Assembly: GCA_022826485.1 (NCBI GenBank)
Contig: JAJDUU010000021.1
Location: 129,558 to 193,557, forward strand
Reading direction: 5' to 3'
DNA length: 64,000 bases
Source of the DNA: Chloroflexota bacterium
GTDB taxonomy: Bacteria; Chloroflexota; UBA11872
A program made the translations under genes and the position numbers. Shown piece after piece: positions 1-64,000 of the stretch. Below the pieces are notes generated by a model. That model was not told where the DNA came from. It saw only the letters and a program-made list of their open reading frames with translations, and did no database searches. Within the stretch, counting starts at the first letter, position 1. Each line of letters begins with the position of its first letter.

Positions 1-1
1 C

Positions 2-733
2 GAGGCGCGCTTCCTCGGCGCCGAGGTCAGGCTGGAGAGCAATGCGAGCGAGATGCACGCGCGCGCCGAAGTCTCGACCTCAAGCGCGGAGGGAGACGCC
101 GCCAACAACCGCGCCACGGCGACCCTGACGTTCCACGTGGATCTGGCCGTCTTCAAGGACGGTCCCAACGCCGTGCCGATCGGTCGCGACGCGGCGTACG
201 GCATGGAGTTCCACAACTCCGGCAACACCGACGCCCGCAACGTGCGCCTCGAAGAGCGCCTGCCGGACGGCATGCAGTTCGTGCGCGCCGACGGCGGCGG
301 CAGGTTCGACGCCGATCGCGGCACCATCGTGTGGGAGTTCCCACGACTTGGCCCCGGCCATGCCGAGCACGTGAGCTACGTGGCGCGCGTGGAAGCGAGC
401 GCGGGCCGTCTGCAAACCGATACGACGATCACGTCGGACGATCCCGACCGCGCCAACGTGGACAACACGCGAACCACGTTTCTCACCGTGCTGCCCGAGG
501 ACGTGGCCGACCGTGAAATCTGGAATCCCGGCGACACCGCAGGCGAAAGCGTCGATCGGCTGGGCCAGCTGGCCCAGTGGGCCGTCGACGCCGGAGTCAC
601 CATCGGCATCATCGGCGTCCCCGTCCTGGCAGTGCTGTCGATTCCCGTCCTGGGCGTGCGCGCGATCCGTCGGCGACGGCGCGCACGCGGCGCCGGATCC
701 GGCGTGGAGGAGGTCCCCGCCGACCAGGCGTGA
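2..733 (+). CDS. DUF11-domain surface protein, 3' part (5' end outside window)
   Basis: The frame is open from the first base, so the gene begins upstream; the ATG at 53 is internal. The visible part holds one DUF11-like immunoglobulin-fold repeat: a first strand region (VDLAVFKDGP), then NSGNTDARNVRLEERLPDGM and a Gly/Asp-rich turn. It is followed by a linker, one hydrophobic segment (about residues 185-210 of the visible part) and an Arg-rich tail (RRRRRARG). This architecture fits a wall- or membrane-anchored adhesin or stalk protein with the repeats outside and the Arg-rich stop-transfer tail inside. DUF11 proteins are usually large with several repeats, so much of the protein probably lies upstream. 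The gene converges with the ABC permease gene ending at 744. Confidence 0.75.
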   Translation, partial: EARFLGAEVRLESNASEMHARAEVSTSSAEGDAANNRATATLTFHVDLAVFKDGPNAVPIGRDAAYGMEFHNSGNTDARNVRLEERLPDGMQFVRADGGGRFDADRGTIVWEFPRLGPGHAEHVSYVARVEASAGRLQTDTTITSDDPDRANVDNTRTTFLTVLPEDVADREIWNPGDTAGESVDRLGQLAQWAVDAGVTIGIIGVPVLAVLSIPVLGVRAIRRRRRARGAGSGVEEVPADQA

Positions 734-743
734 CGCCGGAGAG

Positions 744-1535
744 CTAGCTCGAGGCGCTAGTGTAGCGGCTGAGGCCGAAGTGCCAGAATCGCGTGGCCGC
801 CAGCAGCGTGACGACGGCGATGACGGGCGCGACCCACACCAACCACGACGGGTCGCGCCCCGTCACGGCCTGGGCCGGCACCGTGGTGACGAACGCCACG
901 GGGAACACGAACGTCAAGAGCTGGCGCAGCCAGAACGGGTAGACCTCGATGGGGTAGCGCCCGGTTTGGAAGAACAGGTTGAAGATCATCGTGACGTTGG
1001 CCACGCGCACGAACCAAAACACCAGCGTGGTCAACGCCAACCAGATGGCGTAGACGATGGCCACGCCACAGGCCAGCAACGCCACGAATAGCAGGACGCC
1101 CCAGCCGGACGCGCGCACGTCGAGTCCAGCCAGCGCCACGCCGAGGACGATGGCGCCGAGCACGATGTCGGAGACGTGCCAGACCGCAAAGCGACGCGCG
1201 CTGGCCAGAAACAGCGCGGGCACGGGTTTCATGAGCACGTAGTCGAACGTGCCCTCGCGCACTTCCTCCACGACCCGGTTGAGGCTCGGCGACATGAACA
1301 TCGCCACGAAGCCGTTGACGAAAACGAATATCCCCAAGAGCGACAACGTCTGTCCCAAGGTCCAGCCGCCCAGCGTCTCGGTGTGGGTGAAGATCACGAC
1401 CACGCCGCCGATGGCGGTTCCCAGATTGAGCACGCTGCGGATCACGTTGCCGAACAGGTCGCCCCGGTAGGCAAACTCCTCCTGCAGCGCCGAGCGAAAG
1501 TACGCACCCGCGATGCGAGCCAGACGCCCGATCAC
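744..1535 (-). CDS. ABC-2 type permease (DUF990-like), exporter subunit
   Basis: A 263-residue integral membrane protein with about six hydrophobic spans. The segment VVEEVREGTFDYVLMKPVPALF is typical of ABC2_membrane_6 (DUF990) permeases, which form the membrane channel of ABC-2 exporters. I chose the GTG at 1535 because it overlaps the stop of the upstream permease as GTGA; the longer frame up to 1844 lies wholly inside that gene. It is third in an operon of ATPase, permease and permease. The two permeases probably form a heterodimer driven by the ATPase. The substrate cannot be read from sequence; related systems export drugs or lipophilic compounds. Confidence 0.85.
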   Translation of the reverse strand: MIGRLARIAGAYFRSALQEEFAYRGDLFGNVIRSVLNLGTAIGGVVVIFTHTETLGGWTLGQTLSLLGIFVFVNGFVAMFMSPSLNRVVEEVREGTFDYVLMKPVPALFLASARRFAVWHVSDIVLGAIVLGVALAGLDVRASGWGVLLFVALLACGVAIVYAIWLALTTLVFWFVRVANVTMIFNLFFQTGRYPIEVYPFWLRQLLTFVFPVAFVTTVPAQAVTGRDPSWLVWVAPVIAVVTLLAATRFWHFGLSRYTSASS

Positions 1536-2335
1536 GCGCCCACCGCCCCATAGCGCTTCACGCCAGATCGCCAGAGCAGAACAAAGGCCGCCGCGGCAGC
1601 GACCGTCCATCCGGCCTGGATCGCCAGGCCCCCTACGAGCTCCGCACCCTGGACCCGCCCCAGCGCCACCTCGATGGGAAAGCCGACCGTGTAGCGCATG
1701 GGCAGCACCACGGCGGCCTGCTGCAGGAAGCCGGGAAGCACGGCGACGGGCGCGACCTGCCCGCCGAGTAGGAGGGTCAGGCTCATCCAGATATCCCAGA
1801 ACGACATCGAGCGCGTGGTCCAGAAGGCGAACATGGCGAAGCACGAGCCGATGAGGAACGAGATCAGGGCCGCCATGACCATGGACGGCACGAAGAGCGC
1901 GATGCCCAACCAGTCCGGGTCGACGGCAGGGCGGAGAATCAGCGCCAGCCCGACCCAGATGGGTATGAGAAACATCAGGTTCACGGCCTTGTAGGCAATG
2001 TTGAGCGCCCCCGCGCGCCAGAACGGATGCAGCGGGCGGAGCAGGTGCGGCGAGAGCCGGCCGGACTGGATGCTCGGCGCCATGGTGTAGACCTCGATCG
2101 CCAGCGTGAGGTGCGACACGGCCATGAAGACGAGGTAGTAGAGGATGAAGTCGTCGCGCGTGTAGCCGGCAATGTCCCCGCCGCCGACAACGGTGGACCA
2201 GATGACCAGGTAGATGATGGGGTTCACCACCTGCCAGAGGCCGTAGAGGAACATCTCGATGCGGTACTGGAACAAGTCCGCCAACTCGGCTCGGAGCAGA
2301 GACGAAAAGCCCGCGAGCGTGCGGGAGCGGATCAC
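1532..2335 (-). CDS. ABC-2 type permease (DUF990-like), exporter subunit
   Basis: A 267-residue polytopic protein with about six hydrophobic spans, beginning with a short cytoplasmic stretch (LLRAELADLFQYRIEMFLYG) that is characteristic of DUF990 permeases. It starts with GTG at 2335, overlapping the stop of the ATPase gene (GTGA), and its own stop overlaps the next permease start in the same way, so the three genes are translationally coupled. It is expected to pair with the 744-1535 permease in the cytoplasmic membrane. Nothing in the sequence indicates substrate. Confidence 0.86.
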   Translation of the reverse strand: MIRSRTLAGFSSLLRAELADLFQYRIEMFLYGLWQVVNPIIYLVIWSTVVGGGDIAGYTRDDFILYYLVFMAVSHLTLAIEVYTMAPSIQSGRLSPHLLRPLHPFWRAGALNIAYKAVNLMFLIPIWVGLALILRPAVDPDWLGIALFVPSMVMAALISFLIGSCFAMFAFWTTRSMSFWDIWMSLTLLLGGQVAPVAVLPGFLQQAAVVLPMRYTVGFPIEVALGRVQGAELVGGLAIQAGWTVAAAAAFVLLWRSGVKRYGAVGA

Positions 2336-3315
2336 GATTCCCGCCGGTGAAAGACCTGGTCGATGACGTATTCCAGCGGTGGGTCCTCGACGCTCAGGTC
2401 GGCCACCGGCAGCTCGGCCAGCATGCGGGCCGTCACGGCGGCCGCCTGCGCCTTGTCGGTGCGCACGCTGACCTGCACCTCGTCGGCCGACACGACCTCA
2501 CCGTAGGCCGCGACATCCGCACGATCGACGGGACGCTCGAGATGCAGCGTGATGGTCTTGTGCGGGGCGTAGCGGTCGATGAGGCCGGTGAGCAGGCCGT
2601 CGTAGAGCAGCTTCCCGTGGTCGATCACGACCACGCGCTCGGCCAGCGCCTTCACGTCGGCCATGTAGTGGCTGGTGAGCAGAATCGTGGCCCCGGTGGT
2701 GGCGTTGTAGCGCGTGACGAAGTCTCGGATGCGCTGCTGCATCGTCACGTCGAGTCCGATGGTGGGCTCGTCGAGGAACAGCACGCGGGGGCGGTGCAAG
2801 AGGCCGGCCGCCAGCTCGGCCTTCATGCGCTCCCCGAGGGAGAGCTGGCGCACGGGCTTGGTGAGGATCTCGTCGAGCTCGAGCAGCCCAACCAGCAGAT
2901 CGACCGCCTCGCGGTAGGCGGCGTCCTCCAAGCCGAACACGGCCTTGTTGACCAGGAAGGTGTCTAGCGCCGGCAGGTCCCAGTAGAGCTGCTGGCGCTG
3001 GCCCATGATGAGCGTGATCTGCGACAGAAACTCACGCCGGCGTTCCCACGGGGTGAAGCCGAGCACCGTCGCTTCGCCGGAGGTCGGATGCAGCAGCCCG
3101 CTCAGCAGCTTGAGCGCCGTGGTCTTGCCGGCGCCGTTGGGTCCCAGGAATCCGACGATCTCGCCGGGTTGCACGTCGAAGGTGATGTCGTCGACGGCGC
3201 GAACGGACCGGTGGCGGCGCCGCACGACGCTGCGCAACGACGCGCGCAGGCCGCCCTCACGGTCGGCGACCTGGTAGTGCTTGACCAGGCTGCGCACGCG
3301 AATGTCGGCGGACAT
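2332..3315 (-). CDS. ABC transporter ATP-binding protein (ABC-2 exporter)
   Basis: A 327-residue ABC ATPase, first gene of the exporter operon. It shows Walker A (GPNGAGKT, near residue 58), the signature LSLGE and Walker B RVLFLDEPTIGLD followed by the H-loop region TSHYMADV. A C-terminal extension of roughly 90 residues after the nucleotide-binding fold is common in exporters of the NatA/drug type. The ATG at 3315 has a purine-rich AGGGA five bases upstream. It powers the two DUF990-like permeases encoded directly downstream. Confidence 0.92.
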   Translation of the reverse strand: MSADIRVRSLVKHYQVADREGGLRASLRSVVRRRHRSVRAVDDITFDVQPGEIVGFLGPNGAGKTTALKLLSGLLHPTSGEATVLGFTPWERRREFLSQITLIMGQRQQLYWDLPALDTFLVNKAVFGLEDAAYREAVDLLVGLLELDEILTKPVRQLSLGERMKAELAAGLLHRPRVLFLDEPTIGLDVTMQQRIRDFVTRYNATTGATILLTSHYMADVKALAERVVVIDHGKLLYDGLLTGLIDRYAPHKTITLHLERPVDRADVAAYGEVVSADEVQVSVRTDKAQAAAVTARMLAELPVADLSVEDPPLEYVIDQVFHRRES

Positions 3316-3390
3316 GCAAATCCCTGAAGCGGACGACTCCCGAGACTAGCGCCTCGCGTCCCGTCCGCGGTCTTTCAGCTCACCACGGCG

Positions 3391-4245
3391 CTAGCGCGCG
3401 GGCACCCACTTGTGCAGGTAGCTGTCGGCGCCGACTTCGGCCACGTATACCGCGCCCTGATCGTCGACCCAGATGCCGTGCGGTCCGCCGATCCGATCCG
3501 GCGGTTGGCGTTCCTGGGCCCAGCGGGTAATCACGTTGCCGTCGAAATCGAAGATCGTGATGCCCCGATTGAGCTCGCTGACGAAAATGGCGCCACGGTC
3601 CTCGTCGATGTAGAAGTCGCTCGGCAGCGGGATATCGCCCCATTCGGTGATATAGACCCCATCGCGATCGAAGACCTGGATACGGTCATTTTCGCGGTCG
3701 GCCACCAGCACCCGACCGTCCTTCAGCACCCAGATGCCGTGCGGCAGCGCGAACTGACCGGGGCCGCTGCCGGGCTCGCCCCAGGTGAGCTCGTGCCGGC
3801 CGGCGGCGTCGAACCGGTGGCACTTGGTGTCCCCGTAGCCATCGGACACATAGATGGCGCCATCGTCCGTGACGAAGGTGTTGGTGGGCTGATTGAAGAG
3901 CCCGGCGGACTCGCTGGTGACATAGGGATAGCCCAGTCGCCCCTTTGGAGCGCCGTCGGTACCGTAGATCCACACCACATGCGCGAGCTGGTCGGTCAGC
4001 CAGAGCCGCTCGTGACGGTCCATGAAGACACCGTGGGCGTAGCAGATCTCCGCGTCGCCCCAGTGGCCGATGACCTCGCCTTCACGACCGAGCACTGTCA
4101 TGGGACGCGTGCCGCGATTGAAGCAATAGACGCGGCCCAGGCGGTCCGTGGCGATGCTGCCGATCCAGCCCAGGCTCCAGTCTGGCGGGAGCTTGAGCCA
4201 GCCATCCACGTACTCGTAGGTGAAACTTCCCGATCCAACCCGCAT
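3391..4245 (-). CDS. NHL-repeat beta-propeller protein
   Basis: A 284-residue protein made almost entirely of NHL-type repeats: HGVFMDRHERLWLTD, PTNTFVTDDGAIYVSDGYGD, PHGIWVLKDGRVLVADREND and PHGIWVDDQGAVYVAE. The pattern predicts a six-bladed propeller. Related proteins are often annotated as peptidyl-alpha-hydroxyglycine alpha-amidating lyase-like, but the catalytic residues of that enzyme cannot be confirmed here. No signal peptide is visible, so it is probably cytoplasmic. The gene stands alone, 75 bases downstream of the ABC ATPase start on the same strand. The reaction is unknown. Confidence 0.8.
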   Translation of the reverse strand: MRVGSGSFTYEYVDGWLKLPPDWSLGWIGSIATDRLGRVYCFNRGTRPMTVLGREGEVIGHWGDAEICYAHGVFMDRHERLWLTDQLAHVVWIYGTDGAPKGRLGYPYVTSESAGLFNQPTNTFVTDDGAIYVSDGYGDTKCHRFDAAGRHELTWGEPGSGPGQFALPHGIWVLKDGRVLVADRENDRIQVFDRDGVYITEWGDIPLPSDFYIDEDRGAIFVSELNRGITIFDFDGNVITRWAQERQPPDRIGGPHGIWVDDQGAVYVAEVGADSYLHKWVPAR

Positions 4246-4411
4246 CGCGCACCCCGCAAGCCATCGCCGCCGTGCGCAGCGTAGCGGGTCGCACCGCAGC
4301 CGACCGACGTCGGGATTGTGCCCTTCGCCACGGTACCGCGCGGCGCCCGGACCTAGGGTTGCACGAGACTGCTGGCCGCCACGTCAGGCGGCTCGGCGAT
4401 GGAGGTGCGCG

Positions 4412-4519
4412 GTGAAGAAGAAGGTGGCACTGCTCGTGCTGGCGATCGCGGCCGCGGCGGCGCTCGTCACGCGTCGGCTGCGTCGCGAATCGGCGACCGA
4501 GGTCTCGGCCTCGGCCTAG
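4412..4519 (+). CDS. 35-residue single-span membrane protein
   Basis: A very small reading frame starting at GTG with a perfect Shine-Dalgarno GGAGG at 4401-4405, six bases before the start. The product is Lys-Lys-Lys, then an Ala/Leu/Val/Ile-rich transmembrane helix, then Arg-rich residues and a short polar tail. It is followed immediately by a strong hairpin (4528-4563), which supports a real short transcript. The layout recalls actinobacterial DLW-39-type small proteins, but the sequence match is only general. Function unknown. Confidence 0.55.
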   Translation: MKKKVALLVLAIAAAAALVTRRLRRESATEVSASA

Positions 4520-4527
4520 CGACACCC

Positions 4528-4563
4528 GCGGACCCGGGCGGTGCGAGCGCCGCCCGGGTCCGC
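4528..4563 (+). terminator. strong hairpin, likely transcription terminator
   Basis: Thirteen perfect base pairs (GCGGACCCGGGCG with its complement at 4551-4563), plus one more pair, enclose an 8-base loop. It sits 8 bases after the stop of the 35-residue gene. There is no downstream T-tract, so intrinsic termination is likely but not certain. Confidence 0.6.
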
Positions 4564-4641
4564 TGCATTCTGGCCTCGGATCGCACGCGGCGAGCCGGAG
4601 GTCTTATCCTTGGCGGATTGATTCGCACGGCGGGCTGAAAC

Positions 4642-5487
4642 ATGTTCGAAACCATTGGGCGCACGTGGGAGCTCATCAAGATGAGCTGGGCGGTCCTGAA
4701 GAAGGACCGGGAGCTGGTGCTGTTTCCCGTCATGTCCACCGTCGCGCTGGTGATATTGGCCGGACTGATGATGGGCGTTGGCTCCGGCCTTGGCACCGTG
4801 GACCGTCTGTCAGGCACCGGCGCCTCCGAGGTCGACATCGTGCTCCTGGCCGTGACCTACTTTCTCCTGGCGTTCGTGGTCATCTATTTCAACTCGGCGC
4901 TCATCGGCGCCGCGATGATTCGCCTGGCTGGGGGCGACCCGACCGTCCGCGACGGCCTGCGCATGGCCAACAAGCGCCTGCCGCAGATCCTGGGCTGGGC
5001 GCTCATTTCGGCCACCGTGGGACTCATCCTGCAGGTGCTCCGCAGCCAGTCGCGCGACAACATGATTGGCCAGATCGTGCTCTCGCTGGTCGGCGGCGTC
5101 TGGGCCTACTTGACCTACTTCGTCGTACCCATCCTGGTCGCCGAAGGTCTGGGACCGATTGCCGCGATCCGAAGCTCCGGCTCGCTGTTCAAGCGCACCT
5201 GGGGCGAGCAGGTCACGTCGAACATCGGTTTTGGCATCGTTGCCTTCATTGCCGCGCTTATCGGCGCGCTGCCCGCCGTTTTGATCGCCACGGTCAGCCT
5301 TCCGGTGGGCATCGCGGTCGGCGTGGTAACCGTTGGACTCGCCCTGGCGATCGTGACGGCGCTGGAGGGGATCTTCAAAGCCGCGCTGTACGGCTACGTG
5401 GCCGACGGCCGCGTACCCGACGACTTCACGCGCGACTCGCTGGGCGGGGCCTACCAAAGCGGCGCCCGTCCGTATCGGCCGTTCTAG
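4642..5487 (+). CDS. DUF6159-like polytopic membrane protein
   Basis: A 281-residue protein. The N-terminus (MFETIGRTWELIKMSWAVLK) and the next hydrophobic segment match the DUF6159 family as I know it. About six membrane spans are visible, around residues 25-50, 65-90, 115-135, 150-170, 190-215 and 220-250. The function of the family is not known. The start is the ATG at 4642 with only a weak purine stretch upstream. It lies alone between the small-protein hairpin and the L,D-transpeptidase gene on the same strand. Confidence 0.75.
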   Translation: MFETIGRTWELIKMSWAVLKKDRELVLFPVMSTVALVILAGLMMGVGSGLGTVDRLSGTGASEVDIVLLAVTYFLLAFVVIYFNSALIGAAMIRLAGGDPTVRDGLRMANKRLPQILGWALISATVGLILQVLRSQSRDNMIGQIVLSLVGGVWAYLTYFVVPILVAEGLGPIAAIRSSGSLFKRTWGEQVTSNIGFGIVAFIAALIGALPAVLIATVSLPVGIAVGVVTVGLALAIVTALEGIFKAALYGYVADGRVPDDFTRDSLGGAYQSGARPYRPF

Positions 5488-5587
5488 CCGAAGCCGGTCC
5501 TTCGCGGTGCTTGTTATCATTTTGCACCGGGGTTTGCCGTGCGCGACCGTAATCGGTCCCGCACGCGGATTGCAGGAGTAGACGGAG

Positions 5588-6637
5588 TTGTCGCAGGGTC
5601 CACGAATTGGGCGACGCCGGCTGCTGGGGCTAGCGGCCGGAAGCGCTGCCGTTGCAGCTAGCAGCTTTGCTACGTCGGCCAGCGCCGAAGAGCCAATCGA
5701 GCCGCATCCCCAGAAGGTCTACGTCCTCGAGACCGGCCACCACATTTCCGGCCGGATTCTCGACTGGTGGCTGCAATACGGCCGCGAGTCGGGGATCGGA
5801 TGGCCAATCACCGAGCCGCTGCCCTACGGCCGCGAGCAGATCCAGTACTTCGAGCGCGGCGCGCTGCGCACCGACGCCTGGACGCGCGATCCGCTCGGGG
5901 TCACCCCACTCAACCTGGGAACCGCGTGGGCGCTGCAGCAGGTCTCCGCGGATCAACCGCACAACTATGGGTGGTGGTTTCCACAGACGAGGCGCGGCGT
6001 CCATCCCGTGTTTTGGGAGCCGTTCCGCGAGAGCGGCGGAGTTTACGCATTTGGCTTCCCGGTCCTCTGGGGCGCCGAAACCACCAGCGGGTTGCGACAG
6101 GCCTTCAGCCGCTCGATCTGGCGCGACACCTCCCAGGGCCTGGTCCAGGATCCCGTGGGCGTCTATGTCGCAGAGTCACGCGACATAAGCACGGCCCCGG
6201 TCAGGCAGTCGGTGATCGCCCCGCCGTACGACCCGGCACACTGGCCCACCCGGCCGACCTATGCGCCGCGGCGGCGAGCGGAAGTCGATCTCACCCGGCA
6301 AGTCACCACCTTCTTTGCGGATGACCAGCCGGTCTACCAGGCGTTGATCTCAACCGGGCTGCCGCCGGACTTCACCCCGCCCGGCGATTTCCAGATCTTT
6401 TGGCGCATCGAGCGCGCGCGACTGACTTCCAACGGCAGCACCGTCAAGACGTACGACGTGCCCAACGTGCTGCACGTCCAATACTTCACCGAGAGCTGGA
6501 TCGGGTTCCACTACGCCTACTGGCATGACGCGTTCGGCAGCGTGTACAGCGCCGGTTGCGTGAACATGCGCCTGCAAGATTCGCAGTGGGCATGGGACTT
6601 CTGTGCGAACGGCACGCCGGTCACCGTGCACCACTAG
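5588..6637 (+). CDS. Tat-exported L,D-transpeptidase (YkuD family)
   Basis: A 349-residue protein starting at TTG (5588), with AGGAG at 5574-5578 nine bases upstream. The N-terminus carries a twin-arginine signal (GRRRLLGLAAGSAAVAAS) and an Ala-rich cleavage region. The C-terminal third is a YkuD domain: the catalytic motif SAGCVNM places Ser321, Gly323 and the nucleophile Cys324, with His308 or His313 upstream. L,D-transpeptidases form 3-3 crosslinks in peptidoglycan or attach proteins to it outside the membrane. The Tat signal is a less usual route for this family. The middle region (residues 60-200, Trp/Gly-rich) may bind wall polymers. Confidence 0.88.
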   Translation: MSQGPRIGRRRLLGLAAGSAAVAASSFATSASAEEPIEPHPQKVYVLETGHHISGRILDWWLQYGRESGIGWPITEPLPYGREQIQYFERGALRTDAWTRDPLGVTPLNLGTAWALQQVSADQPHNYGWWFPQTRRGVHPVFWEPFRESGGVYAFGFPVLWGAETTSGLRQAFSRSIWRDTSQGLVQDPVGVYVAESRDISTAPVRQSVIAPPYDPAHWPTRPTYAPRRRAEVDLTRQVTTFFADDQPVYQALISTGLPPDFTPPGDFQIFWRIERARLTSNGSTVKTYDVPNVLHVQYFTESWIGFHYAYWHDAFGSVYSAGCVNMRLQDSQWAWDFCANGTPVTVHH

Positions 6638-6651
6638 CTCGCAGGCCCCGT

Positions 6652-8517
6652 CTACTCGGCGAGGGCGCCGTTCTCCTCGCGCTGTGGCGTGTAGGGTGGT
6701 CGTCCCGCCGGAATCGGTTCGCGGCGCTCCGCAACGAATGGCGTGGCCTGCGCTGCCTCGGCAACCGCGGCAAGGCCCAGGTATTCGACGGTGTCGGCAT
6801 ATGGGCGCCCGGTCGCCGGGTCCCAGCCATGGTCGCGATAGTAGGCGCGCACCTCGTCACTCACGGTCTCGCGGCTGAGCCGTCGGTCGCGCAGCGGCCC
6901 ATGCCGCAGCGGCTGGTGCAGTCGGTCCGGGAGACGGTCGTCTTCCGGCTGCATTCCTTCGCGCAGATTGAAGAGCCTCGCCATGGTGACGCCGCGCTCG
7001 AACGTCGCGTGCAGCTCCTCCGGCAAGACCTCCCAACCCGTGGCGGCGTTCAGCAGGGTCAGGGTGGTGGCCTCGTCGTACTGCAGGAAGTGGCACAGGC
7101 CCACGGTGTTGCGCAGCCCGGACCGCTTGCCGGCGGCTCCGGTGTGGTCGCCACCAGTTGGAGTGACCGGGTAGTTACGGCGCATCTCCGGCATGGCGCG
7201 GGGATCGTGCATGGCGACCTCGAGCCCCTTGACGTGGACGACCCGCGCCTCGGCCTCCGCCCCCAGCGTGCGCGCCGCCCGCAGCGAGCCTTCGGCCAGG
7301 AGGTCGCCCAGGCCTTCACGGCGGGCGATGCGACCGATCAGGCGCAGCAGGTCGTCGGCGGACCCGAAGCGCAGCGTCTCGCCATCGAGCTGCCGCTCAT
7401 CCAGCAAGCCAAGCTCGACCATCTCCATGGCCCAGGCGATCGTCGCGCCGCAGGAGATGCTGTCCATCCCCAGCGCGTTGAGCATTTCGTGGCCCTTGCA
7501 GACGGCCATGACGTCGATGACGCCGGTGTTAGACCCGATCGCCGCCATCGTTTCGTACTCGGGACCGCCAAACTTCGGATCGACCTTGCGATCGGGGCGG
7601 TCGATCTTGACGCGCTTCTTGCAGCGCACCGAGCAGGCGTAGCAACGATCCATCTCGAGGTCGGTGGACGCTTCGATGGCCAGGGCATCAACCTGATCGC
7701 CGCCCGGCAGTTGGCCGTCGCGGAAGTTGTTGGCCACCAGGTGACCTTCGAGCTGCTTGGACTTGACCATGGCGCCGGTGCCCCAGGTATGCAGTCGATG
7801 GTGCGCACCGCCGGGCGCCAGCGTCTCCTGCGCCACCCAGCGCGCGACGCCGGCAATTGCTCGCGGGTCGGCCGCGGTCACCGGCTGCGTGCCGCGCACG
7901 GCAATGGCCTTGAGGTTCTTGGACCCCATCACGGCGCCCAGGCCGGTGCGACCGGCCACCTCGTTCAGGTCGTGGACGACACAGGCGAACCGCACCAGGT
8001 TCTCCCCGGCCGGACCGATCTGGGCGACGCGTATGTGTTCGTCGCCCAACTCCCCCCTGATCTGCGCTTCCACCGGACCGGTCGTTTCGCCCCACAGGTG
8101 TCGAGCGTCTCGCAACGCGACGACGCCGTCGTCGATCCACAGATAGACAGGATGCGCCGCCCTCCCCTGCACGATGACGGCGTCCCAGCCGGCCCGTTTG
8201 AGCTCGGCGCCCCAATAGCCGCCGGCCTCCGACTCACCGAACAGACCCGTGAGCGGCGACTTGGCGCCCACGCTGTGCCGGCTGCCGCCGGGAACGGAGA
8301 CGCCGGTGATAGGGCCAAGGGCGAATACGAGGCGGTTTTCGGGATCGAAGGCGTCGCTGCCGGGTGGGACTTCCGTGAGCAGCGTGTGGGCGATGACGTT
8401 GCGCCCGCCCATGTGCAGCCGCATGTAGTCCGGCTCGGGCTCCTCGACCGACACGCCGCCGGTGGTGAGGTCGACGCGCAGAAAGCGCCGGTGCACGGAT
8501 CCTTGGGAACGCGACAT
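6652..8517 (-). CDS. aldehyde:ferredoxin oxidoreductase family protein
   Basis: A 621-residue protein of the tungsten/molybdenum pterin AOR family, which oxidises aldehydes to carboxylic acids and passes electrons to ferredoxin. The N-terminal half contains the conserved region MGGRNVIAHTLL and SPLTGLFGESEAGGYWGAELKRAG. The 4Fe-4S ligands appear as Cys292, Cys295 and Cys299 (CYACSVRC), with Cys475 (TVGLCHF) as the expected fourth. Length agrees with the family (about 600-620). It lies two bases downstream of a MoaD-like gene and is probably co-transcribed with the SMP-30-type lactonase. The acetyl-CoA synthetase gene is divergent, so aldehyde-to-acid-to-acyl-CoA flow is plausible but not shown. 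Confidence 0.92.
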   Translation of the reverse strand: MSRSQGSVHRRFLRVDLTTGGVSVEEPEPDYMRLHMGGRNVIAHTLLTEVPPGSDAFDPENRLVFALGPITGVSVPGGSRHSVGAKSPLTGLFGESEAGGYWGAELKRAGWDAVIVQGRAAHPVYLWIDDGVVALRDARHLWGETTGPVEAQIRGELGDEHIRVAQIGPAGENLVRFACVVHDLNEVAGRTGLGAVMGSKNLKAIAVRGTQPVTAADPRAIAGVARWVAQETLAPGGAHHRLHTWGTGAMVKSKQLEGHLVANNFRDGQLPGGDQVDALAIEASTDLEMDRCYACSVRCKKRVKIDRPDRKVDPKFGGPEYETMAAIGSNTGVIDVMAVCKGHEMLNALGMDSISCGATIAWAMEMVELGLLDERQLDGETLRFGSADDLLRLIGRIARREGLGDLLAEGSLRAARTLGAEAEARVVHVKGLEVAMHDPRAMPEMRRNYPVTPTGGDHTGAAGKRSGLRNTVGLCHFLQYDEATTLTLLNAATGWEVLPEELHATFERGVTMARLFNLREGMQPEDDRLPDRLHQPLRHGPLRDRRLSRETVSDEVRAYYRDHGWDPATGRPYADTVEYLGLAAVAEAAQATPFVAERREPIPAGRPPYTPQREENGALAE

Positions 8518-8519
8518 GT

Positions 8520-8777
8520 CTACGCGCCACCGGTCATCGGCACGAGGATGTCGACCAGGTCGCCGGACGCCAGCCTGGCGTTGCGCTCCGCGAGCTCGCC
8601 GTTCAGGCCAAGGGTGAGACGCGGCTCGGCATCGACGCCATAGCGCTCGAGCAGAACCTGGATCGTGGCTCCCGCCGGCACGTCAACCTCCCGCACCGCG
8701 CCGGTACCCGGAAAGTAGCGAGTTAGGTCCGCGTAGGGTCGCACACGCACGCGCAGCGGAAGCGTCATCGCGCCCAC
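8520..8777 (-). CDS. MoaD/ThiS-family ubiquitin-like protein
   Basis: An 85-residue beta-grasp protein: basic N-terminal strand (LRVRVRPYADLTRYF), the conserved VDVPAGATIQVLLERYGV, LGLNGELAERN and a C-terminal SGDLVDILVPMTGGA. Such small proteins carry sulfur for pterin cofactor synthesis and are often encoded beside AOR genes. Unusually, it ends Gly-Gly-Ala instead of the Gly-Gly needed for adenylation by MoeB/ThiF-type enzymes. I used the GTG at 8777, which has GGAG six bases upstream; ATG at 8768 is the alternative. It is encoded directly before the AOR gene. Confidence 0.8.
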   Translation of the reverse strand: MGAMTLPLRVRVRPYADLTRYFPGTGAVREVDVPAGATIQVLLERYGVDAEPRLTLGLNGELAERNARLASGDLVDILVPMTGGA

Positions 8778-8817
8778 CAGCCTCTCCGACCCGACGCCGA
8801 CGCCAACGGACCTGGCG

Positions 8818-9729
8818 TCAGGGCACCGAGCAACCGCGCACCGCCGTCTCGATGCGATAGACGGACGTCTGCGCGGTGACGAACAGGGTGCTCCACCCAG
8901 GGCCGCCCCAGGCTAGGTTCGACGGCCGGGCCGGAGTGACGATCACGCCCAGCACCGTGCCGTCGGGCTCGACGACCCATACGCCGCCCGGACCGGTGCT
9001 CCAGAGACGGCCCTCGGCATCGCACTTCATGCCGTCCGGATTGTTCGGCGCCGGGTGCGCATCCATGTCCACGAACTGCCGCGAGTTCGTCAGCGACCCG
9101 TCTTGATCCACGTCGAACGCCCACACGTCGCGCGGCCCACCCGAGTCTCCGACGTAGAGCACGGATTCGTCCGGCGAAAACGCCAGCCCGTTTGGCCGCA
9201 CGAAGCGATCGGTCGCCAGCGAAATCGAACCGTCCGGCGAGAGTAGATACACGCCGTTGACCGGCTGCTCCTGGGCATCCGGGTCGATGCCGTAGGGCGG
9301 ATCGGTGAAGTAGACGTCGCCATTGCGGCGAACAACCAGGTCGTTCGGGCTGTTGAGCCGCCGTCCCTCGAAATACGCGGCGATGGGATTCGGCTGCGCG
9401 TTGGCGTCGAACCGCAGCACCGCGCGCGCGGTGTGGGCGCAGGCCAGGACATTGCCGTCACGGTCCAGGGTGAGCCCGTTGGTCGAGCCGCTGCCCGCGC
9501 GAAACGTCGTGAGCTCGGGGCCCTCGGGCAGCTCCCGCCAGCGGCAGATGCGGTCATTCGGAATATCGCTGAAGAGCAGGTGGTCGCCGCGCCAGACCGG
9601 CCCCTCGGTGAAGCCAAGGCCGCTGGCGATGCGCTCGAACCTCGCCCCGGGCGCCGGCAACTCGTGCAGCCGCCCGCTGCGATCTTCGAGTGCGAGGTCG
9701 TGATCCTCGTCGACGAAACGGTGGGCCAT
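8818..9729 (-). CDS. SMP-30/gluconolactonase-family protein
   Basis: A 303-residue six-bladed propeller of the SMP-30/gluconolaconase/LRE family, which hydrolyses sugar lactones with a divalent metal. The three expected metal ligands can be placed: Glu in FTEGPVW, Asn in NSPNDLVV and Asp in YVGDSGG. The start is ATG 9729, preceded by AGAGG at good spacing; the frame extends 25 residues further upstream, but that stretch is Arg/His-rich and not family-like. It is 40 bases upstream of the MoaD-like gene, so lactonase, MoaD-like protein and AOR probably form one operon. Confidence 0.87.
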   Translation of the reverse strand: MAHRFVDEDHDLALEDRSGRLHELPAPGARFERIASGLGFTEGPVWRGDHLLFSDIPNDRICRWRELPEGPELTTFRAGSGSTNGLTLDRDGNVLACAHTARAVLRFDANAQPNPIAAYFEGRRLNSPNDLVVRRNGDVYFTDPPYGIDPDAQEQPVNGVYLLSPDGSISLATDRFVRPNGLAFSPDESVLYVGDSGGPRDVWAFDVDQDGSLTNSRQFVDMDAHPAPNNPDGMKCDAEGRLWSTGPGGVWVVEPDGTVLGVIVTPARPSNLAWGGPGWSTLFVTAQTSVYRIETAVRGCSVP

Positions 9730-9872
9730 GCGAACCTCTGCGCGCTGATCGTTGGCGTGAGCCCGATGATGCCCGACGGGAGGCACGGCGCGCGACACCG
9801 CCAACGGTTGACAGGCTTTCGGCGGCGCTCCTAGCCTCTTGTCGGCGCCTCTCCATCACGGCGGCATGACGT
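9730..9872. promoter_or_regulatory. divergent intergenic region (lactonase operon / acs)
   Basis: The 143 bases between two divergent starts must hold the promoters of the lactonase-MoaD-AOR operon and of the acetyl-CoA synthetase gene. I could not pick out convincing -10/-35 pairs or an operator repeat. Confidence 0.4.
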
Positions 9873-11870
9873 ATGACAACCGACCAGATTTCGCACCAAT
9901 CCTCCGAGGCGTCCCAGCTCTTCGAGCCGCCGGCGGACTTCGCCGCGCGCGCGCACATCGGCTCGATGGAGCAGTACCACGAGCTGTATCGCCGCAGCCT
10001 CGAAGAGCCGGAGGCCTTCTGGCGCGAGATCACGGACGGCTTCGAGTGGATGAAGCCGTGGACCGAGTTGCTCGAGTGGGAGCCGCCGTTCGCCAAGTGG
10101 TTCGTCGACGGAACCACCAACATCAGCGTGAACTGCTTGGACCGCCATGTCGCCGCCGGTCGCGGCGATCGCGTCGCCTTCTATTGGGAAGGCGAGCCGG
10201 GCGACACGCGCGTGATTACGTATTCCGATCTGCTGCGGGACGTGCAGCGGTTTGCCAACGCCCTGCGGGCGTTGGGCCTGGAGCGCGGCGACCGGGTGCT
10301 GCTCTACATGCCGATGGTGCCGGAGCTGCCGGTCGCCATGCTGGCTTGCGCCCGACTGGGCCTGGTCCACAGCGTCGTGTTCGGCGGATTCAGCGCCGAT
10401 GCCATTCGGGACCGGGTGAACGACGCCGGCGCCTCGCTGGTGATCACCGCCGACGGCGGTTGGCGCCGCGGTCGTGTGATTCCGCTGAAGGGCAACGTCG
10501 ACGCCGCCCTGGCCGACGATTCATGTCCATCGGTTGGAAACGTGGTCGTGCTGAAGCGCTGCGAGAACGACATCGCCTGGATCGAGGGGCGCGATGTCTG
10601 GTGGGACGATGCCGTCGCCGATCAATCCGATGAGTGCCCCGCGGAAGATCTGCCCGCCGAGCACCCGCTCTACATCCTGTACACCAGCGGAACCACCGGA
10701 AAGCCCAAGGGCGTGGTGCACACCACGGCGGGCTACATGGTCTACACCGCCACCACGGCCAAGCTGATCTTCGACCTGCGCGACGACGACATCTACTGGT
10801 GCACCGCCGACATCGGCTGGGTCACCGGGCACAGCTATATCGTCTACGGCATCCTCGGCAACGGCGCCACGAGCGTAATCTACGAGGGCGCCCCCAACGC
10901 GCCGAAGGAGGACCGCTTCTGGGCCATCGTCGAGAAATACGGCGTCACGGTGCTCTACACCGCGCCCACGGCCATTCGGACCTTCGTGCGCTGGGGCGAG
11001 GAGCATCCCGATGGGCACGACCTCACCAGCCTGCGGCTGCTGGGGACCGTCGGCGAGCCGATCAATCCCGACGCGTGGCTCTGGTACCACCGGGTCATCG
11101 GCGGCGGGCGCTGCCCCATCGTGGATACCTGGTGGCAGACGGAGACCGGCGGAGTCCTGATCACGCCGCTGCCGGGCGCGATTGCGCAGAAGCCGGGCTC
11201 GGCCACGCTGCCATTCCCCGGCACCGAGCCGCAGATCGTCGACGAGCAGGGTGAGGCGCTGCCCGACGGCACGCGCGGCCTGCTGGTGCTGAATCGGCCC
11301 TGGCCGGGGATGCTGCGCGGCATCTACAAGGACGGCTGGGGCGTTCCGGGGCATCCCGGCGAGCACGGCGACGCCGAGCGTTTCATCGAGCAGTATTGGG
11401 CCAAGTTCCCCGGGCGCTATCTGACCGGCGACGGGGCCGTGCGCGATTCCGACGGCTACTTCTGGATCATCGGGCGCGTCGACGACACGCTCAACGTCTC
11501 GGGGCATCGCATCGGCACGGCGGAGGTCGAGAGCGCCCTGGTGAGCCACGCCGCAGTGGCCGAATCCGCGGTCGTGGGCACGCCGGACCCCATCACCGGC
11601 GAGGCCATCGCCGCTTTCGTCACGCTGCGCGGCGGCATCGACGCCTCGGACGCCATGCACGCCGAGCTGACGGCGCACGTTGGCGAGAAGCTGGGACGCT
11701 TCGCGCGGCCCAAGCAGCTGCGCTTTGCCGATGCCCTGCCCAAGACCAGGAGCGGCAAGATTATGCGCCGGCTTTTGCGCGATATCGCCGCCGGTCGCGA
11801 GGTGGCCGGCGACACCACCACGCTCGAGGATCTGACGGTCTTGGCCCAATTGCGGGGCGACGAGGAATAG
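9873..11870 (+). CDS. acs: acetyl-CoA synthetase (AMP-forming)
   Basis: A 665-residue adenylate-forming enzyme that activates acetate (or a similar short acid) to acyl-CoA through an acyl-AMP. It has the N-terminal ACAS domain ([23 protein letters not shown]), the P-loop [11 protein letters not shown] near residues 268-278, the family block [10 protein letters not shown] and the C-terminal lysine in [10 protein letters not shown] (about Lys629), which is the site normally acetylated in Acs. Length equals typical Acs (about 650). The Trp in WWQTETGG fits a small acyl pocket, hence acetate. The divergent AOR operon suggests the enzyme may also use acids made from aldehydes. Confidence 0.93.
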
Positions 11871-11956
11871 TCACGCTGAAGTCGTCCGCCCGACGTAATA
11901 CCATGGCGCCGGCGCCGCGATTGGAGCGGCGCCGTTCAGCGGAGCAACGCAGGTCT

Positions 11957-12526
11957 ATGCAGGTCACCGGGTCCCGTCGAACCGCGCGCCTCGGGCGCGC
12001 CATTTGCGCGATTCTTGGCGGAGTGATTCTCGCCGGCGCGCTGGCGGCGTGCGGCGAGTCTGGCGACTTTTCCCACCTCGAACCTACCCCTGAACCGACC
12101 CCCGTCGTCGCCCAAATGCTGGCCACGGCGCCGCTCGGGCGGACGGTTCCGGCCTTGCCGCCGGCGCCACCGCCCCGCACGCCGGAGGCGGTGGTCACCA
12201 TCACCGCACCAACGCCCGTCGTGATCGAGACGGCTCCTCCAACCGCGACGCCTATGGTCATCTCGGATCCACCTGAAGTCTTTGAGGATCGAAGAGAATT
12301 CTCTTCGCCCGGTCATCAGCTCTTTGTCGACAACGGCTGCACGGTCTGCCACGCCGAGGACCTGAGCGGCGGCATCGGCCCGGCACTCGCGGGGCGGACC
12401 GTTGACGATCTCACCGAGGAGCGCATCCGCCAGCAGCTCGGCGAGGGCGGCAATGGGATGCCGCCGTTCCCCGATCTGACCGAGGTGCAGATCGGTCAGC
12501 TGATCGCGTTTATTCGCAGCTCCTGA
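11957..12526 (+). CDS. c-type cytochrome lipoprotein
   Basis: A 189-residue exported monohaem cytochrome c. It has a signal peptide with lipobox LAAC (Cys32), a Pro/Thr-rich linker of about 75 residues, then a small class-I cytochrome domain with haem motif CTVCH (Cys128, Cys131, His132) and a likely axial Met in GMPPFPDL. An upstream ATG at 11903 is in frame, but a -10-like TAATAC at 11896-11901 would place transcription start at or after that codon, so 11957 is preferred. It begins the cluster of exported redox lipoproteins and probably shuttles electrons on the outer face of the membrane. Confidence 0.85.
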   Translation: MQVTGSRRTARLGRAICAILGGVILAGALAACGESGDFSHLEPTPEPTPVVAQMLATAPLGRTVPALPPAPPPRTPEAVVTITAPTPVVIETAPPTATPMVISDPPEVFEDRREFSSPGHQLFVDNGCTVCHAEDLSGGIGPALAGRTVDDLTEERIRQQLGEGGNGMPPFPDLTEVQIGQLIAFIRSS

Positions 12527-12561
12527 GAACAAACCGCCAAAGCGCGGAATCACGCTTGACG

Positions 12562-12567
12562 TAGAAT
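12562..12567 (+). promoter_or_regulatory. putative -10 box TAGAAT
   Basis: TAGAAT lies within CGACGTAGAAT-like sequence (here TTGACGTAGAAT), 35 bases before the GTG of the first selenoprotein gene. The same GACGTAGAAT occurs at the same distance before the second gene. No clear -35 box is visible. Confidence 0.4.
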
Positions 12568-12596
12568 CTACGGGGATCCCGGCAAGGAGCGCTTGG

Positions 12597-13286
12597 GTGC
12601 GAGTCGGAATCGTTGCAGTCATCGCGTTAGCCGTGGCCTTGGCCGCGTGCGGCGACACCGCCGCGCCCGCGGAGACCGCCGCCGAGGTCACGCCCGCGGC
12701 GACCACCGCCCCTGCGACGCCGACGGCCACGGAGGCTCCCGCGCCGCCGCCGCCCACGCCAACGCCGCAACCGACTGCTGCGCCGGTTTCAGCGGCAACT
12801 GCCGCGCCGACCGCCGCACCGACCGAGCCGCCCGCCCCGGCCAGGCCAACCGCCGTCGACTTCTCGCTGCCGAGCGCGCAGGGCCCGCAATACACCCTGA
12901 GTTCATTCGCGGGGCAGCAGCCGGTGGTCGTGGTGTTCTACCGCGCCTTCTGGTGAGGGACCTGCCGCACCCAGCTCGTGGAGCTGCAGAACAACTACGA
13001 GGAGTTTGAGGCGCGTGGCGTGGAAGTCCTCGCCGTCAGCACCGATTCGCTCGAAGACACCGCCGGCATCGTGGAGCGGATCGGCATCCAGTTTCCCGTG
13101 CTCTACAACATCGAGGGCAACGTTCCGCGCGAGTACGGCATCTTCGATCTCTACGGCGACGGTCTCGCCACGGGGTCGGCGTTTCTGATCGATCTTGACG
13201 GGAACCTGGCCTGGAAGTCGATCTACAGCGGCATTCACGACCTGATCAAGTCCGCCGACATCCTGGCGGCCATCGACGAGCTGTAG
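12597..13286 (+). CDS. selenocysteine-containing peroxiredoxin-like lipoprotein 1
   Basis: A 229-residue product if the in-frame TGA at 12954-12956 is read as selenocysteine (Sec120). Signal peptide with lipobox LAAC (Cys18), a Pro/Ala/Thr-rich linker (about 19-85), then an AhpC/TSA-like thioredoxin fold: [18 protein letters not shown], strand [10 protein letters not shown], Sec-Gly-Thr-Cys, [16 protein letters not shown] and FPVLYNIEG. Cysteine homologues have FYR-G-W-C at this point, so Sec120 replaces the peroxidatic Cys and Cys123 forms a UxxC pair. The frame continues without any other stop for 110 codons. AAGGAG at 12584-12589 supports the GTG start. A bSECIS-like hairpin follows the TGA. 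Expected role: outer-surface peroxide or disulfide reduction. Confidence 0.88.
12972..12986 (+). promoter_or_regulatory. bSECIS-like hairpin of selenoprotein 1
   Basis: CAGCTC-GTG-GAGCTG gives six perfect pairs and a 3-base loop that begins with G. The loop lies 21 bases after the in-frame TGA, inside the window expected for bacterial SECIS elements bound by SelB. The identical core sits at the identical distance in the neighbouring gene. Confidence 0.7.
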
Positions 13287-13367
13287 CGCAGCGGCGCCGC
13301 CCGCGGTTCGCTGCGTCTATTCGCCGCGCAAAGGCCCAAGGGCAAACCGGGGCCGTACGTCCGACGT

Positions 13368-13373
13368 AGAATT
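13368..13373 (+). promoter_or_regulatory. putative -10 box TAGAAT
   Basis: TAGAAT in CCGACGTAGAATTC, 34 bases before the GTG of the second selenoprotein gene, matching the position upstream of the first. It suggests each gene has its own promoter despite the 115-base gap. Confidence 0.4.
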
Positions 13374-13401
13374 CGAGGGAACACACGTAGGGAGGGCCCT
13401 G

Positions 13402-14421
13402 GTGCGCGTCGGGATCATTGCGGTCGCCGCGCTGGCACTCGTCCTGGCTGCGTGCGGCGACACGGCCGCGCCGGCGGAACCCGTCGCCGAAGTAACGTCC
13501 GCGGCAACCGCGACTCCGCCGCCAGCGCCAACGGACACCCCCACTCCGCCGCCACCTACGTCCACCAGCCCACCGGCGCCAACCGCAACGCCGCCGCCCC
13601 CTACGCCGACACCGACGACTCCCGCACCGACTCCCGCAGTCGTGGCCGCGGCGCCAACGCCCACGCCCGAGCCTGCGCCCACGCCGACCGCGGCGCCGAC
13701 TCCGACTCCGGCGCCCCTCCCAACCTCGACGCCGCAGCCCACGCCCACCACAGTTCCCACGCCGACGGCAGCGCCTACACCGACTCCTGCCCCACTGCCG
13801 ACGGCAACGCCACAGCCGACGCCCACTCCCGCACCCGAGCCGACACCCACGCCCGAGCCCACGCCAACGCCGCAGCCGACTCCAACTCCGGCGCCTGAGC
13901 CGACGCCAACCCCGCAACCGACTCCCACGCCTACGCCACAGCCGACCGCCACCCCGACCCCGCCGCCGGCTCCGGCACGGGCGGCCGCCGTCGACTTCTC
14001 ACTGCCGAGCGCCCAGGGCCCGCAATACACCCTGAGCTCATTCGCGGGACAGCAGCCGGTGGTGGTGGTCTTCTACCGCGCCTTCTGGTGAACGGCCTGT
14101 CGCACGCAGCTCGTGGAGCTGCAGAACAACTACCAGGAGTTCCAATCGCGCGACGTGGAAATCCTGGCCATCAGCACGGACTCGCTCGAAGACACCGCCG
14201 GCATCATTGCGCAGATCGGCATCCAGTTCCCGGTGCTCTACAACATCGAGGGCGACGTGCCCCGCGCCTATGGCGTCTTCAACCACTTCGGCGACGGTCT
14301 CGCCACGGGGTCGGTGTTTCTGGTCGATCTCGACGGGAATGTGGCCTGGAAGTCGATCTATAGCGGCATCTACGACCTGATCACCTCGGCCGACATCCTG
14401 GCGGCCATCGACGCGTTGTAG
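13402..14421 (+). CDS. selenocysteine-containing peroxiredoxin-like lipoprotein 2
   Basis: A 339-residue paralogue of the preceding gene, with an in-frame TGA at 14089-14091 (Sec230) followed by Thr-Ala-Cys233. The signal peptide is nearly identical (lipobox LAAC, Cys18). The linker is far longer, about 175 residues of Pro-Thr repeats ([12 protein letters not shown] units), and would hold the redox domain well away from the membrane. The redox domain is very similar to that of protein 1 from [18 protein letters not shown] to the C-terminal [10 protein letters not shown]. The TGA is at the same codon and the downstream frame stays open for 109 codons. Tandem duplication with linker expansion is the simplest history. 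Confidence 0.88.
14106..14122 (+). promoter_or_regulatory. bSECIS-like hairpin of selenoprotein 2
   Basis: GCAGCTC-GTG-GAGCTGC forms seven perfect pairs with a GTG loop, 21 bases after the in-frame TGA. Bases just outside the core differ from gene 1, while the stem and loop are kept. Confidence 0.7.
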
Positions 14422-14502
14422 GACTGCAGCACAGGCCGATGGATAGTGGCCCTCGGGTGACACAACGGTTGTCTCTCGGCCGGACTTCTAAAGGTGCACG
14501 GG

Positions 14503-14532
14503 CTGGATTCCCGCCTCCGCGGGAATGACGGA
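14503..14532. repeat. palindromic dispersed repeat (CTGGATTCCCGC...GCGGGAATGAC)
   Basis: A single copy of a recurrent hairpin sequence, with arms GATTCCCGC and GCGGGAAT around a short CTCC-type loop, ending in the common tail GAATGACGGA. It lies between the second selenoprotein gene and the Gfo/Idh gene. Confidence 0.8.
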
Positions 14533-14579
14533 CTTCAAACGACCCCCTAGCGCCCGCTGCGCGACGTGGGCCGCGCGCC

Positions 14580-14585
14580 TACAAT
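14580..14585 (+). promoter_or_regulatory. putative -10 box TACAAT
   Basis: TACAAT 29 bases before the ATG of the Gfo/Idh/MocA gene, at a spacing similar to the other -10-like boxes of the window. No -35 recognised. Confidence 0.35.
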
Positions 14586-14614
14586 CGCCGCCGCGCTGAC
14601 TGACGGATATCTCC

Positions 14615-15679
14615 ATGAATAATCCGCTGCGGGCCGGCGTGGTCGGCCTCACCGGCATCGGGGCCAATCGCCCCGCGCCCGGGCCGGGACCGGGCACCGG
14701 CATCGACATGCCCCACTCCCACGTCGCCGCCTATCGCCACGTTGCCGGCACCGAGCCCGTGGCCGTGTGCGACATCGTGCCCGAGAAGCTCGAGGACTTT
14801 CACCGCACCTGGGGCGACGCACTGCCCGACGTGCGCGGCTACACCGACTACCACGAGATGCTGGCCCGCGAGCAGTTGGACGTGATCAGCGTGGCCACGC
14901 CCGACGACCGGCACGCGCAGATCGTCGTCGACGCGGTCGAGGCCGGCGTGCGCGGGATCATCTGCGAGAAGCCCATCGCCTCCACGCTGGCCGACGCCGA
15001 CCGCATGATCGCCGCCGTCGAGGGCGCGGGCGTCCCCATGCTGGTGGACCACACCCGGCGCTGGATGTTCCCCTGGCTGCAGGTGGCCGAGGTCATCGCC
15101 TCAGGCGAGATCGGCGAGGTGCAGCGCATCATCGCCAATCAGGGCGGCCCACGCGCCATGCTGTTTCGCAACGGCACGCATATGTTCGACACCATCCTCT
15201 GGTATGCCGGGGGCACGCCCACCGCGGTCTACGCGATCGCGGAAGCCGGATTCGAGAACTACCCCCCTCGCTATGCCAGCGACGGCGGCCACGACCCCGC
15301 CACCGACCCCGCCATGTCCGTGGTCGTCGAGTTCGACAACGGCGTGCGCGCCTTCTGGAACATGTGCAAGACGATGCCGCAGGTGTTCACCCTGGAGGTC
15401 CTCGGAACCGCCGGCATTGCGCGCGTCGGCGACTCGGACAACGCCACCGTCACGGTCCAGAACGACCGCGGCTTTCAGCAGCGCTCGCTGCCCCGGCCGC
15501 ACTACACCCTGGGACACATCGCCGGCTGCGTGGACGAGATGGTGCAGCTGATCCACCACGGCGGGCAGCCCTCGATGGACGGTCGCACCTCGCGCCAGGT
15601 CGTCGAGGTGCTGCTGGCGGCCTTGCACTCGCAGCACGCCGGCAACGCCCGCATTTCGCTTCCCATCCGCGACATGTAG
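14615..15679 (+). CDS. Gfo/Idh/MocA family oxidoreductase
   Basis: A 354-residue NAD(P)-dependent dehydrogenase of the Gfo/Idh/MocA type. The N-terminal Rossmann fold begins at RAGVVGLTGIGANRP; the glycine loop is enlarged (extra PAPGPGPGTGIDMP) compared with the usual GxGxxG. The signature EKPIAST around residue 125 contains the catalytic Lys-Pro. The C-terminal substrate domain includes GGTPTAVYAIAE and HIAGCVDEMVQLIHHG. Members oxidise or reduce sugars, inositols or related cyclic alcohols; the exact substrate is unknown. It lies between the selenoprotein and cytochrome genes but shows no domain linking it to them. Confidence 0.88.
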   Translation: MNNPLRAGVVGLTGIGANRPAPGPGPGTGIDMPHSHVAAYRHVAGTEPVAVCDIVPEKLEDFHRTWGDALPDVRGYTDYHEMLAREQLDVISVATPDDRHAQIVVDAVEAGVRGIICEKPIASTLADADRMIAAVEGAGVPMLVDHTRRWMFPWLQVAEVIASGEIGEVQRIIANQGGPRAMLFRNGTHMFDTILWYAGGTPTAVYAIAEAGFENYPPRYASDGGHDPATDPAMSVVVEFDNGVRAFWNMCKTMPQVFTLEVLGTAGIARVGDSDNATVTVQNDRGFQQRSLPRPHYTLGHIAGCVDEMVQLIHHGGQPSMDGRTSRQVVEVLLAALHSQHAGNARISLPIRDM

Positions 15680-15690
15680 GCGGCTCGCGG

Positions 15691-16665
15691 CTAGAGCGAC
15701 TTGATATAGGCCACGATCGCGAGCAACTCTTCGCGCGAGAGCAGCGTGTCGAGATCGGCCTGCATCAGGCCCGCCTCGTATCCCTCGACGACTTCCGCGT
15801 TGGGATCCACGATGGCCCGCAGCAGATAGGCGTCGTCGGCAACCACCGTTGAGCCATCGGCCAGCGTGATCCGGCTGAGGTAGACGCCCTGCCACGTGGG
15901 CCCGATGCCCTCGGTCCCGTCGCTGCTGTGGCAGGCCTCACAGCCGATGGCGCGGACGAGTGATGCCCCCAAGACGGGATCGGGCGGCGGCGCGGTGGGA
16001 GTTGGAGTCGGCTCCGGTGTGGGAGTGGGTGTCGGCTCCGGTGTGGGAGTCGGCGTGGGCTCGGGTGTGGGCGTGGGCGTCGGTTCGGGTGTAGGCGTCG
16101 GTGTCGGTTCGGGTGTGGGCGTGGGCGTCGGTGCCGGCGTGGGCGTGGGCGTCGGTTCGGGTGTGGGCGTGGGCGTGGGCTCCGGTGTAGGCGTGGGCGT
16201 CGGCTGTGGGGTCGGCGTGGGCTGCGGTGAGGGAGTCGGCGTCGGGACCGCGGTGGGAGTGGGCGATGGGGTCGGTTCCGGTGTTGGTGTGGGCCTGGAC
16301 GTGGGCGTCGGCTCCGGCGTCGGCGAGGGCTGGGGTGTCGCCGTCGGTTCCGCCGTCGGCGTGGGCGACGGCGTCGGCTCCGGAGTCGGCGAGGGCGTCG
16401 CGGTGGGTTCGGGCGTTGCGGTCGGAGTGGGCGATGGCGTGAACGTAGGCTCGGCCGTCGGTGTCGGCGCGAGCCTCGTCACGGTCGTTGGCGTCGCGAC
16501 GGGCGTGGGCGCCGCAGGAGGCGCCGAGGCTTCCCCACATGCCAGGCACAGAAAGCCCAACGCAATGATCAGGCCCACGACTCGGGAGGAATTCAACCAA
16601 CGATTCGAGTGGCGTCTAGGTGCGCCCCGTCGACCGTGCTGGCGTCTATGCACGCGTCGGTTCAC
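15691..16665 (-). CDS. c-type cytochrome lipoprotein with long Pro/Thr repeat linker
   Basis: An exported monohaem cytochrome c. After a basic N-terminus comes a hydrophobic segment with lipobox LCLAC, then about 180 residues of Thr-Pro repeats (TPTPEPTP units), then a cytochrome domain with CEACHSSDG. The downstream part, [20 protein letters not shown] and [24 protein letters not shown], strongly resembles the cytochrome c domain fused to subunit II of caa3-type oxidases, with the axial Met in GLMQ. Here it is a separate lipoprotein. The start is uncertain: the longest frame begins at 16665, but TTG 16596 or GTG 16578 would leave a better signal peptide. Convergent with the Gfo/Idh gene. Confidence 0.83.
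15996..16470. repeat. coding low-complexity repeat (Thr-Pro/Glu-Pro linker)
   Basis: An array of 6- and 12-base units (GGCGTG, GGTTCGGGTGTG and variants) that encodes the TPTPEPTP linker of the cytochrome lipoprotein on the minus strand. It is likely to vary in length by slippage or recombination. Confidence 0.8.
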
Positions 16666-16929
16666 GCAACGCGCGAATCACCGGCATTCTGGAAACTGTC
16701 GTCCGGCCAATGCGAATGTGTCCTGAAATCTCATCGCGCGGCGCATGCGGGTGAGAGTATCGCGCGTGGACCGCCCGGCGCGCGCTGGCCGCTCTCGCCC
16801 GGATGGCAAACCCCCGTCGAGCTATTGGCGTGCGTGTTCGGGCGCTCATTTCACGGAAGGCATCACGCGGGACTGGTAAATTCTGGCGTTGCTTTCCTTG
16901 AGTGCCCGCGGCAGGCAGCAGGGGTCGTC

Positions 16930-17895
16930 TTGGTCGCGCAGGAACAGTCACCGCAGCGGAATCTGGCGGTCGTCACTCGCAGCCTCCTCGGTCAGGCCGT
17001 GCAACTGATGGGGGCGGTCGTCTCCTATTCGGCGACGGCGCTCCTGCTGGCGGTCACATTGCTCGTGGCGATCCTGCCCGCGCGTCTGGTCGATGCGGCT
17101 GCCGCCTGGCTGGGACGCCGCGTGTATGCCCGAGGCGGGCGTCGCGCGCGCCAACTGCGGGCCAACCTGTCCGTGGCCATGGGCCCAGCGGCCTCGGCGC
17201 AAGAAGTCAACGCTGCCGCCGGGGACGTCTATGCCAGCTACGGCCGCTATCTGGTGGAGTATTTCACGATGATCTGGCCTGATTGGTGGCGCCGCCACCG
17301 CCGCGTCGAGATCGATTCGTCGGAGCTGGCGGCAGCCCTGGAGGCCGGCCGGGGCGCGATCATCGTGAGCATGCACGCCGCCAGCTTCGAGATCGCCGCC
17401 CGCGAGCTGCGACGGCGACACGCCCCCATTTCGTCCGCCGGTGAACGGCTGCGGCCACACTGGCTCGGGCGTGTCTTCGCGATGATCCGCCGGCAGGCCC
17501 GGATCGACGTGCACGACGAACGCGAGGCCGCCCGGCCGCTGCTCCGGGCGCTGCGCCGCAACGAGGCCGTGGGACTGGCCGCGGATCGAGTGATCATCGG
17601 CGACGGCGTGCCCGTGCAGCTATGCGGCGAGACCGCGATTCTCCCCAAGGGCCCCGCCTTGCTGAGCATCATGAGCGGCGCGCCGCTGATGCCCGCCTTC
17701 ACCCGGCGCCTGCCCGACGGGCGCGTCCAGGGCTACTTCGGACGCGCCATCCACCTGCGCGATCTGGATCGCTCAAGCGACGGCCTGCAGGAAGGCGTGC
17801 AACGCATGGCGGATGTGCTGACCGAGATGATCGGCTTCGGCTATCGCAGTTGGTACGCCCTGCACCCGGTGTGGCCCACGGCGCGGGTGCCGTAG
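16930..17895 (+). CDS. lysophospholipid/lipid A-type acyltransferase family protein
   Basis: A 321-residue LABLAT-fold acyltransferase, like LpxL/HtrB and the PatA phosphatidylinositol-mannoside acyltransferase. An N-terminal membrane helix (ALLLAVTLLVAILPARLVDA) is followed by the acceptor-site motif MHAASFE (H-x4-E), a block around residues 215-235 (EAVGLAADRVIIGDGVPVQLCGE) and PLMPAFTRRLPDGR. The enzyme transfers an acyl chain to a glycolipid or lysolipid at the inner membrane face. The start is uncertain; TTG 16930 with AGGGG upstream removes a long non-conserved stretch. No lipid A genes are nearby, so a glycolipid substrate is more likely than lipid A. Confidence 0.8.
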   Translation: MVAQEQSPQRNLAVVTRSLLGQAVQLMGAVVSYSATALLLAVTLLVAILPARLVDAAAAWLGRRVYARGGRRARQLRANLSVAMGPAASAQEVNAAAGDVYASYGRYLVEYFTMIWPDWWRRHRRVEIDSSELAAALEAGRGAIIVSMHAASFEIAARELRRRHAPISSAGERLRPHWLGRVFAMIRRQARIDVHDEREAARPLLRALRRNEAVGLAADRVIIGDGVPVQLCGETAILPKGPALLSIMSGAPLMPAFTRRLPDGRVQGYFGRAIHLRDLDRSSDGLQEGVQRMADVLTEMIGFGYRSWYALHPVWPTARVP

Positions 17896-17913
17896 AAGCC
17901 CCCTGCTTGGGTC

Positions 17914-17936
17914 CCTTCCCCCTGCAAGGGGGAAGG
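17914..17936. terminator. palindrome between convergent genes, possible bidirectional terminator
   Basis: Ten perfect pairs (CCTTCCCCCT with its complement) around GCA, placed between the convergent ends at 17895 and 17983. The sequence also resembles the dispersed CCCTTCTCCCC-type repeat of the 26.5-27.1 kb array, so it may be a repeat that happens to terminate. Confidence 0.45.
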
Positions 17937-17982
17937 CTAGGATGGGGGTCAGCGGCTCACGTCTGAGGTGGCGCCAATCGGC

Positions 17983-18732
17983 TCAGCCGCTGCCGACGTT
18001 CTCGAGGAATTCCCGCGCGCCGGCCTCCAGCCATGGCGTCCAGGGCGGGTGCAGAAACTGGGCGCCGACGTCAATCCAGTGGGCCGCGTCTGACGTGAAG
18101 GCCAGCGTGCCCGCCGTCCGACCGGCGGCGACGATCTGGCGAATCGTCTTCTCCGTGAGCTCCCGAATCTCGGGCGCTTTGCTATCGAGAATTCCCATGC
18201 TCTGACCCAGGTCTGAGGGCGCCACGAAGAACACGTCGATATGGTCGACCTCGAGCAGCTCCGGCAGATTGCCGACCGCGATGATGTCCTCCACCAGAAT
18301 CACGATCAGCGTCTCGTCGTTCGCCTTGTTCAGGTAGTCGTCGACGCCGTAACCCTGGCGCGAGCCGAACATGCCGCGATGCCCGATGGGCGCGAACTTG
18401 GCCGCGTCCACGATCTGCCGCGCCTCGTCGGCGGTGTTGACGTGCGGCACCACGATGCCCTGCGCCCCCTGGTCGAGGGTGCGGTAGATGATGCCGGGCT
18501 CCACGCGATTGACGCGCACGATCGAGGTCGCGCCCCACAAATCGCAGGCGCGCGTGAGGTCGGCGATGTCGCCGAAGTCCACCGGCCCGTGCTCGGCCTC
18601 GATCCAGAATCCGTCGAATCCCCACGGCCCCATGGTGTCGATGAGATCAGGTGTGTTCACGCCGGCCGGGACAGAGACCACCTTGCCCTCGGCGAGCCTG
18701 CGTTTGACGCGGTTCGGTCGGATTTCGGCCAT
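17983..18732 (-). CDS. HpcH/HpaI aldolase family protein
   Basis: A 249-residue TIM-barrel lyase. Family blocks: GVNTPDLIDTMGPWGFDGFWIEAEHGPVD, IVRVNRVEPGIIYRTLDQGAQGIVVPHVNT and FAPIGHRGMFGSRQGYG, with metal ligands expected at the acidic residues in VEDIIAVGNLPELLEV and VAPSDLG. Enzymes of this group cleave 2-keto-3-deoxy acids (for example 4-hydroxy-2-oxoheptanedioate) into pyruvate and an aldehyde, using a divalent metal. ATG 18732 is preferred over 18768 because the family alignment starts at MAEIRPNRVKRRL. The aldehyde product could in principle feed the AOR, but no operon link exists. Confidence 0.88.
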   Translation of the reverse strand: MAEIRPNRVKRRLAEGKVVSVPAGVNTPDLIDTMGPWGFDGFWIEAEHGPVDFGDIADLTRACDLWGATSIVRVNRVEPGIIYRTLDQGAQGIVVPHVNTADEARQIVDAAKFAPIGHRGMFGSRQGYGVDDYLNKANDETLIVILVEDIIAVGNLPELLEVDHIDVFFVAPSDLGQSMGILDSKAPEIRELTEKTIRQIVAAGRTAGTLAFTSDAAHWIDVGAQFLHPPWTPWLEAGAREFLENVGSG

Positions 18733-19024
18733 GCTCAAGGTTCCTCGCAGCGATCGACGGATCGGCAACGGCCGCCAGCGTAAGGCATGGACGCCTGCCG
18801 GTCCGGCATGGAGCGGTCAGACCGACGTTTTGGCTACGTGCGGGGGACGCGGGAATGCCGGCTGCACAAATGGCTACGAGAGCGCAATTCCACGCCCAAT
18901 CCGGCTTTCAACTGCCCGGAATCGTCTCTCAATCGCCCAACCTTCGTCACGCTTTCACCTATGGGCAGGGGCTTTTATGCGTGTTCGGCCATTTGCTACA
19001 GGTCCGAAATAAATATCCACGCCA

Positions 19025-20116
19025 CTACGTCCGCGTAACCGTGATGAACGTCCCGGACACCTCGCTCATGCGGGGGTTGTTGGGGTCGGTGCGACCGTAG
19101 GCGGCCAGCAGCGTGTCAGGCGCGACCTCTTCGACCCAGTCGTAACTGCCGCAATCCCACGGCTGCGTGCCCAGGTGCAGGCAGAAATGCCCGATCCAGG
19201 TGTGGCCGTCGTCCAGGCTGAAGGCCAGCCAGTCGCCGGGACGGCCGTAGATCACCGCCACCACGCCGTTGGCCATGCGGCAGGCGTTGGGCCAGACGCC
19301 GCGGTCGGCGATTGGGTCGGCCACGCTCCAGGTGCGCCCGTCGTCCGCCGACCGGCTCAGATAGAGCGGCGAATAGGTTCCGTCATACCGGCCCCCGCTG
19401 CGCATGAAACACAGCACCTCGCCACTCGGGAGCACCAGCAGCGCCGGCTCGTCGAAGCCCTCGATCCGCACGTGGTCGTCCGGCGTCAGGTCCGACGCCA
19501 CCGTCGCGCGGTAGTGCCAGCTCCGGCCGCGGTCCTCCGAGCGCAGGACGTAGGTGCTGTACTTGCCATGGCCCACGAACCGTCCGTGCGCGCCGGCCAG
19601 CACGCTGCCGTCGCTGAGCGCCACGAGGTTGTGATCGACATATGAATCCACGTGGAAGCCCCAGCGCTCGCTGTCGCCTTCGGCGAGCGGCGGAACGCCG
19701 GAAATCTCCACCGTCTCCGCGCTGAACGTTGCTCCCGCGTCGGTCGAACGGTAGGCGCGGCCCGTGTAAACGCCCGGTCGATCGGTCTTGCCGACCCACG
19801 GCTCTTCCGAGCCCTCCAGCCCGATCAACTCGCCGTCGGGAAACTGGTGGACGTGCCAGCTGGGCCAGGCCGGAGACGGCTCCCAGGTTTCGCCCGCGTC
19901 CCGTGACTCGCGCCACGTCATCGCCCCATCCTCCGAGGGGACGCTGCCCGCGATCAGGCGGCCGTCCCGAAGGTTGAAGAGGTATCCGGCGGGACAGAAG
20001 CGGTCTTGCTCAGGAATGAGAGTGATCGTGTTCTCGACCTGGATCGTCACGCCGGGCAGCTCGTAGCGCCCGCGGCACCGCGCTTCGTGGTTTTCGGGCA
20101 TGGTCTTGGCAGCCAT
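19025..20116 (-). CDS. sialidase-fold (BNR/Asp-box) protein
   Basis: A 363-residue propeller with at least five Asp-boxes: SRDAGETWE, STDAGATF, SEDRGRSWH, SADDGRTWS and SLDDGHTWI. An Arg/Glu/Tyr active-site set typical of true sialidases cannot be assigned with confidence; the Tyr in SGGRYDGTY and acidic residues are possible. There is no signal peptide, so a secreted sialidase is unlikely. Related genes in environmental bacteria are annotated exo-alpha-sialidase but are not characterised. It is a single gene with 250-base flanks on both sides. Confidence 0.78.
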   Translation of the reverse strand: MAAKTMPENHEARCRGRYELPGVTIQVENTITLIPEQDRFCPAGYLFNLRDGRLIAGSVPSEDGAMTWRESRDAGETWEPSPAWPSWHVHQFPDGELIGLEGSEEPWVGKTDRPGVYTGRAYRSTDAGATFSAETVEISGVPPLAEGDSERWGFHVDSYVDHNLVALSDGSVLAGAHGRFVGHGKYSTYVLRSEDRGRSWHYRATVASDLTPDDHVRIEGFDEPALLVLPSGEVLCFMRSGGRYDGTYSPLYLSRSADDGRTWSVADPIADRGVWPNACRMANGVVAVIYGRPGDWLAFSLDDGHTWIGHFCLHLGTQPWDCGSYDWVEEVAPDTLLAAYGRTDPNNPRMSEVSGTFITVTRT

Positions 20117-20222
20117 GTGGCGCTCGCTTTGCCGGGATGGTGGTGCGGGTTGGGTACCGATGGTAGCGGGCCGTCAGGCCGTACGCGGCACGCGCCACCT
20201 AACGCCCAAGAGTGAGTTTGGG

Positions 20223-20252
20223 CTAGATTCCCGCCTTCGCGGGAATGACGGA
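20223..20252. repeat. palindromic dispersed repeat (TAGATTCCCGC...GCGGGAATGAC)
   Basis: Second clear single copy of the GATTCCCGC / GCGGGAAT hairpin with tail GAATGACGGA. It occupies the otherwise empty 204-base gap between the sialidase-fold gene and the NucS-like gene. Confidence 0.8.
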
Positions 20253-20320
20253 AGGGCTCCGCGAGAGTCAAATAAGGCGGGGCCTGGTCTGCAGGCATAC
20301 CGCAGGACGAAACCTAAGGC

Positions 20321-21493
20321 TCAGGCGCCCTCTTCGTTGGATTCGTCCAGGATCGCGTCAATTCGCGGCGTGACGACTTCGATGAAGTGGGTGAGGGTAG
20401 TCGCCAGCGTGTCGGCAAAAGTGTCGTCCAAGGCACTAGCTCGACGTGAAACCAGGAGCTCGTTCCACTCACCATCGATCAGTTGGTCATCGTAGACATG
20501 CACATTACCGAGCCGAGACTCTGCATTCACAGCTTCGCCACCGCGAAATCCGAGATCGACACGCCATTCACCCAAGTCACGTTCATCGTCGCGATACAGA
20601 TTGGTGAAGTAGAACATCTCCCAGTTGCCCCACTCAGGCCGCGCATACCACACGTGGTAGTAGCGAAAGTCGCCACTCTGCCCTGCCCACCTGCTTCGCT
20701 TTTCCGGCCTTAGCTGGTCAGGGAGGCTTTCGATGGTGCGGTCCGCAACGTCTCTAAGGAAGCGCGTGACTTCATCGTTGCGGTTCCTCGCAGCGGTCTG
20801 CGCCCACTTACTGGCACGGTGCCCTACAGGCGGATTCTCGCTCGAAGCGTCGCCGATGCCTATGACGTATTCATCAACGCCCGGCACGGGAATGATGGTG
20901 TTGGCCTGCACATACAAGGAACCGGCCTCACCGTCGCGGTACGGCGTCAGTTGGACGCAGGTAATCAAATCTTCTCCGGGAGCCTTCTCGTTCAGCCAGA
21001 GCGCAGCCGAAATAACTTCCGGCGCAAACCTGTGGCTCGCCAGAATGATGCGCTGATCGTTGTTCAAGGCGTTGAAGTCGTCGGCGTTGAGGTGCCGCAG
21101 CAGCCGGTCCGTGGCCTCCGATTCAGACACCGCGCCGTACTCGGCCAGCATGGGAACGACGTTGTCCGCGGTGGCACGGTGGAGGTAGCTGGCGTATTTG
21201 ATTGCCTGCCAGTGCGCGTCGGAGCCCGTGTCGTCGCGCTTCAATTCGATCACGACGAGCCGGCCGTCCGCGTCCACCGCCAGGAGATCCAGCCGCTCGT
21301 CGGTTCGATCGAAGCCGCTGAACTCCTTGCCGATGATCAGCAGGTCTTCGCCCAGAATGCCGGGGTTGGCGGCGACCCATTCCTGAATGTCGCGCCGCTC
21401 CTGGAATCCCAGGCTCGAGAATTCGACCTCCTCGATCCTCTCGGATTCGTGGTTGTCAGGATTGATTCGGAATAGCTGCGGTTCGGCACCCAT
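20321..21493 (-). CDS. PD-(D/E)XK nuclease-like protein, NucS/DUF91-related
   Basis: A 390-residue protein. Residues about 10-90 resemble the NucS/DUF91 endonuclease core: DIQEWVAANPGILGEDLLIIGKEF, then RLDLLAVDADGRLVVIELKRDD, which supplies the Asp and the E-x-K of a PD-(D/E)XK active site. The C-terminal 200 residues (FRYYHVWYARPEWGNWEMFYFTNLY) resemble no domain I recognise. Actinobacterial/archaeal NucS acts in mismatch repair, but this longer form is often found among defence genes. Start ATG 21493 is chosen over 21514 because GGAGG precedes it at close spacing. It stands near the accessory region. Confidence 0.7.
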   Translation of the reverse strand: MGAEPQLFRINPDNHESERIEEVEFSSLGFQERRDIQEWVAANPGILGEDLLIIGKEFSGFDRTDERLDLLAVDADGRLVVIELKRDDTGSDAHWQAIKYASYLHRATADNVVPMLAEYGAVSESEATDRLLRHLNADDFNALNNDQRIILASHRFAPEVISAALWLNEKAPGEDLITCVQLTPYRDGEAGSLYVQANTIIPVPGVDEYVIGIGDASSENPPVGHRASKWAQTAARNRNDEVTRFLRDVADRTIESLPDQLRPEKRSRWAGQSGDFRYYHVWYARPEWGNWEMFYFTNLYRDDERDLGEWRVDLGFRGGEAVNAESRLGNVHVYDDQLIDGEWNELLVSRRASALDDTFADTLATTLTHFIEVVTPRIDAILDESNEEGA

Positions 21494-21625
21494 ACCGCCT
21501 CCAGACTGCTTCATCGGAAGTTGTGAACTCTTCCCATCCCGTTCATGGTTCGACTAGCTCACCACGAACAGGGGAGCGGAGCCTACCATGCGGCCAACGA
21601 GCCGTAGAGCCGAGGAGTCGCTGCG

Positions 21626-22933
21626 ATGACTGAGACGCAAATCCGTGAGCGAGTGCTGGCCGAGGTGGATGCTTTGGCCGATGACCTCGTTCAGATGACC
21701 ATCGACACCGTCCGCATCCCGTCGGTGAATCCGACCTATCCGGGCATCGACCAGGCGGCGGCGCTGGGCGGCGAGACCCGCGTGAACGAGTTCTGCCAGC
21801 CGCTCATGGAGGCCGTGGGCCTCGAGACGGATCTGTGGGAAGCCGAAGAGGGCCGCGCGAACCTGGCCGGCAGGCTCCGCGGTGCCGGCGGGGGGCGGTC
21901 GCTGCTCTTCAACGGCCACGTGGACGTGGTGCCGCCCGGTCCCGACGCCAACTGGTCGAAGGCCGGGCCGTGGAGCGGCGAGGTCATCGACGGCAAGATC
22001 TGGGGACGCGGCTCGTGCGACATGAAGGGCGGCAACGCCGCCACGCTGATCGCGCTGCGCGCGGTCTTGCAGGCCGGTCTCCATCCCAAGGGCGACGTGA
22101 TTCTCGAGTTCGTCGTCGGCGAGGAGATGATGAACACTGAGGCCGGAACGGGCGCGGCCATCGAGCGCGGCTACACGGCGGATGCGGCGATCGTGGCCGA
22201 GGCCTCCGGCCCGCCGCACCGCCTGGGCATCATTCCGGCATCGCCCGGCCTGCTCTACATGGCGCTCACCATCAAGGGCAAGGCCGTGCACGCCTCGATG
22301 CGCGACGAGCTGATTCGCGCGGGCGGCGGCGGCGCGGCAATTGGCGTCTCCTCCATCGACAAGGCGCAGATCGTCATGGACGGCCTGCGCGCGCTGGAAG
22401 AGGAGTGGGGCCAAACCAAGGCGCATCCGATGTTCAAGCGTCCGGGACACTTCACGATCTACCCCGGCCTCGTGCAGGGCGGGCCGAACGGGCCGTTCGT
22501 GATTTCGGAGGAGAGCCGGGTGGAGTACGCCATCTGGCACCCGCCGCAGGAGCCGGTGGAGGACGTCAAGGCCGAGATCGAGGCCCACATCGCGCGCGTG
22601 GCGGCCACCGACTCGTGGCTGCGGGACAACCCGCCCAAGGTCGAGTGGCTGCTCTGGTGGCCGCCGTTCGACGTGTCGCCCGACGAGCCCATCTGCAAGG
22701 CGCTCGAAACAGCCTATGCCGGCGTGTTTGGCACCGAGGCGCCCTACTACGGCTTCGCCGCCGTCGACGACGGGGCGTTCCTGAACCGCGCCGGTATTCC
22801 GGCCATCACCATCGGCCCGGGAAGCTTGCTGGTGGCGCACGGTCCCGACGAGCACGTGGAGATCGACGACTTGATCGACGCGGCCAAGGTCTACGCGCTG
22901 GCCATCGTCGAATGGTGCGGCGTCGCATCATAG
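21626..22933 (+). CDS. M20 family metallopeptidase (ArgE/DapE type)
   Basis: A 435-residue zinc hydrolase. Metal-site motifs are clear: FNGHVDVVPPG (His and Asp ligands), WGRGSCDMKGG (bridging Asp) and VVGEEMMNTEAGTG (catalytic Glu pair), then the dimerisation domain and a C-terminal GPGSLLVAHGPDEHVEIDDL, whose His is the last ligand. Members deacylate N-acyl amino acids or cleave dipeptides in the cytoplasm. The specificity (acetylornithine, succinyl-diaminopimelate or other) cannot be read; absence of linked arg or dap genes argues for a catabolic amidohydrolase. It lies directly before the PhyH cluster and probably shares its transcript. Confidence 0.9.
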   Translation: MTETQIRERVLAEVDALADDLVQMTIDTVRIPSVNPTYPGIDQAAALGGETRVNEFCQPLMEAVGLETDLWEAEEGRANLAGRLRGAGGGRSLLFNGHVDVVPPGPDANWSKAGPWSGEVIDGKIWGRGSCDMKGGNAATLIALRAVLQAGLHPKGDVILEFVVGEEMMNTEAGTGAAIERGYTADAAIVAEASGPPHRLGIIPASPGLLYMALTIKGKAVHASMRDELIRAGGGGAAIGVSSIDKAQIVMDGLRALEEEWGQTKAHPMFKRPGHFTIYPGLVQGGPNGPFVISEESRVEYAIWHPPQEPVEDVKAEIEAHIARVAATDSWLRDNPPKVEWLLWWPPFDVSPDEPICKALETAYAGVFGTEAPYYGFAAVDDGAFLNRAGIPAITIGPGSLLVAHGPDEHVEIDDLIDAAKVYALAIVEWCGVAS

Positions 22934-22970
22934 GTCCGGCGGCGAACTCCAGCGGACGGAGGCGCCCAGC

Positions 22971-23873
22971 ATGAGCCGCACACACTCCTGCGCACCCACG
23001 ATGACCGATGAGGACGTGGTGTGGTTCTGCCGCAACGGCTACTGGATTCTCGAAGCGGTCGTGCCAGACGAGATCAACCGGCGAGCGCTGGACTATCTGG
23101 CGTCGAACACACAGGGGGAACCCACCGAGATCATGGCGGAGGACTGGTTCGTCGACGGCGTGATTCTCAACCCCGCGGCCGCCGGGGCGGTGCGCTCGCT
23201 GCTGGGAGACGACTTCGCCTTGCCGACGCTGATGGCCAACCATCGCGGCCGAGGCCCGGCCAAGCCGCAGGATTGGCACCGTGACAGCGGCTCACTCCAC
23301 GGTCCGGAGCTCAACTACCTGCAGGTCTTCTACTACCCGCAAGACGTGCCGCCGGAGATGGGCCCTACGGAGCTGCTGCCGGGATCGCACTTCCTCTACC
23401 AACAGGAAAAGCACATGGCGCACTACGGGGCGATCAAGGGCGGCGTGCTCACGAGCGGGCCGGCCGGTTCGATCTTCATCACCGCATACAACATCTGGCA
23501 CCGCCGAGCGGCCCGGACGGCGGCGGCGGCCGGCGTGCGCCACTTGCTCAAATACAACTACTGGCGCACCGCCGACCCGCGTCGAGACTGGATTGTGAAC
23601 CCGGAGTTCGATGTTGCGTCGGCGGATTTCGTTGTCGACGGGCTGCGGTTCGCCGATGGGGTCCGCGACTGCGTCGACGCCGCCGAGATGTACTTCTGGC
23701 TCAGCGGCAAGATCGACGAATTTCACTACCTGGGCGGTCAGTCGTGGCCCGCGGACATCCTGCTAAACAAGCCCGCGCCCGGAACCGACGAACGTGCCAG
23801 GTACCGCAGGCGCTACGGCGTGCCGGGCGACATCACCGATCGACGGGAGAGGCAATCCAGACGCCTGCGATGA
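22971..23873 (+). CDS. phytanoyl-CoA dioxygenase (PhyH) family protein, paralogue 1
   Basis: A 300-residue Fe(II)/2-oxoglutarate oxygenase. The double-stranded beta-helix metal motif is HRD (His103, Asp105) with the distal His177 in YNIWHRRA and a following Arg for 2-oxoglutarate. GGAGG precedes the ATG. About two thirds of residues match the product at 24323-25231, so these are recent tandem duplicates. PhyH enzymes hydroxylate unactivated carbons in small molecules; the substrate is unknown. Gene order (M20 peptidase, PhyH, small unknown, PhyH, PhyH) suggests a catabolic operon. Confidence 0.9.
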   Translation: MSRTHSCAPTMTDEDVVWFCRNGYWILEAVVPDEINRRALDYLASNTQGEPTEIMAEDWFVDGVILNPAAAGAVRSLLGDDFALPTLMANHRGRGPAKPQDWHRDSGSLHGPELNYLQVFYYPQDVPPEMGPTELLPGSHFLYQQEKHMAHYGAIKGGVLTSGPAGSIFITAYNIWHRRAARTAAAAGVRHLLKYNYWRTADPRRDWIVNPEFDVASADFVVDGLRFADGVRDCVDAAEMYFWLSGKIDEFHYLGGQSWPADILLNKPAPGTDERARYRRRYGVPGDITDRRERQSRRLR

Positions 23874-23957
23874 GGTGAGGTTCGACCGCCGCCGCGCGCC
23901 ACCGCGAGCTAGGATGGGAGGCGCGAGCGCCACGGCGCGACCGGCGGAGGTCTGCTG

Positions 23958-24326
23958 ATGAAAGACCCGCGGCAGATGGTGCGGCAGTGCATCGACGAAC
24001 TGCGCGAGGGACGGCTGACCGAGGAGCGACTGCGCGAGCTGGAGGAGGCCGTCGGCAAGGAGAAGCCGCGGCGTTGGGACCTGCTCTACCTCCAGGCGGC
24101 ACGAACATCCGAAACCTCGGACGTGGTCGGCATGCGCCTGATCCGCGACGGCCAGGTGGTGTACCCGCTGCCGGAACCCGAGGACTGGCCCTACAAGACC
24201 GTGCTGGAGGCCATCAACGACGGCTGGCGGGTGGTGAAGTTCCCCGAGCTTTCGCTGCTGATGGACGAGAGCCGCACCTACGGGCTCTCCTGCGAGTTCA
24301 TCCTGGAACGGAGGGCCACCGCATGA
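23958..24326 (+). CDS. 122-residue conserved-looking protein of unknown function
   Basis: A small soluble protein: an acidic/basic helical N-terminus (IDELREGRLTEERLRELEEAV), then a mixed region with YPLPEPEDWPYKTVLEAINDGWRVVKFPELSLLMDE and a C-terminal LSCEFILERR. I recognise no domain. The stop overlaps the ATG of the next PhyH gene (ATGA), which shows translational coupling and suggests that it works with the dioxygenases. A TAGGAT box lies about 45 bases upstream of its ATG. The last third could be a small beta-rich accessory domain. Confidence 0.65.
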   Translation: MKDPRQMVRQCIDELREGRLTEERLRELEEAVGKEKPRRWDLLYLQAARTSETSDVVGMRLIRDGQVVYPLPEPEDWPYKTVLEAINDGWRVVKFPELSLLMDESRTYGLSCEFILERRATA

Positions 24327-25231
24327 GCATTGCCAAACGCACGCACTCCTGCGCGCCCACCATGACCGACGACGACGTGATCTGGTTCTGCCGCAACGGC
24401 TACTGGATTCTGGAAGGCGTGGTGCCGGACGAGATCAACCGGCGGGCGATGGACTTTCTCGACGAGCATCCAATCTCGGAGCCGTCGGAGATCCTGGAAG
24501 AGGACTGGTTTGTCGAAAACGTGATCGTCAACCCGGCCGCGGCCGGGGCGGTGCGCTCGCTGCTCGGCGACAACTTCACCCTGCCGGTCCTGATGTCGAA
24601 TCACCGGGGCACCGGCCCGCGGCATCCGCAGGACTGGCACCGGGACGGCGGCTCTCGCTATGGCCCCGAGGTGAACTATCTGCAGGTGTTCTATTACCCG
24701 CAAGACGTGCCGCCGGAAATGGGCCCGACGGAGTTGCTGCCGGGCTCGCACTTTCTCTACCAGCGCGAGAAGCACATGGCGCACTACGACGCGATCAAGG
24801 GCAGCGTGCTGACGGCCGCGCCGGCCGGCTCGATCTTTCTCACGTCCTACAACATCTGGCACCGGCGCGGCGCACGAACGGCGCCGACCGGGATACGCAA
24901 CCTGCTCAAATACAACTACTGGCGCACCGAGGACCCCAGGCGCGATTGGATCCAGGAGCCGGACTTCGACATCGAGTTCGCCGACTTCGTGGTGGACAGC
25001 CAGCGCCACTCGGAGCTGATGCGCGACTGCGTGGACGCCGCCGAGATGTACTTCTGGCTCTGCGGCAAGTCCGACGAGTTCCACTACCTGGGCGGGCAGG
25101 GCTGGCCGGGCGACATTCCCGAGAACAAGGCCACGCCCGAGGCCATCGCGCGCACGCGCTACCGCCACCGCTACGGCGTGCCGGGCGACATGACCGATCG
25201 CGGCTATCGGCCGGTCGGCCGCACCTGGTGA
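24323..25231 (+). CDS. phytanoyl-CoA dioxygenase (PhyH) family protein, paralogue 2
   Basis: A 302-residue Fe(II)/2-oxoglutarate oxygenase, close paralogue of 22971-23873. Metal ligands: His106 and Asp108 (HRD) and His180 in YNIWHRRG. The ATG at 24323 overlaps the stop of the upstream gene, with GGAGG upstream; a longer frame to 23987 is only a shadow through the previous gene. The shared opening HSCAPTMTD and DVPPEMGPTELLPGSHFLYQ mark a distinct subfamily. Substrates are unknown, but keeping two copies suggests two related substrates or a dosage effect. Confidence 0.9.
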   Translation: MSIAKRTHSCAPTMTDDDVIWFCRNGYWILEGVVPDEINRRAMDFLDEHPISEPSEILEEDWFVENVIVNPAAAGAVRSLLGDNFTLPVLMSNHRGTGPRHPQDWHRDGGSRYGPEVNYLQVFYYPQDVPPEMGPTELLPGSHFLYQREKHMAHYDAIKGSVLTAAPAGSIFLTSYNIWHRRGARTAPTGIRNLLKYNYWRTEDPRRDWIQEPDFDIEFADFVVDSQRHSELMRDCVDAAEMYFWLCGKSDEFHYLGGQGWPGDIPENKATPEAIARTRYRHRYGVPGDMTDRGYRPVGRTW

Positions 25232-25232
25232 C

Positions 25233-26084
25233 ATGACCTGGGACATCGAGCGGCACGCGGCCGAGATCGAGCGCGACGGCTACACCATCCTGGATAGCGT
25301 GCTGCCGCAGGCGGAGATCGACGCCTCGGTCGCGGCGATCGAGGAGACGCTGGCCGCCGAGGAGACCATCGGGCGCAAATACGGCTTGCAGAGCGCAAAT
25401 CTGCGGATGGTCTTCAACGCGCAGGCGAAGCACCGGCACTTCCACGGTCTGCCGCTGCGCCACCCGGCGCCGTTGGAGGTGGCGCGGCAGGTGCTGGGCG
25501 ACGACATGTTCGCCCACGACGTCACCATTCGCGTGCCCATGCCGACCGGGGAAAAGGATCACAAACGCTTCGGCGGCAACCTGCACGCCGACTGGAGCGA
25601 TTTCACGGTCAAGCCGTTCGTGGGGGGGCGGCACTACGCGCTGGGCATCCAGGCGGCCTGGGCCCTCACGGAGTTCTCCACGACCACCGGCGGTCCGGTG
25701 GTGTGGCCGGGGTCGCACCTCACGACCGAGATTCCGCCCGAGGACTCGGTGTCGCTGCCTCCGGGATGGAAGATCGCCGAGGCGCCGGCGGGGTCGGTGC
25801 TGATGTGGGACGCCAGCCTGTGGCACACCGGCGGCACCAACCGCGGCGACGGACCGCGCTACTCGCTGATCCTTTTCTTCCAACGCTGGTGGGTGAAGGG
25901 CTTCAACGATTCCTATCGCTACATGCCGCCGGAGATGCGCGCCCGGATGTCGCTGGAGGAACGGAAGCTCTGGGGGCAGGAGGCCGGCGTCCCGCCGAAC
26001 ACGCATTTCCGGGACATGAGCCAGGAGCAGATCGAGGCGCTCACGCCCGAGGAGCAGGCCGTCCTCAACATCGCGCCGTACTAG
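25233..26084 (+). CDS. phytanoyl-CoA dioxygenase (PhyH) family protein, third member
   Basis: A 283-residue PhyH enzyme, only distantly related to the two preceding paralogues. Metal motif HAD (His118, Asp120) and distal His198 in DASLWHTGG, followed by TNRGDGPRYSLILFF, where Arg binds 2-oxoglutarate. Its ATG is one base after the stop of the upstream gene, so it belongs to the same operon. The C-terminus (AGVPPNTHFRDMSQEQIEALTPEE) is typical of environmental PhyH enzymes. The substrate is unknown. Confidence 0.9.
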   Translation: MTWDIERHAAEIERDGYTILDSVLPQAEIDASVAAIEETLAAEETIGRKYGLQSANLRMVFNAQAKHRHFHGLPLRHPAPLEVARQVLGDDMFAHDVTIRVPMPTGEKDHKRFGGNLHADWSDFTVKPFVGGRHYALGIQAAWALTEFSTTTGGPVVWPGSHLTTEIPPEDSVSLPPGWKIAEAPAGSVLMWDASLWHTGGTNRGDGPRYSLILFFQRWWVKGFNDSYRYMPPEMRARMSLEERKLWGQEAGVPPNTHFRDMSQEQIEALTPEEQAVLNIAPY

Positions 26085-26093
26085 GGCGTGGCA

Positions 26094-26112
26094 GGCGAGT
26101 TTGAAACTCGCC
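26094..26112. repeat. palindrome GGCGAGT...ACTCGCC, possible terminator
   Basis: GGCGAGTTTGAAACTCGCC forms seven or more pairs just ten bases after the last PhyH stop. Related palindromes follow the genes ending at 51416 and 55755, so it may be a repeat used as a terminator. Confidence 0.55.
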
Positions 26113-26181
26113 CCAACGAACGATTCCGTACGTGGTGAGCCGATGGACCTGTCATTCCGATGAAGCGCCTGCCGCCCGTCC

Positions 26182-26310
26182 GTCATTCCGGCGGAGAGCC
26201 TGCCCCGGACCTGATCCGGGGCCGGAATCCAGTCCGGGTCACCGGCGCGTCGTGCGAACCTGGACCCCGGCCCCGTATCGCGTACGAGGCAGGCTCTTCG
26301 CCGGGGTGAC
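26182..26310. repeat. composite palindromic element (REPIN-like), long-loop form
   Basis: Two inverted hairpins head to head: GTCATTCCGGC...GCCGGAATCCAG and CTGGACCCCGGC...GCCGGGGTGAC, joined by 27 bases. The loops are longer than in the other copies. The same plan occurs at 29994, 45885 and 49945. Confidence 0.75.
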
Positions 26311-26378
26311 GAGGGATCGTCCTGGATCGAGTGGCCCGCCGAAGCGGCTTGAACACCATTGACTTGCAACACAGATAC

Positions 26379-26455
26379 TCCGAACGCAGCGAGGAATCCA
26401 AGGGCATTGCGCCTGCTCCCCGCTCCTTAGATTCCTCGCCGAGCCTCGGAATGCC
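26379..26455. repeat. inverted repeat of the AACGCAG-GAGGAATC family
   Basis: TCCGAACGCAGCGAGGAATC and, 30 bases on, its partial complement ATTCCTCGCCGAGCCTCGGAATG. A second copy lies at 33212-33293. Confidence 0.65.
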
Positions 26456-26540
26456 AGGGTGGGGAGTGGCGATGAGCTGCGCGGTGGAGGCTCCCGCGCC
26501 GTATCGAGTGCGGGGGTGAAGGGATACCAAGGGATGCGGC

Positions 26541-27125
26541 AATTTCGTCCCCTCATCCCAACCTTCTCCCCAAGGGAGAAGGAGCCGGGCGACCTGCCGG
26601 ATCGGCGATGCCGTTGCCCGAACTCTCCAGTTGCCGCCCACCCGAGCCGGAAGGGACGGTCCGGTTCCCTCTCCCTGTGGGAGAGGGCTAGAGCCTGCCA
26701 CTTACCGCACCCGGGGGGCGAGGATTCCACGCGTCGCGGCAGTTTCGTCCCCTCATCCCAGCCTTCTCCCCAAGGGAGAAGGAGCCGGGCGACCTGCCGG
26801 ATCGGCGATGGCGTTGTCCAAACTCTCCAGTCGCCGCCCACTCGATCCGGAAGGGACGGTCCGGTTCCCTCTCCCTGTGGGAGAGGGCTAGAGCCTGCCA
26901 CTTACCGCACCCGGGGGGCGAGGATTCCACGCGTCGCGGCAATTTCGTCCCCTCATCCCAACCTTCTCCCCAAGGGAGAAGGAGCCGGACGACCTGCCGG
27001 ATTGGCGATGCCGTTGCCCAAACTCTCCAGTTGCCACCCACGCGAGCCGGATGAGTCGGTCCGGTTCCCTCTCCCATGGGGAGAGGGATAGAGCCTGCCC
27101 CGTACCGCGATACGGGGGTGAGGGG
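26541..27125. repeat. three-copy tandem repeat of 200 bp
   Basis: Copies begin at 26541, 26741 and 26941, an exact 200-base period; the third loses similarity near 27100. Each carries CCTTCTCCCCAAGGGAGAAGG and CCCTCTCCCTGTGGGAGAGGG palindromes, a GCCGCCCAC-type spacer and GAGCCTGCC. Apparent frames through it are artefacts. From 26085 to 27149 I see no gene, only repeats. Confidence 0.9.
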
Positions 27126-27149
27126 ATCCGGCGCGGCTACCATGCCTCC

Positions 27150-30100
27150 ATGCCGCGGCTGACGACCGCCGTCGAAACCTACTTCCAAGACCTGCGGCGC
27201 ATCCGCGCCTCGGGCGGCGCCACGGCCGAAACCTCCCGCTACACCCCGCTGGAGAACCTGCTCAACGCGGTCGGCGGCAGCCTCAGACCCAAGGTGTTTT
27301 GCATTGGGCAACTGGCGAACCTGGGCGCCGGCCATCCCGACTGCGGCCTCTTCGCCGCCAGGCAGGTCCAGCGCGGCACGCCGCGCGAAGGGCAAACGCC
27401 CGAGCACGGCGTGGTCGAAGTCAAGCCCCTGGACGACGACGCCTGGCTCACCGCCGAGGGCGAGCAGGTCAGCAAGTATTGGGGTCGCTATCGCCTGGTC
27501 CTGGTCACCAACTACCGCGACTTCGTGCTCGTCGGCGACGACGCGGCGGGAATGCCGGCCAAGCTGGAAACCTTCCGGCTAGCCGCCGACGCGGAGGACT
27601 TCGACCGAATGCTGGAGAAGCCGCGAGCCTTTGCCAACCAGGTCGGCGCGGGTCTGATCGAATACCTGCTGCGCGTGCTCAAGCACCGCGCCGTGCTGGC
27701 CGAGCCCAGGGATCTCGCCTGGTTGCTCGCCTCGTATGCCCGCGACGGCCTGGCGCGGGTCGAGGCGGCCGGCGACGCTCCGTCCCTGGCGGCCGTGCGC
27801 GGGGCGCTGGAAGAAGCGCTGGGCGTCAGGTTCGAGGGGGATCGCGGCGCGGCGTTCTTCCGTTCCACGCTGGTGCAAACGCTCTTTTACGGCGTCTTTT
27901 CCGCCTGGGTGCTGTGGGCGCGCCAGGCTTCGCCGCCGTCGGGCGCGTTCGACTGGCGCACGGCCGTCTGGCACCTGCGCGCGCCGGTGCTGCGGGCGCT
28001 GTTCCAGCAGCTTTCGGATCCCGGCCGCCTGCAACCCCTCGGCCTGGTCGAGGTGTTGGACTGGACCAACGCCGCGCTCGACCGCGTGGACCAGGGCGCC
28101 TTCTTCGCCCGCTTCAACGAGGGCGAGGCGGTGCCCTATTTCTACGAGCCGTTCCTGCAGGAGTTCGACCCGGCTCTGCGCAGGCAGCTGGGCGTCTGGT
28201 ACACGCCGTCCGAGGTGGTGCGGTACATGGTGGCGCGGGTGGACCGCGCGCTGCGGGACGACCTGGGAATCGCCGACGGGCTGGCGGCGGAGAACGTCTA
28301 CGTGCTCGATCCCTGCTGCGGCACCGGCGCCTACCTGGCGGAAGTCCTGCGCCGCATCGCCGCCAACCTTCAGGACCGGGGCCTGGGCGCGCTGACCGGG
28401 GCGCACGTCAAGCGGGCGGCGCTGGATCGGGTGTTCGGTTTCGAGATCATGCCCGCGCCGTTCGTGGTGGCCCACCTGCAAGTCGGGCTGACCATGCAGG
28501 ACCTCGACGCGCCGCTGGCCGAGGACGGCGACGAGCGCGCCGGCGTCTTTCTCACCAACGCGCTCACCGGCTGGGAGCCCACGGTGCAGAAGCCGCTGCC
28601 GTTTCCCGAGTTGGAGGAAGAACGCGACCGCGCCGAACGGGTCAAGCAGGACACGCCGATCCTCGTGATCCTGGGCAATCCGCCCTACAACGGCTTCGCG
28701 GGCATGGCCGTGGACGAGGAACGGGAGCTGTCTACGGCCTACCGCACGACCCGGCGCGTACGGCGACCCGAGGGCCAGGGGCTGAACGACCTCTACGTGC
28801 GCTTCTTCCGCATGGCCGAGCGCCGCATCGCCGAGAAGACGGGCCAAGGCGTGGTCTGCTTCATCTCCAACTACTCGTGGCTGGACGGGCTGTCGTTCAC
28901 CGGAATGCGTGAGCGCTACTTGGAAGCCTTCGACGAAATTCGGATCGACAATCTTCACGGCGACCGGATCATCTCCGAGTACGCGCCGGACGGTCGGACG
29001 AGCGAAACCGTCTTTGCGCTTGGCGGGCAGTCACCGGGAATCAGAATCGGTACGGCTATTGCCTTGCTCTCTAAGTCGGGCACAGCGGAGACATCACCTG
29101 TTGAGACACAGATCCGGTATCGCGACTTTCATCAGGCACGAGCGGAAGAGCGGCGGCAGGCGCTGTTGGCGAGCCTGGACGACACTGAAATGGATTCGGG
29201 CTATTCCACGCTCGAGCCCGAACTGCGGCTTGGTCTGCCATTCAAGCCGATGGCCGTCAGCCAAGACTGGTTCGATTGGCCGGCGCTGACGGACTTGTTT
29301 CCAACTTCATTTCCCGGCGTCAAGACTAGCCGTGACGCCTTTCTGGTCGATGCCGACCTCGATCGGCTCAAGGCGCGCCTTGCCGATTACTTCGACCCGG
29401 AGTTGCGCCACGATGAGATCACGGGGCGCTATCCGGGCGTGATGCAGAGCACGCGCCGGTTCAATGCCGCCGTGGTCCGCGACGCGCTGCTCCGACGCAG
29501 CGGGCCGACGGAAAGCGGCTTCGTCCAGTACGCGTACCGACCGTTCGACACCCGCTGGCTCTACTGGGAAGCCGACACCAAGCTGTTGGATGAGAAGCGT
29601 GCCGAATACATGCCGCACGTCTTCGCGAGAAACCTGTGGCTGGTCACCCAGCAGAAACCGCGCCGGGAATGGTCACCGCCACAGGTCACCTCGTATCTCG
29701 GCTGCATCGACTTGATGGATAGGAGCGCTACTTGCGTTCCCGCCTGGCTCCGCGAAGACGCCCTGGGAACCGACGGCAGCGGAGAAATCCCCCGCCGCCC
29801 CAACCTGTCGCCTGCTGCCCGCCGCTACCTAGACCGCTTGGGCCTGGGTGTCGAGGACCTCTTCAACCACGTCCTGGCCGTGCTGCACGATCCCGCCTAC
29901 CGCGAGGCCAACGCCGGCGCGCTGCGCATGGAATGGCCCCGCATCCCGCTCCCCGGCTGGGCAGAGCTGTCGGTCAGTCCGGCCGCCCCCTCCGTCATTC
30001 CGGTGAAAACCGGAATCCAGGGTCCGCAGCGTCCCGCGCCCGAGGACTGGATACCGGCCTCCGCCGGTATGACTGAGGGAAGGGCCGCTGCCGGTGTCAC

Positions 30101-30665
30101 GTCTTCCCACCAGGCGCCGCGCGTCGAGCACGCAGATTCCCCTGCCGAACAAGCCGCCCAAACCCTGGCCGCCTCCGCCGCACGCGGGCGCGAGCTGGCC
30201 GCCCTGCTGGACTCCGACACGCCCGTCCCCGGCGTCACCACCGGCCAACTCCGCCCCGAGATCGCCGCCATCGCCGTGCCCGCCACCACCCACGGCGGCA
30301 ACATGACCGGCGACGACTTCGCCCTCACCGCCGGCTGGGGTCACTTCGGCAACAGCCAGGCCGTCATGCCCGGCCAGGGCCGCACGGTCGAACGTGCCTA
30401 CACCCAAGCCGAACGCGAGGCGCTTGGCGATGCCATCGACACCATCGGCGACAGGACTTTCGACATCTACCTCAACGACCGCGCCTACTGGCGCAACGTC
30501 CCCGCCGCCGACTGGCGCTACAAGCTCGGTGGCTACCAGGTCCTCAAGAAGTGGCTCTCCTACCGCGAGCAAACCATCCTCGACCGCCCGCTGCGTCCCG
30601 AGGAAGTCCAGCACTTCACCGACACCGCGCGGCGGATTGCGGCGATCCACCTTCTGGGAAAATAG
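27150..30665 (+). CDS. type IIG-like restriction-modification enzyme (nuclease + N6-adenine methyltransferase)
   Basis: A 1171-residue single-chain enzyme. The N-terminal 200 residues have a PD-(D/E)XK pattern: PDCGLFA, then GVVEVKPLDDD (E-x-K near residue 91). The methyltransferase core follows: SAM motif I VLDPCCGTGAYL (about 385-396) and motif IV NPPYNGF (about 510-516), which marks an N6-adenine class. Downstream regions fit target recognition. No helicase motifs are present, which separates it from type ISP enzymes. ATG 27150 is chosen since sequence upstream is repeat. Residues about 949-975 are encoded by a composite palindromic element (29994-30073) kept in frame. It lies in an accessory island with HicBA and a HEPN-like protein. 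Confidence 0.85.
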   Translation: MPRLTTAVETYFQDLRRIRASGGATAETSRYTPLENLLNAVGGSLRPKVFCIGQLANLGAGHPDCGLFAARQVQRGTPREGQTPEHGVVEVKPLDDDAWLTAEGEQVSKYWGRYRLVLVTNYRDFVLVGDDAAGMPAKLETFRLAADAEDFDRMLEKPRAFANQVGAGLIEYLLRVLKHRAVLAEPRDLAWLLASYARDGLARVEAAGDAPSLAAVRGALEEALGVRFEGDRGAAFFRSTLVQTLFYGVFSAWVLWARQASPPSGAFDWRTAVWHLRAPVLRALFQQLSDPGRLQPLGLVEVLDWTNAALDRVDQGAFFARFNEGEAVPYFYEPFLQEFDPALRRQLGVWYTPSEVVRYMVARVDRALRDDLGIADGLAAENVYVLDPCCGTGAYLAEVLRRIAANLQDRGLGALTGAHVKRAALDRVFGFEIMPAPFVVAHLQVGLTMQDLDAPLAEDGDERAGVFLTNALTGWEPTVQKPLPFPELEEERDRAERVKQDTPILVILGNPPYNGFAGMAVDEERELSTAYRTTRRVRRPEGQGLNDLYVRFFRMAERRIAEKTGQGVVCFISNYSWLDGLSFTGMRERYLEAFDEIRIDNLHGDRIISEYAPDGRTSETVFALGGQSPGIRIGTAIALLSKSGTAETSPVETQIRYRDFHQARAEERRQALLASLDDTEMDSGYSTLEPELRLGLPFKPMAVSQDWFDWPALTDLFPTSFPGVKTSRDAFLVDADLDRLKARLADYFDPELRHDEITGRYPGVMQSTRRFNAAVVRDALLRRSGPTESGFVQYAYRPFDTRWLYWEADTKLLDEKRAEYMPHVFARNLWLVTQQKPRREWSPPQVTSYLGCIDLMDRSATCVPAWLREDALGTDGSGEIPRRPNLSPAARRYLDRLGLGVEDLFNHVLAVLHDPAYREANAGALRMEWPRIPLPGWAELSVSPAAPSVIPVKTGIQGPQRPAPEDWIPASAGMTEGRAAAGVTSSHQAPRVEHADSPAEQAAQTLAASAARGRELAALLDSDTPVPGVTTGQLRPEIAAIAVPATTHGGNMTGDDFALTAGWGHFGNSQAVMPGQGRTVERAYTQAEREALGDAIDTIGDRTFDIYLNDRAYWRNVPAADWRYKLGGYQVLKKWLSYREQTILDRPLRPEEVQHFTDTARRIAAIHLLGK
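29994..30073. repeat. composite palindromic element inside the methyltransferase gene
   Basis: GTCATTCCGG-TGAAAA-CCGGAATCCAG, 26 bases, then CTGGATACCGG-CCTCCG-CCGGTATGAC. The same architecture as the intergenic copies at 45885 and 49945, here translated as about 27 residues (VIPVKTGIQ ... WIPASAGMT) without breaking the frame. Confidence 0.85.
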
Positions 30666-30779
30666 TCGTGGACAGACGCAATCGACCACCGAAGATCCCG
30701 ACCCGCGCGCGAACGCGCGGCTTTAGGCGTACGAAAAAGCTGCGCCGGAATGCGAGCCTGCTAACCAGGAGGCCAGACC

Positions 30780-31001
30780 ATGCCTAGACAGATGACCGCG
30801 ATTATCGAGCGCGAAGGGGACTCCTACGTCGCGCTCTGTCCCGAACTGGATATCGCCAGCCAGGGCGTGAGCGTGTCCGAAGCTCGCGCCAATCTCAAGG
30901 AAGCACTCGAGCTCTTTTTCGAGGCGGCTTCTGCCGACGAGATTCAGCGCCGGCTTCATGATGAGGTCTATGTGACGCACGTCGAGGTGGCGGTTGGCTA
31001 G
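30780..31001 (+). CDS. hicB: HicB-family antitoxin
   Basis: A 73-residue HicB-type antitoxin: partial RNase-H-like fold with TAIIEREGDSYVALCPELDIASQG and the conserved EARANLKEALELFFE. There is no C-terminal DNA-binding extension, so autoregulation may be weak or use another site. AGGAGG precedes the ATG. Its last eight bases overlap the toxin start, the usual coupling of antitoxin and toxin. In type II HicBA systems HicB binds and blocks the mRNA-cleaving HicA. Confidence 0.88.
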   Translation: MPRQMTAIIEREGDSYVALCPELDIASQGVSVSEARANLKEALELFFEAASADEIQRRLHDEVYVTHVEVAVG

Positions 31002-31212
31002 GCTTCGAGTGCTGTCGGGTCGGGAGGTCTGCGCGATCCTGGCACGACATGGGTTCGCCGAAGTGCGACGCCGGGGCAGCCACATACTGATGCAAAGGGT
31101 CGACGGCCGGGATACGACCACCGTTCCGGTGCCGAACCACAGGGAACTCCGGACCGGAACGTTGAGGTCGATCATCCGACAATCGGGGCTGCCCAGGACG
31201 TTGTTCGAGTGA
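30994..31212 (+). CDS. hicA: HicA-family mRNA interferase toxin
   Basis: A 72-residue dsRNA-binding-fold toxin beginning at TTG 30994, inside the HicB stop region. The family line is clear: SGREVCAILARHGFAEVRRRGSHILMQR, with the catalytic His in GSHILM, then TVPVPNHRELRTGTLRSIIRQSGL. HicA cleaves mRNA at the ribosome when released from HicB. The pair lies between an R-M gene and a HEPN-like gene, a common setting for defence or stabilisation modules. Confidence 0.9.
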   Translation: MARLRVLSGREVCAILARHGFAEVRRRGSHILMQRVDGRDTTTVPVPNHRELRTGTLRSIIRQSGLPRTLFE

Positions 31213-31629
31213 GCAAGTATCCCGTGAGCCTCGTTGCGCAGCGGCAGCGAACGCCGGCAGCCAGGTCCGCCCCACGAGGTTGAATCATCGACAGGATTCC
31301 AGGGCAAGCCCAGAATGACGGAAGAGGAAACCGGCCTTGGCGACACGGCGCCCGCCTCCGTCATTCCCGTGAAGACGGGAATCCAGTCCGACTCCAGCTC
31401 CAAGGAATGCGGAGATGCTGTCTAAGGGAGGATGTGCCAGGGCCAGGCAGTTCTGCTTCACTCAGCGAAAGCACATTCTCCCGGTGGAAGTGTTTGACCA
31501 ACCACCACAGGCATTGGATCTGCGCACCTTCAGGACGCTGAGTGCTCCGGCAATGCGTGCAACGCTCTCGGTAAAGGAAACTAGAGACTCAGAAGGCCTA
31601 GCCCGAGAGTCGTAGAGGGAATTCTGAAC
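31213..31629. other. 417-base gap with two degenerate palindromic repeats
   Basis: It holds a degenerate hairpin at about 31293-31320 (GGATTCCAGGGCAAGCCCAGAATGACGG) and a clean one at 31360-31386 (GTCATTCCCG...CGGGAATCCAG). Short frames across it look like shadows. The base composition falls from about 31400 towards the next gene. No RNA gene recognised. Confidence 0.6.
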
Positions 31630-33048
31630 ATGCCCTACGAAGTATTCGACCTATTCTACCGGTGCTCCCAATTGCATGGAGCCCACTCCAGCTTGAAAGA
31701 TGCTGCTGATTGTTTCACCCAACTGACCCAACGGTACGGCGACGACATACCGGTACATCCGATCTCTCAAAAGTACGTTCACTGGATTGTTGCCATCGAT
31801 AGGAACGGAAACCAGAGGAACTTCTCGAATCTCGACTTGGAGAAGGCTGCCGAACTGTCCTTGGACCCCAAGTCATTCGCGGCTAAAGTGCCTGGAATTA
31901 CAACGTTTTCGCAGCTCGCGGGAATGTACTACGAAGCGTCAAGGCTAATACCAGCGTCGGGCGTCAACCTGAAAGGCATGTTTGACCACGAAGCCAAGGA
32001 GCGTCACTTCTGGACCTCGGACGCAGGCAAAGGCCAGGCATTGGTCTTCGCGCAGCAAGCGGCGTTTACCCTAGAGCTATCACTCAAGGCATATCTGGAA
32101 TCTCTCGGGACGGTGGCGTCACTAGATACTGCGGACATGTGGAAACTGCGGACGCACAAGCTCGTTGACCTATTCAAGCTACTCGCAGACGACGAGAAAC
32201 AGCAACTGGAAGAGTGGTGGAATCACTCGGACACAAAGAGAACCCACTTCCATGGGAGCTTTCGAGACTTCCTTTCCGAGAGCAACAGGCTTTACGAGAA
32301 ATGGCGGTACATCACCGACCTTACGTCCCCAGACCTGTCTATCGATTTACCGAAGCTGTTGAGCGCCTCCGAGTTCCTGTTGTCTGCCTCCAGACGGGTA
32401 TTCGAGGAAAACTCACCCATCAAGTTCAACGTCACGACGACAGTGCATCCGAGTCCCAATGTTGACGACGCAAGCCCGGCTCCTCGTGATGCAATGACCC
32501 TGGTGGAAGGTCGGGTGCGCACTATAAACATTCCCGACGGGTTTGACCCTTTCAGCATAGTCGAGCTTGTGATCGAATCTGATCACCAAAACGAAGATAT
32601 TGTTGCCCAGGTCCACAAGCGGTATGTTGGGAATTACTACGGCCTTGAGGGGAAACGCGTCACTCTGGCCGGCAGAGTCAGAGAAGATCAGCCGCACTTA
32701 CTGCTCCACCCCAATCACCTGGACGAATCTAAGATAGAAATTGGGTATGCTTTTGAGCGCCGCACGCTGAAAGGATCGATCTATGACTTCAGGATTGTCC
32801 ATCCCGCACATGGAAAACCTAAGAAAATACACCTTTCCCTCTGGGACGAAACCTATTTCACGCAGGTCGAGTGCTTCTTTGTGACGGATAAGGAGCGCGA
32901 CCAACTCAGGGAGTTCAATCCCGGCGACAAGATCCTGATAAGTGGTCGTGTAACGCTGCTGAACGGGCAGCCGGTCGTGTTGGTCCAGCCAACCTATATC
33001 GAGAGGGTCGTTGAAGAACGCGATGATCGGGAGGATGTGGCTCAGTAG
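31630..33048 (+). CDS. HEPN-like / OB-fold two-part protein of unknown function
   Basis: A 472-residue protein, visibly lower in GC than its neighbours. Residues about 100-235 are helical and resemble HEPN domains: ALVFAQQAAFTLELSLKAYLESLG, HKLVDLFKLLADDEKQQLEEW, and THFHGSFRDFLSESNRLYEKWRYITD; an R-x4-6-H catalytic motif is not exact, although KRTHFHGSF is close. Residues about 280-465 contain two segments with the OB-fold pattern (LAGRVREDQPHLLLHPNH and ILISGRVTLLNGQPVVLVQP), suggesting nucleic-acid binding. The N-terminal 100 residues are unassigned. It sits beside R-M and HicBA genes, so a defence or RNA-related role is plausible. I recognise no named family. Confidence 0.55.
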   Translation: MPYEVFDLFYRCSQLHGAHSSLKDAADCFTQLTQRYGDDIPVHPISQKYVHWIVAIDRNGNQRNFSNLDLEKAAELSLDPKSFAAKVPGITTFSQLAGMYYEASRLIPASGVNLKGMFDHEAKERHFWTSDAGKGQALVFAQQAAFTLELSLKAYLESLGTVASLDTADMWKLRTHKLVDLFKLLADDEKQQLEEWWNHSDTKRTHFHGSFRDFLSESNRLYEKWRYITDLTSPDLSIDLPKLLSASEFLLSASRRVFEENSPIKFNVTTTVHPSPNVDDASPAPRDAMTLVEGRVRTINIPDGFDPFSIVELVIESDHQNEDIVAQVHKRYVGNYYGLEGKRVTLAGRVREDQPHLLLHPNHLDESKIEIGYAFERRTLKGSIYDFRIVHPAHGKPKKIHLSLWDETYFTQVECFFVTDKERDQLREFNPGDKILISGRVTLLNGQPVVLVQPTYIERVVEERDDREDVAQ

Positions 33049-33211
33049 GATACTCAGCTGCCCGATGGCCGCAATCGAGCCCAGCTAGTCTGGCGCGGCA
33101 AGCCGCCGGACGACGCGGCCGCGATCGAACGTCTGAGAGTCCTCGCCTGCGGCTCGGAATGACTGGTTGGGGCGCGTGGCATGACAGGTGGCGCCGCTCC
33201 GAACCGGACTG

Positions 33212-33293
33212 GTCATTCCGAACGCAGTGAGGAATCTAAGGACGCTGCGCCTTCTTCCCTGCCCCTTAGATTTCTCGCTTCGCTCGAAATGAC
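33212..33293. repeat. inverted repeat of the AACGCAG-GAGGAATC family, copy 2
   Basis: GTCATTCCGAACGCAGTGAGGAATC ... TTTCTCGCTTCGCTCGAAATGAC, the better-preserved relative of 26379-26455. The ends are complementary. Confidence 0.7.
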
Positions 33294-33297
33294 AATG

Positions 33298-33366
33298 GTG
33301 GCCCACGCTGCGGGCAGCGTGGGACCGGCCCGAGTCGAATCCCACGCTGCGCGCAGCGCGGGCCAC
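33298..33366. repeat. GTGGCCCACGCTG repeat, copy 1
   Basis: A pair of CCACGCTGC-containing hairpins enclosed by GTGGCCC and GGGCCAC ends. A close copy is at 50084-50156. Together with the preceding repeat it fills the 382 bases between the HEPN-like gene and the helicase; I see no gene there. Confidence 0.7.
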
Positions 33367-33430
33367 TGGGCCGCATTCCGTAGGATTGAAGCCGGCCGCG
33401 GATAGCCGGCTGGACCTGAAACCGGTGGTC

Positions 33431-36400
33431 ATGGCGACGACGTCGATTGCTCCCACGAGCCTGGTCGACGGCTTTTGCCCCACGGTGCGGGATTGGTTCC
33501 TGGAGCGCTTTGGCGCGCCGACGGATGCGCAGGCGGCGGGGTGGCCCGCGATCATGAGCGGGCGCGACACGCTGCTGGCGGCGCCGACCGGGTCGGGCAA
33601 AACGTTGGCCGCGTTCATGGCCGGGATCGACCGGCTGGTGCGCGAGGCGGAGGCCGGCGCCCTGGAGGCCGAGACCTCGATCGTCTACGTGTCGCCGTTG
33701 AAGGCGCTGAGCAACGATATTCAGCGCAACCTGGAGGAGCCCCTGGAGGGCATCCGCCGGCGCGCGATCGAGGAGGGTCGAGAGCCTCCGGCGATTCGCA
33801 CGGGCCTACGCACCGGCGACACGACCGCCAACGAGCGGCAGCAGATGGTGCGCCGGCCGCCGCACATCCTCATCACCACGCCGGAGTCGCTGTATCTGAT
33901 GGTCACCGCCCAGCGCAGCCGCGAGACGCTGCGCGGCGTGACCACCGTGATCGTCGACGAGATCCACGCCCTGGCCCGCGACCGCCGCGGCTCGCACCTG
34001 GCGCTCACGTTGGCGCGGCTGGACCACATTGCCGACGCGCGGCCCCAGCGCGTCGGGCTGTCAGCCACGCAACGACCCATCGACGAAATCGCCCGGTTCC
34101 TGACGGGCATGGACCCGGATGCGGCGCCGCGACCCTGCGACGTCGTGGTCCTCGGGCACCAGCGCCACCTGGAGCTGGCCATCGAGGCGCCGCCCACCGA
34201 CCTGGAAGCCGTGGCGCCGCGGGAGCAGTGGGGCGAAATCTACGACCGCCTGGCCGAGTTGGTGACCGGACACCGCACGACGCTGGTGTTCGTGAACACG
34301 CGCACCCTGTCGGAGCGGGTGGCCCACAACCTGGCCGAGCGGCTGGGCGACGACGCGGTGGCGAGCCACCACGGCAGCCTGTCCAAAGAGCGCCGGCAAC
34401 GCGTCGAGCAGCGGCTGAAGGCCGGCGACCTCAAGGCGCTGGTGGCCACGGCCTCGCTGGAGCTCGGCATCGACATCGGCAGCATCGACCTGGTGTGCCA
34501 GATCGGATCGCCGCGCAGCATGGCGACGTTCCTGCAGCGCATCGGGCGCTCCGGTCACGCGCTCGGTCTGCGTCCCCACGGGCGGCTGTTCCCGACGACC
34601 CGGGACGAGTTGATCGAGGCCGCGGCGCTGATTCGGGGAGTCCGCGCGGGCCGGCTGGACCGCATTCATATCCCCGAGGCGCCGCGCGATGTCCTGGCGC
34701 AGCAGATCGTGGCCGAGTGCGCCTGCGAGGACTGGTCTGAGGACGCGCTGTTCGACCTCATGCGCACCGCCCAGCCGTACGCGGAGCTCGCGCGCAGCAA
34801 CTTCGATGAAATCGTCGAGATGCTGGCGCGGGGAATCGGCGAAGGCGCCGGCCGGTCGGCGCCGCTCGTCCACTGGGACCGGATTCACGGGGACGTGCGG
34901 GGACAGCGGGGCGCGCGCCTGGCCGCCGTCATGAACGGCGGGACGATTCCCGAGACGGGCGACTACCAGGTCGTCGCCGAGCCCGACGACGCGGTGGTCG
35001 GCTCGGTGAACGAGGACTTCGCCATGGAGAGCATGGCGGGCGACATCTTTCTGCTGGGCAGCACCTCGTGGCGCATTCGCCGCGTCGAGCAGAGCACCGT
35101 GCGCGTGGTGGACGCCCAGGGCGCGCCGCCCACGATCCCCTTCTGGCTCGGCGAGGCGCCGGGTCGAACGCGAGAGCTGTCGCAGGAGGTCGGTCGGTTG
35201 CGCCGCGACATCGTGGACGGACTCGACGATCCGGCCGCCCTGCGGGCGCGGCTGCAATTCGAGTGCGCCGTGCCGCCGACCGCGGCGGCGCAGATGGTCG
35301 ACTACGTGCGCGTGACGCGCGACGGCCTGGGGCTAGTCCCGTCCGACCGCGACGTCGTCTACGAGCGATTCTTCGACGACTCGGGCGGCATGCAGCTGGT
35401 GGTGCACGCGCCGTTCGGCCAGCGCGTCAACCGCGCCTGGGGGCTGGCGCTGCGCAAGCGGTTTTGCGTGCGCTTCGACTTCGAGCTGCAGGCCGCGGCC
35501 AACGACGACGCGATCCTGCTTTCGCTGGGTCCGCAGCACTCGTTTCCCCTCGAGGAGACCTTTCGCTACGTCACCTCGGCCAACGTCGCGAAATCGCTCC
35601 AGCAGGCGATTCTCTACGTGCCGCTGTTCCCGACCCGCTGGCGCTGGAACGTCACGCGCGCGCTCGCTGTGGCGCGGCAGCGCGGCGGGAAGCGCGTGCC
35701 GCCGTATCTTCAGCGCCTGCGATCGGACGATCTGCTGGCCGCCGTATTTCCCGAGCAAGTCGGCTGCCAGGAGAACGTCACCGGCCCCCTGGAGGTGCCG
35801 GACCATCCCCTGATCGAGCAGACGGTGCAGGACTGCCTCACGGAGGCGATGGACCTGCCGGAGCTGGTGCGCATCCTGGAGCGGATCGAGGCGGGCGAGA
35901 TCCGCCTGCACGCCCGGGACACCGTCGAGCCCTCGCCGATGGCGCATGAGATCGTGAGCGGCCGGCCCTACACCTACCTCGACGACGCGCCGATCGAGGA
36001 GCGGCGCACGCGAGCCGTGAGCTTGCGGCGGGCGCTGCCCGAGAGCGCCAGGGACCTGGGCGCATTGGACGCCGACGCCATCGCGCAGGTCGCCGAGGAG
36101 GCCTGGCCGGATCCCCGCGATGCCGAGGACGTGCACGACGCGCTGCTCGGCCTGGTGGCCGTTGCGGAACCGGTGGTCGGCGATTGGCTCGACTGGCTCC
36201 ACGAGCTGTCCGCGGCGGGCCGCGCGCTCAATCTCTCGATCGGCGACACGGTCCTGTGGTCGGCGGCGGAGCACCTCCCAGCCCTGCGGCTGCTCTACCC
36301 CGCAGAAGCGGTTCCGAACGTGCGGCTGCCATCCCGCGCCGAGCTTCCGGTTGACGACCGCGAATCGGCCCGCCGGCTGCTGCTCCGGGGACATTCCGAG

Positions 36401-37684
36401 GTCCTGGGTCCCTTCACGGTGGACGAGCTTGCGGGACGCACCGGCCTGGCGGCAGAGGACGCGGCGCGCGGGCTGGTGCAGCTCGAGACGGGCGGTTTCG
36501 TGCTGCGCGGAGCGTTCACGCCGGGGTTGGGCCAGGAGGAGTTCTGCGACCGGCGCCTGCTGGCCCGCATTCACCGCGCCACGCTCGATCGGCTGCGACG
36601 CGCCATCGACCCGGTGTCGGCGCAGGACTACATGCGCTTCCTCATCGAGTGGCAGGGGCTCGGTCCCACCGGCCGGTTCGAGGGCCGGGCCGGCCTGCGC
36701 ACCGCGATCGAGCGGCTTCGCGGATTCGAGGCGCCGGTGGCCGCCTGGGAGAGCGTGCTGCTGCCCAGCCGCGTGCGGGACTTTCAGCCCAGCTGGCTCG
36801 ACGAACTGTGCCTGAGCGGGGAGGTGGCGTGGGGACGCCTGTCACAGCCGCGCCCAAGCGCCAATGGCGACGCGCCGATCACGGGTTACACGTTGGCCGC
36901 CACGCGCGCGACGCCCATCACCTTCGTGCCCCGTCGGGACCTCCAGGTGCTGCTCGCGGCGGCGCGCGGTGCGCACGGCGGCGCGGCCTCGCCCCCAACC
37001 GTCGGCGCCGGAGGCGAAATCTATCGGCTGCTCGAATCGCGCGGCGCGCTCTTCTTCGACGAGCTGGCGGCGGCCACGCGACGCTTGCCCGGTGACGTGG
37101 AGGAAGGGCTGCGCGCCCTCATCGGCGGTGGTTGGGTGGCCTCCGACGGCTTCCACGGCGTGCGCGCGCTCGCCGGGCGGCGCCGCCGCGGCGGATGGCG
37201 GCGGCACGGCGGCGGGCGGCATGCCCTGGACGCATCGGCCTCGCCGCCCGGTCGATGGTCGCGGCTGGAGGCGGCGCCGGACGCCGAAGCCCTGTCCGAC
37301 GACCTCGCGGAGCTTGTGGCGCAGGTGATCCTGCAGCGCTACGGCGTTGTCTTTCGCGACCTGCGCCAGCGGGAGGCGTTCGCGGTTCCGTGGCGCGACG
37401 TGCTGCGCGCCCTGCGCCGGCTCGAGGCCAAGGGCACGGTTCGCGGCGGGCGGTTCGTGTCGGGATTCGTGGGCGAGCAGTACGCCCTCCCCGAGGCCGT
37501 CACCGCCCTACGCCGCCACCGCGCGACGGCGCCGAGCGGCCAGCGAGTACGGATCAGCGCCGTGGATCCGCTGAATCTGACCGGCATCGTGACGCCCGGC
37601 GAGCGCGTGCCGGCGTATCCGGGACGCTCGATCGAGCTGGTCGACGGCCTGCCTGCCGTGGAGCAGGACGCCGTCCCTCGCTGA
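33431..37684 (+). CDS. Lhr-like superfamily 2 ATP-dependent helicase
   Basis: A 1417-residue Lhr-type helicase. Motif I is AAPTGSGKT (about residues 50-58), Ia SPLKALSND, motif II DEIH (about 176), motif III SAT, and motif VI QRIGRSGH. The Lhr core (RecA pair, winged helix, beta-barrel) takes about 850 residues; the rest is the long C-terminal part seen in bacterial Lhr, which binds the uracil glycosylase/partner or tetramerises in known cases. It acts in DNA repair. Start ATG 33431 removes 15 residues that belong to repeat DNA. It is not obviously part of an operon. Confidence 0.9.
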   Translation: MATTSIAPTSLVDGFCPTVRDWFLERFGAPTDAQAAGWPAIMSGRDTLLAAPTGSGKTLAAFMAGIDRLVREAEAGALEAETSIVYVSPLKALSNDIQRNLEEPLEGIRRRAIEEGREPPAIRTGLRTGDTTANERQQMVRRPPHILITTPESLYLMVTAQRSRETLRGVTTVIVDEIHALARDRRGSHLALTLARLDHIADARPQRVGLSATQRPIDEIARFLTGMDPDAAPRPCDVVVLGHQRHLELAIEAPPTDLEAVAPREQWGEIYDRLAELVTGHRTTLVFVNTRTLSERVAHNLAERLGDDAVASHHGSLSKERRQRVEQRLKAGDLKALVATASLELGIDIGSIDLVCQIGSPRSMATFLQRIGRSGHALGLRPHGRLFPTTRDELIEAAALIRGVRAGRLDRIHIPEAPRDVLAQQIVAECACEDWSEDALFDLMRTAQPYAELARSNFDEIVEMLARGIGEGAGRSAPLVHWDRIHGDVRGQRGARLAAVMNGGTIPETGDYQVVAEPDDAVVGSVNEDFAMESMAGDIFLLGSTSWRIRRVEQSTVRVVDAQGAPPTIPFWLGEAPGRTRELSQEVGRLRRDIVDGLDDPAALRARLQFECAVPPTAAAQMVDYVRVTRDGLGLVPSDRDVVYERFFDDSGGMQLVVHAPFGQRVNRAWGLALRKRFCVRFDFELQAAANDDAILLSLGPQHSFPLEETFRYVTSANVAKSLQQAILYVPLFPTRWRWNVTRALAVARQRGGKRVPPYLQRLRSDDLLAAVFPEQVGCQENVTGPLEVPDHPLIEQTVQDCLTEAMDLPELVRILERIEAGEIRLHARDTVEPSPMAHEIVSGRPYTYLDDAPIEERRTRAVSLRRALPESARDLGALDADAIAQVAEEAWPDPRDAEDVHDALLGLVAVAEPVVGDWLDWLHELSAAGRALNLSIGDTVLWSAAEHLPALRLLYPAEAVPNVRLPSRAELPVDDRESARRLLLRGHSEVLGPFTVDELAGRTGLAAEDAARGLVQLETGGFVLRGAFTPGLGQEEFCDRRLLARIHRATLDRLRRAIDPVSAQDYMRFLIEWQGLGPTGRFEGRAGLRTAIERLRGFEAPVAAWESVLLPSRVRDFQPSWLDELCLSGEVAWGRLSQPRPSANGDAPITGYTLAATRATPITFVPRRDLQVLLAAARGAHGGAASPPTVGAGGEIYRLLESRGALFFDELAAATRRLPGDVEEGLRALIGGGWVASDGFHGVRALAGRRRRGGWRRHGGGRHALDASASPPGRWSRLEAAPDAEALSDDLAELVAQVILQRYGVVFRDLRQREAFAVPWRDVLRALRRLEAKGTVRGGRFVSGFVGEQYALPEAVTALRRHRATAPSGQRVRISAVDPLNLTGIVTPGERVPAYPGRSIELVDGLPAVEQDAVPR

Positions 37685-37865
37685 CATGACCGCCGCCGCG
37701 CTGCACAATCCAGCGGAGCGGCGGTTGCGTAGAGTCTCAGAGAGACGGCATGCGCTCCGAGGCCCGCACGCGAGGCCGGCGTGATTCAGAAATGACCGAC
37801 CACCCACGCCGCGCGCTCGCAACTGACGCTTCGGTCGCGCCATGGTCAAGCTGCGGAGATAGAGC

Positions 37866-38996
37866 ATGACGGATCGAACGCGTTGGTTGAGTCTGGCGGG
37901 CGCGGTCGCCGCCATCGCGGCGATCATCGCCGTCATCTTCGTCGTGGTGCAGCCGCCGCAATCAGCGAGCGTGGCCCCCGTGCCGGACGAACCGACCGCG
38001 CCGCAGGTCGCAGCCCCCGCGCCGGTGACGGCGACTCCCGCGCCCCAAGCCGCGGCAACGCCGGAACCCTCCGGGCCGCTGGCGCCGGAGTTCGTCCGGG
38101 TCACCCAGTGGCTCAACAGCCCGGCGCTGAGCCTGGCCGAGCTACGGGGCCGGGTGGTGCTGATCGATATGTGGACGTTCGGCTGCTACAACTGCCGCAA
38201 CACCCTGCCCTACCTGCGCGACTGGCACGCGAAGTACGCCTCCGAGGGCCTGCAGATCGTCGGCGTGCATACGCCCGAGTTTGAGTTCGAGCAGGTCGAG
38301 GCCAACGTGCGCGAGGCCATGATCCGGCTGAACGTGACCTGGCCAGTGGCGATGGACAACGACTGGGGCACCTGGCGGGCGTACAAGAACCGCTATTGGC
38401 CGCGCAAGTACCTGGTGGACCAGCAGGGCCAGATCCGGTACGACGTGATCGGCGAAGGCTCGTACGAGGAAATGGAGCGCCGCATCCGCGAGTTGCTCAC
38501 GGAAGGCGGGGCCTCTCTCGATCACATTCCGCTGGGTGGCGTGGACGAGGAGGCGGCGCCCGCGCAGACGGCGCTGTTCACCGGTGATTCGTGGGACGAG
38601 GGTCGATTCCTCGCGGTCGAGGGCGGCGCGGAAGCGGCGCGCTTGGGCCTGCGCGGCGGCTGGGTGGTGGAGTCCGACCGGGTGCAGCCCGATCCGAATG
38701 GAGGCTCTAGCTCCTGGGACGCGACGGTTCTGGTGACATCGGGCATGGCGAATCTCGCCGCCGGGGCGAATCTGGCTTCGCCGGTGCTCGTGAAGGTGAC
38801 GCTGGACGGCGCACCCGTGCCTGAGGCATTGCGTGGCGCTCATGTATTCGCGGGGTATGACGGAGCGACATTCGTTTCGATTGGCGACTTCGGCACCTAC
38901 GGTCTGCTCCGCAACGGCGACGCCGCGCCGCGTGAGCTGCGGCTGCAAACGGACGATCCCGGCTTATCGCTCTACACCTTCGTGTTCGGTGCGTAG
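37866..38996 (+). CDS. membrane-anchored thioredoxin-like protein with extra C-terminal domain
   Basis: A 376-residue protein: one N-terminal membrane helix (about 9-30), a Pro/Ala-rich linker, then a redoxin domain with the active site WTFGCYNC (Cys107, Cys110), and a C-terminal 140-residue beta-rich region. The layout equals the C-terminal half of DipZ, in which CcdA, a thioredoxin domain and a carbohydrate-binding-like domain are fused. Here CcdA is the next gene, 11 bases downstream. The domain would face the outside and reduce or oxidise exported thiol and selenol proteins; the two selenoproteins are candidate partners by inference. GGAGAT precedes the ATG. Confidence 0.85.
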   Translation: MTDRTRWLSLAGAVAAIAAIIAVIFVVVQPPQSASVAPVPDEPTAPQVAAPAPVTATPAPQAAATPEPSGPLAPEFVRVTQWLNSPALSLAELRGRVVLIDMWTFGCYNCRNTLPYLRDWHAKYASEGLQIVGVHTPEFEFEQVEANVREAMIRLNVTWPVAMDNDWGTWRAYKNRYWPRKYLVDQQGQIRYDVIGEGSYEEMERRIRELLTEGGASLDHIPLGGVDEEAAPAQTALFTGDSWDEGRFLAVEGGAEAARLGLRGGWVVESDRVQPDPNGGSSSWDATVLVTSGMANLAAGANLASPVLVKVTLDGAPVPEALRGAHVFAGYDGATFVSIGDFGTYGLLRNGDAAPRELRLQTDDPGLSLYTFVFGA

Positions 38997-39007
38997 CGCC
39001 TCGCCAC

Positions 39008-39724
39008 GTGGATCAATCGGTCAACCTGGCGGTGGCCTTCGGAGCCGGGGTTGCCTCGTTCATCGCGCCGTGCACGCTGGCGCTGGTTCCGGCCTACGTG
39101 CTCTATCTTGGCGGTCTCACGCTCAGCGACGGCGACGCGTCGAGCGCGCGGGCCACGCGCGGCGCCACGCTGCGCAGCGTGCTGGCCTTCACCCTTGGTT
39201 TCACGTCGGTCTTCGTACTCCTGGGCGCATCGCTCGGAGCGCTCACACAGACGCTGACCGACCATTCGGTGTGGCTGAACCGGGTGGGCGGCACGCTGAT
39301 CATCCTGCTGGGGCTGATGGCCCTGGGATTGCTGCGAATTCCGCTGGCGCAGCGTGGATTCGCGTTCCGTCCGCAAGTCTCCCGTCAGCTGCACGTGGCG
39401 GGTGCATTCCTGGTCGGCGGCACGTTCGCGGTCAGCTGGGTCCCCTGCGTGGGACCGATTTTGGGGGCGATTCTCGTTCTGGCGGCCACCACGGCATCCG
39501 TGGGCGAGGGAGCGCTCCTGCTCTTGGCCTACGCCCTGGGCATGATGCTGCCGTTTGCCGCCGCGGGCGCCTTTTCCGGGTGGACGCGCACGCTGCTGCA
39601 GCGCCACGGCCACGCCTTGAACTACGCGACTCACGCCGGGGGAGTCTTGCTCATCGCGCTGGGGATCGTGGTTTTCACGAATCTCATGCCGGTGATCGCG
39701 CGATATATCCCAATTGGCGTATGA
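39008..39724 (+). CDS. ccdA: cytochrome c biogenesis/thiol transport protein CcdA
   Basis: A 238-residue integral membrane protein with about six spans and the two redox Cys in FIAPCTLALVPAY and SWVPCVGPILGA. CcdA carries reducing equivalents from cytoplasmic thioredoxin to exported thioredoxin-like proteins. Starts at GTG 39008, only 11 bases after the thioredoxin-like gene, so the two are co-transcribed and act together. They could keep cytochrome c haem sites and the Sec peroxiredoxins of this window reduced; this is inference. Confidence 0.9.
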   Translation: MDQSVNLAVAFGAGVASFIAPCTLALVPAYVLYLGGLTLSDGDASSARATRGATLRSVLAFTLGFTSVFVLLGASLGALTQTLTDHSVWLNRVGGTLIILLGLMALGLLRIPLAQRGFAFRPQVSRQLHVAGAFLVGGTFAVSWVPCVGPILGAILVLAATTASVGEGALLLLAYALGMMLPFAAAGAFSGWTRTLLQRHGHALNYATHAGGVLLIALGIVVFTNLMPVIARYIPIGV

Positions 39725-39837
39725 CGAGCGCATCGGACGGAATAGAATGTGACGAGGTCATGGGAATGCGCCGGCGCGAAAGGGCCACTACCGGCGCAGG
39801 GCCCGGACCCTAGGACGGAGTGAGGAGCGTGAACGGC

Positions 39838-41301
39838 ATGCCAGACAGCCAGGCCACGGCGCGGCTTGCCGCCGCCGTCGGGCAGATTCTTCCCGTCGAC
39901 GGCGAGCGCTCGCTGACGGCGGTTGGCGCAAGACTCGACCTGGAAATCGCATCCGTGGATGACGCGGCGGAATACGCCGCGCAGCTGATCACGGCGGCCG
40001 GTGATGCGGGCACCCTCGAGGAAGTGGTGGGCGCCTTAGTCACCGAAAGCGTCATGTACCGACGGGACGCGCGCGAGCCGATTGACTCGGCCGAATATGC
40101 CGAGCTCGCGGCGGCCGCGCTGGCGCTCGGGGTGACGGTTCCCTCCTTGGCGGAGGTGGAAGACACGTCCACGGAGGACGACGCCACGGAGCGCCGATCG
40201 CGGCTGCTCGGCGCCATGCTCGACCTGTACTCCGACATGATGAGCGGTCCCGAGGACGAGCGTCCCTTGAAGCTGGCGAACGTGCTGGGCGGGCTGCTGC
40301 GGGCCAATGACGTGGAGATCCTGCGCCTGCCGCAGGCGGGCGCGAGCGACGTGCGCGGCGTCGTGCGCATGGGCAGCATCGAGCACCTCCTGACGGCGGT
40401 GTGGGAGGTCGGCGACGACCCACTGGCAGTCGATACCACCGAGGAATCCGTCCACGCGCAGGACCGGCGCACGCTGCTCGTGGCGCTCCAGGGGTTTCCG
40501 CGCGAACTGCGGCTGGACCCCGACCGAGACCGCCGCAAGATCCTGCTGGACGGTCGCGACCTGACCCTCCTGCTCGAAGGCCGCTGGACGCTGCCGCACG
40601 CGGTCCGCTGGAAGGCGCGCGAGCAGCGGGAAACGGGGGTGTTTGCGCGCCTGCCGATAGCTCCGCCCGAGAACGACCCAACGGCGATTGCCTTTTCGTC
40701 GGATACCGCCGAAATCGTCGAAGTCGATTCCGATCAGAAGACCCTGGCGGCAAACGTTGCCGAGTTCGACCAGACGATCTCGGAGGAGATTGAGGCTTCG
40801 GAAGCCGAACAGAAGCGCCTGCGCGTCATCGGATTCATCCTGGCCGGAATTGCCGCGGCCGTGGTCGTGGGACTATTCATCAATTCCAGGATTCAAGAGG
40901 CGATCGCGGAGGGAAACCTCGACGCGGCAAGCGTCACGGCCATGCGCGCCGCCCAGGCGCAGGAAGATGCCCTGGAACGGCTCGAGATCACCGGCCTGAA
41001 CCGGTACTTCTCTGACGACGTCATTGCCAGCATTCGGCAGCAAATCGAGAGTCTGCGCGCGAACAACGTCTACATCACCGCCCGTATCGACCGTGAAGTC
41101 TTGCGCGAGAACTCGGGTGTGCAAGACGAGCTGGCGTTCATCGCCTTTCGCGAGACCGGAGAAACCGAGCTGCGGGGCCAAGGCGACGGGCGCATCATCA
41201 GCAGCGATCCGGCCTATCGCGCCGTGCTGGGCTTCATCATGTCTCGGAGCGAGACCGGCCAGTGGCTGGTCACCGACCGGCGGGTGTTTGACAGCAGCTA
41301 G
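39838..41301 (+). CDS. unknown single-span membrane protein, 487 residues
   Basis: I recognise no family. The first 330 residues are mostly helical and acidic, with a segment IVEVDSDQKTLAANVAEFDQTISEEIEASEAEQKRLR that looks like a coiled coil. One membrane helix follows at about 330-350 (VIGFILAGIAAAVVVGLFI), then about 135 residues presumably on the other side of the membrane. ATG 39838 is chosen because AGGAG lies at 39823-39827; GTG 39829 is too close to it. A TAGAAT box at 39743-39748 may be the promoter. It stands alone before tRNA-Cys. Confidence 0.6.
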   Translation: MPDSQATARLAAAVGQILPVDGERSLTAVGARLDLEIASVDDAAEYAAQLITAAGDAGTLEEVVGALVTESVMYRRDAREPIDSAEYAELAAAALALGVTVPSLAEVEDTSTEDDATERRSRLLGAMLDLYSDMMSGPEDERPLKLANVLGGLLRANDVEILRLPQAGASDVRGVVRMGSIEHLLTAVWEVGDDPLAVDTTEESVHAQDRRTLLVALQGFPRELRLDPDRDRRKILLDGRDLTLLLEGRWTLPHAVRWKAREQRETGVFARLPIAPPENDPTAIAFSSDTAEIVEVDSDQKTLAANVAEFDQTISEEIEASEAEQKRLRVIGFILAGIAAAVVVGLFINSRIQEAIAEGNLDAASVTAMRAAQAQEDALERLEITGLNRYFSDDVIASIRQQIESLRANNVYITARIDREVLRENSGVQDELAFIAFRETGETELRGQGDGRIISSDPAYRAVLGFIMSRSETGQWLVTDRRVFDSS

Positions 41302-41387
41302 GGCCACGGCGGGCTGAACCGGGCCGTAGTGTCGTTAGGTATTCTGGCGCGCGGCTAGTCGGGGCTGCCAAGGCTCGCGGCCGCTAC

Positions 41388-41462
41388 GGCGACGTAGCCA
41401 AGTGGTAAGGCGGGGGTCTGCAAAACCCCTATACCTCGGTTCGATTCCGAGCGTCGCCTCCA
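41388..41462 (+). tRNA. tRNA-Cys (GCA)
   Basis: A complete cloverleaf: acceptor arm GGCGACG pairing with CGTCGCC, D-arm TAGCC-AAGTGGTAA-GGC, anticodon loop CTGCAAA giving anticodon GCA, and TPsiC arm with GGTTCGATTCC. The discriminator is T, as usual for tRNA-Cys, and CCA is encoded (41460-41462). The length is a normal 75 bases including CCA. Confidence 0.95.
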
Positions 41463-41470
41463 ATCGAGGT

Positions 41471-41499
41471 CCGCGCCGCGCACGGCAGGGGCGGCGCGG
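41471..41499 (+). terminator. hairpin after tRNA-Cys
   Basis: CCGCGCCGC and GCGGCGCGG pair over nine bases around an 11-base loop, ten bases past the tRNA. No T-tract follows, so this is a tentative terminator. Confidence 0.35.
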
Positions 41500-41531
41500 C
41501 ACGCGCAACCGTCCGGACCCGGTTCGTTGGC

Positions 41532-43322
41532 TCAGTTGTGCGCCGCGCGGCGCGCGCGCTCCCACACCTGCTCGACGAGCTCACGACCCGGGTTCCCGGG
41601 CGGCGCGGTCAAAAACTCATCGCGTCCGGCGCGCGCGTGGAGCCAGGCAATGACGATCGTGCGATGGTCCGCCGATACGGGCTCGCTGGATTCACGGGGC
41701 TTCAAGAGGTCGTGCAGCGCCCGGCGAACGCCGCCGCGGCGCGGGCGGGTCAGAACCACGTGTCGAGCGATCTGGCCGTCGTCGATGAGCGCAATCTCGG
41801 CATCTCCGGGCCGCGGACCGCTGTCCACGACGACGACACGCTCACCGCCAAGTCCGCCGGCAAGCGGTCGGCGCTCGGTGCGCGAACGCCGCAGCCGCCG
41901 CACGATCGCCTCGCGCTCCTCGGCCGGCGCGTCGGCATCGGTGACAACGACAATCGCCGCCGCGCGACCGTTGCTCAGATAGGCCAGAGCCGCAGCGCGC
42001 CGCCACGGCTCGACCGGACTGGCGCCGCGGGCCGGTAGGTCCAACAAGCGGCGTGCCGCCTGGGCGGCGAGTCGCGCGTCGCGCGCCGTGGGGAACGGCC
42101 CCACGTAGTCGCCGGACTCACCCCGCACGGTCGATGCCGTGTTGACGACCGCCGCTTCGGCCGGACCAAGATGGACCAACAGGCGCGAGGCCCGGCGCTG
42201 GCGCTGCACGTTGTAGACCGGCGCCAGCTCCGCGATGAGCTCGGCCTCACGCAGGAGCGCGCGCAACTCCGAGCCCGTCACTTCCCAATCGACGCGATCG
42301 ATTCGCGGCAGCATGTCGGCTCGCTGCCGCACGAAGCTGTGGGACGTGGTGAAGTGCGCCCGCACGCGGCGCTGAAGCGAGACGGTCTTGCCCACGTAGA
42401 GCGCCCGACCGGCCGGGTCGCGAAACACGTAGGCCCCCGGGGACGGCGGCAGGTTGCGCGAAGCCCAGCGGGCGAGTTCCTTGGCGCGCTGTGGCATCGG
42501 TCCTTCGGGCCCGCCCTCCGCACCAAGCGCACGCAGGGCTTCGACGGTGGTCACGCCGCGGGCGCGCGCCCGGTCCAGCAGCGCCGTAAACAAGCGGTGC
42601 GTGGCGCGGGCGTCGGGCAGCGCCCGGTGGCGGGGGGATTCTTGTTCGCCAAGCAACGCCAACGCATCGGCGAGGCCGGAGACTTCGGCCTCCGGCATCA
42701 ACTCTTGCATCAGCTCCATGGTGTCGAGACCGTCACCCGGAAAGAGGGCACGCTGCGACCACACGGCCTCCCGGTTGAGGTAGCCAAGATCGGTCGGCAG
42801 GTTGTGGGCCACCAGCACGGCGCCGGATTGAAAATCGCGAAACTCATCCAGCACCTGCTCGATCGGCGGTGCGTCGACCAGCATCTCGTCGGTGACGCCG
42901 GTGTAGCGGGTGATGAACTTGGAGACGCGACCGGGAATGCGAACCAGGGTCTCGAACGTGCCGACAACCGAATCGCCGCGCACGCGCTCGGCGCCGATTT
43001 CGAGCACGCGGTGCCGCCCGCCGCGTCCGCCGTTGGTCTCGATGTCGAAGATTACGAACTCGGCGTCGTCGAGATCCTGGGCCCGGCGCCGCCAGGCGGC
43101 CAGCTCCCACTGACCCTCCGGCGCCTGCCGCAAGCGGTCATCCTCCAGCAGCAGCGGCTCGAGTGCGCGCGTCGCGATGGCGGCGGCCTTGGACTCCACG
43201 TGAAGCACCGCCTTGGCCAGGTGCTGCAGCGAGAGCGGTCGGTCGGCCTCGGTGAGCTCGCCGATGGCGGCCTCTACGAGCGTGCTGCGGCGCGGCCGAT
43301 CAGGCCCGTTGGCCGCGGTCAC
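41532..43322 (-). CDS. DEDDh exonuclease / GIY-YIG fusion protein
   Basis: A 596-residue fusion. N-terminal winged-helix-like part (1-80), then a DnaQ-type exonuclease: FVIFDIETNG (DxE near residue 91), VAHNLPTDLGYL and HRALPDARATH (His and Asp). A GIY-YIG module follows at about 290-330 (PGAYVFRDPAGRALYVGKTVSLQRRVRAHF), as in UvrC and Cho. The C-terminal 200 residues are poorly conserved. Such proteins, related to Cho/DnaQ fusions, probably process damaged DNA. GTG 43322 is the first start after the upstream stop; a frame to 43505 would overlap the neighbouring gene by about 160 bases. Confidence 0.85.
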   Translation of the reverse strand: MTAANGPDRPRRSTLVEAAIGELTEADRPLSLQHLAKAVLHVESKAAAIATRALEPLLLEDDRLRQAPEGQWELAAWRRRAQDLDDAEFVIFDIETNGGRGGRHRVLEIGAERVRGDSVVGTFETLVRIPGRVSKFITRYTGVTDEMLVDAPPIEQVLDEFRDFQSGAVLVAHNLPTDLGYLNREAVWSQRALFPGDGLDTMELMQELMPEAEVSGLADALALLGEQESPRHRALPDARATHRLFTALLDRARARGVTTVEALRALGAEGGPEGPMPQRAKELARWASRNLPPSPGAYVFRDPAGRALYVGKTVSLQRRVRAHFTTSHSFVRQRADMLPRIDRVDWEVTGSELRALLREAELIAELAPVYNVQRQRRASRLLVHLGPAEAAVVNTASTVRGESGDYVGPFPTARDARLAAQAARRLLDLPARGASPVEPWRRAAALAYLSNGRAAAIVVVTDADAPAEEREAIVRRLRRSRTERRPLAGGLGGERVVVVDSGPRPGDAEIALIDDGQIARHVVLTRPRRGGVRRALHDLLKPRESSEPVSADHRTIVIAWLHARAGRDEFLTAPPGNPGRELVEQVWERARRAAHN

Positions 43323-43341
43323 GCCATGTCGTCGCGGAGCT

Positions 43342-43737
43342 TCATCCGTCGCGTCCCCCAAGAACCAGTGATCCGGCCATGTTGACCAACCCGACAAGAA
43401 CTGAACCGACCACCGCGCCGACCACGTTGCGGATCTCGATGGCCTCGACAGCCTGCGCCGCCAGCCAGAAGACGCCGGCGCTAACGACCACGTGCGAAAG
43501 CCCAAGCGTCAGCACGCCCAGCACGCACGTGATCGGCTTGAGCAGCACATCCACCACCGGTCGCACGTAGGCATTCACCAAGGCCAGCACGGCGGCAAAG
43601 GCGGTGATGGTGGTCCAATAGGCGTTCGTCCCCTCGGGGGGAAACGAAATGCCGTCGGGAACGAGAGCCGCCACGGCCAGAGCCGCGAAGAAGCAGGTGA
43701 CGAAGCGCGCGAGGAGATAGCGCAGTTCGCGGGTCAT
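43342..43737 (-). CDS. small membrane protein, mycobacterial phage holin-4-like (PF04020) family
   Basis: A 131-residue protein with four membrane spans: FVTCFFAALAVAALV, TTITAFAAVLALVNAYVR, PITCVLGVLTLGLSHVVVSAGVFWLAAQ and VGAVVGSVLVGLVNMAGSLVLG. The LVNAYVRPVV and KPIT-x-LGVLTLG blocks are those of the PF04020 family, whose function is unknown; it was named holin by similarity only. It is encoded upstream of the exonuclease gene with 20 bases between and may be co-transcribed. Confidence 0.8.
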   Translation of the reverse strand: MTRELRYLLARFVTCFFAALAVAALVPDGISFPPEGTNAYWTTITAFAAVLALVNAYVRPVVDVLLKPITCVLGVLTLGLSHVVVSAGVFWLAAQAVEAIEIRNVVGAVVGSVLVGLVNMAGSLVLGGRDG

Positions 43738-43773
43738 GCTTGACCCGCTCCAACGCCGGCGGCGCCTCTGTGG

Positions 43774-44673
43774 CTATGCGGAATCGCCGGAGCGAACCTC
43801 CACACCCGCAAGCTCCTCGAGCGGCTTGATCAGCGCCGCCGCGTCCAGGTCGCCCAGACCCATGTGCCGCACCTCCTGATAGAGCTGGTCGGCCAGCGTC
43901 GTCGCCAGCAGGCGCACGTTGCTGCGCCGCCCCAACTCCAGCGCGAGGCCCAGGTCCTTGAGCAAGAGCTCCACCCCGAAGCGAGCTTCGAAGTCGCCCG
44001 GAAATACCAGGTTCGGCATGTCCACTTCCATGCAGCGGCTGGCGGCGTAGGCCCCCATGAGCGTGTCGAACAGCTGCTGGGGGTCGATGCCGTTCTTCAC
44101 CGCGAGCACGTAGGCTTCGGCGTTGGCGGCGCGGACCCCGGCAATGATCATCTGGTTGGCCAGCTTGGCCACGCAGCCCGCACCCACCGGTCCGAAGTGC
44201 TGCACGTTGCCGCCCACGATGTCGAGCAGCTCCTGGCCGGCCTGATAGTCCTCGGCGGTACCACCGACGAACACGGCGAGCGTGCCCGCGGTGGCGCCGG
44301 CCGGCCCACCGCTCACGGGGGCGTCCAGGTAGCCCACGCCCTTGCCGGCGGCCTCGGCGGCGCAATGCTGCGCGGTGTCGGGTCCGTTGGTGCCGAAGTC
44401 GATCCAGAGCTGGCCGTCACGGGCCGTCTCGAGGGCGCCGTCGGCACCCAGCAGGATGTCCAGGGAATCCTGCGGCAGCGGCACGTTGAGGCAGACCACG
44501 TCCGACTGCGCGGCGACCTCCGCCGGCGTGTCGGCGGCGGCGCCGCCGTCGGCGACGAAGGCATCCACCTTCCCGCGGCTGCGGTTGTGAACGATGAGGT
44601 CGTGCCCGGCCGCCCGCAGGTTCGTCGCCATGGGCAGGCCCATCTTGCCGAGGCCGATATATCCAATTTGCAT
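43774..44673 (-). CDS. NAD(P)-dependent beta-hydroxyacid dehydrogenase
   Basis: A 299-residue member of the 3-hydroxyisobutyrate dehydrogenase family. The N-terminal dinucleotide motif is GYIGLGKMGLPMA, the substrate block is LDAPVSGGPAGATAGTLAVFVGG, and the catalytic Lys sits in GCVAKLANQMI. It oxidises a 3-hydroxy or tartronate-type acid to the semialdehyde with NAD(P). The exact substrate is open. It is on the same strand as a sugar isomerase-like gene 130 bases upstream; the two may form a carbohydrate-degradation unit. Confidence 0.9.
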   Translation of the reverse strand: MQIGYIGLGKMGLPMATNLRAAGHDLIVHNRSRGKVDAFVADGGAAADTPAEVAAQSDVVCLNVPLPQDSLDILLGADGALETARDGQLWIDFGTNGPDTAQHCAAEAAGKGVGYLDAPVSGGPAGATAGTLAVFVGGTAEDYQAGQELLDIVGGNVQHFGPVGAGCVAKLANQMIIAGVRAANAEAYVLAVKNGIDPQQLFDTLMGAYAASRCMEVDMPNLVFPGDFEARFGVELLLKDLGLALELGRRSNVRLLATTLADQLYQEVRHMGLGDLDAAALIKPLEELAGVEVRSGDSA

Positions 44674-44807
44674 GCGCGGCTAGCTCCTTAAGTCACTCAC
44701 TCAGATCGGCGGCGCGCCGCAGTCCTGATCCGGCCCGGAGGTCCGATCGGTCGGCGTCCACGCTGCCGCTGGGGCATTCCCAGCCTCCGCAAACCATACC
44801 AACGGAC

Positions 44808-45737
44808 TCAGACGCGCGCCCACGCCGCGGCAAAGGTGCGCTTGGCGTTGCCGATGATCTCGGCCGTCGTCTGGTATGGCGCCGGCTTCATCTCAAAACT
44901 GACCAAGGGCATGGGGGTCGGCAGGTGCTTGTCGAAATAGCCGATCTCGAACAGCGCGCGCAGGAAGGCCGCGAGCTCCGGCACGTCGTTCACCCCGCCC
45001 GGCTCACCGAACACGGGATGCTGGTCGCCCCATTGGGGATGGGAGCGATCGCTGGTGAGGCAATTGCCGATATGGGCCTGGATGATGTGATCCGCCGCCT
45101 GGCGCACGGATGTCGGCGGGTCCTCGCCCAACAGCGGCAGGTGGCTGAGGTCGAGGCAAAGCCCGAAGTTGGGCGTGTCGGCGCGAACCATCTCGCTCAC
45201 GCGAATGCAGAGGTCGATGGGACCGAGCAGCGAGCACTTTTCGATTTCCCGGTCGAACTGCTCCAGCGCGATCCAGATGCCGAAGCGAGCGGCGTAGTGG
45301 CAGATCTGCTGGAGCGAGTCGGCCAGGCGGGTCAGCGCCGGTTCAACGTCGTCGTCGGTCGCCGGCGCCGAGTTGGGGCCGTCGAGCACCCCAACGAGCG
45401 TCGCGTCCAGCGCGTGCGCCTCATCGACGCCGCGCAGCATCGCCTCGATGGCCCGCTCCCGCACGTCGGCATCGGCCGACGAGAGGTCGAGCTTCTCCAG
45501 CAGCAGCGCCGGATGCGCCCCGTAGCCGAGCGCCAGCCGGGCCGTGCGCGCACGGCGGGCCAGCTCAGCGCGGGTCGCGTCGTCGTTGACGTGCGTGACC
45601 TCGAGGGCGTGGAAAAAGCCGTCGGTAGCCAGCGCCTCCACCGATTCGAGAATCGGCCCGTCGCCACTCTGCAGCTCCGGATGCAGCATGAAGTGCACGA
45701 TGCCCACGTGCATGTAGGCCTCAGGTGGTCGATCCAT
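44808..45737 (-). CDS. sugar phosphate isomerase/epimerase-like TIM-barrel protein
   Basis: A 309-residue xylose-isomerase-like TIM barrel. Metal-site elements: IWIALEQFDREIEKC (Glu), NFGLCLDLSHLPLLGE (Asp and His), IIQAHIGNCLT (His) and VSFEMKP (Glu). ATG 45737 is preferred since GGAGG stands eight bases upstream; the longer frame to 45863 is not family-like. Such enzymes interconvert ketoses or act as lyases or dehydratases on sugar derivatives. The substrate is not evident. Confidence 0.82.
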   Translation of the reverse strand: MDRPPEAYMHVGIVHFMLHPELQSGDGPILESVEALATDGFFHALEVTHVNDDATRAELARRARTARLALGYGAHPALLLEKLDLSSADADVRERAIEAMLRGVDEAHALDATLVGVLDGPNSAPATDDDVEPALTRLADSLQQICHYAARFGIWIALEQFDREIEKCSLLGPIDLCIRVSEMVRADTPNFGLCLDLSHLPLLGEDPPTSVRQAADHIIQAHIGNCLTSDRSHPQWGDQHPVFGEPGGVNDVPELAAFLRALFEIGYFDKHLPTPMPLVSFEMKPAPYQTTAEIIGNAKRTFAAAWARV

Positions 45738-45884
45738 CGCACGGTCCTCCGTCACACGGCATTGCGCGCATAGTGGCCCGACGGCCTGCCGCTGTCGAGG
45801 CGCGGGGCGGCGTCGAGTCCCCTCTCCAATGGTGGGAAAGGGCATGGATGAGGGGGCAGTCATGAGCGGCCGCGGTTCATTCTC

Positions 45885-45965
45885 GTCACCCCGGCGGAAG
45901 CCGGGGTCCAGCGTCTCCCGAAACGCCGGAAACCCCGACTGGATTCCGGCCTTCGCCGGAATGAC
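45885..45965. repeat. composite palindromic element (REPIN-like)
   Basis: 81 bases: GTCACCCCGGC-GGAA-GCCGGGGTCCAG, 27-base spacer, CTGGATTCCGGC-CTTC-GCCGGAATGAC. It lies in the 275-base gap between the isomerase-like gene start and the dnaE stop. CCCTCTCCAATGGTGGGAAAGGG at about 45820-45842 is a degraded member of the other repeat family. Confidence 0.85.
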
Positions 45966-46012
45966 GGAGGAGCTTGGCTAGGGTCCGACCAACGCCGACG
46001 GAATAGGCAGCC

Positions 46013-49000
46013 CTAGTCGGACTCGGCCGGCGCCCGCTCCACGAGCACGTTGTCGGGTTCGTATTCCCGAGCCACCTGCGCCACCAGCTCGGGACTGGCG
46101 CTCACGGCGGTCGGCCAGCGCAGGCGCGTGACGTCGCCGTCGGGCGCCTCAACATGCAGCTCGAGCGGAACTTTGCCGGGATGGGCGACAGCCGCCTCGC
46201 CGAGCCGGCGCAGCAGGTCGATGTCATGCCCCAGGTCCGGGCTGCGGCGCAGCACGACGACCACGCGCTTGGGGGCACCGCCGTTGGTCGCGCCGTTCGA
46301 CTCACCGGATTCAGCAGGCGCGCCGTCGCCATTTGTGGATGCTGCCGGGGCTTCCTCATCGCTCGGCGGCGTGTACGCACTGCCCGCGGCCTGGACTTCC
46401 AGGCTGCCGACCACGGGTGACGGCTCGACCGGAGCGGCGGCATCCGCGGCCGGGGCGGCTACGGCGACGTCCGCCGCGTCGCCGTTGACCGCCGCTTCAA
46501 CATCCACTACCGGATCGTCGCCGACGTCCGTAGCGCTCGGCATGGCGCTAGCGCCCGCGCGAGCCTCAGGAATCTCGCCGCCACCTTCGTCGGGCGCCAC
46601 CTCGCTCGGGGTCGTTGCCGCTGCCGCGGCATCCGCCGCTACGGGCTGCGGTGGATACAAGTTTTCGGCGACGAGTTGCAGCGATCCGCGCCGGTCCTCG
46701 AGCCGGCCTTTGGCCACGATCACGCGGTCTATCTCCAGTCGATCCCCGATCTGCGCCCACATCCGTGGGAACACCACGACCTCGATCGTCCCGGGCGCAT
46801 CCTCGAGGGTGACGATGGCCATGGTGTCGCCCTTTTGCGTGATGAGCTGCCGCACGTCCGCCACCAGCCCGCCGACGGTGAGCGATTGGCCGATGTGCGA
46901 GGCTTCCAGGTCGAAGATCTGGGTATCGACGCTCGCGCGCAGCGCCTCGCGCACGCCCGGATTCGTCAACGGGCTGGGCGAGACGTGCAGCCCGAGAAGG
47001 TCCTTCTCCCAGCGCCGCCGATCCCCGTTGCTCGCCTCCTCGACATCCGGCAACGCCTCGTCGACGCTCGCGCTCTCCGGCAGCCCGCCCATATCGAACA
47101 TGGTGGTCTGACCCGATACGCGGTCGTTCCGCGCCTGCTGGCCGCGCTTGAACGCGGACTCCAGTCCCGAAAGCAGCGCGTTGCGCTCGCCCAGTCCGTC
47201 GAGGGCGCCCACCTTGATCAGCGGTTCGACGGTGCGGCGCGTCACGACCCGACCGTCGATCCTGGCGCACAGGTCGGCCAGCGACTCGAACGGTCCGCCG
47301 TCCTCGCGGGCGTCGAGGATCGCGGCGACCGCCTGCTCCCCGACGGACTTGACCGTCCCGAGTCCAAAGACGATCTGGCGGCCGCGATGCACAAACGAGG
47401 CGCCGCTGCGGTTCACGTCGGGCGCCAGCACCTCCAGGTCCAATGCCTCGGCCTCGGATTTGGCCCGCGCGACCTTGGCGAGGTCGCCGCTGTCGGTGTC
47501 CAGCAGCGCGGTGAGGAACTGCACCGGATAGACCGCCTTGAGCCAGGCGGTCCAGTAGGCAATGACGGCATAGGAGACCGCGTGCGCCTTGTTGAATCCG
47601 TAGCCGGCGAACGGCTCGATCAGCCCGAACACGTCCTCGGCGACGGCCGCGGTGAGGCCGTTGGCCGTTGCCCGCTCAATGAACTCGGTGCGCTCCTTCT
47701 CGAGCGCCGCGCGAATCTTCTTACCGACCGCCTTGCGGAAGCGATCGGCCTCGTCCCAGTCGTAGCCCGCCAGCTCACGCACGACGCGCAGCACCTGGTC
47801 GGCGTAGACCAGCACCCCGTGCGTTTCGCGCAGGATCGGCTCGAGCTTGGGATGGGGATAGCCCGGCTGCTCGCGCCCGTGCATCGTGTCGATGTAGCGG
47901 TCGATGTGCTGCATCGGGCCCGGGCGGTACAGGGCGATGATCGCCGCCAGATCGTCAATGTTCGTCGGTTGCAGGCGTCGCAGGGTGGATGTCATGCCGC
48001 TGCTTTCAAGCTGGAACATGCCGACCGTGCGCCCGGCCCGCAGCATGGCGAAGGCGCGGTCGTCGTCCAGCGGGATTTCCTGCGGCGCGATCTCGTCTCC
48101 GGTGTCCTGGCGGACCAGCTCGAGCGCGTGCGTGATCGTGCGGAAGTTCGACAGCCCCAGGATGTCGAGCTTGAGGATGCCGATGCGGTCGATGGTCTGC
48201 CCCGTGAACTGCGCCACGGGCTGACCGTCGGCCGAGCGCATCAGCGGCACGTGCTCGATCAGCGGTTCGCGCGACACCACCAGCCCCGCAGCGTGCGTCG
48301 AGGCGTGTCGGGACACCCCCTCCACCTCGCGCGCCCTGTCGAGCAACCGCCGTATTTCGTCGTTGGCGTGATAGAGCTGCTGCAGCTCGGTGACGGTTTC
48401 CAGGGACCGCTCGATGGTGAAGGGGTTTACCGGATTCACCGGGATCAGCTTGGCGACGCGATCCACGTCCGGCAGCGGCAGGTCCATCACGCGGCCGACG
48501 TCGCGCACGGCCGCCCGCGCCGCCAGGGTGCCGAAGGTCGCGATCTGCGCCACGTGATCCGACCCGTAGGTTTCGGAGATGTAGTTGATCACCTCGTCCC
48601 GCCGGTCGCTGGGGAAGTCGAGGTCCACGTCGGGCATGGACCCCTTGCGCCCGACGGTGAGGAAGCGCTCGAACATGATGTCGTGCTTGATCGGGTCGAT
48701 GTCCGACATGCCCATCGCAAAGGCGACCAGGCTGCCGTTGACGGAGCCGCGCGGGGCCGTAAGCATGCCGCCGTCGCGGGCGAAGCGCACGATGTCGCCG
48801 ACGAGCAAGAGGTAGGACGCAAATTCGGTCTGCTCGATCACGTCAAGCTCGTACGCCAGCCGCTCCATATAGATCTTCGACGGGTCGGCGGCCAGCCGCG
48901 TCCGCACTCCGCGCTGCGCCTGGTCGCGGAGGTAGTCGATGGCGGCGGCGCCGCCGGGCAGCGCGATTTCGGGCATGGCAATGCGCCCAAACGGCAGATC

Positions 49001-49816
49001 GATGTCGCACTTCGCGGCAATGGTGACGGTATTGGCCAGGGCGTCCGGAACATCGGTGAACAGCCCGGCCATCTCCTCGGGCGCGCGCAGGTGATAGTCG
49101 CCCTCCATGCGCAGGCGCGTGGTGTCCGACAGCGTGCGGCCCGTCTGGATGCAGAGCAGCGTGTCGTGGGCGTCGCGGTCCTCGCGCTTGACGTAGTGCA
49201 CGTCGTTGGTCGCCACCAGCGGCAGTCCCAAGCCGTCGGCCAGCTCCATCAGTCGCTGGTAGTACGGCTCCAGCTCCGGCTGCGAGCGCTGGAGCTCGAT
49301 GTAGTAGTTCCCCTCGCCGTAGACCTCGGCGTGCCAGCGCGCCACGGACTCGGCGTGCGCCATGTCGCCCGCTTGGATGGCGCGCATCAGCTCACCCGAG
49401 GGGCATCCGCTGAGGCAGATCAGCCCTTCGCTGTGCTCACTGAGCAGCTCGCGATCGACCCGCGGGCGGTAGTAGAACCCCTCCATGTGCGCCCGCGAGG
49501 TGAGCTTGACGAGGCTGCGATAGCCCTCCTGATTGCGCGCCAGCAGCGTGAGGTGAAAGGCGCGCCGGTCGAGCGTGGCGTCGCGGTCGGTGCGCGATCG
49601 CGGGGCGACGTAGACCTCGCACCCGATGATGGGGCGAACCCCGGCGTCCTTGGCGGCCAGGTAGAAGTCGGCCGCGCCGTACATGACCCCGTGGTCGGTG
49701 AGCGCGACGGCATCCATCTCGAGCTCGCGGGTGCGGTCGAGAAGGTCGGGGATGCGGCAGAAGCCGTCGAGCAGGCTGAACTCGCTGTGAACGTGTAGAT
49801 GGGCGAAGTCAGCCAC
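46013..49816 (-). CDS. dnaE: DNA polymerase III alpha subunit (DnaE)
   Basis: A 1267-residue replicative polymerase. The PHP domain (1-about 210) keeps likely metal ligands: HLHVHSEFSLLDG, LTDHGVMYG, GCEVY and TNDVHY, so a proofreading-type PHP may be active. The catalytic Asp pair is in MPDVDLDF (about residues 393-400). Helix-hairpin, beta-clamp-binding and OB-fold (about 975-1020) regions follow. The motif before the active site reads RGSVNGSLVAFAMGM rather than the more usual RGS-x-AGSLV. A low-complexity Ala/Asp/Glu tract (about 1055-1185) separates a small C-terminal domain (KRVVVVLRRSPDLGHDIDLL). Starts at ATG 49816. Confidence 0.95.
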   Translation of the reverse strand: MADFAHLHVHSEFSLLDGFCRIPDLLDRTRELEMDAVALTDHGVMYGAADFYLAAKDAGVRPIIGCEVYVAPRSRTDRDATLDRRAFHLTLLARNQEGYRSLVKLTSRAHMEGFYYRPRVDRELLSEHSEGLICLSGCPSGELMRAIQAGDMAHAESVARWHAEVYGEGNYYIELQRSQPELEPYYQRLMELADGLGLPLVATNDVHYVKREDRDAHDTLLCIQTGRTLSDTTRLRMEGDYHLRAPEEMAGLFTDVPDALANTVTIAAKCDIDLPFGRIAMPEIALPGGAAAIDYLRDQAQRGVRTRLAADPSKIYMERLAYELDVIEQTEFASYLLLVGDIVRFARDGGMLTAPRGSVNGSLVAFAMGMSDIDPIKHDIMFERFLTVGRKGSMPDVDLDFPSDRRDEVINYISETYGSDHVAQIATFGTLAARAAVRDVGRVMDLPLPDVDRVAKLIPVNPVNPFTIERSLETVTELQQLYHANDEIRRLLDRAREVEGVSRHASTHAAGLVVSREPLIEHVPLMRSADGQPVAQFTGQTIDRIGILKLDILGLSNFRTITHALELVRQDTGDEIAPQEIPLDDDRAFAMLRAGRTVGMFQLESSGMTSTLRRLQPTNIDDLAAIIALYRPGPMQHIDRYIDTMHGREQPGYPHPKLEPILRETHGVLVYADQVLRVVRELAGYDWDEADRFRKAVGKKIRAALEKERTEFIERATANGLTAAVAEDVFGLIEPFAGYGFNKAHAVSYAVIAYWTAWLKAVYPVQFLTALLDTDSGDLAKVARAKSEAEALDLEVLAPDVNRSGASFVHRGRQIVFGLGTVKSVGEQAVAAILDAREDGGPFESLADLCARIDGRVVTRRTVEPLIKVGALDGLGERNALLSGLESAFKRGQQARNDRVSGQTTMFDMGGLPESASVDEALPDVEEASNGDRRRWEKDLLGLHVSPSPLTNPGVREALRASVDTQIFDLEASHIGQSLTVGGLVADVRQLITQKGDTMAIVTLEDAPGTIEVVVFPRMWAQIGDRLEIDRVIVAKGRLEDRRGSLQLVAENLYPPQPVAADAAAAATTPSEVAPDEGGGEIPEARAGASAMPSATDVGDDPVVDVEAAVNGDAADVAVAAPAADAAAPVEPSPVVGSLEVQAAGSAYTPPSDEEAPAASTNGDGAPAESGESNGATNGGAPKRVVVVLRRSPDLGHDIDLLRRLGEAAVAHPGKVPLELHVEAPDGDVTRLRWPTAVSASPELVAQVAREYEPDNVLVERAPAESD

Positions 49817-49944
49817 GCCGTGCCTCCCCGGTCAGCCGGCGGCATTGTAGGCACCGAACATATTGCGGACAAACGCAGGGTGCGCTGGTGACCCTGTAGC
49901 GGCCTCCTCGCGGCGGATGCACACCGTCGCACGGATGCTTCCCC

Positions 49945-50025
49945 GTCACCCCGGCGAAAGCCGGGGTCCAGATCCGCCCGACGCGCCGGAGATCCCGCCT
50001 GGATTCCGGCCTCCGCCGGAATGAC
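49945..50025. repeat. composite palindromic element (REPIN-like)
   Basis: 81 bases with the same plan and spacer length as 45885-45965; spacer reads ATCCGCCCGACGCGCCGGAG then ATCCCGC. It lies in the 421-base gap upstream of dnaE. Confidence 0.85.
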
Positions 50026-50083
50026 GGACAGGAAGCAGACCACTAGCAGGAGTGACGGCGGGTACGGCGAGCCACCAGCATCC

Positions 50084-50156
50084 GGTGGCCCAGGCTGCGG
50101 GCAGCCTGGGAGGTCCATCCGCAGCCAGTCCCACGCTGCACGCAGCGCGGGCCACC
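50084..50156. repeat. GTGGCCCA-GCTGCGGGC repeat, copy 2
   Basis: Two GCTGC hairpins enclosed by GGTGGCC and GGGCCACC. It closely resembles 33298-33366. With the composite element it fills most of the gap between dnaE and the MFS gene. Confidence 0.7.
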
Positions 50157-50201
50157 GGACTCGGTACACCGGACGCGGGTCACCGCGCACGCTTGCGCCC
50201 G

Positions 50202-50207
50202 TAGAAT
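50202..50207 (+). promoter_or_regulatory. putative -10 box TAGAAT
   Basis: GCCCGTAGAATGG lies 36 bases before the GTG of the MFS gene, the same spacing as before the selenoprotein genes. No -35 recognised. Confidence 0.4.
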
Positions 50208-50237
50208 GGCGGCGCCGTTCATCCCAGAGGTCGCTGC

Positions 50238-51416
50238 GTGCTTCGCGTGCCTCGCGTGGCCCCGTTTGGCTGGCTTGCGGCCGCCAACTTCGCCTTCGGG
50301 CTGGGCATGGGCATCTACCAGACGATCTTCTTCAACTTCATCGGGCAAGACCTTGGCATCAGTCCCAACGAGCTCGGGCTGTTGGAAACGGTCCGCGAGA
50401 TTCCGGGCCTGTTGACGGCCGGCATCGCGGCGCTGGTGATGACCGTGGCGGAGCCGCTGGTCGGAGCAGTGGCGCTGCTGCTGCTGGGCGTGGGATTCGT
50501 CAACTACTTCCACATTGACGGCATCCCGAGCCTGATCCTCTTCTCGCTCGTGGCCAGCGTGGGCTTTCACATGTGGATGCCGATATCCAGCACCCTGGCC
50601 CTGCGGCTGAGCCGCGTGACCGAGCAGGGCAGCCGGTTGGGTCAACTCCGCGCCGTGGCGGCGGTGGCCAACCTGGCGGGCATCGGGCTCGTGGCGCTGG
50701 TCGCCGGAGCCAGCGGACTGCGGCCGCTTTTCGTCGTGGCCGGCGTGCTGGCGATCGCCGGAGCGCTGCTGGTCCTGCGCGTGCGCGGGATCCCACGCAC
50801 GCGGCGGCCGCCGCGCATCCTGATTCGGCGGGCCTACTGGCTCTACTACGCGCTGACGTTCCTGGACGGCGCCCGCCGCCACATCTTCATGACCTTCGCC
50901 TTGTTCCTACTGGTGCGGGACTACGGATCGCCGGTGCAGACCATCGCCATCCTCAGCCTCGTCAACGGCGTCGTCAGCATTGCCGCCGTTTACCAGTTTG
51001 GCCGCCTGATCGACCGGTTCGGCGAGCGCCTGATCCTGATGGTCGCCTACGGGGCACTGGCCCTGATCTTCGTCGGTTACGCCACCATCCCCATACTCGC
51101 CGTGCTCTTCGTGCTCTATGTGCTGGACAACCTGTTCTTCAGTGCCGACACGGGCGTGACGACCTACCTGGGCAAAATCGTCGTCGACCCCGCCGATATC
51201 AGGCCCAGCCTCGTCACCGGCATGACGGTGAACCACATCGCGGCGGTCATCATCCCCATCACCGGCGGCATTCTGTGGGAGGCCTTTGGGCACTGGGTGC
51301 CGTTCGTTGGCGGCGCGATCCTGGCGGTCGCATCGCTGGCGCTGAGCTCGCGCATTCGCGTACAGGTGGGTGAAGCCACCGCGACGCCGGTGGCCGAAGC
51401 CAAGGCCGCGCCCTAA
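50238..51416 (+). CDS. major facilitator superfamily transporter
   Basis: A 392-residue protein with about eleven to twelve hydrophobic helices and the short Arg-rich central loop VRGIPRTRRPPRILIRRAY typical of MFS carriers. The between-helix motif FGRLIDRFGERLILMV (second half) matches MFS motif A-like loops. It starts at GTG 50238. No solute-specific feature can be read; related genes are annotated as general permeases. The promoter box TAGAAT is 36 bases upstream. A palindrome directly after the stop (51442-51463) may terminate transcription. Confidence 0.88.
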   Translation: MLRVPRVAPFGWLAAANFAFGLGMGIYQTIFFNFIGQDLGISPNELGLLETVREIPGLLTAGIAALVMTVAEPLVGAVALLLLGVGFVNYFHIDGIPSLILFSLVASVGFHMWMPISSTLALRLSRVTEQGSRLGQLRAVAAVANLAGIGLVALVAGASGLRPLFVVAGVLAIAGALLVLRVRGIPRTRRPPRILIRRAYWLYYALTFLDGARRHIFMTFALFLLVRDYGSPVQTIAILSLVNGVVSIAAVYQFGRLIDRFGERLILMVAYGALALIFVGYATIPILAVLFVLYVLDNLFFSADTGVTTYLGKIVVDPADIRPSLVTGMTVNHIAAVIIPITGGILWEAFGHWVPFVGGAILAVASLALSSRIRVQVGEATATPVAEAKAAP

Positions 51417-51441
51417 GCGGAGACCCGCGCGAAGTCCGGTT

Positions 51442-51530
51442 GGGGCGGTTCGCGAACCGCCCCGGCGCCGCGCATCCAGGCGCCACCAGGTTCAACCGGA
51501 CTGGATTCCGGCTTCCGCCGGAAGGACGGA
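51442..51530. repeat. palindrome plus REP-type hairpin, possible terminator
   Basis: A 22-base perfect palindrome with arms GGGGCGGTTCG / CGAACCGCCCC (51442-51463), then 37 bases, then CTGGATTCCGGC-TTCC-GCCGGAAGGACGGA (51501-51530). The same palindrome-spacer-hairpin order follows the gene ending at 55755. Confidence 0.65.
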
Positions 51531-51615
51531 AAGGTCACCCTTCGCGGGGACAGGTTCCGCGGGAATTACGGAGGGAGCGTTCAAACGCCGCCGGGCCGCA
51601 ACGGGGCCATCCGCG

Positions 51616-52737
51616 CTACGGCAGCGAGTTTCGGTCCGTCCAGTCGATGATCTCGGTCGTCAGCAGGTATTCGATGGGTTGCTCGGCGGTGCGATCGGCC
51701 AGCCAGGCGTCGAGCCTCCTCGCGCGCAGCGTTCGGGCGTGCGCGGAACTCAGCGGGCGCTCGTCGACGCGGTCAGTCACGCGGAGCAGATACCAACCCA
51801 GATTGCCTTCGAAAGGACCGGCAATCTCACCAATCGGCGAGGTGAAGGCCACGGCGTCCCAGGCCTCCGGACGGATGCCGCTGGGCGTCCAATCGACCAC
51901 GCCGCCGGCGGCGCGCGACACGCTGTCGACCGACACCTCGCGCGCCACGTCCTCCATCGCCTCGCCATCCTCGATGCGCTGGATGACTTCCGCGGCGTCT
52001 TCCTCGCGGGCGAGAACGATCTCTACGGCCTTGACGTGGGCGGGCATGGGGTCCGTATCGACGAAGAGCTCATCGGCGAGCTGCTGTCGTCGGAAGCTGT
52101 GGGCCGCGAATCGCTCGATGGTTGCGGCGTCGAGGCCAGTCGCCTCGCGGATGGTCTGGATCGCCGCCGTCTGGGCATCCTCGCGGTCCGGCGCCGTGCC
52201 GGCCAGCGTCACGAGCTGCGCGCGCAGGTCGTCCGGCGCGACCTCGCGGCCGTCGGCGGCCCACGCGTCGCGGATCAGGACGGCGTGCGCCAGATGGGAC
52301 ACGCCGTTGAAGACCACGCCCCCCAGCTGCGCGCGCAGGTCGTTCGATCGCGCCTCGTAATCCTCGACGGTCTCGTCGGCATCGAGCGCGGCGAGCTCTT
52401 GCTGCAACTCATAGCGGCGGTATGACAGAAAGTCGCGATATTCGCTCGCCGTGATCGGTTGGGACCCGACCGTGGCCACGGCCGAGTTTGGCAGGGCGCC
52501 ATATTCCGCGTAGAAGGCGTTCCCGACGAGGCCGAGCACGACGGCCGCGGCGAGGCCCGCCAGCAGGGTCAGCCATTTCGCCGCCGCCGCGGTGCGTTGG
52601 GGGCGGCTGAGCATGCCCCAGTCGCGCAGGGCGACCATGAGGTCGCGCCAGCCGATGGTCGCGGTGCGCGGGCGGCGCTGCGCTCGGCGGCGATCACGCT
52701 CCGCCCGGCGCCGCTGCGCGTGGGTGCGCGGTGCCAT
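51616..52737 (-). CDS. membrane-anchored parvulin-type peptidylprolyl isomerase (SurA/PrsA-like)
   Basis: A 373-residue exported protein. A strongly basic cytoplasmic tail (THAQRRRAERDRRRAQRR) precedes one membrane helix (about 54-74). Then comes a SurA_N-like helical chaperone domain (GSQPITASEYRDFLSYRRYELQQEL and following), and a parvulin domain around residues 235-320: MPAHVKAVEIVLAREEDAAEVIQRIEDGEAMEDVAREVS and GGVVDWTPSGI. The domain helps fold exported proteins. It lies 20 bases downstream of rpsR on the same strand, so it is co-transcribed with the ribosomal operon. Confidence 0.85.
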   Translation of the reverse strand: MAPRTHAQRRRAERDRRRAQRRPRTATIGWRDLMVALRDWGMLSRPQRTAAAAKWLTLLAGLAAAVVLGLVGNAFYAEYGALPNSAVATVGSQPITASEYRDFLSYRRYELQQELAALDADETVEDYEARSNDLRAQLGGVVFNGVSHLAHAVLIRDAWAADGREVAPDDLRAQLVTLAGTAPDREDAQTAAIQTIREATGLDAATIERFAAHSFRRQQLADELFVDTDPMPAHVKAVEIVLAREEDAAEVIQRIEDGEAMEDVAREVSVDSVSRAAGGVVDWTPSGIRPEAWDAVAFTSPIGEIAGPFEGNLGWYLLRVTDRVDERPLSSAHARTLRARRLDAWLADRTAEQPIEYLLTTEIIDWTDRNSLP

Positions 52738-52757
52738 GCGGCGCCTGTGGCCAGGCG

Positions 52758-53135
52758 CTACGCGTGCAGGCGGCGACGCACGACGTAGGGCAACAGCGCG
52801 AGGTAGCGCGCGCGCTTGATCGCACGGGCCAACTCACGCTGGTGACGCGCGCACGTCGACGTCTTGCGGCGCGTCTCGATTCGCCCCGAATCGGCGATGA
52901 ACCGACGCAGAAGCTGGGCGTTCTTGAAGTCGATTGGCTCGCGCGTCTCGCAGAAGTAGCAGGCGCGGCGGCGAAACCCTCGACCGCCGCGTCGCGGCCG
53001 CCCGCCGCCGCGTCCACCACCGCCGCCGCCACCGGGCGGCCGGGAGTCGGGCGGCGTTGGTCGGGCGTCCTCACGGACTTGCCGGGCCGACGCCGGGGCG
53101 CCGCCATCGGTAGCGCCGGACGATTGGTCAGTCAT
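52758..53135 (-). CDS. rpsR: 30S ribosomal protein S18 with long Gly/Arg N-terminal extension
   Basis: A 125-residue S18; typical S18 has 75-80. The conserved part begins near residue 57 ([60 protein letters not shown]), with four zinc-type Cys (CYFC and the later Cys). The extension holds [25 protein letters not shown], an RGG-like basic tract preceded by an acidic/Ser region. S18 binds the platform of the 30S subunit beside S6. Third in the classical rpsF-ssb-rpsR operon. Confidence 0.95.
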
Positions 53136-53162
53136 GCAGCCTCACGGTTGATAGTCAAGACC

Positions 53163-53657
53163 TCAGAAGGGGAGATCATCGGGTGAAATCGAGTCAGGAT
53201 CATCCATATCGCGGTTGCCGCGCGGCGGTGCGCCACCCGGCGGTTGGGAGCGGCCCGATCCGCCAAAGCCGTCCGAAGACCCATCAGGTCCTTCGCGTCC
53301 GCTGAGCATCATCATGTCGCGCACATCAAGCTCAGTCGTGGAGCGATCGTTGCCCTCACGGTCTTGCCACTCGCGGGTGCGCAAACGGCCCTCCAGGTAG
53401 ACGCGCGAACCCTTGCGGAGGTATTCGTTCGCAATCTCGGCCAAACGCCGCCAAGCCACGATGCGGAACCATTCGGTGTGCTCACGCATCTCGCCGTCGC
53501 GGCTGCGCCAAGACTCGCCGACGGCAACCGAGAAATTGGCCACCGGAGTGCCGTCTTGCGTGAAGCGCAACTCGGGGTCGCGGCCAAGATTGCCAATGAT
53601 CTGCACCTTGTTGAGCCCACGGGCACGCCCACGCCGAGGGCCGCCATCGTCGTTCAT
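53163..53657 (-). CDS. ssb: single-stranded DNA-binding protein
   Basis: A 164-residue SSB. The OB-fold starts at [22 protein letters not shown] and runs to [13 protein letters not shown]; then comes a Gly/Pro-rich linker and the acidic C-terminal tip DDLPF, the docking peptide for replication proteins. ATG 53657 overlaps the rpsF stop (ATGA). It lies in the standard rpsF-ssb-rpsR order. Confidence 0.96.
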
Positions 53658-53986
53658 CGGCGACCTTCGCTCTCAACCACCAGCGCCGGCGACATGTCCA
53701 GCTCCTGGCGGGCCACCAGAAACCGCATCACGTCCTCGTTGATGCGCAGCGACTGCTCGAGGTGGTGGATCCGCGACGGGTCGGCGGAAAACTCGAGGAG
53801 CACGTAGTGCCCCTCCCGCTCATTCTGAATCGAATAGGCGAGCTTGCGCTTGCCCCAACTGTTGACGCTGTTGACCTCGCCGCCCGCGCCGCTGATGTGG
53901 TCGGCCACGGTATCGATGTGGGCGGAGGTTAGGGTGGGGATGCGCTCAACGCCATAAATGACCACGAGCGCGTAGTCGCGTGTCAA
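53654..53986 (-). CDS. rpsF: 30S ribosomal protein S6
   Basis: A 110-residue S6 with the usual ferredoxin-like fold: [67 protein letters not shown]. The frame runs up to 54091, but only the TTG at 53986 gives an N-terminus of the normal length, with a purine-rich GGGAAGG just upstream. Length matches S6 of 95-110 residues. It is first gene of the rpsF-ssb-rpsR operon. Confidence 0.93.
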
Positions 53987-54089
53987 CGGCCCTTCCCACT
54001 GGGTTTGCACGGCTCGCCGCAAACGGCCGCGCCGAAAGGGTTCTCGGGTTCGTTGCCATACTAGCATGGGGTACATCCGAGGCTGACGC

Positions 54090-55058
54090 ATGGCGTCCTG
54101 GTCCCGACTGATCTGGCTGGCCGCGCTGGCCGGCGGCGCGTGGGCGGCGACGCGCGGGCGTCCGCAGCCGTTCGACGTGGAATCCCACCTGGATGGCGGG
54201 ACGCTGTGGCCGGTGTCGGATGGCCGGGTCTACCACCGCGCGGTCGGCGCCGGACCCGACCTAGTCATGCTGCCGGGGTTCGGCGGCAACGTCAGAACCT
54301 GGGAGTTCATCACCCCGCCGCTGGCGGAGTCGCACCGCGTGCACTGGGTGGACCTGCTGGGACACGGACTCTCCGACAAGCCGCCTGAGGCCGACTACGG
54401 CGCCTACGCGCAGGCCGAGCGGCTGGAGGAATTGCTCCGCGCCGCAGGTCTGGAGCGCGTGGCGCTCGTGGGAAGCTCGGCCGGCGCCCAGCCCGCCGTG
54501 GCTCTGGCCGCGCGACATCCCGATCGAGTGGCGGGGCTGGTGCTGGTCGATCCATTCCTGGTCGCGGGGACGGGGGTTCGCCTGGGCATCTGGCTCAGCC
54601 GGCAGCTTCCCGGCACGTCGGGCATCGTCTTGCGCACCCTGAGCTCGCAGCGATGGTATGTGCGCCTCGGCAACATGATTGGCCGGCGGCGTCCGCTGAG
54701 CGTGGACCGGGCGACGGTGGACCGCCAGTACCTGCCCTACGGCGCGCCCGGATACCTGGACGCCCTTCCCTCGCTGCTGGCCGGGGTCGATCCGGCGCCC
54801 GCACAAGCATCGATTAGCGAGGTGCAGTGCCCGGTGCTCCTGATCTGGGGCGCCGCGGATCGGCTGGCCGGACGCGGTCAGGCCCTGGCCCTGGCGGCGA
54901 GCTTCAAGGACTCCGAACCCGTGATCCTCGAAGACGCCGGCCACGTGCCCCAGGAAGAGGTGCCCGAAGAGGTGGTCGCCTGCATGCGACCGTTCCTGGA
55001 GCGTCTGCAGCGCGAGGGGCTTGCTCAGGATGGTCAAAGCGTCGTCCGGGCGGGATGA
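54090..55058 (+). CDS. alpha/beta hydrolase
   Basis: A 322-residue serine hydrolase with the nucleophile elbow [14 protein letters not shown], the oxyanion region [13 protein letters not shown], the Asp in WGAADRL and His in [12 protein letters not shown]. An N-terminal hydrophobic stretch ([17 protein letters not shown]) may anchor it or be a signal. Substrate unknown; the cap region is short, like epoxide hydrolase or haloperoxidase relatives. Its end overlaps or adjoins the uracil-DNA glycosylase gene, so these are probably one transcript. Confidence 0.85.
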
Positions 55059-55755
55059 GGCGCGCCTGGCCGCGCTCACCGGGCTGGGGCAGCGCATCGT
55101 GGACTGCCGGCGCTGCCCACGATTGGTGGCCTGGCGGGAGCAGACCGCGCGTGAGAAGCGCGCCGCCTATCGCGACGAGACCTATTGGGGCCGTCCGGTG
55201 CCCGGATTCGGCGATCCGGCGGCGCGGATTCTGATCGTCGGCCTGGCGCCCGCGGCGCATGGCGGCAATCGCACGGGCCGGGTCTTCACCGGCGACCGCT
55301 CGGGCGATTTCCTGTTCGGCGCGCTGCATCGGGCGGGTCTGGCCAACCAGTCCTCTAGCACCCGCCGGGGAGACGGCCTGCGCCTGCGCGACGCATTCGT
55401 CACCGCTACCGTGCGCTGCGCGCCGCCAGCCAACAAGCCGACCACCCAGGAGCGCGAGAGCTGCCGCCCTTACCTGGAGAGCGAGCTCGACCTGCTCGCC
55501 AACGTCCGCGTTATGATCGCCCTTGGGGGCTATGCGTGGTCACAGGTGCTGCGCATCTGCCGTGCTCGAGGGAATCTGCCATCGCCCGCGCCGGCGCGAT
55601 TCGGCCACGGCGCCGAGGTCCGGCTGGCCGACCGCACGCTGCTCGGGTCGTATCACCCCAGCCAGCAGAACACGTTCACGGGTCGCCTCACGCCGGACAT
55701 GCTCGACGCCGTGATGGAGCGCGCCGTGGAGCTGGCGGGCGAGGCGGTCGCGTAG
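55030..55755 (+). CDS. uracil-DNA glycosylase, type 5-like
   Basis: A 241-residue UDG with the iron-sulfur Cys set (CRRCPRL near the start, [16 protein letters not shown] later), motif [24 protein letters not shown] and motif [11 protein letters not shown] with the catalytic-loop His. The combination HGGNRTGR plus YHPS is that of type 5 (UdgB) enzymes, which remove uracil and other deaminated bases from DNA. ATG 55030 is used; TTG 55021 is an alternative. Overlaps the hydrolase gene by 29 bases. Confidence 0.88.
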
Positions 55756-55787
55756 ATCAGGCGCCGACGCCCGGCGACGTTTGGATC

Positions 55788-55877
55788 GGGCGAGTCTGAG
55801 ACTCGCCCCCACGATGGGATTCCAGCGCGCGCCCAAGTTCGACCGGACTGGATTCCGGCGTTCGCCGGAATGATGGA
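55788..55877. repeat. palindrome plus REP-type hairpin, possible terminator
   Basis: GGGCGAGTCTGAGACTCGCCC (55788-55808), 39 bases, then CTGGATTCCGGC-GTTC-GCCGGAATGATGG. The same modular plan as 51442-51530; the spacer again ends in GACCGGA before the hairpin. It lies just after the uracil-DNA glycosylase stop. Confidence 0.7.
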
Positions 55878-55915
55878 GGGGTTCGGCAAGGGTCTGTGGA
55901 GTCCGGGAGAAGGAC

Positions 55916-56227
55916 TCAGTCGGAGGATTCCTGCGCTTTGGGCTCGCGGAACACCACCAGCAGATTCCGGCGCCGGGCCACGGCGTACACCACGAACGCC
56001 ACGAACATCAGCACAACGAGCGCGCCGAACAGGGCGAAGGCGACGGCCAGCGCGTACCAGAGCACCGACCAGAACACCACCAGCAGCACCAGGCCGATCA
56101 CCAGCGACAGCGTCGGTGCCAGCACGGCGAACCGCACCCAGCCCCTGACGGTGTGCGGACGCAATCGGTCGAGCAGGCGGCGACGCCACCCTGGGGACTG
56201 AGCCGAATCCGGGAATGCGGTGGTCAT
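55916..56227 (-). CDS. small two-span membrane protein
   Basis: A 103-residue protein with two adjacent membrane helices (FAVLAPTLSLVIGLVLLVVFWS and WYALAVAFALFGALVVLMFVAFVVYAVA), flanked by basic segments. It begins one base after the mnmG stop, so the two genes are co-transcribed. I recognise no family. Confidence 0.7.
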   Translation of the reverse strand: MTTAFPDSAQSPGWRRRLLDRLRPHTVRGWVRFAVLAPTLSLVIGLVLLVVFWSVLWYALAVAFALFGALVVLMFVAFVVYAVARRRNLLVVFREPKAQESSD

Positions 56228-56228
56228 A

Positions 56229-58274
56229 TCAGGTTGTCACTTCGACGGGTGCTCGCCGCACGTTGCGCGTTCGCGTGGGATTCGCCGGTTGGGACGCTCG
56301 TGTCGCCTCGTCGTCGCCGGATGTCGCATCCTCGTATCGCTTGAGGTAGACCAACAGTACGGCAATGTCCGCCGGCGTCACGCCTTCGATGCGCGCCGCC
56401 TGGCCCACCGTGGCCGGTCGAAACTTCTCAAGCCGAATTCGCGCCTCCGTGCGCATGCCGTGGATGGCCGGGTAGCCGACCGTCGCCGGAATGCGCGCCT
56501 GCTCCATCTCACGCGCCCGCGCGACCTGCGCGCTCTGCTGCCGCAGGTAGCCGGCATAGCCGACGTCGAACTCCACCGCCGCCGCGGCAGCCGCCGAGAC
56601 CGACGGACCGCCGCCGGCCAACTCGACGATGAGATCGAGCGTCACGCCGGGCCGGCGAAGGATCTCGGCCGCGGGCGCCGTTTGGGTCACGGTCGGAAGG
56701 TTGAGCTGCGCCAGACGCGCCGCGACCGCCGGGGTGGCGGGAATGCGGGCCTCGGCGAGCCACGCCTTGGCACGCTCGATCTCGTCCCGCGTCCGATGCA
56801 GTCGGCGAACCCGAGCCTCGCCGGCCAAGCCGACGCGATGGCCAAGCTCGGTGAGCCGCATGTCGGCGCTGTCGTGCCGCAGGAGCAGCCGGTATTCGGC
56901 GCGCGAGGTGTGCAGGCGGTACGGCTCGGTGAGGTCCCGGCTCACCAGATCGTCGACCATCACGCCGATATAGGCCTGATCACGTCCGAGGACCAGCGGC
57001 TCGGCGTCGCGGATGCTCCGCACGGCATTGATACCCGCCATGAGCCCCTGGGCCGCGGCCTCCTCATAGCCGGTCGTGCCGTTGATCTGGCCGGCGAGGA
57101 AGAGACCGGCGGCGCGCCGGGTCTCCAGCGTGCGCGTGAGCTGGAAGGGCCGCACGAAGTCGTACTCCACCGCGTAGCCCAAGCGGATCACGTGCGCGTC
57201 GCGCAGCGCCGGCACGCTGCGAATCATCTCGACCTGGACTTCGGCCGGAAGGCTCGTGTTGGCGCCCTGCACGTAGACCTCGGGCGTGGCAAAGCCCTCC
57301 GGCTCGAGAAACAGGGAGTGCGCCGGTTTGTCCGCGAAGCGCACGATCTTGTCCTCGATGGAGGGGCAGTAGCGCGGACCGGGCACGGTGATTGCGCCGT
57401 TGTACATGGGCGCGCGATGCAGATTCGCGCGAATGACGGCATGCGTGCGCTCGTTGGTGGCGACCCGATAGCACGGCAGCTGCAACCGCCACCCCGACGG
57501 CGCCACGTGTGGATAGGCGGCGTGCGGCGGCTCCGCGAGCCGCTCAGCGACGCGCACGGGGTCGAAGCTGAAGTGCAGCGGATCGGTGGATCCGTGCTGA
57601 ACCTCGGTGCGTGAGAAGTCGATCGTGCGCGCGTCCACGCGCGGCGGCGTGCCGGTCTTGAGCCGCCCGAGATCGAACCCGTGGCGCGCCAGATCTTCCG
57701 CCAAGGCGGTGGACGGCGCCTCATCCGCGCGGCCGCCGGGTGTCGACTCGCCGCCCCGGATCAGCCGACCCTTGAGGAAGGTGCCCGTGGTGACGACCAC
57801 CGCACGCGCCGAGTAGGCGCGGCCGTCCACGGTGCGAACGCCGACGACTCGGCGGCGTCGCTCGCCGTGCCCGGAGCGTCGGCGCCAGATCAGGCTCTCG
57901 ACCTCGCCTTCGACGAGATCGAGCCCGGGTTGGCGCTCGACCACGCGCCGCATGGCGAAGCCGTAGAGCCGCTTGTCGGATTGCGCCCGCAGCGCCCGCA
58001 CCGCCGGCCCCTTGCCGGTATTCAGCTCCCGGATTTGGATGAGGGTGCGGTCGGTGTTGCGGCCCATCTCGCCGCCCAGCGCGTCGACCTCGCGCACCAG
58101 GTTGCCCTTGGCCGGACCGCCAATGGAAGGATTGCAGGGCATGAGCGCCACGCCCGCCTTGCCGAGCGTGAGCACCAGGGTGCGGGCGCCCATGCGGGCG
58201 GCGGCCAGCGCGGCCTCACAGCCCGCGTGACCCGCGCCGACCACGATGACGTCGTAGCTCGCGGCGTGGGTCAT
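56229..58274 (-). CDS. mnmG: tRNA uridine-5-carboxymethylaminomethyl modification enzyme MnmG
   Basis: A 681-residue MnmG (GidA). FAD dinucleotide motif DVIVVGAGHAGCEAALAAARMG, then MPCNPSIGGPAKGNLVREVDALGGEMG, and the later NGTTGYEEAAAQGL. With MnmE it modifies wobble uridine of several tRNAs; it acts in the cytoplasm with FAD, NADH and methylene-THF. Length is slightly above the usual 630. It starts at ATG 58274. Confidence 0.95.
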   Translation of the reverse strand: MTHAASYDVIVVGAGHAGCEAALAAARMGARTLVLTLGKAGVALMPCNPSIGGPAKGNLVREVDALGGEMGRNTDRTLIQIRELNTGKGPAVRALRAQSDKRLYGFAMRRVVERQPGLDLVEGEVESLIWRRRSGHGERRRRVVGVRTVDGRAYSARAVVVTTGTFLKGRLIRGGESTPGGRADEAPSTALAEDLARHGFDLGRLKTGTPPRVDARTIDFSRTEVQHGSTDPLHFSFDPVRVAERLAEPPHAAYPHVAPSGWRLQLPCYRVATNERTHAVIRANLHRAPMYNGAITVPGPRYCPSIEDKIVRFADKPAHSLFLEPEGFATPEVYVQGANTSLPAEVQVEMIRSVPALRDAHVIRLGYAVEYDFVRPFQLTRTLETRRAAGLFLAGQINGTTGYEEAAAQGLMAGINAVRSIRDAEPLVLGRDQAYIGVMVDDLVSRDLTEPYRLHTSRAEYRLLLRHDSADMRLTELGHRVGLAGEARVRRLHRTRDEIERAKAWLAEARIPATPAVAARLAQLNLPTVTQTAPAAEILRRPGVTLDLIVELAGGGPSVSAAAAAAVEFDVGYAGYLRQQSAQVARAREMEQARIPATVGYPAIHGMRTEARIRLEKFRPATVGQAARIEGVTPADIAVLLVYLKRYEDATSGDDEATRASQPANPTRTRNVRRAPVEVTT

Positions 58275-58333
58275 GGCTGGAAGCGGCGCAGAGCCGCGCC
58301 CGTCCGTCTCGGTCGGAGACGAGGGTCGCGGGC

Positions 58334-58339
58334 TATAAT
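58334..58339 (+). promoter_or_regulatory. putative -10 box TATAAT for the SPFH operon
   Basis: A perfect TATAAT (GGGCTATAATTG) between the divergent mnmG start and the first gene of the SPFH-containing operon. It is 88 bases upstream of the GTG. No good -35 is visible. Confidence 0.45.
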
Positions 58340-58426
58340 TGTGGTCAACGTTGGCCGGCCGATCGTTCCGTTGGTCGCGCTCCGGAGCCCATTATCGTTA
58401 CCAGCGGGCCTGACTTCACCACCCAG

Positions 58427-59128
58427 GTGGTCGACGCGTTCGTCGTGCCCACCGAGACCGGGGCCGCGTTCTTCGTCGACGCGGACTACGCGGAGTTGGA
58501 TGCCGCCAACGGACCGGTGCAATTGGCCGTCTACAGTCCGTATGACGTGTCGCCGGGCGAGGTCGCGGTGGTCCGCGGGCGTCTGGAAGCGGACCTCTTC
58601 AGCTACGCGGCATCGGCGGCCGGCTTGGGACGGGCGTGGATGCGCCACGCGCTTCTGGCGATCGTGGAGCTCACCATCCTCGGGGTGCTGATTGCGTTTC
58701 TGATCGCCAATCCGTCGCGCGTCGCCTTCATCATCGGCTGGGCGCTGCCGTTTGGGTTCTTCATCGCCACTCGCTCGGCGCTGCACGCGTTTGCGCAGCG
58801 TGAGTACGGTGCGCGCGCGCGGCGCATGCTGGAATCCGGGGCGGTGCTTGCCGAGCCGGCCATTTCGCAGTTCGGCGGCAGCCTCGCCCACGTGCGCGAC
58901 ATCTGGCGCGGGCTCGAGGAAGGCGCGTTTGCCCGCGACACCGTGGCGCTGGAGCTGGCCTCCGAGCGGCTCCTGCGCTGGCCCGGCGCCGTTGCGTTCT
59001 ATCGCTCCCAGCGACAGGCGGACGAACCCTCGCGGCCGCGGCCGCTGCGAAGCCGGCTGGCGCGCCTGCTCCTCCCGAAACGACCCGTCGCCCCGCTGAC
59101 GACGCTGGTCGCCAGGCCCCGCCCATGA
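58427..59128 (+). CDS. unknown membrane protein, gene A of a four-gene operon
   Basis: A 233-residue protein with an N-terminal soluble domain (1-70, beta-rich: FFVDADYAELDAANGPVQLAVYSPYDV), two membrane helices (about 74-94 and 98-116) and a C-terminal helical part with Arg-rich end. GTG 58427 is the first regular start; the frame is open upstream to 58391 (ATT), where a protein-like VTSGPDFTTQ lies, so the start is uncertain. Its stop overlaps the next start (ATGA). I recognise no family. Confidence 0.6.
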   Translation: MVDAFVVPTETGAAFFVDADYAELDAANGPVQLAVYSPYDVSPGEVAVVRGRLEADLFSYAASAAGLGRAWMRHALLAIVELTILGVLIAFLIANPSRVAFIIGWALPFGFFIATRSALHAFAQREYGARARRMLESGAVLAEPAISQFGGSLAHVRDIWRGLEEGAFARDTVALELASERLLRWPGAVAFYRSQRQADEPSRPRPLRSRLARLLLPKRPVAPLTTLVARPRP

Positions 59129-59907
59129 TGCAGCTGGTGTGCTGGGCAGTGCCCGTTCGCGGCGGCTACGTATTGCGCGCCGACCAGGCGGCGCAGGCCG
59201 CCGTTCGGGCCGCGGATGGGCGCCGACCGCAATTCGTCGACTGGGACGTCGCCATCGTGCATCCCGGCTCCCCGGGATTCTCCGCGGAGCGAATTCGCCG
59301 GCCAACCGTGCTGGCGATCGAGTCGTCGATGCGCCACGGAACGCCGGCGCGGCCCAAGTCCGGCGGTCGCCTGGCGCGCCTGCGCCGGTCGTGGGCATCA
59401 CTGGCCCTGGGCGCGGCGCTCGTGGTGCTTTCGGGGACCCACTGGGTGCTCGCGCTGGCGGGCGCATGGCTGCTGGCCGGGCGGGCATGGACGGCGGCGC
59501 TGCTGAGCATCCGCCCCACCGTCGCGCCCGCCACCGCGTGGACGGCCGCGGGCGTGCAGGTCACCGCCGCGCCCCACGCGGGTCTTGGCCAAGTCGCCCA
59601 CGCGCTGAAGCGCGCCGTCGACGACGGCGGCTACGGACAGGCGCTGGCGGTGGCCCAAACGCTGGGACTCGACGAGGCCACGGAGGTCTATGCGGCGTTG
59701 ATCAAGCATCCCAATCCCATGGCGCTGCCGGCTGAGGTCGGCATGTGGACGCCCGCGGAGTCGGTTGACGATCCGGCACTGATCGGCGTGTCGCGAGATG
59801 CCGCCGAGCCGCCGGCCGCCCCCAGCGGCGGTGACGACGACGCCGGGACGACCGAGCCCGATCCCGGTGACGACGGCTCCGACGATCCAGTGGACCGACT
59901 TCCATGA
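59125..59907 (+). CDS. unknown membrane protein, gene B of a four-gene operon
   Basis: A 260-residue protein. The N-terminal 80 residues are soluble; two closely spaced hydrophobic segments (about 90-104, 106-124) follow, then a segment LGQVAHALKRAVDDGGYGQALAVAQTLGLDEATEVYAALIKHPNP and an acidic, Gly/Asp/Pro-rich tail ending DDPVDRLP. ATG 59125 overlaps the upstream stop, and its own stop overlaps gene C (four bases), which indicates a stoichiometric complex. No family recognised. Confidence 0.6.
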   Translation: MMQLVCWAVPVRGGYVLRADQAAQAAVRAADGRRPQFVDWDVAIVHPGSPGFSAERIRRPTVLAIESSMRHGTPARPKSGGRLARLRRSWASLALGAALVVLSGTHWVLALAGAWLLAGRAWTAALLSIRPTVAPATAWTAAGVQVTAAPHAGLGQVAHALKRAVDDGGYGQALAVAQTLGLDEATEVYAALIKHPNPMALPAEVGMWTPAESVDDPALIGVSRDAAEPPAAPSGGDDDAGTTEPDPGDDGSDDPVDRLP

Positions 59908-60806
59908 TCTCGACGGAGGCGCGAAGCCTCGAAGTTCCCATGGACGTCGACCGATTCGCGGACAGCCTGCGGGGGAGCAAGTGGCGCGAGATCCGGCAAT
60001 CCTTGGGCGACACCTACGAGGTGCGCACGCTGTATGAGGGCCCCTTGCCGGGTCTGCCGCGGGCGCAAGTGGTGCGCCTGTCGTCGGGCGATCCCGACAG
60101 CCCGATACGAATCCTCTTCGATGCCGTGCCGTTGAGCCTGTCGCGGCCCGTGCTTGTCGCCGGGCGCGCGGTGACCCGGGTATTCACCTCGCGCGCCCGT
60201 GAACGCGCCGCGTTGCTCGATCGAATTGCCGTGCGGATCCACGTGATCGAGGTTGACGGTGACGCTCCCGATATCCCGCCGTTGCCGCTGGCGACCGGGC
60301 TGGATGGCGGCTTGCGTCTGGCCCACAGCGTCGCCAACGAGCAGGCCTGGAGCGCGCTGCGGGAGTCGGTGCAACGCTTCCGGCCGACGCTCGCCATGGA
60401 TCTCCGTGACGCGGGCGCGGCGGCACCCAACGAGCATCTGGCGCTGGTGGTGCACAGCCTGACGCACGCGGCCGGGGAGTTTGAACTCGAACCGCTCCCA
60501 GGGACGACCGAAGGCAGGTCCATCGCCCGCGACGTCGCCCGGCGTGGAATCTCGCCCTATCGGGGAACGCCGGGCGAGCTCGCGTCGGCCGGATTGCGGC
60601 CGCTCGGCAACGGCGCCCTCACGCGGATGAGCCCGCGCGATCCTTCGCGATCCGTGGCCGGCGTCGCGACCGATATCGGCGCAGCCGTCGGGATCACGGC
60701 GCTTGCCCTGGGGCTGCGGGAGCTTGACCGAGCCATCGCTTTGACCGAGGCCGCGGCCGCCGGCGTGGATGAGTCGATCCGCGAGTTCCGGCGCATGGGC
60801 GCCTAG
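59904..60806 (+). CDS. unknown protein, gene C of a four-gene operon
   Basis: A 300-residue protein that looks mostly soluble: SKWREIRQSLGDTYEVRTLYEG, a central domain around ERAALLDRIAVRIHVIEVDGD, then a region with GVATDIGAAVGITALALGLREL, a possible amphipathic helix or weak membrane segment. Overlaps gene B by four bases; gene D starts directly after its stop (TAGATG). No family recognised. An earlier ATG (59904) and 59940 (MDVDRF) are both possible. Confidence 0.58.
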   Translation: MISTEARSLEVPMDVDRFADSLRGSKWREIRQSLGDTYEVRTLYEGPLPGLPRAQVVRLSSGDPDSPIRILFDAVPLSLSRPVLVAGRAVTRVFTSRARERAALLDRIAVRIHVIEVDGDAPDIPPLPLATGLDGGLRLAHSVANEQAWSALRESVQRFRPTLAMDLRDAGAAAPNEHLALVVHSLTHAAGEFELEPLPGTTEGRSIARDVARRGISPYRGTPGELASAGLRPLGNGALTRMSPRDPSRSVAGVATDIGAAVGITALALGLRELDRAIALTEAAAAGVDESIREFRRMGA

Positions 60807-62321
60807 ATGGCCGGGGAAGGTCGACTGATGGCATCGGGCGCCTTCGATCCCGTGCGCCACGCGCCCACCATGCCCGTCGAGTACGCGCCGATTCCGGCGG
60901 GGCCAAACGACAGCGAGCTTGTGGCGCATGACCGGCACCGCTTGAGCGACGCCCTGGTGCGCGGCATCCCCATCGCCCGCACCCTGCGGATCGACGAGCT
61001 TCCCGACGACGTGGCCACGGTTGCCCGGATCGAGGTCGGCGCGATTCGCCGCCTGCGGCAGGCCGCGCGCGCGGCGCAGGCGCGCCGCTGGCGCGTCTAT
61101 GTGTCGGCGGCCGGGCTGCCGTTTCTGACCGCGGCGCTCCTGGGTCTGCTGGGCGTGTGGCTGGCAACGATTCCGGTCATCGGCGAGCCGCTCGGCGGGT
61201 TCGTGGGCACCGCCGGCGGCAACGTTGGCGGGCTGCCGCTGGCGGCGATCATCGCGGCGCTGCCATCGGTGTGGTGGATTCGCCGCGTGCGCCGAGCGGC
61301 GCGGGCGGCGCCGCAGCCCAACCTGCGCACGGAGTCGGTGGCGACGAGCGAGCTCACCGTCAGCGACGATCTGGGGCCGTTCCTCGCCGATGCGCGCGAG
61401 ACGATGCGCGACATCGGCGGCATTCTCAGCGGCAACCCGCGGCCCGGTGGCGAACAGGCGCACCGCCTGGCCACGCGATTCGGCGCGCTGGCTCGCATCG
61501 CGGCGCGACACGACGTGCCGTCGGTGGTTGCCTTTGCGGCCGACGCCAGCGAGCAGTTTCGCATCGCGTCCCAGCCGCCCGCCCGGCTCATCCCCGGCCT
61601 GCGCTTGCGGCGCCGGCCGGCCAGCGTCGTTCAGATCCTGGCCCCGTATATGCAGCGGCGGACGTCGCGGGTGCAAGCCCGGTCATCGCGGCTGCTGGGA
61701 GTCGGCAGCGGGCTGGTCGTCGCGGCGGCGGCATTTTTCTTCGCCGGCGTTTTCGGCATCAGGGGCGACGAAGCGCTGCTGCTGCGATCCAACGAAGCCG
61801 TCGTCTTTCCGTCGTCGAGCACCGTGCTCGCCCTCCGGCACGGGTTCGACGGTCCCGCGGAGTCCAGCGCAAACACGCTCACGGTCGTGCAGGGCCCCGG
61901 CATCTTCTGGAGTTGGCCACGGCCGATCACCGAGCGTCTGCTGGTGCCGCTGACCAACCGCGCGCTGGAAATCGCGGTGCCCTTCCCCGGCGATCCTCCC
62001 GGCCAGCGTCTCAATGTCGAGTTCCGCTACGAGATCGACGACCTGAAGTCATTTGTCGCCAGGATGGAGTCCCTCGAGGCGATCGACTCGGCCCTGGCCC
62101 GGGTGGTCACCAGCGAACTGGCCAGGGGCTTCGCCGATCGCTACGAGACGGAGCTGGCGGCGCCCAACGCGGTGCCTGAACCGTTCATCGTGGCCGGCCT
62201 CCAGGAAGGCGCCGGCGAACTGCTGAACAACTTTGTCGAGTTCACGGAGGTCAACAGCGCATTTGGGACGTTCGGCGTAACGCTGCGGCCCGAGCCTTCC
62301 CACAGCTTCACGCGCGATTAG
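60807..62321 (+). CDS. SPFH-like membrane protein, gene D of a four-gene operon
   Basis: A 504-residue protein with hydrophobic segments near 97-125, 133-158 and 296-318. The C-terminal part (about 355-460) resembles the SPFH/Band-7 domain of HflK/HflC: VQGPGIFWSWPRPITERLLVPLTNRALEIAVPF, then RLNVEFRYEIDDLKSFVARMESLEAIDSALARVVTSELARGF. The preceding helix plus outward SPFH domain mirror HflK. The first 300 residues have no known counterpart. Directly after gene C. The set may form a membrane scaffold or protease-regulating complex; that is inference. Confidence 0.65.
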   Translation: MAGEGRLMASGAFDPVRHAPTMPVEYAPIPAGPNDSELVAHDRHRLSDALVRGIPIARTLRIDELPDDVATVARIEVGAIRRLRQAARAAQARRWRVYVSAAGLPFLTAALLGLLGVWLATIPVIGEPLGGFVGTAGGNVGGLPLAAIIAALPSVWWIRRVRRAARAAPQPNLRTESVATSELTVSDDLGPFLADARETMRDIGGILSGNPRPGGEQAHRLATRFGALARIAARHDVPSVVAFAADASEQFRIASQPPARLIPGLRLRRRPASVVQILAPYMQRRTSRVQARSSRLLGVGSGLVVAAAAFFFAGVFGIRGDEALLLRSNEAVVFPSSSTVLALRHGFDGPAESSANTLTVVQGPGIFWSWPRPITERLLVPLTNRALEIAVPFPGDPPGQRLNVEFRYEIDDLKSFVARMESLEAIDSALARVVTSELARGFADRYETELAAPNAVPEPFIVAGLQEGAGELLNNFVEFTEVNSAFGTFGVTLRPEPSHSFTRD

Positions 62322-62359
62322 GCGGCGGCGGCGTGGGCGTGGATTCGCTCGGCTGCGGG

Positions 62360-62366
62360 TAATAAT
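62360..62366 (+). promoter_or_regulatory. putative -10 box immediately upstream of a start codon
   Basis: TAATAAT at 62360-62366, six bases before ATG 62373. Transcription from it would begin at or near the ATG, giving a leaderless mRNA for the RodZ-like gene. Confidence 0.4.
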
Positions 62367-62372
62367 CCCTAC

Positions 62373-63080
62373 ATGGCAACGCTTGGCGAACAGCTCCGCA
62401 CCGCCCGAGAATCCGCCGCGCTCACCATCGAGGAAGCCGCCGTCATCACGCACATTCCACGCGAGCATCTGACGGCAATGGAGTCAGACAACCTGGCGGC
62501 GCTGCCCGGACCGCCCTTCAACGCCGGCTTCATTCGCATCTACGCCGAGGCGCTGCGGCTGCCGGTCCAACCGCTGCTCGACATCTACTACGCGCAGGCC
62601 GGCGAGGCTCCGTCGCCGGTCGGCGTCGCACCGATATCCGCCGCGCGGCGCGGGCGTCAACTCATGCTGGCGTCCCTGCTGCTCACCGTGGCGCTGGGCG
62701 TGGTCCTGGCCGTTCTGGTGTTCAACATCTTCGGCGGAGGGACCGACGACAGCGTGGCGACGAACGGCGCCGACGCCGCCGAGCCGTCGATCGTCGATCG
62801 CGGAGCCGTGTTCGAGCTCGTGGTCGTGACGGAGACCCAGGTGCGCATCGAGGTTGACGGTCGAGCGCTGGTCGATGAGACCCTGGCGTCCGGCGAGTCG
62901 CGACAATGGAGCCTGGAGCGCGAAACGATCCTCGAGGTCGGCGCCGCCGATGCGATCGAGTTGACCATCGATGGGGAGCCGGTGACGCAACTCGCCGATC
63001 CGGGTGAGCCGGCGCAACACATGTGGCGGGTCGACATTCCGGCGGCGCCCACCGCCGCGCCGCGACCTAGAAGCGGCTGA
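62373..63080 (+). CDS. RodZ-like helix-turn-helix membrane protein
   Basis: A 235-residue protein. N-terminal Xre-type HTH (LGEQLRTARESAALTIEEAAVITHIPREHLTAMESDNLAALPGPPFNAGFIRIYAEAL), one membrane helix (about 97-120) and an extracytoplasmic beta-rich domain (VFELVVVTETQVRIEVDGRALVDETLASGESRQW), as in RodZ/DUF4115 proteins. RodZ links MreB to the wall machinery. The pgsA gene follows four bases on, a frequent RodZ-PgsA neighbourhood. No mreB or other shape genes are in the window. Confidence 0.85.
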   Translation: MATLGEQLRTARESAALTIEEAAVITHIPREHLTAMESDNLAALPGPPFNAGFIRIYAEALRLPVQPLLDIYYAQAGEAPSPVGVAPISAARRGRQLMLASLLLTVALGVVLAVLVFNIFGGGTDDSVATNGADAAEPSIVDRGAVFELVVVTETQVRIEVDGRALVDETLASGESRQWSLERETILEVGAADAIELTIDGEPVTQLADPGEPAQHMWRVDIPAAPTAAPRPRSG

Positions 63081-63083
63081 GCC

Positions 63084-63677
63084 GTGGCTTCCGCTCCCGA
63101 GCACGCGCGCCCCGCCGCCAAGCAGTGGCAGGCCTATCTGCCCAACGCCCTCACAATCGCCCGCGTCGCGTCGATCCCGGTCATCATCTGGCTGCTGTTT
63201 TGGGACTGGTGGTTCTCGAACCAGATGGCCGGATTTGTCTTTGCCGCGGCCGGGGCGAGCGATGTCTTCGACGGCACGCTGGCACGGCGCTACGGCACGG
63301 GTTCGCAACTGGGCATCTTCCTGGACCTTGTCGGCGACAAGCTGCTGATCGCCGCCGTGCTCTTCACCATGGTCGAGCTGGGCTGGATGCCGGGATGGCT
63401 GGGCGCCAGCTTCATCGCGCGGGAGTTCGCGGTCATGGGCCTGCGGGCCTATGCCGGCGCCCAGGGGGTGACCGTCGCCGCCGGCCGCCTGGGCAAGGCC
63501 AAGATGATGTGGCAGTACATCGCCTTCAACGCGCTGATGTGGGAACGCACCTCGCTTCCGTGGTTCCTGGTCGGCGTGGCCCTGCTGCTCACGCTGGCCT
63601 CGGGGATCCACTACGCCGTGGGCATCTGGCAAGGCCTGCGGGCGCGTCCGGCGCCCGACATTCCGGAGGTGATCTGA
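63084..63677 (+). CDS. pgsA: CDP-diacylglycerol-glycerol-3-phosphate phosphatidyltransferase
   Basis: A 197-residue polytopic CDP-alcohol phosphatidyltransferase. The full signature is present around residues 59-87: D-x2-DG-x2-AR-x8-G-x3-D-x3-D (seen as SDVFDGTLAR and GIFLDLVGDK). Followed by GKAKMMWQYIAFN, typical of PgsA, and about four to six membrane helices. It forms phosphatidylglycerophosphate. GTG 63084 start; probably co-transcribed with the rodZ-like gene. Confidence 0.92.
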   Translation: MASAPEHARPAAKQWQAYLPNALTIARVASIPVIIWLLFWDWWFSNQMAGFVFAAAGASDVFDGTLARRYGTGSQLGIFLDLVGDKLLIAAVLFTMVELGWMPGWLGASFIAREFAVMGLRAYAGAQGVTVAAGRLGKAKMMWQYIAFNALMWERTSLPWFLVGVALLLTLASGIHYAVGIWQGLRARPAPDIPEVI

Positions 63678-63783
63678 GCTGGCCCGATGCCTGGCCCGCA
63701 TGGTGAATTACACTGAAAGCTCAAGGCGCGCGGAGACAAGGCGCACCCGTTGCCGCATGGACGCGGAACGCAAAGGGAACTGA

Positions 63784-64000
63784 ATGACCATCGGGATCAC
63801 CCTCAGCATGGAGACCGAAACCCACCTGGAAAAGGGCGTTGGGTATATCGCGCGCTGCATTCCCCTTGATGTAAGCAGCCAGGGAGACACCGAGGAGCAG
63901 GCGCGCGAGAACCTCGTCGAAGCGGTCTGGCTGTTTCTGGAATCGTGCATCGAACGAGAAGTGCTCTTTCAGGTTCTGTCTGAATGTGGGGTAACTGTCG
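63784..64000 (+). CDS. HicB-like antitoxin, 3' end outside window
   Basis: An open frame from ATG 63784 to the window end, with AAAGGG six bases upstream. The 72 visible residues match the HicB-like pattern: an opening ITLSMETETHLEKGVGYIARCIPLDVSSQGDTEEQARENLVEAVWLFLESCIE, as in the HicB at 30780. A HicA partner would be expected just downstream of the window or may be absent. Confidence 0.75.
   Translation, partial: MTIGITLSMETETHLEKGVGYIARCIPLDVSSQGDTEEQARENLVEAVWLFLESCIEREVLFQVLSECGVTV

Follow-up and report, generated by a model that had tools for sequence, protein, structure and literature searches.

We analysed a 64,000-nucleotide stretch of a Chloroflexota genome, hereafter the window, in which a single-chain restriction-modification (RM) gene carries a palindromic repeat within its reading frame. 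The gene, the repeat and the two linkers discussed below are located as follows, with residues counted from the ATG at 27150.

27150..30665, plus strand: RM gene of 1171 aa encoding a single-chain enzyme (Type ISP / Type IIG-like); the ORF is open from 27051 and the ATG lies at 27150
29973..30143, plus strand: insert in linker 1, 57 residues (942-998) relative to the alignment of 87 homologues; coil in the AlphaFold model
29993..30019, plus strand: left CGTC-1 arm with CGTC tag, 8-bp stem, GAAA loop and CCA tail; reads SVIPVKTGIQ
30021..30046, plus strand: 26-nt spacer between the arms
30048..30074, minus strand: right CGTC-1 arm, mirrored; translated as WIPASAGMT, with the tag AGTC where the congener (L032/L061) has CGTC
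30423..30437, plus strand: site of linker 2 (residues 1092-1096), unoccupied in the window gene and filled by CGTC or other repeats in homologues

The gene matched the Pfam profiles PF18135 Type_ISP_C (1.9e-39) and N6_Mtase (1.1e-07) and, in PADLOC, REase_MTase_IIG (3.5e-90), and it contains the methylase motifs DPCCGTG at residue 387 and NPPY at residue 510. We classify its product as a putative Type ISP restriction enzyme, for which nuclease and translocase activity is predicted. The structure PDB 7lo5 (Type ISP / MmeI-like) is homologous up to residue 934, so that the main match stops just before linker 1, while the C-terminal module is matched weakly; LlaGI (5ffj) and LlaBIII (4xqk) are homologous over a shorter stretch than 7lo5. 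The start at 27150 is favoured, as the homologues set in at residue 1, 2 or 3 when the protein is read from there; the element sets in at residue 949 from this start and at residue 982 from 27051. A 200-bp tandem repeat (26536-27108, 2.9 copies), whose unit contains CCTTCTCCC/GGGAGAAGG, ends at the start of the RM gene ORF.

The composite palindrome occupies 29994-30073 (80 bases), or 29993-30074 when the CGTC tag and the mirror tag are included. This is where the first-pass annotation had placed an 80-base two-hairpin element lying in frame in the RM gene, and its description is borne out: stem pairing is 8/8 in both arms, and the element runs through the Type ISP gene in frame and without a stop, with a coding length of about 27 residues. 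The element is made of two mirror-image 8-bp hairpins in facing orientation, separated by a short spacer and each built by design as CGTC, stem, 4-nt loop, stem and CCA. The left arm consists of CGTC, ATTCCGGT, GAAA, ACCGGAAT and CCA, and the right arm, on the opposite strand, of AGTC, ATACCGGC, GGAG, GCCGGTAT and CCA. Folded as RNA, positions 29985-30082 gave −51.3 kcal/mol (z −4.85), and none of 200 shuffles folded as well. Judged by its tag, stem, loop and tail, the element appears to be a CGTC-1 REP.

In the genome from which the window comes (G000, 3.17 Mb), the core of the 27-nt arm occurs 157 times as an exact match, against 0 for a reversed-pattern control. Among 150 distinct arms in the loci examined, CGTC was present in 145 and the CCA tail in 148, numbers that are partly selected because the core search pattern included GTC and partly CCA, with the leading C outside the pattern. 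The same arms started with ATTCC in 121 cases and with ACCCC in 25. A strict arm definition, which misses diverged partners, sorted the arms into 22 dimers and 106 singles; a tag-to-tag length of 83 nt was measured for 17 of the 22 dimers, and one of 82 nt for the element in the RM gene. Elsewhere in the window the following copies were located.

14503..14529, minus strand: single CGTC-type arm
20223..20249, minus strand: single CGTC-type arm
31360..31386, plus strand: single CGTC-type arm
45884..45966: CGTC dimer outside the RM gene (ACCCC arm and ATTCC arm), 83 nt with tags, 81 nt without
49944..50026: CGTC dimer outside the RM gene (ACCCC arm and ATTCC arm), 83 nt with tags, 81 nt without
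51501..51527, minus strand: single CGTC-type arm
55848..55874, minus strand: single CGTC-type arm

The two dimers had been noted earlier (as copies at 45885 and 49945) and taken to be of the same design as the element in the RM gene. This is correct for the layout but not for the make-up, as both measure 81 nt and join an ACCCC arm to an ATTCC arm, whereas the element has 80 nt and joins an ATTCC to an ATACC arm. The translation of a further ORF in the window (33085-33618, CHFERSEKSKG...FGMT) presumably resembles another translated palindromic repeat family. In six genomes of the genus the exact cores numbered 152, 127, 89, 27, 41 and 33, and in the sister genus g2 0-2 per genome; cores were present in some members of families f2, f4 and f5, and the searched members of family f3 had none.

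We then compared the window gene (L031) with its homologues, including that of the congener G003 (L061, entered as the pair L032/L061). Many of the homologue records are, we assume, MAG bins from sponges (one record is named Spongia_Bin9). The comparison set comprised 87 non-identical homologues after removal of identical rows, of rows not spanning the protein and of L044 and L139, whose frame differs; L044 has a frameshift in linker 1, without a CGTC arm. Linker 1 is bounded by WPRIPLPGW and the helix AAExLAxSAARGREL and is short (a few residues) in most of the 87. At column 941, at least 6 extra residues were present in 25 of them and at least 15 in 11, and another large insert was placed at 938. 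Outside the two linkers, inserts of at least 15 residues occurred at five places, in one homologue each. CGTC arms were found in 5 of the 87 homologues, nine arms altogether, and all nine lay within one of the two linkers; in 20 sets of codon-shuffled controls, the matches per set numbered 0-3. The dimer in linker 1 is common to L031 and the congener L032; L035 has three arms, one of them in linker 1 and the others in linker 2, L039 has one arm, and L038 has one in linker 2. In addition, L038 and L040 contain a further arm disrupted by another palindrome, and L033 a partial arm. Other repeats were seen as well: a GTAG palindrome in linker 1 of G004, G025 and G029 (7 copies genome-wide in G025, 8 in G029 and, in G004, only the linker 1 copy), a split GTAG palindrome in L041, and CCCTCTCCC-type repeats in linker 1 of L035, in linker 2 of L076 and at residue 209 of L036. 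Linker 1 is thus a hotspot: in several lineages, CGTC arms, GTAG palindromes and the CCCTCTCCC repeat entered either it or linker 2.

The alignment also bears on whether these residues are simply ancestral enzyme sequence that resembles a palindrome by chance. Their presence in a congener would fit such an origin, but they are absent from most homologues, the repeat class is found genome-wide, and the arms are paired at 8/8 positions and accompanied by a tail and by a tag or near-tag; the alignment refutes the idea, and we put its likelihood at practically nil. Unrelated homologues with the same residues and no palindrome, the case that the first-pass annotation had named as telling against an insertion, did not turn up: VIPVKTGI occurs in one homologue (L065/L039), together with an intact single arm, and VVPVKT in two (L038, L040), together with the disrupted arm. 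The expectation that homologues would lack about 27 residues at residue 949 agrees with our data in position (counted from 27150) and in the length of the element, but not for the linker as a whole, in which all 57 residues from 942 to 998 are extra.

An AlphaFold run on residues 640-1171 with 50 sequences returned a model with a mean pLDDT of 83.4 and a pTM of 0.79. Model residues 302-358 formed coil, the element corresponding to 310-336, and pLDDT was 36-53 in the ten-residue blocks from 311 to 350, as compared to 86-97 in the flanking blocks 241-300 and mostly 88-97 from 361 onwards. The inserted stretch is thus modelled as a low-confidence coil between confident domains and predicted to be disordered. 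Both this coil and the homologue comparison agree with the earlier suggestion that the element sits in a likely linker where it could be tolerated.

The same pattern was found in other genes, among them a second RM gene of the same genome.

G000:C24:70013-74735: second RM gene (L184), 1574 aa; Eco57I 1.6e-19; DrmMI/Type IIG in PADLOC

This gene contains two in-frame mosaics (at about residues 199-285 and 935-1060), each composed of a CGTC dimer, a GEGWDGG repeat and an SPVRGEPVEP repeat. In G002, IADDGDALRAF replaces a stretch of about 90 residues of the G000 protein, and in G020 the gene is contiguous at both mosaic sites; the congener G003 has arms elsewhere in the gene, and the f4 genomes have them after residue 830 and in another frame. 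Arms were counted in 9 of 24 loci of this gene, a tally made by the longest marked ORF that omits L196 (three arms) and counts three loci (L189, L191, L198) in which the arms were not placed within the aligned gene. UvrA is single-copy, as UvrA_DNA-bind matched once in each of 8 genomes. Five UvrA proteins of family f4 (L269-L272, L276) carry 3-11 in-frame CGTC arms, 11 of them in L276, at one place behind UvrA_inter; that of G025 has two arrays, and the three UvrA of genus g1 examined for CGTC arms had none. In G025, the MoCF_biosynth domain of MoeA (L266:907-2511) is interrupted by a mosaic of about 100 residues, and an iron-sulphur protein (L250, Pfam below cut-off) resembles the mosaic-carrying genes.

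Surveys of whole genomes put these cases in context. In the window's own genome, 3 of 145 arms passed the coding test on both sides, two of them in the window RM gene and one in the second RM gene. The Pfam survey of this genome covered 20 ORFs besides the window gene, taken from 85 candidate ORFs, and returned the second RM gene; the remaining elements preceded the domains found (FtsY, HAD, aldo-keto reductase, RibD, FGE), and translation may really begin behind them. For G005 and G025, 30 of 39 and 30 of 36 loci were surveyed and 10 candidate ORFs were scanned with Pfam; the G005 part (30 of 39 loci, five ORFs scanned) contained no clearly interior element. Copies of CCCTCTCCC in RM genes numbered 5 over 8 genomes, above an expectation of 0.39 calculated from the share of bases, for genes picked after the fact. 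We also considered whether RM genes are the only targets. The clearly interior cases in the own-genome survey were the two RM genes only, but in G025 UvrA and MoeA carry arrays and a mosaic, and RM exclusivity was therefore rejected. A wider proposal, in which unrelated palindromic families keep rebuilding the linkers of DNA-handling enzymes (two RM enzymes, UvrA) and of MoeA in this Chloroflexota group, so that new protein segments arise continually and some of them have become useful (for linker length, or for tuning repair or restriction) and are selected, seems to us unlikely.

The reading frames of the arms bear on a different question: Could the element be removed at the RNA level, or bypassed, so that the enzyme is made without it? 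Excision of 81 nt of the tagged element would keep the frame, and the hairpin is strong. However, removal before translation would make the inner frame and any stops irrelevant, and open frames thus argue against it: a single stop-free coding frame was found in 4 of the 5 homologues of the window gene with CGTC arms, and no inner stops are listed for the other arm-bearing genes (seven loci of the second RM gene, five UvrA). Some mosaics are not open, since in linker 1 of L035/L077 (G020) a TGA stop comes in with the CCCTCTCCC repeat that adjoins the CGTC arm; behind this stop the C-terminal part keeps the frame. By frame, the intragenic arms were distributed as V 6, W 2 and H 1 in the window gene and its homologues, V 4, L 8 and H 6 in the second RM gene, and H 21 and L 9 in UvrA. 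Neither the S frame nor the G frame, which contains a stop, was used by any of the 57 intragenic arms, which are not independent copies; the S frame of forward arms is open yet unused (0 of 38 forward intragenic arms, likewise not independent). RNA-level removal need not be invoked because the frame is stop-free in most of these homologues and the gene is under purifying selection (see below). We know of no bacterial machinery for removal in such a context and consider it highly improbable.

A FastTree phylogeny of the core columns had the topology (L033,(L031,(L032,(L076,L041)))) with supports of 0.97-0.999. The dimer-free L076 and L041 are nested within the clade of the carriers L031 and L032 (support 0.998-0.999), so that either loss of the dimer or local recombination or exchange must be assumed. 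Between L031 and L032, both of which carry the insert, pS was 0.286 and pN 0.077 before the linker, and 0.169 and 0.044 after it; the RM gene that carries the insert is thus under purifying selection. Within the element pS was 0.10 (2 synonymous and 2 other changes), and the 5 differences over 82 nt affected 0 of 32 stem bases and 5 of 50 unpaired bases. The numbers are small, and the identity of the stems is no more than suggestive of a special conservation of the element. The inserted peptide or the RNA hairpin might have been recruited for a function (linker length, regulation of nuclease or translocation, tuning of translation) and kept by selection, as the unchanged stems and the pS lower than in the gene before the linker would allow, together with the UvrA arrays kept in 5 of 5 f4 genomes examined. 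The identity of the element between the two copies (0.95), however, lies at a mere 71st percentile among the 80-nt windows of the gene, element-free relatives exist, and the content and length of the linkers vary between species, which argues against a specific peptide. We regard recruitment as quite unlikely.

The reading that we prefer, and hold to be very probably correct, is that a non-autonomous CGTC-1 REP dimer inserted in an ancestor and was tolerated as a translated linker of the Type ISP enzyme. The data show the repeat family, the in-frame position, the absence from most homologues, the sharing with the congener, recurrent hits on these linkers by unrelated repeats, the predicted disorder and the purifying selection on the gene. 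The dimer would have been mobile and, by transposition, would have entered the gene in the ancestor of the genus, at the flexible linker that joins the C-terminal module to the main part of the enzyme. With an open frame at the landing site, transcription and translation of the dimer would yield an unstructured stretch of 27 residues, with a near-neutral effect that leaves the enzyme usable. The site itself would not be chosen by selection; insertions in folded parts, or those breaking the frame, would be purged, and the survivors would therefore sit in linkers. In this way selfish DNA can add new protein segments, repeatedly at the same linkers, in a lineage far from Rickettsia. Closely related versions of these proteins are empty or contain one arm, a dimer or an array, so that the tolerance of REP peptides can be tested directly on enzymes that are easily assayed (restriction, UvrA).

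Mobilisation by a RAYT in the genus was rejected for now: the tag is CGTC, not GTAG, and a profile search for the Y1 transposase PF01797 found none in the window's own genome and none in six genus genomes (genomes 92-97% complete). In G025 (G025:C10:11752-12260), GTAG palindromes at 11752 and 12052 adjoin a weak match to a Y1 transposase (12090-12260), and the palindromes and this match may constitute a REP-transposase pair. The GTAG REPs/REPINs that go with RAYT transposases are short mirrored palindromes in high copy. The element resembles them in both respects, and a GTAG palindrome is also found in the same linker of relatives, but its tag is different and the six genus genomes are without the transposase.

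The Rickettsia palindromic elements share with the element an in-frame position in protein genes (Ogata 2000, 2002, as cited in PMC10969869 and PMC3733652) but are about 150 bp long as reviewed there; the present element is a dimer of 80 nt, and several repeat families combine into mosaics. The Rickettsia-type reading offered in the first-pass annotation is supported by the homologue comparison, by the structure prediction and by Di Nocera 2013 (PMC3733652), in which the CGTC-1 REP class includes RPE-6 of Rickettsia itself and the neisserial dRS3, RPE-4 being a CGTC REP as well. CGTC REPs are described there as having no dedicated transposase, with which the absence of PF01797 agrees; intragenic REPs are reported, uvrA being one of the genes concerned, with flexible linkers proposed, and our cases bear on the question raised there of whether REPs in repair genes are flexible-linker accidents or changes of function. 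In the literature under open licence, we found no paper on such repeats in sponge Chloroflexi or in RM genes. The likeness to the CGTC-1 REP family, as described in PMC3733652, extends to the CGTC tag, the 8-bp stem starting with AT pairs, the 4-nt loop and the CCA tail, and also to the facing pairs with spacers, the high copy number, the intragenic copies and the lack of a dedicated transposase. The differences lie in the hosts, which here are relatives within the Chloroflexota (the five phyla for which that paper names CGTC repeats do not include Chloroflexi), and in the presence of RM enzymes among the genes hit. The element is thus of a known kind; the host lineage and the genes hit are new.

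Follow-up and report, generated by a model that had tools for sequence, protein, structure and literature searches.

A rodZ-linked four-gene operon in an uncultured Chloroflexota class ends in a truncated, HflK-related SPFH protein

In a window of 64,000 nucleotides from a Chloroflexota bacterium (the whole stretch of DNA that was analyzed), four genes, here termed A to D, form a conserved operon upstream of rodZ and pgsA, and the last of them encodes an SPFH protein. New here are the N-terminal module common to A, B, and D, the identification of HflK as the relative of the SPFH domain, the truncation of D after SPFH2, the persistence of the D-rodZ pair where A to C are missing, and the near-exclusion of HflK and D among genomes. 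The features of the locus are as follows.

58334 to 58339, + strand: TATAAT, a −10-like element, conserved in the genus.
58391 to 59128 (annotated from GTG 58427), + strand: gene A, with a predicted soluble N-domain, membrane hairpin, and helical C-terminal domain; basis, open reading frame, conservation of the start region, and dN/dS.
59125 to 59907, + strand: gene B, with the architecture predicted for A and the most variable member; basis, open reading frame, dN/dS, and profiles that match those of A and D in register.
59904 to 60806, + strand: gene C, probably soluble, with relatives detected only inside the class; basis, open reading frame and dN/dS.
60807 to 62321, + strand: gene D, with an A/B-like module (aa 18 to 300), a predicted third transmembrane segment (aa ∼297 to 315), and HflK-type SPFH1 and SPFH2 (aa ∼318 to 500), without a coiled coil.
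61758 to 62306, + strand: SPFH-like region of D, with the motif GPGxxWxWPxPxTxR; basis, D-family alignment and hmmsearch against HflK.
62373 to 63080, + strand: rodZ, with Pfam HTH_25 and RodZ_C; conserved neighbor of D.
63084 to 63677, + strand: pgsA, matching TIGR00560 above the cut-off.

The original prediction of four open reading frames joined by start-stop overlaps or zero gap was exact by coordinates: A and B, as well as B and C, overlap by 4 nt, the gap between C and D is 0, and the overlaps recur in relatives. Upstream of these + strand genes lies mnmG, divergent to the operon; downstream follow the genes first described as rodZ-like and pgsA, whose identities are borne out by the Pfam and TIGR00560 matches listed above. 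The TATAAT element credited to the operon was also found, and five of the six genus sequences compared retain it; it is identical in four of five relatives and TACAAT in the fifth (L002). Pairwise dN/dS values against three relatives were 0.06 to 0.09 for A, 0.23 to 0.25 for B, 0.05 to 0.11 for C, and 0.12 to 0.16 for D, which points to purifying selection and thus to four working genes.

The annotated start of gene A, GTG 58427, is probably not the true one. Four of five relatives have GTC at this position, the 36 nt on its 5′ side show only synonymous-site changes among relatives and are preceded by CCGGAG, and no in-frame ATG, GTG, or TTG lies between the preceding stop and 58427. Together, these features suggest that initiation at a noncanonical ATT (58391) or ATC (58394) is likely but unproven. 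Across the genus, the stretch from 58384 to 58427 retains this ATT/ATC candidate start with CCGGAG upstream.

We examined the proposed SPFH-like C terminus of gene D by several independent comparisons. The C-terminal 200 aa matched Band_7 (PF01145) with an E value of 3.9e-4 and 20.9 bits, against a curated cut-off of 23.6, and 8 of 13 D relatives matched the same model (best E value, 6.3e-5). This signal was seen only when the last 200 residues were scanned alone; full-length D had no match in Pfam or NCBIfam. By hhalign, the D family scored 39.0 (E value, 2e-5) with 31 undoubted SPFH domains, compared to at most 14.0 in 20 column shuffles, and no reversed control in the profile-profile comparison rose above the 15% reporting limit. 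The AF2 model of D reached a mean pLDDT of 42, with values of about 55 to 77 over aa 381 to 490, and that of C was useless (pLDDT, 34), in both cases because the alignment was limited to close relatives. With this model of D (mean pLDDT, 42), Foldseek placed stomatin SPFH domains at all of ranks 1 to 9 (best E value, 0.09; probability, 0.95). When PDB sequences were searched with the profile of the SPFH region, only helical chance matches and no SPFH protein were returned. The GPGxxWxWPxPxTxR motif is conserved in the alignment of this region. Each line of evidence is modest alone, but the Band_7, hhalign, and Foldseek matches and the retrieval of HflK with the D profile jointly make a convincing case that the C-terminal part of D is SPFH. 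Its extent, aa ∼318 to 500, is wider than the aa 355 to 460 first proposed.

By sequence profile, the nearest relatives of D outside the class are HflK proteins. The D profile finds an HflK there at an E value of 4.8e-7, and a profile of the SPFH region ranks additional HflK genes, along with an HflC partner, above the remaining SPFH proteins, the identities of these HflK and HflC matches being confirmed by NCBIfam (TIGR01933 for HflK). Neither TIGR01933 nor any other NCBIfam model matches D or its relatives, and hflC is absent from the operon in every locus. In all relatives, D terminates a short distance past the final SPFH2 strand, and the HflK chain extends ∼150 residues beyond that point. 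Since in Erlin and prohibitin the sealed cage wall is built by CC1, which follows SPFH2 (PMC12624060), D would not be expected to form a cage of this kind, and the missing coiled-coil wall speaks against a simple copy of the HflK/C cage. Other SPFH proteins were noted in passing: the window's genome encodes two ordinary ones besides D, slipin/stomatin-like and prohibitin-like (G000:C41:269259-269765, G000:C39:44564-45136; L030, L031), and two genomes of another Chloroflexota family carry paired large HflK-like proteins of 410 and 506 aa that fall below the HflK cut-off (L169, 95 to 2841, and its counterparts in L170).

Profile comparisons, in which individual E values are weak and the case lies in the consistency and register of the matches, indicate that A, B, and the N-terminal part of D are paralogs of one ancestry. 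The N-domain profiles scored 23.3 for A-D, 19.5 for A-B, and 18.1 for B-D (shuffle maxima, 13.4, 13.9, and 11.0), and the helical-domain profiles scored 18.3 for A-B and 18.6 for B-D (shuffle maxima, 11.7 and 12.4); for the helical domains of A and D, the score of 17.5 was not above the shuffle maximum of 18.1. Over the whole module, A-D reached 38.9 across 187 columns (shuffle maximum, 19.2), and noncorresponding segments of the three proteins stayed at the background level of 7 to 11. The module is predicted to comprise a soluble N-domain, a membrane hairpin, and a helical domain, which D would extend by a third helix and by an SPFH domain on the outside. A hydrophobicity and charge scan detected three hydrophobic segments in D, with flanking charges that fit an N-in/C-out orientation; these charges suggest that the N-domain and helical domain of D lie inside and its SPFH domain outside. 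In A and B, one strong segment each was found at the scan threshold, and the hairpin was read from the alignments, so that the three membrane proteins anticipated for the operon are A, B, and D.

The product of gene C has only a weak, Ala/Gly-rich hydrophobic segment and is probably soluble. It had no match in Pfam, NCBIfam, PADLOC, PHROGs, or PDB, and database profile comparisons upheld the view that A to C match no known family. Three candidate identities were rejected. A motif seen by eye in relatives had suggested an inactive M14 metallopeptidase for C, which gave an hhalign E value of 0.41, near background, and no Pfam or PDB match. A SLATT domain in A was indicated for the window's protein only (E value, 0.38; 10.7 bits versus 41) and for 0 of 7 relatives, and an anti-phage or phage origin found no PADLOC match and no meaningful PHROGs match.

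The closest named relatives of the window's genome are the MAGs COS3_bin_17, RHO3_bin_74, and jk18xAbins.3, whose source samples, as read from the isolate names, are of sponge type. With its profile, D was found in 32 of 41 genomes of one uncultured Chloroflexota class; outside it, among the other Chloroflexota of a 400-genome sample, the same profile matched one true HflK only. A second D match in the genome G006 was a chance hit within a LeuC-like open reading frame. The A profile matched 27 genomes, every one among the 41 of this class. The order mnmG/A-B-C-D-rodZ is kept in families f1, f2, and f5 and in part of f3. In five f3 genomes, D lies beside a gene of RodZ type, for which Pfam confirmed HTH_25 and RodZ_C in two of the five, A to C do not adjoin D, and A was not found with its profile; upstream of D there is a right-handed beta-helix protein, as checked at L114. 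In another lineage of the class (L114, 3679 to 9506, and L115, 3156 to 8358), the place of A to C before D and RodZ is taken by a flagellin gene and a gene for a right-handed beta-helix (NosD-like) protein. Neither D nor A was found by profile in the six genomes of family f4, and in G021 (L149), a 1.9-Mb genome of the same order, mnmG and rodZ are adjacent and A to D are cleanly lost, a natural deletion. From the class-wide order, the losses in G021 and f4, and the D-rodZ pairs without A to C in f3, it follows that the operon goes back to an ancestor of much of one class, can be dispensed with, and is held together most firmly at its D-rodZ end. The suspected link to rodZ is thereby strengthened, since it is conserved class-wide and D-rodZ adjacency outlasts the loss of A to C. 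MreB and FtsH each occur in 41 of 41 class genomes, so neither is informative by absence.

What we infer beyond these observations concerns the assembly, topology, RodZ partnership, and function of the complex. The membrane scaffold or quality-control complex first suggested may be regarded as plausible. Our working proposal, put forward tentatively and with somewhat less than even confidence, is a hetero-oligomeric, HflK-derived membrane scaffold that works with RodZ/MreB in cell elongation. It would consist of three related membrane subunits, A, B, and D, with soluble C as a cytoplasmic partner. Because of their shared ancestry, A, B, and D would most likely assemble with each other. D would cross the membrane a third time and thereby place its HflK-derived SPFH1-SPFH2 domains outside the cytoplasmic membrane, where they could form a low ring or patch joined by the A/B/D membrane modules; as D stops after SPFH2, it would not be expected to contribute a coiled-coil cage wall. 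The complex would probably act with RodZ, either by organizing the membrane around the cell-elongation machinery or by regulating it. RodZ contacts MreB and has its C-terminal domain outside. The conserved gene order, the persistence of D-rodZ, the in-register matches among A, B, and D, the SPFH identity of D, its predicted N-in/SPFH-out topology, the presence of MreB in every class genome, and the analogous PspA-YdjGHI operon of Bacillus subtilis, described below, are consistent with this proposal. Since rodZ-pgsA is a common gene pair, an operon placed before it need not share its function, and the presence of MreB and RodZ in G021 and the checked f4 genomes, which are without the operon, indicates that RodZ does not need it. 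We regard as rather improbable the stronger form of the proposal, in which a previously undescribed assembly, an A/B/D hetero-oligomer, stands in for the coiled-coil cage and its SPFH platform belongs stably to the RodZ-MreB machinery throughout the class, having taken over from HflK/HflC.

The distribution of HflK bears on a different possibility, namely, that D has functionally replaced HflK/HflC, being an FtsH modulator that lost the cage and acts through A to C, its rodZ neighborhood being incidental. All six f4 genomes, where D is missing, and both f5 genomes, which have D, encode curated HflK, but no f1, f2, or f3 genome does; it is thus missing from 30 of the 32 genomes with D. The association is significant by Fisher's test (P = 4.5e-4) when genomes are counted as independent despite shared descent, and with their shared ancestry as few as one or two evolutionary events may account for it. 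This pattern, HflK as the nearest outside relative, the universal presence of FtsH, and a predicted topology of D as in HflK would all fit a replacement. However, the two f5 genomes have both proteins, some class genomes have neither, and the operon lacks ftsH, its lasting linkage being to rodZ. On balance, we consider such a replacement unlikely, though deserving of weight.

An envelope-stress module analogous to PspA-YdjGHI, which would respond to membrane damage and alter membrane fluidity with no direct RodZ contact, is in our estimate rather improbable. In Bacillus subtilis, a like gene set joins an SPFH protein to two operon-encoded membrane proteins on which it depends and whose loss leads to cell-shape defects (PMC8581546). 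However, no pspA was seen in the operon, and YdjI is soluble and cytoplasmic, whereas the SPFH domain of D is predicted to lie outside. A decayed SPFH resemblance without functional meaning, with D simply a lineage-specific membrane protein, would accord with the subthreshold Pfam score and the PDB search, but is very improbable given the conserved motif, the purifying selection on D, and the concordance of several independent comparisons.

A scaffold associated with RodZ would matter in several ways. A coiled-coil wall is considered necessary for the cage of known SPFH complexes, and a conserved, selected SPFH protein without such a wall, joined to a new membrane module and tied to rodZ, would separate the role of the SPFH domain from that of the cage. 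The machinery of bacterial cell elongation may also gain a candidate SPFH subunit, and four conserved, unannotated protein families are hereby named in a host-associated Chloroflexota class. In the open-access literature, we found no paper mentioning SPFH together with Chloroflexota; SPFH and RodZ occur together in two, of which one (PMC8581546) concerns a different operon, PspA-YdjGHI.

Among known systems, D is comparable to HflK of the HflK-HflC-FtsH complex (TIGR01933) in that a predicted transmembrane anchor directly precedes an SPFH domain predicted to lie on the outer side. Unlike HflK, it has an extra N-terminal module of ∼300 residues with a predicted membrane hairpin, stops before any coiled coils or further C-terminal part, has no adjacent hflC, and does not match the HflK model. 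With the wider SPFH/Band 7 family (PF01145; stomatin, prohibitin, flotillin, and Erlin), D probably shares the SPFH1-SPFH2 fold, as indicated by profile and by Foldseek with a poor model, but not CC1/CC2, the region that makes up the sealed cage wall of Erlin and prohibitin (PMC12624060). The PspA-YdjGHI operon of B. subtilis likewise joins an SPFH protein to two membrane proteins and is linked to cell shape; there, however, YdjI has no membrane anchor, PspA has no counterpart in the present operon, and the membrane proteins are not known relatives of the SPFH protein. As for the RodZ-MreB elongation complex, to our knowledge the known Rod complexes (Escherichia coli) contain no SPFH subunit, and in the class described here RodZ is the constant neighbor of D and MreB is present in all 41 genomes.
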